A DNA stretch of 10,794 bases. Source: a bacterium (GTDB lineage: Bacteria > UBP18 > UBA7526). This document shows, piece by piece, positions 1-10,794 of this stretch. How positions within the stretch are numbered: position 1 is the stretch's first letter; each line of letters begins with the position of its first letter. The notes under the pieces were generated by a model. That model was not told the origin of the DNA, searched no databases, and worked only from the letters and a program-made list of their open reading frames with translations. The position numbers and the translations under genes are program-made. The DNA lies in NCBI GenBank assembly GCA_030615855.1, contig JAUWYL010000030.1, positions 1-10,794 of the forward strand. The letters run 5' to 3'.

Positions 1-1
1 T

Positions 2-697
2 CATTTTGGTCGGACCATTCAGGTCAGGAGCAAAGGGGAGAGGAGCTTGGTTACTGATATCGATCTAAAGGCAGAAGAGAAGATTGTAGACCTGATTAAG
101 AAGAACTATCCGGAAGATAATATCCTGTCCGAAGAGACCGGGTATCAAACCTTTGATTCCGATTTTAAATGGATTATTGACCCCCTGGATGGAACCCATA
201 ACTATATCAGGGGTATGGAAAACTTTGGAACCTCCATTGCTTTGGCATATAAGAATCAGGTCATTTTAGGGGTCATCTATCTACCCATGAGTGATGAGTT
301 ATATTTTGCTGAAAAAGGCAAAGGAGCCTTTCTTAATCAGAGAAAGATCAATGTTTCCCGAAGAGTTTTAGACCAGACCACCATGATCTATGATAGCACC
401 ATCAGGCTCAATAAAGGGCCGATGTTAAAGTATCTTGATAAACTGGTGGATGAGGTCTTCAATATCAGGATGTTTGGTTCTACAGTGCGCGGCCTTACCT
501 ATGTAGCGGAAGCCAAAGCAGACTTAGAGGTAGAATATAACGATAAACCGTGGGATTTTGCCGCTGGCCTCCTTTTGGTAGAAGAGGCGGGAGGTAAGGC
601 AACTGATTTAAAGGGCAAGAAATGGACATTGCATAGCAAAGGATATATCGCCTCCAACGGAAGAATCCATTCTCAGGTTTTGAGAATAATAAAGTAA
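2..697 (+). CDS. Inositol monophosphatase family phosphatase, 5'-truncated by window edge
   Basis: Mg2+-dependent sugar/inositol phosphate phosphatase of the IMPase (SuhB-like) superfamily. The frame is open to the window edge and about 231 codons are visible. Family members usually have 250-270 residues, so the true start lies upstream and the TTG at 47 is internal. Visible motifs: the LVTDID segment, the metal-ligand glutamates in SEE (131-136), the signature IDPLDGT (176-196, two Asp ligands) and the C-terminal PWDFAAG with its metal-binding Asp (554-556), followed by EEAGG. All key residues are present, so the enzyme should be active. The natural substrate (inositol-1-P, fructose-1,6-bisP, 3'-phosphoadenosine phosphate or NADP) cannot be decided here. 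It is followed by a strong terminator, so it ends its transcription unit. Confidence 0.93.
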   Translation, partial: HFGRTIQVRSKGERSLVTDIDLKAEEKIVDLIKKNYPEDNILSEETGYQTFDSDFKWIIDPLDGTHNYIRGMENFGTSIALAYKNQVILGVIYLPMSDELYFAEKGKGAFLNQRKINVSRRVLDQTTMIYDSTIRLNKGPMLKYLDKLVDEVFNIRMFGSTVRGLTYVAEAKADLEVEYNDKPWDFAAGLLLVEEAGGKATDLKGKKWTLHSKGYIASNGRIHSQVLRIIK

Positions 698-711
698 TAT
701 TTATGATTATT

Positions 712-741
712 GCAGGAGCCTTGAAAGGCTCCTGCTTTTTT
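712..741 (+). terminator. Intrinsic terminator after the IMPase gene
   Basis: A 10-bp GC-rich stem (712-721 with 726-735, four-base loop TGAA) is followed directly by six T (736-741). It lies 14 bases after the stop codon. Its stem and TTGA loop resemble the terminator at 8488-8520. Confidence 0.93.
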
Positions 742-770
742 GTTTTAGAGCAGAGTAGAGGAAAAAATAA

Positions 771-799
771 TTGTCATTCTATCCCAAGTATGCTAAAAT
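771..799 (+). promoter_or_regulatory. Sigma70-type promoter for the lipA-lipM operon (extended -10)
   Basis: TTGTCA (771-776), a 17-base spacer and TAAAAT (794-799) preceded by TGC (791-793). It lies just behind a terminator and no better promoter is visible before 1190. Transcription would begin near 806 and give an untranslated leader of about 385 nt, which contains five hairpins. Confidence 0.65.
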
Positions 800-836
800 T
801 TTAAGTGGAAACTAAGGTAAACAGAAGTTTAAAATA

Positions 837-860
837 ACGGCGCGCTTTGCTCTCCGCCGT
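837..860. repeat. Inverted repeat (hairpin A)
   Basis: Perfect 6-bp arms ACGGCG (837-842) and CGCCGT (855-860) around a 12-base loop, followed by CTTTTAC. The short T-run could make it a weak attenuator, but the loop is large and the stem short. Confidence 0.5.
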
Positions 861-936
861 CTTTTACTTATTGAAGTTCTGATACTTTAAAATACCCAGA
901 GACCTATAACTAATCTTACTTCAAGGATAACTATCT

Positions 937-956
937 GCCCATTCGCGCGAATGGGC
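937..956. repeat. Perfect 20-bp palindrome (hairpin B)
   Basis: GCCCATTCGCGCGAATGGGC is its own reverse complement. Its core ATTCGC/GCGAAT closely matches the palindrome at 1132-1151, so the two look like members of one family. Confidence 0.85.
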
Positions 957-1018
957 GAATGACAAAAGATGCTTCAGAGGACTAAGTAATAGGAAGGGAG
1001 TATATAAAAAAGATCACA

Positions 1019-1050
1019 TTCCGTTAGATAGACTTCGCCATCTAACGGAA
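1019..1050. repeat. Inverted repeat with perfect 11-bp arms (hairpin C)
   Basis: TTCCGTTAGAT (1019-1029) and ATCTAACGGAA (1040-1050) flank a 10-base loop. There is no T-run after it, so it is not a standard terminator. Confidence 0.85.
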
Positions 1051-1065
1051 CAGAAAATCCCTTAT

Positions 1066-1089
1066 AGTTTGTGAGAAAATTCACAAACT
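1066..1089. repeat. Inverted repeat with perfect 9-bp arms (hairpin D)
   Basis: AGTTTGTGA (1066-1074) and TCACAAACT (1081-1089) around the 6-base loop GAAAAT. This could also be a dyad operator for a repressor, although it lies nearly 270 bases downstream of the predicted promoter. Confidence 0.75.
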
Positions 1090-1131
1090 TGCCCCAAAAT
1101 TATTTGCTTAAATTGCCGAAAGTAAAGATAG

Positions 1132-1151
1132 GCTAATTCGCACGAATTAGC
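1132..1151. repeat. Inverted repeat related to hairpin B (hairpin E)
   Basis: GCTAATTCG (1132-1140) and CGAATTAGC (1143-1151) around CA. It ends 38 bases before the ATG at 1190. The core ATTCGC-CGAAT is shared with 937-956. Confidence 0.8.
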
Positions 1152-1189
1152 ACATGATAAGTTGGGAGATAAATGGGAATTAGCAGAAG

Positions 1190-2053
1190 ATGAATCACTT
1201 TGTTTGCTCAAAGTATAATAGAATTCTTAGTGGGGTCTATATACTTTTTATTCGAGTTTCCCAGAAAAAGAGAATTGTGGTAGGAAGCTTGGGTAAAATT
1301 GCCTTTAGAAAAGGAACTTATCTCTATATTGGAAGATCGAAGACTAATCTTGCGGCAAGAATAGCAAGGCATTATAGAAAGAAGAAGAGATTATTCTGGC
1401 ATATAGACTATCTTCTCTCCCAGAAAGAAGCAGAGATAAAGGAAGTATGGATTGGTAGTGGCCTGACAGAGTGCAAATTGGCTCAGAAAATCTCTTTACT
1501 TCCTTCATCCTATTTGGTCAAAAAAGGTTTTGGCTCCTCCGATTGTAAATGCCCAGGACATCTCTTCTGTACCAATAGGAAAAGTGAAGTCAGAACCTTA
1601 TTGAAAGAAATGAACTTTGAGAAGTATGTTATGGGTGAAGTAATTGGGGTATGTTTGAGCAAAGAGAAGGAGAAACCCAAGAATAATGTGGAAAGGGGTT
1701 ATTTGAAAAAGGGCTTTGGCCTGGTGGGCGATGCTCATTTTGGAACAGAGAGGGAGGTAAGCCTCTTAGCCATAGAAGATGTAAAAAGGAAGGAACTTCC
1801 TTTTCTTTTCCGACCGGGGAACTTTGCCGAAAACATTACTACCCAGGGAATAGATATATTATCTCTACCCTTGAGGACAAGATTGAAAGTAGGAAAAACA
1901 ATATTAGAAGTGAGTCAGATTGGCAAGGGAAAAGGGCCCCATGCCTATTCCTATCGAGGCTATTCTCTTCTTCCTAAGTATGGGGTTTTCTGCAAAGTAG
2001 TAAAGAGCGACTGGATAAAGATCGGAGATAGGATAGAGGTGATTAGAAAGTGA
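1190..2053 (+). CDS. DUF123 (GIY-YIG-like) domain fused to a MOSC domain
   Basis: 287 residues in two domains. Residues ~14-127 match DUF123 (COG1833 type): SGVYIL, the VGSLGKIAF...YLYIGRS core, RIARHYRKKKRLFWHIDYLL, the Glu-Cys of TEC, and FGSSDCKCPGHLF with its Cys/His set. Residues ~148-285 match a small MOSC domain: GEVIGVCLSKEKE, GLVGDAHFG, EVSLLAIED, RPGNFAENITTQGIDILSLP and IKIGDRIEV. MOSC proteins of this size often carry cysteines after the IGK motif; here that stretch (IGKGKGPHAYSYRG, 244-257) has none, and Cys268 is the only nearby thiol. The ATG at 1190 has a weak SD (GCAGAAG), but the DUF123 core begins about 13 residues in, so this start fits. The stop overlaps the lipA start by four bases (GTGA). 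DUF123 function is not established; MOSC domains handle sulfur or molybdenum-cofactor substrates. A role in sulfur supply to lipoate synthesis is only inferred from position. Confidence 0.88.
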   Translation: MNHFVCSKYNRILSGVYILFIRVSQKKRIVVGSLGKIAFRKGTYLYIGRSKTNLAARIARHYRKKKRLFWHIDYLLSQKEAEIKEVWIGSGLTECKLAQKISLLPSSYLVKKGFGSSDCKCPGHLFCTNRKSEVRTLLKEMNFEKYVMGEVIGVCLSKEKEKPKNNVERGYLKKGFGLVGDAHFGTEREVSLLAIEDVKRKELPFLFRPGNFAENITTQGIDILSLPLRTRLKVGKTILEVSQIGKGKGPHAYSYRGYSLLPKYGVFCKVVKSDWIKIGDRIEVIRK

Positions 2054-2931
2054 TTGGAAGAAGGCATCCCGACTGGCTCAAAGTAAAGATCCCCTCTGGA
2101 AAAGAATATCACAGAATAAAATCTCTCTTGGCATCTTCCCGACTCTATACTATCTGTGAGGAAGCAAGTTGCCCCAATATCGCAGAGTGTTTTAGTAAAG
2201 GAATGGCTACCTTTCTAATTTTAGGAGATGTCTGCACCAGGAACTGCACCTACTGCAATGTCAAGACCTGTCTGCGTGCGGGCACGCACAGACAGGAGGG
2301 AACTCCTTTAGAAATAGATCTAAGTGAGCCAGAACGGGTAGCCAGAATAGTTAAGAAATTAAACCTCAATTATGTGGTCATTACCTCTGTTACCAGAGAC
2401 GATTTAATTGATGGTGGGGCGGATATCTTTGCCCAGACAATTCAGGCGGTAAAAAATCTATCTCCAAGAACAAGAATAGAAGTTCTTATCTCTGACTTCC
2501 AAGGAAATCGAGATTCACTTAAACGGGTGATTGATGCCAAGCCCTATGTCTTGGCCCATAATTTGGAGACAGTGGAAAGACTGTTTCTTACTATAAGACC
2601 CCAAGGGAATTATAGAAGGTCACTAAATCTCTTAAAAAAGGTTAGAGAAATAAGCCCAGATATTTTTACAAAATCGGGAATTATGGTCGGAATGGGGGAG
2701 ATAAAGGAAGAGATTGCAGAAGCTATGAAGGATTTGAGAAAAGTAGGCTGCGATATCTTCACCATTGGCCAATATCTCCAACCTTCTCTAAACCATCTTC
2801 CTATCAGTAAATACTACACCCCAGAGGAATTTAGAAAATTTAAAGAGATAGGGAAAGAGTTAGGCTTCTTACATGTTGAGTCTGGCCCCTTGGTCCGCAG
2901 TTCCTATCACGCAGCGGAGGCTATTCTTTAA
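2050..2931 (+). CDS. lipA: Lipoyl synthase LipA (radical SAM), with a ten-residue palindrome-encoded insert
   Basis: Inserts two sulfur atoms into octanoyl groups on lipoyl domains or GcvH, using two [4Fe-4S] clusters and SAM. The auxiliary-cluster cysteines C36-x4-C41-x5-C47 and the radical-SAM motif C62-x3-C66-x2-C69 are intact, as is the C-terminal RSSY (283-286) that ligates the auxiliary cluster. At 293 residues it has normal family length. The GTG start overlaps the upstream stop and has GAGGTGAT as SD, which suggests translational coupling. Unusual: residues 73-82 (TCLRAGTHRQ), directly after the CNVK of the radical-SAM loop, are encoded by a GC-rich palindrome (2267-2296). Removing those 30 bases restores the family pattern CNVK-EGTPLEIDL. 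The insert adds an extra cysteine (C74) close to the cluster-binding loop. Lipoyl synthase identity is secure; activity with the insert is inferred from the otherwise intact frame. Confidence 0.97.
   Translation: MIGRRHPDWLKVKIPSGKEYHRIKSLLASSRLYTICEEASCPNIAECFSKGMATFLILGDVCTRNCTYCNVKTCLRAGTHRQEGTPLEIDLSEPERVARIVKKLNLNYVVITSVTRDDLIDGGADIFAQTIQAVKNLSPRTRIEVLISDFQGNRDSLKRVIDAKPYVLAHNLETVERLFLTIRPQGNYRRSLNLLKKVREISPDIFTKSGIMVGMGEIKEEIAEAMKDLRKVGCDIFTIGQYLQPSLNHLPISKYYTPEEFRKFKEIGKELGFLHVESGPLVRSSYHAAEAIL
2267..2296. repeat. 30-bp GC-rich palindromic element inserted in frame within lipA
   Basis: CCTGTC+TGCGTGC (2267-2279) pairs with GCACGCA (2282-2288) and GACAGG (2291-2296), with a two-base bulge (CA) and a two-base centre. 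It is 21/30 G+C inside an AT-rich gene, and its 30 bases equal exactly ten codons. Confidence 0.85.
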
Positions 2932-3749
2932 TGGATTGGCGTTTTATTCAAGATAGTTATTACGGTGCCTATACCAATATGGCTATAGACGAGGCTCTAC
3001 TTCAAAGTGAAGTACCAGTAGTGAGATTTTATAGATGGAGACCACCTGCCATCTCCGTTGGTTACTTCCAGAAATTAGAAGAAGAGATAGATTTAGCAGA
3101 ATGTAAGAGACGGGGAATAGACTATGTGAGACGCATTACTGGCGGGAAGGCGGTCTTGCATGATAGGGAATTGACCTATTCTTTTGTCATCTCTCAAGAA
3201 TTGATGCCCAAGAGCATCACAGAATCCTATAAAGCCATTAGTCAAGCAATCTTAACTGCCTTAAGAAACTTGGGTCTCAAGGTCGAAATGAACCCCGCAC
3301 CTTTAAGCAAGGGCAGAGTAAACATCAAAAGGTGCGGGGTGAAAGAGAAGATCTCTCAGGCCCAAAAATCCTCCCTCTGTTTTGATACCCCTTCTTATTA
3401 TGAAATTATAGTCAACGGTAAAAAGATTGTTGGCTCTGCCCAGGTGAGGAAGAATGGTAAAATCTTGCAACACGGAAGCATTCTCATTGATATAGATATA
3501 GAGAAGATGTGTTCTCTCTTTAAGGGAGGCGGCAAAATCTCTCAAGTGCAGGAAAAAGTTACCTCATTGAATAATGAGTTGGAAAAGGAAATAGAGTTTA
3601 AAGACCTCGCCCCCGCACTTAAAAAAGGCTTTGAAGAAAACTTCAATATCAAGTTAATCCCTGATGAATTGACAAGAAAAGAAAGTGTCCTTGCTCAAGA
3701 GATAGCGGCCACAAAGTTCAGCACAAGAAAATGGAACTATCTTCGATAA
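2931..3749 (+). CDS. lipM: Octanoyl-[ACP]:protein octanoyltransferase, LipM type
   Basis: 272 residues of the BPL/LplA/LipB fold. It transfers octanoate from ACP to a lipoyl-accepting carrier such as GcvH, making the substrate for the adjacent LipA. Motifs: NMAIDEALL (16-24), RFYRWRPPAISVGYFQ, RRITGGKAVLHDRELTYS (67-84), CFDTPSYYEI with Cys150 (150-159), GKKIVGSAQVR and ILQHGSILID (178-187). The CFD-PS-YE context of the cysteine is that of the LipM catalytic cysteine. This argues against a lipoate-protein ligase (LplA), which lacks it, although ligase activity cannot be fully excluded. ATG overlaps the lipA TAA by one base (TAATG). Residues ~121-137, in the variable loop before Cys150, are encoded by a 49-nt inverted repeat (3292-3340), making this loop about ten residues longer than I recall for the Bacillus protein. 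Confidence 0.92.
   Translation: MDWRFIQDSYYGAYTNMAIDEALLQSEVPVVRFYRWRPPAISVGYFQKLEEEIDLAECKRRGIDYVRRITGGKAVLHDRELTYSFVISQELMPKSITESYKAISQAILTALRNLGLKVEMNPAPLSKGRVNIKRCGVKEKISQAQKSSLCFDTPSYYEIIVNGKKIVGSAQVRKNGKILQHGSILIDIDIEKMCSLFKGGGKISQVQEKVTSLNNELEKEIEFKDLAPALKKGFEENFNIKLIPDELTRKESVLAQEIAATKFSTRKWNYLR
3292..3340. repeat. Inverted repeat with 13-bp perfect arms inside lipM
   Basis: ACCCCGCACCTTT (3292-3304) and AAAGGTGCGGGGT (3328-3340) flank a 23-base loop. The GC-rich arms stand out from the AT-rich gene. It is unrelated in sequence to the palindrome in lipA. Confidence 0.85.
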
Positions 3750-3759
3750 TGGTTTTTAC

Positions 3760-4380
3760 ATGGGAAGAATTCTGAACAAGCCCCATTATTATGATGGAAG
3801 AATCTATGAGCGGATCATCGATCCCTACTTTGCTAAAGTCAGGGATAGGATAAGTGAAATTATTCCCTCGAGAAGTAAGGTTTTGGATGTTGCCTGTGGA
3901 ACGGGAGCCCTGTGTTTCAGATTGGCTGCCAAGGGATGTGAGGTGATTGGGGTAGAGTTATCTCTGAAAATGGTTGAACAGGCAAGGTTAAGACAGGAAC
4001 AAGGAAAAATAGAGAATTTACAATTCATCCATGGAGATGCCACAAGATTAGAAGAGTTTTCTGATAAAGCGTTCGATATCGCCATTATCTCTTTTGGATT
4101 GCATGAGATGGCCCAGGATGAGGGGCGGAAGGTTTTGCTTGAGATGAAGAGGGTAGCAAAGAGGCTAATTATTGTTGATTATGCCGTTCCTCAACCTCGC
4201 AGACTGGCAGGCATTACTTGTAGGTTTAAGGAAATAGTAGCCGGTTGGGACCATTTCTCTCGTTTTAAGGAATTCTACCGTCTGGGGGGCCTAAATTTTC
4301 TCTTGAAAGAAGCGGAGATTAAGATACTGGATAGAGAACGAATTAAGAAGAAAACCATTGAAATAATTCAAGCGAGATAA
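3760..4380 (+). CDS. Class I SAM-dependent methyltransferase
   Basis: 206-residue Rossmann-fold methyltransferase of the UbiE/MenG-like Methyltransf_11 type. Motif I is VLDVACGTGAL (41-51), the acidic end of strand 2 is GVELS (64-68), the adenine-side motif is HGDAT (91-95), and post-motif SFGLHEM (111-117) resembles the region of ubiquinone/menaquinone methyltransferases. The start is 10 bases after lipM with a poor SD, so translation probably depends on coupling or reinitiation from lipM. Substrate unknown: quinone, lipid or small-molecule methylation are all possible. It closes the operon; no convincing terminator follows, only palindromes. Confidence 0.88.
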   Translation: MGRILNKPHYYDGRIYERIIDPYFAKVRDRISEIIPSRSKVLDVACGTGALCFRLAAKGCEVIGVELSLKMVEQARLRQEQGKIENLQFIHGDATRLEEFSDKAFDIAIISFGLHEMAQDEGRKVLLEMKRVAKRLIIVDYAVPQPRRLAGITCRFKEIVAGWDHFSRFKEFYRLGGLNFLLKEAEIKILDRERIKKKTIEIIQAR

Positions 4381-4418
4381 TGCTTAATTAAGCCGACTTC
4401 TCCAATTTTTCCTCTGTT

Positions 4419-4444
4419 TTTCCAAATTCTTAAGAATTTGGAAA
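4419..4444. repeat. Perfect 26-bp AT-rich palindrome, copy 1 of a dispersed element
   Basis: The arms TTTCCAAATTCTT and AAGAATTTGGAAA are perfect reverse complements. Diverged copies occur at 6516-6541 and, as a half-site, from 8541. A smaller palindrome GCTTAATTAAGC lies at 4382-4393. The rest of 4381-4558 holds only the promoter at 4490-4518. Confidence 0.85.
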
Positions 4445-4489
4445 TGACAGGTAGAGAGATAATGAACGAGAAGTAAGCAGAAGGAAGAT

Positions 4490-4518
4490 TTGATTTTTAT
4501 CTGGGGTTGTGCTATATT
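4490..4518 (+). promoter_or_regulatory. Extended -10 sigma70 promoter for the phosphodiesterase
   Basis: TTGATT (4490-4495), 17-base spacer, TGC then TATATT (4513-4518). Predicted start of transcription near 4525 gives a leader of about 34 nt before the GTG at 4559. Confidence 0.75.
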
Positions 4519-4558
4519 TAGAAAAAAAGATATCAAGAAATAGAATAGGAGAATAGGG

Positions 4559-5044
4559 GTGAAGATAGGAGTGATGGCTGATAGTCATGAGAATATGCCC
4601 ATGATTGCCAGGGCGGTGGAATTATTCAATCGGGAGAAGGTGGAGTTAGTCTTGCATGCTGGAGATTTTATCTCACCCATTACTGCTAAAGAGTTTAAGA
4701 AATTAAAGGCCAAACTCATTGGGGTATTTGGTAATAACGACGGGGATAGACTCTATCTAAGCCATAAGTTTCAGGAGATAGGAGAAATTCATCCAGATAC
4801 CTGGGAGATGGAGATAAAGGGGAAGAGAATTGCTCTCATGCACCAGCCTCGTTTCCTGGAGGCTCTCATTGCCAGTGGGAGATATGATATTATTATCTAC
4901 GGTCATACTCACAGCGTAGATATTCGTTCCGGTCATCCATTAGTTTTTAATCCTGGGGAATGCGGGGGCTGGCTTACTGGGAAGTGCACGGTGGGCATTG
5001 TGGACTTAGCGACCATGAAAGCAGAGATTTTTCCTTTAAAATAG
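4559..5044 (+). CDS. YfcE/MJ0936-type metallophosphoesterase
   Basis: 161 residues, the usual length for this compact calcineurin-like phosphodiesterase family (COG0622). The di-metal site is complete: D8-x-H10 (ADSHEN), GD at 35-36, GNND at 58-61, H95 (MHQ) and GHTH at 115-118. The late NPGE (131-134) corresponds to the family NPGS. The GTG start is chosen because an AGGAGA SD lies about 8 bases upstream and the MKIGVMADSH N-terminus is typical. It probably hydrolyses phosphodiesters in the cytoplasm; the physiological substrate is unknown for most of the family. It has its own promoter and is followed after 60 bases by another promoter and the kinase gene. Confidence 0.93.
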   Translation: MKIGVMADSHENMPMIARAVELFNREKVELVLHAGDFISPITAKEFKKLKAKLIGVFGNNDGDRLYLSHKFQEIGEIHPDTWEMEIKGKRIALMHQPRFLEALIASGRYDIIIYGHTHSVDIRSGHPLVFNPGECGGWLTGKCTVGIVDLATMKAEIFPLK

Positions 5045-5047
5045 TTT

Positions 5048-5076
5048 TTGCTTTTTTAAAGAAGATATGGTAAAGT
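5048..5076 (+). promoter_or_regulatory. Sigma70-type promoter for the ATP-cone kinase gene
   Basis: TTGCTT (5048-5053), 17-base spacer, TGG then TAAAGT (5071-5076). Leader of about 22 nt before the ATG at 5105, with AGGAA as SD. Confidence 0.6.
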
Positions 5077-5104
5077 ATTTAAAAAATAAGATGGAGTAGG
5101 AAAG

Positions 5105-6478
5105 ATGGTAAAGCAGGAGAAACTTTTTCAGCCACCGGAACATTATAAAATTAATAAGGTGATCAAGCGCAATGGCCGAATAGTGGCCTTTAATAGAGAG
5201 AAGATTGCCAACTCCATCTACCGGGCAGCAGTGGAAGTAGGGGGAAAGGATCGGGCTCTGGCAGAGAGGCTTGCTGATCAGGCGGTAAGGCTCATCAACC
5301 AGACCTACCCTGCAGGGGCCATTCCTTCAGTGGAAGAGATTCAGGACTTGATCGAGAAGGTCTTAGTAGAAAAAGGCTGTTACCAGACAGCCAAGCATTA
5401 TATCCTTTACCGGGCAGAACATGCCCGGCTTAGGGAAGGTAAAATAGAAAGAGTTATTATGGAAGATAATGTTCCCTATAAAGTCCTGTGGCATATCTTC
5501 ACCTGGAATGTGGATCATAAGTGCGATACCATAGAGAACCTCAATAAGCATATTAGAAAAGGAACCTTTCCCGATCTGGTGAAGGAGGCAGAGGAGGCCT
5601 ATCATTTGGCATTAAGGAAAGCGGTAGAGAGAATCATTACCAGAATCAGTCGAGGAGTAAAGTTGGTTATTGTCGCCGGTCCCTCTTCATCCGGGAAGAC
5701 TACCACCACTCTGAAGATAGGCGAGATATTGAATGAGAAGGAAATAAACTTTTATTCCCTGAGCCTGGATAACTATTTCAAAGACCTGGAAGAGCATCCT
5801 AAGGATGAATATGGAGACTACGACTTTGAAAGCCCCCAGGCTTTAGATCTTACCCTGATAAACGAGCACCTCTCCCAGTTATTGGAAGGGAAGACGATAG
5901 AGATGCCCAGATATAACTTCAAGACTGGAAAGCGAATGCGAGAGAGAAAGAAATTGAAACTTGAGAAGGATCAGATTCTGTTGATCGACTCCCTTCACGG
6001 CCTCTATCCTGAGATGACCTCTAAAATTCCGCCCAAGGGGAAGTTCAAGTTCTATATTGAAGCCCTGTGTCAACTGAGAGACAAGAAGGGGGAGTTCGTA
6101 CGCTGGGCGGACTTGAGAATGCTACGAAGAATGGTGAGGGACTCCTGGCATCGTTCCTACGATCCAGAGAGGACGGTGGGCCACTGGCATTATGTGAGGA
6201 GGAGCGAGAAGAGACATATCGTTCCCTTCACCCACAAGGTGGATTACGTCTTCAACGGCTCCCTTCCCTATGAGCTTCCTATTTACAAGAGATACCTTTC
6301 TAGGCATTTTCCTCCCATGGTGAAGAAGTACGAGAAGGATCCCAAGAAGATAGATGCCTACATCCGGGCCAAGAGAGTCTATAACCTTTTGAATCAATTA
6401 GATGGGGCGGATGATAGGTGCGTTCCTTCCAACTCCCTTTTGAGGGAATTCATCGGAGGAAGCAGTTACAGATATTAA
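5105..6478 (+). CDS. ATP-cone domain fused to a uridine-kinase/phosphoribulokinase-like P-loop kinase
   Basis: 457 residues, two parts. Residues ~17-110 are an ATP-cone (VIKRNGRIVAFNREKIANSI, SVEEIQDLIEKVLVEKG, HYILYRAEHARLR), the nucleotide-sensing module known from ribonucleotide reductases and NrdR. Residues ~185-400 are a P-loop kinase: GPSSSGKTT (192-200), the acidic SLDNYF (220-225), DYDFESPQALD (238-248), a Walker B-like ILLIDSLHGL (291-300), and RRMVRDSWHRSYDPERTVGHW (341-361), the lid-like segment typical of Udk-like proteins. The C-terminus is unusual and unassigned. Substrate is uncertain: a nucleoside or another small alcohol. Archaeal 2-phosphoglycerate kinases also pair an ATP-cone with a P-loop, but the lid region here fits the Udk family better. 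The ATP-cone suggests allosteric control by ATP/dATP. A terminator follows. Confidence 0.85.
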   Translation: MVKQEKLFQPPEHYKINKVIKRNGRIVAFNREKIANSIYRAAVEVGGKDRALAERLADQAVRLINQTYPAGAIPSVEEIQDLIEKVLVEKGCYQTAKHYILYRAEHARLREGKIERVIMEDNVPYKVLWHIFTWNVDHKCDTIENLNKHIRKGTFPDLVKEAEEAYHLALRKAVERIITRISRGVKLVIVAGPSSSGKTTTTLKIGEILNEKEINFYSLSLDNYFKDLEEHPKDEYGDYDFESPQALDLTLINEHLSQLLEGKTIEMPRYNFKTGKRMRERKKLKLEKDQILLIDSLHGLYPEMTSKIPPKGKFKFYIEALCQLRDKKGEFVRWADLRMLRRMVRDSWHRSYDPERTVGHWHYVRRSEKRHIVPFTHKVDYVFNGSLPYELPIYKRYLSRHFPPMVKKYEKDPKKIDAYIRAKRVYNLLNQLDGADDRCVPSNSLLREFIGGSSYRY

Positions 6479-6483
6479 ATTTG

Positions 6484-6503
6484 AAGAGGCGAATCCTCTT
6501 TTT
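6484..6503 (+). terminator. Probable intrinsic terminator after the kinase gene
   Basis: AAGAGG (6484-6489) pairs with CCTCTT (6495-6500) across CGAAT, followed by TTTATTTATT. The stem is short, so efficiency may be modest. Confidence 0.65.
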
Positions 6504-6515
6504 ATTTATTCCTAC

Positions 6516-6600
6516 TTCCAAATTCTCAATAATTTAAAAATAATAAGGAAGCCTTTCGCTTCGCTCAAGAACCTTGTTTCTTTACTATTGCTCAGAAATA
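6516..6600. repeat. Dispersed intergenic element, copy 2
   Basis: 6516-6541 is a diverged copy of the palindrome at 4419-4444: same arms TTCCAAATTCT and AATTTNNAAAT, altered centre. It is followed at 6551-6579 by a 29-base segment (GCCTTTCGCT, then GCTCAAGAACCTTGTTT) that recurs almost identically at 8562-8591. No gene is visible in 6479-6661. Confidence 0.8.
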
Positions 6601-6605
6601 TAGAG

Positions 6606-6634
6606 TTGTTTTTAAATGGAAAATATGCTAAAAT
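6606..6634 (+). promoter_or_regulatory. Extended -10 sigma70 promoter for the hydrolase
   Basis: TTGTTT (6606-6611), 17-base spacer, TGC then TAAAAT (6629-6634). The 11 bases TATGCTAAAAT also occur at 789-799 in the lipA-operon promoter. Confidence 0.7.
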
Positions 6635-6661
6635 TAAACGGTAGAAAAGAATGGGTATAAA

Positions 6662-7519
6662 ATGATCCTCGGCTTTAAAAATGTGGTAATTATCTTAACC
6701 TTTCTTATAATCCTGGTAATTGCTGTATCATTTTATGCCTTCTATATCTCGGTTCGCCCCAGAAGGTTCATAAGTGGCGTCAATCCTTCGCATTTCGGCT
6801 TAAAATACGAAAAGGTGAGTTTTAAGACTGAAGACGGGCTTACTCTTCAGGGCTGGTTTATTCCTTGTGAGGGAAAGGGGTCTACCATCATTGTCTGCCA
6901 CGGCTATCCCTTTGACAAGGGAAATATTCTTCCCTCCAGCCTCTTCTTACGTAAGGAGTATAGTCTCTTTCTCTTCGATTTCCGGGCAATGGGGGAGAGC
7001 GAAGGAAAGTATACTACGGTCGGCTACCACGAGAAGAAAGACTTGCTCGCTGCCGTAGATTATCTGAAGTCAAGGGGAATAGAAGAAATAGGAGCCTTGG
7101 GCTTCTCCTTAGGAGGAGCGGTCATTATTATGGCCCATAGTCCAGATATTAAGGCCATTGTCTCCGATTCTTCCTATGCTACTCTAAATCTCATGATTCA
7201 TTCTTTATTCAGGCACTATTACTTCCTAAAACATCCCTTTGTCTTTACCGTTAAATTATTGTCCAGAATGGTCTTAAAGTTCGACACCTCTTCTGTGTCT
7301 CCGGTAGCCATCATAAAAGAGGTCGAGGCGCCTATCCTTCTTATTCATGGGGAGAAAGATAGCCAGATCCCGGTGAAGAATGCTTATCTATTGCATGAGG
7401 CCGCTCCCAAAAGCGAGCTCTGGATAGTTCCTGGTGCAGACCACGGTGAAGCCCAGGCTCTGGTAACTATAGAATATGAGAGGAGAATCTTAGAATTTTT
7501 TGAGAAGAATCTGGGTTAA
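6662..7519 (+). CDS. Membrane-anchored alpha/beta hydrolase
   Basis: 285 residues. Residues ~8-30 form one hydrophobic helix with a following RPRR, so the protein is probably anchored with its catalytic domain on one face of the membrane. The hydrolase fold (COG1073 type) shows the oxyanion HG (80-81), nucleophile elbow GFSLGG (147-152, Ser149), HGEKD with Asp233, and GADHGEA with His261: a complete Ser-Asp-His triad. Likely a serine esterase or peptidase of unknown substrate. The SD is weak. A four-codon mini-ORF (ATG at 6651) ends in a TGA that overlaps this ATG as ATGA, which could aid reinitiation. It has its own promoter and no clear terminator before the next promoter 12 bases on. Confidence 0.9.
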   Translation: MILGFKNVVIILTFLIILVIAVSFYAFYISVRPRRFISGVNPSHFGLKYEKVSFKTEDGLTLQGWFIPCEGKGSTIIVCHGYPFDKGNILPSSLFLRKEYSLFLFDFRAMGESEGKYTTVGYHEKKDLLAAVDYLKSRGIEEIGALGFSLGGAVIIMAHSPDIKAIVSDSSYATLNLMIHSLFRHYYFLKHPFVFTVKLLSRMVLKFDTSSVSPVAIIKEVEAPILLIHGEKDSQIPVKNAYLLHEAAPKSELWIVPGADHGEAQALVTIEYERRILEFFEKNLG

Positions 7520-7531
7520 TAAAATTTTTAT

Positions 7532-7560
7532 TTGACATTAGTCAGAAAGTATTATAAAAT
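7532..7560 (+). promoter_or_regulatory. Sigma70 promoter for the small membrane-protein cluster
   Basis: Perfect TTGACA (7532-7537), 17-base spacer, TAAAAT (7555-7560). The leader to the ATG at 7580 would be only about 13 nt, just enough for the SD. Confidence 0.75.
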
Positions 7561-7579
7561 TAGTCTGGAGGTGAAAGAT

Positions 7580-7942
7580 ATGAGATGGTTTCTCTTTCTT
7601 GTGGCTGGTCTCTGGACCATAGCGGGTATCCTCTTACTTGTAGTAGCAGGAAAGGCAAAGGAAATATCCCGTAAACTAGTGAAGAACCTGAAGGCCATAA
7701 GTTTTATTCCTTTGATTACAGGGATACTGCTTACCTTTTCTGCTCGTTCAAGCAGGCTTTACTGGTTTGTAATTGTTATCGGCCTTCTTGCTTTGGCAAA
7801 AGGGTTTTTCTTCATCTTTGCTCCAAAAAAGAAAGCCAAGCCTTTTATAGATTGGTGGCTCAAGGCTTCTTTGGGTATCTATCGGCTCTGGGGACTAGTG
7901 GCCCTTGCCCTGGGAATCTTTTTCTTCTGTCGCGTGGCATAA
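7580..7942 (+). CDS. Small four-helix membrane protein of unknown function
   Basis: 120 residues. The start is the ATG at 7580, with SD GGAGGTGA at 7567-7574. A longer in-frame TTG at 7532 is the -35 element of the promoter, so it is rejected. Four hydrophobic stretches are visible at about 2-23, 38-54, 59-79 and 96-118. Basic segments between them (KAKEISRKLVKNLK near 25-38, and PKKKAKP near 82-88) suggest cytoplasmic loops and both ends outside by the positive-inside rule. I do not recognise the family. It is followed after 26 bases by a tiny membrane-peptide gene and then a Pro-Lys-Glu repeat gene, probably one transcript ending at 8520. Confidence 0.82.
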   Translation: MRWFLFLVAGLWTIAGILLLVVAGKAKEISRKLVKNLKAISFIPLITGILLTFSARSSRLYWFVIVIGLLALAKGFFFIFAPKKKAKPFIDWWLKASLGIYRLWGLVALALGIFFFCRVA

Positions 7943-7968
7943 GAAAGTAACAAACGGAGGTGAGAAGA

Positions 7969-8049
7969 ATGCCCATTTGGTTAGGAGCGGTATTAATTAT
8001 TATTTTGGTTTCTTTTTTTGTGCTCCAACGCAAGAAGGGAAAGAAGTAA
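7969..8049 (+). CDS. 26-residue single-helix membrane peptide
   Basis: ATG-started frame with an excellent SD (GGAGGTGAG, 7957-7965), closing with TAA at 8047-8049. The product begins MPIWLGAVLIIILVSFF and ends in QRKKGKK: one transmembrane helix of about 17-18 residues with a strongly basic tail, which predicts N-terminus outside and C-terminus in the cytoplasm. It resembles in form the tiny bacterial membrane peptides that bind and stabilise larger membrane proteins (KdpF or AcrZ kind), but no sequence relation is claimed. It sits 26 bases after the four-helix membrane protein, a plausible partner. The SD, spacing and composition make a chance frame unlikely. Confidence 0.75.
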   Translation: MPIWLGAVLIIILVSFFVLQRKKGKK

Positions 8050-8073
8050 TAATCCAAAATTAGAAGTCAGCCT

Positions 8074-8135
8074 CTCACCTCTACGGTGAGTCACCGATGA
8101 GGTGACTTCGGCAACCTGTCGTTGAGGTAGGAGGC
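8074..8135 (+). promoter_or_regulatory. Three tandem hairpins ahead of the Pro-Lys-Glu repeat gene
   Basis: CTCACC-TCTAC-GGTGAG (8074-8090), AGTCACC-GATGA-GGTGACT (8089-8107) and CAAC-CTGTC-GTTG (8112-8124), each with a five-base loop. The first two are 16-base tandem units sharing the stem TCACC/GGTGA. An alternative long-range pairing also exists (CCTCTAC 8078-8084 with GTAGGAGG 8127-8134), and ACCTC (8077-8081) can pair with GAGGT of the SD (8143-8147). This could be a leader that controls translation, or another palindromic element. No known riboswitch class is recognised. Confidence 0.5.
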
Positions 8136-8152
8136 GGAAAAGGAGGTATAGC

Positions 8153-8464
8153 ATGGTTTTCTGGAGGAAAGAAGAGAAGAAGCCAGAAGAACCGAAACCT
8201 GAGTTCCCAAGACCAGAAGTTCCTAAGCCAGAGGTGCCTAAGCCAGAGGCTCCAAAACCTGAAGTTCCGAAGCCAGAAGTACCAAGGCCAGAGGCACCGA
8301 AGCCTGAGGTGCCAATGCCGGAAGCTCCGAAGCCTGAAGTGCCAAAACCCGAGGCACCCAAACCTGAGTTTCCAAAACCTGAGGTTCCCAAGCCCGAAGC
8401 ACCCAAACCAGAGATTCCTAAACCAGAGGAGCCAAAACCAGGAGAACCGGGCAAACCTTTTTAA
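8153..8464 (+). CDS. Pro-Lys-Glu pentapeptide-repeat (PKPEV/A) low-complexity protein
   Basis: 103 residues. After a short N-terminus (MVFWRKEEKK) the whole protein is about 17 copies of P-[K/R/M]-P-E-[V/A/F/I/E], ending GEPGKPF. No signal peptide or membrane helix is visible. Proline at every second or third place with alternating Lys and Glu predicts a stiff polyproline-II-like rod of near-zero net charge, like the periplasmic spacer of TonB proteins, but without either end domain. The SD AGGAGGT (8141-8147) is ideal. The units vary mostly at synonymous third positions, so the amino-acid pattern rather than the DNA repeat appears to be kept. An open frame on the opposite strand (Gly-Ser rich) is only its mirror. 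Function unknown. Confidence 0.8.
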   Translation: MVFWRKEEKKPEEPKPEFPRPEVPKPEVPKPEAPKPEVPKPEVPRPEAPKPEVPMPEAPKPEVPKPEAPKPEFPKPEVPKPEAPKPEIPKPEEPKPGEPGKPF

Positions 8465-8487
8465 ATTCTGGTAGGAAAAAAGGATTG

Positions 8488-8520
8488 AAGCAGGGGCCTT
8501 GAGGCCCCTGCTTTTTCTCT
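8488..8520 (+). terminator. Intrinsic terminator after the repeat-protein gene
   Basis: GCAGGGGCC (8490-8498) pairs with GGCCCCTGC (8503-8511) across loop TTGA, followed by TTTTTCTCTTT. AA before and TT after extend the stem to 11 bp. Confidence 0.95.
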
Positions 8521-8540
8521 TTACACTGTTTCTATATTAT

Positions 8541-8610
8541 TAAGAATTTGAAAATAAGAAAGCCTTTCGCTAATGCTCAAGAACCTTGTTTTCTCACTTT
8601 GTTCGAAAAT
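8541..8610. repeat. Dispersed intergenic element, copy 3
   Basis: TAAGAATTTGAAAAT at the start is a half of the palindrome at 4419-4444. The segment 8562-8591 matches 6551-6579 except for TC replaced by AAT. The order palindrome-then-segment is the same in both copies. Confidence 0.8.
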
Positions 8611-8617
8611 GAGTCAA

Positions 8618-8665
8618 GCCCCGAAGGGGCAGGCAAGTTGCCTCTTTCCGCACTTTGTTTGGAAA
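8618..8665. repeat. String of three short hairpins
   Basis: GCCCC-GAA-GGGGC (8618-8630), AGGCA-AGT-TGCCT (8631-8643) and TTTCC (8645-8649) with GGAAA (8661-8665). None has a T-run. The last loop, GCACTTTGTTT, echoes TCACTTTGTTC at 8594-8604, which hints at local duplication. I see no gene in 8465-8742. Confidence 0.6.
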
Positions 8666-8696
8666 TAACAAAAGTAATCTTTAATAGAATTTTCAT

Positions 8697-8725
8697 TTGT
8701 CCTTGAGTAAAAGATATGGTAAGAT
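8697..8725 (+). promoter_or_regulatory. Sigma70-type promoter for the TIM-barrel gene
   Basis: TTGTCC (8697-8702), 17-base spacer, TGG then TAAGAT (8720-8725). The -10 is only 17 bases before the ATG at 8743, so the leader must be very short and barely contains the SD (GGGGAGG, 8731-8737). Confidence 0.55.
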
Positions 8726-8742
8726 TAAAAGGGGAGGAAAAG

Positions 8743-9645
8743 ATGATTGGACTATCCACTGCTTGGTGTTCAGGCCAGATCAAAGAGGGAAAGAAACTCC
8801 TCCCCCGGTTTAAAGAAATAGGGATAAAAGAATTAGAACTCGATTATCGGATAAGTAAGAAAACCTTTAAAGAGATACTTCCACTTTTAAAGAAATCCTT
8901 CGCCATACTAAGCATCCACAACTTTTTTCCCATCCCTGATATTTTGGAAGAAGGGAGCGGGGATGCCTTTTTACTCTCAAGCCCGGATGAGGAGGAGAGG
9001 AAAAGAGCCGTAAAATATACCAGAAAAACCATTGAGATCGCGCATGAATTAGGAGCAAAGGCGATTGTCTTGCATCTGGGTAAGGTGGAGATGAACCCTG
9101 AAACAGAGAAGTTCCTTCTTCTCTATGGTCGGGGAAAGATCTCCTCTTCCCACGGGAAGAGGATCATTCATAAGATTAAAGAGGAAAGGAAGAATAAGAA
9201 ATCGAGATATCTGGATGCTGTTCTTAGAAGTCTTTCAGAGCTCAACAAATTTGCTCAAGAGAGAGGCGTTCTTTTAGGAATAGAAAACAGGTTTTATTCC
9301 CATGAGATTCCAGACTTTGAAGAGATTGGACTAATCTTAAGAAAATTTAAGGGGGGCGCCATAAGATACTGGCATGATGTGGGTCATGCTGTAGTCCAGG
9401 AGAACTTAGGGCTATTAAGCCATAAGGAACTACTTGAAAGTTACTCTTCCCATTTAATTGGTATCCATCTCCACGGGGTGAGGGGATGTGAAGACCATCT
9501 TGCCCCAGGACAAGAAGAGGATTATGGGCTCATAAAAAGATATATTAAACCAGAAACCATTAAAGTAGTAGAACCTCATCCCAAAGTTAGCAAAGAGGAA
9601 TTAAAAGAAGGCCTGATCTTTCTACAGCGTATAGGAATAGAATAA
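8743..9645 (+). CDS. Xylose-isomerase-like TIM-barrel protein (sugar isomerase/epimerase or endonuclease IV superfamily)
   Basis: 300 residues. The start is the ATG at 8743 with SD GGGGAGG; an in-frame ATG at 8716 lies inside the promoter and would add nine residues (MVRLKGEEK) with no family likeness. COG1082-type barrel strands carry the expected metal ligands: ELELDYR (31-36), SIHNFFP (57-63), VLHLGKVEM (109-117), LGIENR with Glu181 (178-183), WHDVGHA with Asp212 and His215 (210-216), GIHLHG (240-245) and VVEPHP with Glu277 (275-280). A complete divalent-metal site is therefore likely. Real function could be sugar isomerisation or epimerisation or, less likely, AP-endonuclease activity. 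It stands alone between repeat-rich spacers. Confidence 0.88.
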   Translation: MIGLSTAWCSGQIKEGKKLLPRFKEIGIKELELDYRISKKTFKEILPLLKKSFAILSIHNFFPIPDILEEGSGDAFLLSSPDEEERKRAVKYTRKTIEIAHELGAKAIVLHLGKVEMNPETEKFLLLYGRGKISSSHGKRIIHKIKEERKNKKSRYLDAVLRSLSELNKFAQERGVLLGIENRFYSHEIPDFEEIGLILRKFKGGAIRYWHDVGHAVVQENLGLLSHKELLESYSSHLIGIHLHGVRGCEDHLAPGQEEDYGLIKRYIKPETIKVVEPHPKVSKEELKEGLIFLQRIGIE

Positions 9646-9684
9646 TAGACGCGAATAACCGCAAATCTTGCAATGGCAAAGTAG

Positions 9685-9717
9685 AATCCTTGTCCACCTA
9701 CGAGGTGGGAAAGGGTT
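9685..9717. repeat. 33-nt imperfect hairpin
   Basis: AATCCTT (9685-9691) pairs with AAGGGTT (9711-9717), then after a G/A mismatch TCCACCT (9693-9699) pairs with AGGTGGG (9703-9709) across ACG, including two G-T pairs. There is no T-run after it, so it is not a clear terminator for the upstream gene. The rest of 9646-9803 holds the promoter and SD of the next gene. Confidence 0.7.
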
Positions 9718-9747
9718 AATGATTCCAAAAGTTCCGTAAGATTTATT

Positions 9748-9776
9748 TTGACAGTTGAAGGAAATTTTGATATAAT
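9748..9776 (+). promoter_or_regulatory. Perfect consensus sigma70 promoter for rmuC
   Basis: TTGACA (9748-9753), exactly 17 bases, TATAAT (9771-9776), with TG at 9768-9769 as extended -10. All 12 consensus bases match. Confidence 0.93.
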
Positions 9777-9803
9777 GAATATGTTGCAAGAAGGAGGTAA
9801 AGG

Positions 9804-10793
9804 GTGGAGAATTTGGCGATAATCATTGCTGTCTTAGCGGTAGTTTTAGTAGTTATCATCAGTTTTGTTGCTCTAAAATTGGCATCCGGCAAACAGGTAC
9901 CAACTAGACTAAGTGAAGATCTGGGAGCTATCAAGAGTGTTATGGAAAACCTGCAGAGGATAGTTCCAGAGATTAAAAGTGGGGTAGATTTGGGAGCCGA
10001 GGCCCAGATAGCCCTTCGGCAGAATCTGGCCCAAACCGCCCAGGCAGTGGAGAGGATAAGGAGTGCCTACGAGGAGAGGAAGGTCTTGGAAGATGCTACA
10101 AGATCCTCTATTAAGAGATTAGAGAGTATCATTGCCGGTACCACAGCCAAGGGAATAGCAGGGGAGAACATTTTAAGGGAGGCCTTGAAGGAATTTCCTC
10201 CAGAGATGGTTACCACTGGTTTCCGGGTAAAAGGGCAGATAGTGGAATTTGGATTAGTTCTGCCCAATAAGAAAACCCTGCCCATTGATTCCAAATGGCC
10301 AGCAGCCGATCTTCTAAATCAGTTAGAAGGGGAGGAAAGTGAAGAGATACGGGCTGAGATTATAGAAAAGATTGAAAAGGAGGTAGAGAAACGCACCAAG
10401 GAGATCACTCAATATATCGATCCCGCGGTAACCACCCCTCAGGCCATTGCGGCTATTCCCGATGCTGCCTTCAGCGTCTGTAGGAAAGCCCATGTTGAGG
10501 CCTATAAAAGGAATGTCATCCTCATCTCCTATTCTATGGCTATTCCCTATCTTTTAACCTTTTTAAATTTGAATCTTCAGTATTCTCGAACTATGGATAT
10601 AGAAAATCTCTCTCATTATCTAATGAACATCAAGCGCAACTTGGATGAGATGGATAGCGTTTTAGAGAATTATATTGAGGGAGCAAGCTCACGCATCACC
10701 AATGCAACCATTAAGTATCGGGAACTAATCGGTTCCATTCGTGGTTCTCTAATTGCCCTAGAGACCAGCAAGCCAAGTGAAACGAAAAAATAA
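9804..10793 (+). CDS. rmuC: RmuC-family DNA recombination protein
   Basis: 329 residues, complete. GTG start with SD AAGGAGGT (9791-9798). Order: N-terminal transmembrane helix (~4-26), a helical probably coiled-coil region (~40-110), then the RmuC domain. KGIAGENILREAL (116-128), VEFGLVLP (147-154) and PIDSKWP (160-166) form the PDDEXK-like core, with Glu121, Glu148 (where I recall an Asp in many family members), Asp162 and Lys164. AAIPDAAFSV (216-225) and the segment around 238-254 fit the family's C-terminal part. RmuC limits inversions and duplications at short inverted repeats in E. coli, which is of note next to so many palindromes. It is transcribed alone from a perfect promoter; only one base follows its stop in the window. 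Confidence 0.88.
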   Translation: MENLAIIIAVLAVVLVVIISFVALKLASGKQVPTRLSEDLGAIKSVMENLQRIVPEIKSGVDLGAEAQIALRQNLAQTAQAVERIRSAYEERKVLEDATRSSIKRLESIIAGTTAKGIAGENILREALKEFPPEMVTTGFRVKGQIVEFGLVLPNKKTLPIDSKWPAADLLNQLEGEESEEIRAEIIEKIEKEVEKRTKEITQYIDPAVTTPQAIAAIPDAAFSVCRKAHVEAYKRNVILISYSMAIPYLLTFLNLNLQYSRTMDIENLSHYLMNIKRNLDEMDSVLENYIEGASSRITNATIKYRELIGSIRGSLIALETSKPSETKK

Positions 10794-10794
10794 A

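Follow-up and report, generated by a model that had tools for sequence, protein, structure and literature searches.

Movement without target duplication, an asymmetric short site preference and an imperfect hairpin are typical of the IS200/IS605 and REP/RAYT families. The small dispersed repeats of cyanobacteria are very small units, which Elhai reportedly described in 2008 as mobile, hairpin-forming sequences of 21–27 bp, some of them inside genes; to our knowledge, these repeats are confined to cyanobacteria. REPs carry GTAG or CGTC tags, are abundant and mostly extragenic, and have RAYT transposases (PMC3733652; PMC8266576). MITEs are 70–300 bp in length, and their terminal repeats are those of an insertion sequence that can be identified (PMC10969869). 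Rickettsia palindromic elements (RPEs; PMC10969869, citing Ogata 2000; PMC3733652 for RPE-4 and RPE-6) are ∼150 bp long or CGTC-tagged, and are multi-copy in Rickettsia. In-frame palindromic elements have so far been mainly a Rickettsia story.

The locus described here lies in the window, meaning the whole stretch of DNA that was analysed (10,794 nucleotides). It belongs to a genome (G000) of 1.375 Mb in 45 contigs that is 93.6% complete, from which stretches amounting to ∼577 kb were read. Two relatives serve for comparison: G002 is of the same genus, and G003 is of another genus in the same family. The lipA gene of the window matches its family profile as an intact gene and is under purifying selection (Table 1). 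Directly upstream of it, a DUF123 (PF01986)–MOSC domain fusion occupies positions 1190–2053 and is conserved in G002. Within lipA stand 30 bases, CCTGTCTGCGTGCGGGCACGCACAGACAGG, that form an imperfect palindrome of 70% G+C. An earlier reading of the sequence (the original prediction) had reported these coordinates and this base composition, as well as 13 + 13 pairing with one 2-nt bulge, and all of these were reproduced on the window sequence. Folded as single-stranded DNA, the 30-mer reaches −11.3 kcal/mol (z = −3.5), and none of 200 shuffled sequences was equally stable. The minimum-energy form has 12 pairs: an 8-bp outer stem, the 2-nt bulge, a 4-bp inner stem and a tetraloop. The focal copy has CAGACAGG instead of CAGGCAGG as its right outer arm, so that a T·G wobble becomes a T–A pair. 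The window holds no second copy with up to three mismatches, the shuffling expectation being 0.

Table 1. Positions and properties of the palindromic elements and their surroundings, numbered along the window.
Feature	Position	Strand	Remarks
lipA, lipoyl synthase, host of the insertion	2050..2931	+	TIGR00510, 375 bits (cut-off 310); dN/dS 0.095 against G002
30-bp palindromic element	2267..2296	+	Cross-phylum family CCTGTCTGCGTGCGNNCACGCACAGGCAGG; encodes TCLRAGTHRQ in lipA; empty site in G003
Left outer arm CCTGTCTG	2267..2274	+	Pairs with 2289–2296; fold and position-wise conservation
Right outer arm CAGACAGG	2289..2296	+	Most family members have CAGGCAGG here, hence a T·G wobble
Left flank GTCAAGA	2260..2266	+	−1 is A, the base found there at 19 of 30 independent sites
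Right flank AGGGAACT	2297..2304	+	+4 is G, the base found there at 19 of 30 sites; no target site duplication
Second, older-looking palindromic segment, in lplA	3292..3340	+	13-bp arms ACCCCGCACCTTT / AAAGGTGCGGGGT, 23 nt between them
Loci of the local CCCCGC family in G000–G004			L047, L054, L064, L066, L069, L070, L074, L076, L078, L081, L084–L088, L107, L195

In G003 the corresponding site is empty and reads ATCAAGAAGGGAACT, where the window reads GTCAAGA, the 30 nt and then AGGGAACT; the event in lipA is therefore an exact insertion, with neither duplication nor loss. The in-frame palindrome of 30 bp is thus confirmed as a clean insertion against an empty site. Excising it yields CNVKKGTP, which is identical to G002, and G003 has CNIKKGTP, differing at one unrelated residue. 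The junction that had been expected on deletion holds on its CNVK side; the residue before GTP is not Glu as proposed, since the exact cut joins A to AG and gives Lys (K-GTPLEIDL). As this restored Lys matches both G002 and G003, the edges of the insert are supported. LipA matches were obtained in 52 of 60 genomes; loci from the best 30 of these were used, together with contigs from GTDB. Apart from the window, the LipA proteins examined from this set lack this insert, the CX3CX2C motif running directly into the usual GxP stretch, and lipA of G002 is likewise without it. An alignment of relatives therefore gives what the original prediction had anticipated, an insert with clean edges that is absent elsewhere, and conservation of the ten residues in distant LipA proteins, which would have spoken against it, was seen in none of those examined. 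In the protein the insert comes after the first strand and before the first long helix past the cluster motif, and a structure model has low confidence (pLDDT < 50) at residues 43–87, a range that spans the loop region.

Searched with up to three mismatches, the focal 30-mer appears in 14 of 290 genomes, from 12 families and at least three phyla, with 28 matches in total against a chance expectation of ∼1e-4 over those genomes (a hand estimate from word statistics). The reversed pattern gives 0 in every one of the 290. All 13 carriers other than G000 are labelled as related to the window at domain level only. The phylum of one carrier, G120, has just three genomes in the collection and is consequently distinct from the phyla of the other carriers, hence the count of at least three. 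A refined search with the family consensus CCTGTCTGCGTGCGNNCACGCACAGGCAGG at 0–3 mismatches again left the control at 0, and exact consensus copies stand on eight viral contigs. The arms are near invariant, while core positions 15–16 vary. Carrier genomes have between one and 12 copies. Further copies in the source genome had been proposed as a check, their absence counting against the original prediction, and on this point it is not supported: G000 has a single copy within three mismatches, and a search for the arm pair CCTGTCTG..CAGACAGG returns the focal copy alone. Copies occur in other phyla instead, which are a stronger sign of mobility than copies within the genome. Collections comprising 7.3 Gb of plasmid and 2.3 Gb of phage sequence contained no real match. 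For the most part the carriers appear to be metagenome-assembled genomes, and the in-gene copies at L144 and L157 are known from assemblies, not confirmed in raw reads. Mobility is read from this distribution, no movement having been observed. Among the papers searched, no relevant one contained the 14 leading bases of the 30-mer, and no cross-phylum in-frame palindromes turned up. At three loci of G120 (L150, L152 and L155) the copies abut a second, AT-rich hairpin AATGTCAAAAGTATTTGACATT within a longer repeat of 120–600 bp. Around the G120 copies, some of which sit in such repeats, no shared gene of a larger mobile unit was seen.

Copies of the 30-mer also interrupt other conserved genes. 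In a BrxC-like (BREX) gene on the viral contig IMGVR_UViG_3300022699_000433 the insertion is exact (TCLRAGTHRQEG): the protein reads ERF-TCLRAGTHRQ-EGEQ where two homologues, with 73% and 60% identity, both lack the block and have ERFK, and taking out the 30 nt brings back the conserved Lys codon. In G278, a ResIII-type helicase (L144; Pfam PF04851) has VYLD-TCLRADTHRQ-ATLK, and the block is missing from its plasmid homologues. A weaker further case is an integrase-like frame in G151, with the peptide PVCVRSRTGR. The inserted peptide tracks the element and not the host protein. Because the same TCLRA(G/D)THRQ peptide is found in BrxC and the helicase, the extra cysteine near the LipA cluster (C74), to which the original prediction had drawn attention as a neighbour of the cluster ligands, is incidental. 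For annotators, TCLRA(G/D)THRQ, PVCVR.RTGR and the reverse-strand readings provide a signature of inserts foreign to a protein family. With an exact empty site and copies in other phyla and genes, the proposal of a mobile palindromic element tolerated in frame is supported.

None of 33 distinct sites has a flanking repeat of 3 nt or more that could be a target site duplication. Of 30 independent sites, 27 have a purine at position −1 (A in 19 of them), 19 have G at +4, 15 have T at +5, and none has T at +2 (p ≤ 0.001 for −1, +2 and +4; p = 0.01 for +5). These counts point to a target bias that is weak but common to the copies.

The 30-mer resembles REPs as an imperfect hairpin in the range of 20–40 bp with occasional intragenic copies, and its missing target duplication fits the single-strand chemistry of RAYT transposases. 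It differs from them in having no GTAG or CGTC tag (the flanks are AAGA and AGGG, and the 30-site logo has none either) and in its low copy number. Nor is there a RAYT gene (PF01797) in the six genomes of the window's family (G000–G005), and none of the 20 Y1 loci seen elsewhere, nearly all of them in carriers, has a palindrome of the family within ∼1.5 kb. The resemblance to IS200/IS605 and REP/RAYT is accordingly best regarded as analogy, not membership. With RPEs the element shares palindromic DNA in frame inside protein-coding genes whose products tolerate it. The RPE label of the original prediction nevertheless fails on sequence and size: the element is 30 bp long, has no CGTC at either end, is single-copy in G000 and extends over several phyla. 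Like MITEs, it is non-autonomous with inverted repeats; unlike them, it makes no target duplication. Among neighbours within 1.5 kb of its copies, no recurrent gene of a parent insertion sequence was seen. The cyanobacterial small dispersed repeats, compared by description only, are alike in being very small hairpin repeats that are sometimes in genes.

A second family of palindromes, with the structure CCCCGCCCCT-core-AGGAGCGGGG or close variants, is multi-copy in the window's own bacterial family (G000–G004). Its arms match 8–16 times per genome versus 1–2 times for the reversed pattern, and a stricter pattern also recovers it. The units are 25–26 bp long, and many have direct repeats of 4–5 bp, mostly TAAA, TTTA, TGAA or TTCA, the total usually being 30 bp (26 + 4 or 25 + 5). 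As target duplications, these repeats are a feature shared with MITEs; the focal 30-mer has neither them nor the CCCCG..CGGGG arms. The lipA gene of G002 has two inserts of this family, ten residues each and elsewhere in the gene: one within the segment NEPRPSQTGRGEPERV, the other NPAPARRSGV. Further in-frame hosts, assigned by translation and not by profile, are KDO transferase, PriA (two in tandem), HypF, an HisC-like aminotransferase, asparagine synthase, N-acetylmuramoyl-L-alanine amidase, PilM and hydrogenase-type subunits. No match to the family was found in viral contigs. A frame rule was considered for these copies and rejected: lengths are multiples of three in 15 of 17 genic copies versus five of eight others, a difference that is not significant (Fisher p = 0.28). 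As for the genic exceptions in length, L110 seems to share its site with copies that fall outside long frames in G001 and G002, and L074 is half of a tandem pair. Multi-copy and in frame in conserved genes, this local family is RPE-like in its behaviour.

That the focal insert is a diverged member of the local family might be suspected, given that this family inserts in frame, usually with 30 bp, in the lipA of G002 too. The arms are different, however, a unit of 25–26 bp with a 4–5 bp duplication is opposed to 30 bp without any, and the CCTGTCTG..CAGACAGG arms match nothing else in G000, all of which makes membership very unlikely. Formation of the palindrome in place, through quasi-palindrome template switching or repair slippage and with no mobile element, would account for a single copy in G000 and for the absence of target duplication; it deserves next to no credence, and as regards the identity of the sequence it is refuted, when a specific 30-mer with almost invariant arms recurs in at least three phyla, with chance at ∼0 and reversed controls at 0. 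An assembly or library artefact of metagenome data is highly improbable. Carriers are mostly apparent metagenome assemblies and the plasmid and phage collections contain none, as such an artefact would have it, but an exact in-frame insertion restores a conserved codon in two unrelated genes, and the target site is biased yet varied, with many different core variants. It is also very improbable that the insert is a functional feature of LipA, whether as a loop or extra Cys that tunes the enzyme or as an mRNA hairpin that regulates lipA. The gene is functional and the insert lies five residues beyond the final cluster ligand, which is suggestive of a role; against this, the insert is in no other LipA examined, the same peptide occurs in unrelated proteins, and the window has no Rfam match. 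Most likely, the ten extra residues do nothing useful for LipA.

The 30 bp quite probably represent one copy of a tiny, non-autonomous palindrome that is mobile among bacteria of different phyla, and in its behaviour it ranks with the smallest known mobile elements that leave their host genes intact. A single exact 30-bp insertion into an ancestral AAGA^AGGG site of lipA took place after the split from G002 and G003. At 30 nt, and usually stop-free in all six frames, such an insertion adds ten residues and leaves the gene unbroken, so in-gene copies survive where a loop tolerates them. The element may move as a single-stranded hairpin that is cut and joined in trans by a Y1/HUH-type enzyme, a route suggested by the combination of no duplication, an asymmetric site and an imperfect hairpin that typifies IS200/IS605 and REP/RAYT chemistry. 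Because the window's genome has no detectable Y1 transposase and a single copy, the enzyme or the element would have been brought by incoming DNA. Y1 genes are present in 11 of the 13 other carriers versus 156 of 277 remaining genomes (p ∼0.04 by hand, and weaker with G000 added to the carriers). A linked Y1/RAYT mobiliser was rejected on account of its absence from the window's family, this weak association elsewhere and the lack of adjacency, and no gene was found to recur within 1.5 kb of independent copies.

In G039 an HsdS frame (L129, reverse strand ∼900–1200; L217; G039:C244) has an in-frame GIY-YIG domain directly after a palindrome, CCTGCCTGCCGGCAGGCAGG; on the same contig, a copy of the 30-mer stands ∼0.7 kb from it, close to the opposite end of the HsdS frame. 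The same element could have travelled by a duplication-free route other than Y1, such as a single-stranded DNA hairpin repair patch, an RNA hairpin copied by reverse transcription or a homing-type nuclease like GIY-YIG, and this is a serious possibility, if somewhat short of an even one. It is favoured by the absence of a Y1 gene in the window's family and by the G039 arrangement, in which the palindrome is a related one. Just one of 30 GIY-YIG loci (that of the G039 HsdS), however, has an abutting GC-rich palindrome of such a kind, and GIY-YIG was discarded as a general mobiliser; the site bias argues for a sequence-reading enzyme and against passive repair.

Under the preferred reading of a mobile palindrome, the occurrence of a near-invariant 30-bp element in at least three phyla, and within conserved proteins that are unrelated, suggests that DNA of very small size moves between distant bacteria, thereby adding the same ten-residue peptide to their proteins. 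A defined 30-mer with empty and filled sites also makes transposase-unlinked, REP-like movement testable. It can tentatively be proposed, as the less probable case, that the 30-bp palindrome, usually free of stops, moves across phyla as a unit that has a target preference of its own and a putative mobiliser, and that its length (30 bp without duplication, or 25–26 bp plus 4–5 bp in the local family) is selected for frame. If true, such gene-compatible micro-elements would form a class apart from REP, RPE and MITE.

Other parts of the window contain repeats of their own. In lplA, which is under purifying selection (dN/dS 0.097), the segment at 3283–3345 that encloses the second palindrome adds residues to LplA; it is absent from G002 and partly present in G003. 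The lplA of G002 has a fragment of similar sequence, AAAAGGTGCGGGG, ∼80 codons downstream, and that of G003 has a shorter related block. A dispersed repeat, AAGCCTTTCGCT..GCTCAAGAACCTTGTTT, occurs in two intergenic copies at 6549–6590 and 8560–8600, and indels similar to this repeat distinguish G000 from G002 (L127 versus L096). Between the two, at 8153–8464, a frame of 103 residues consists of a short N-terminal segment followed almost wholly by KPEVP/KPEAP repeats.
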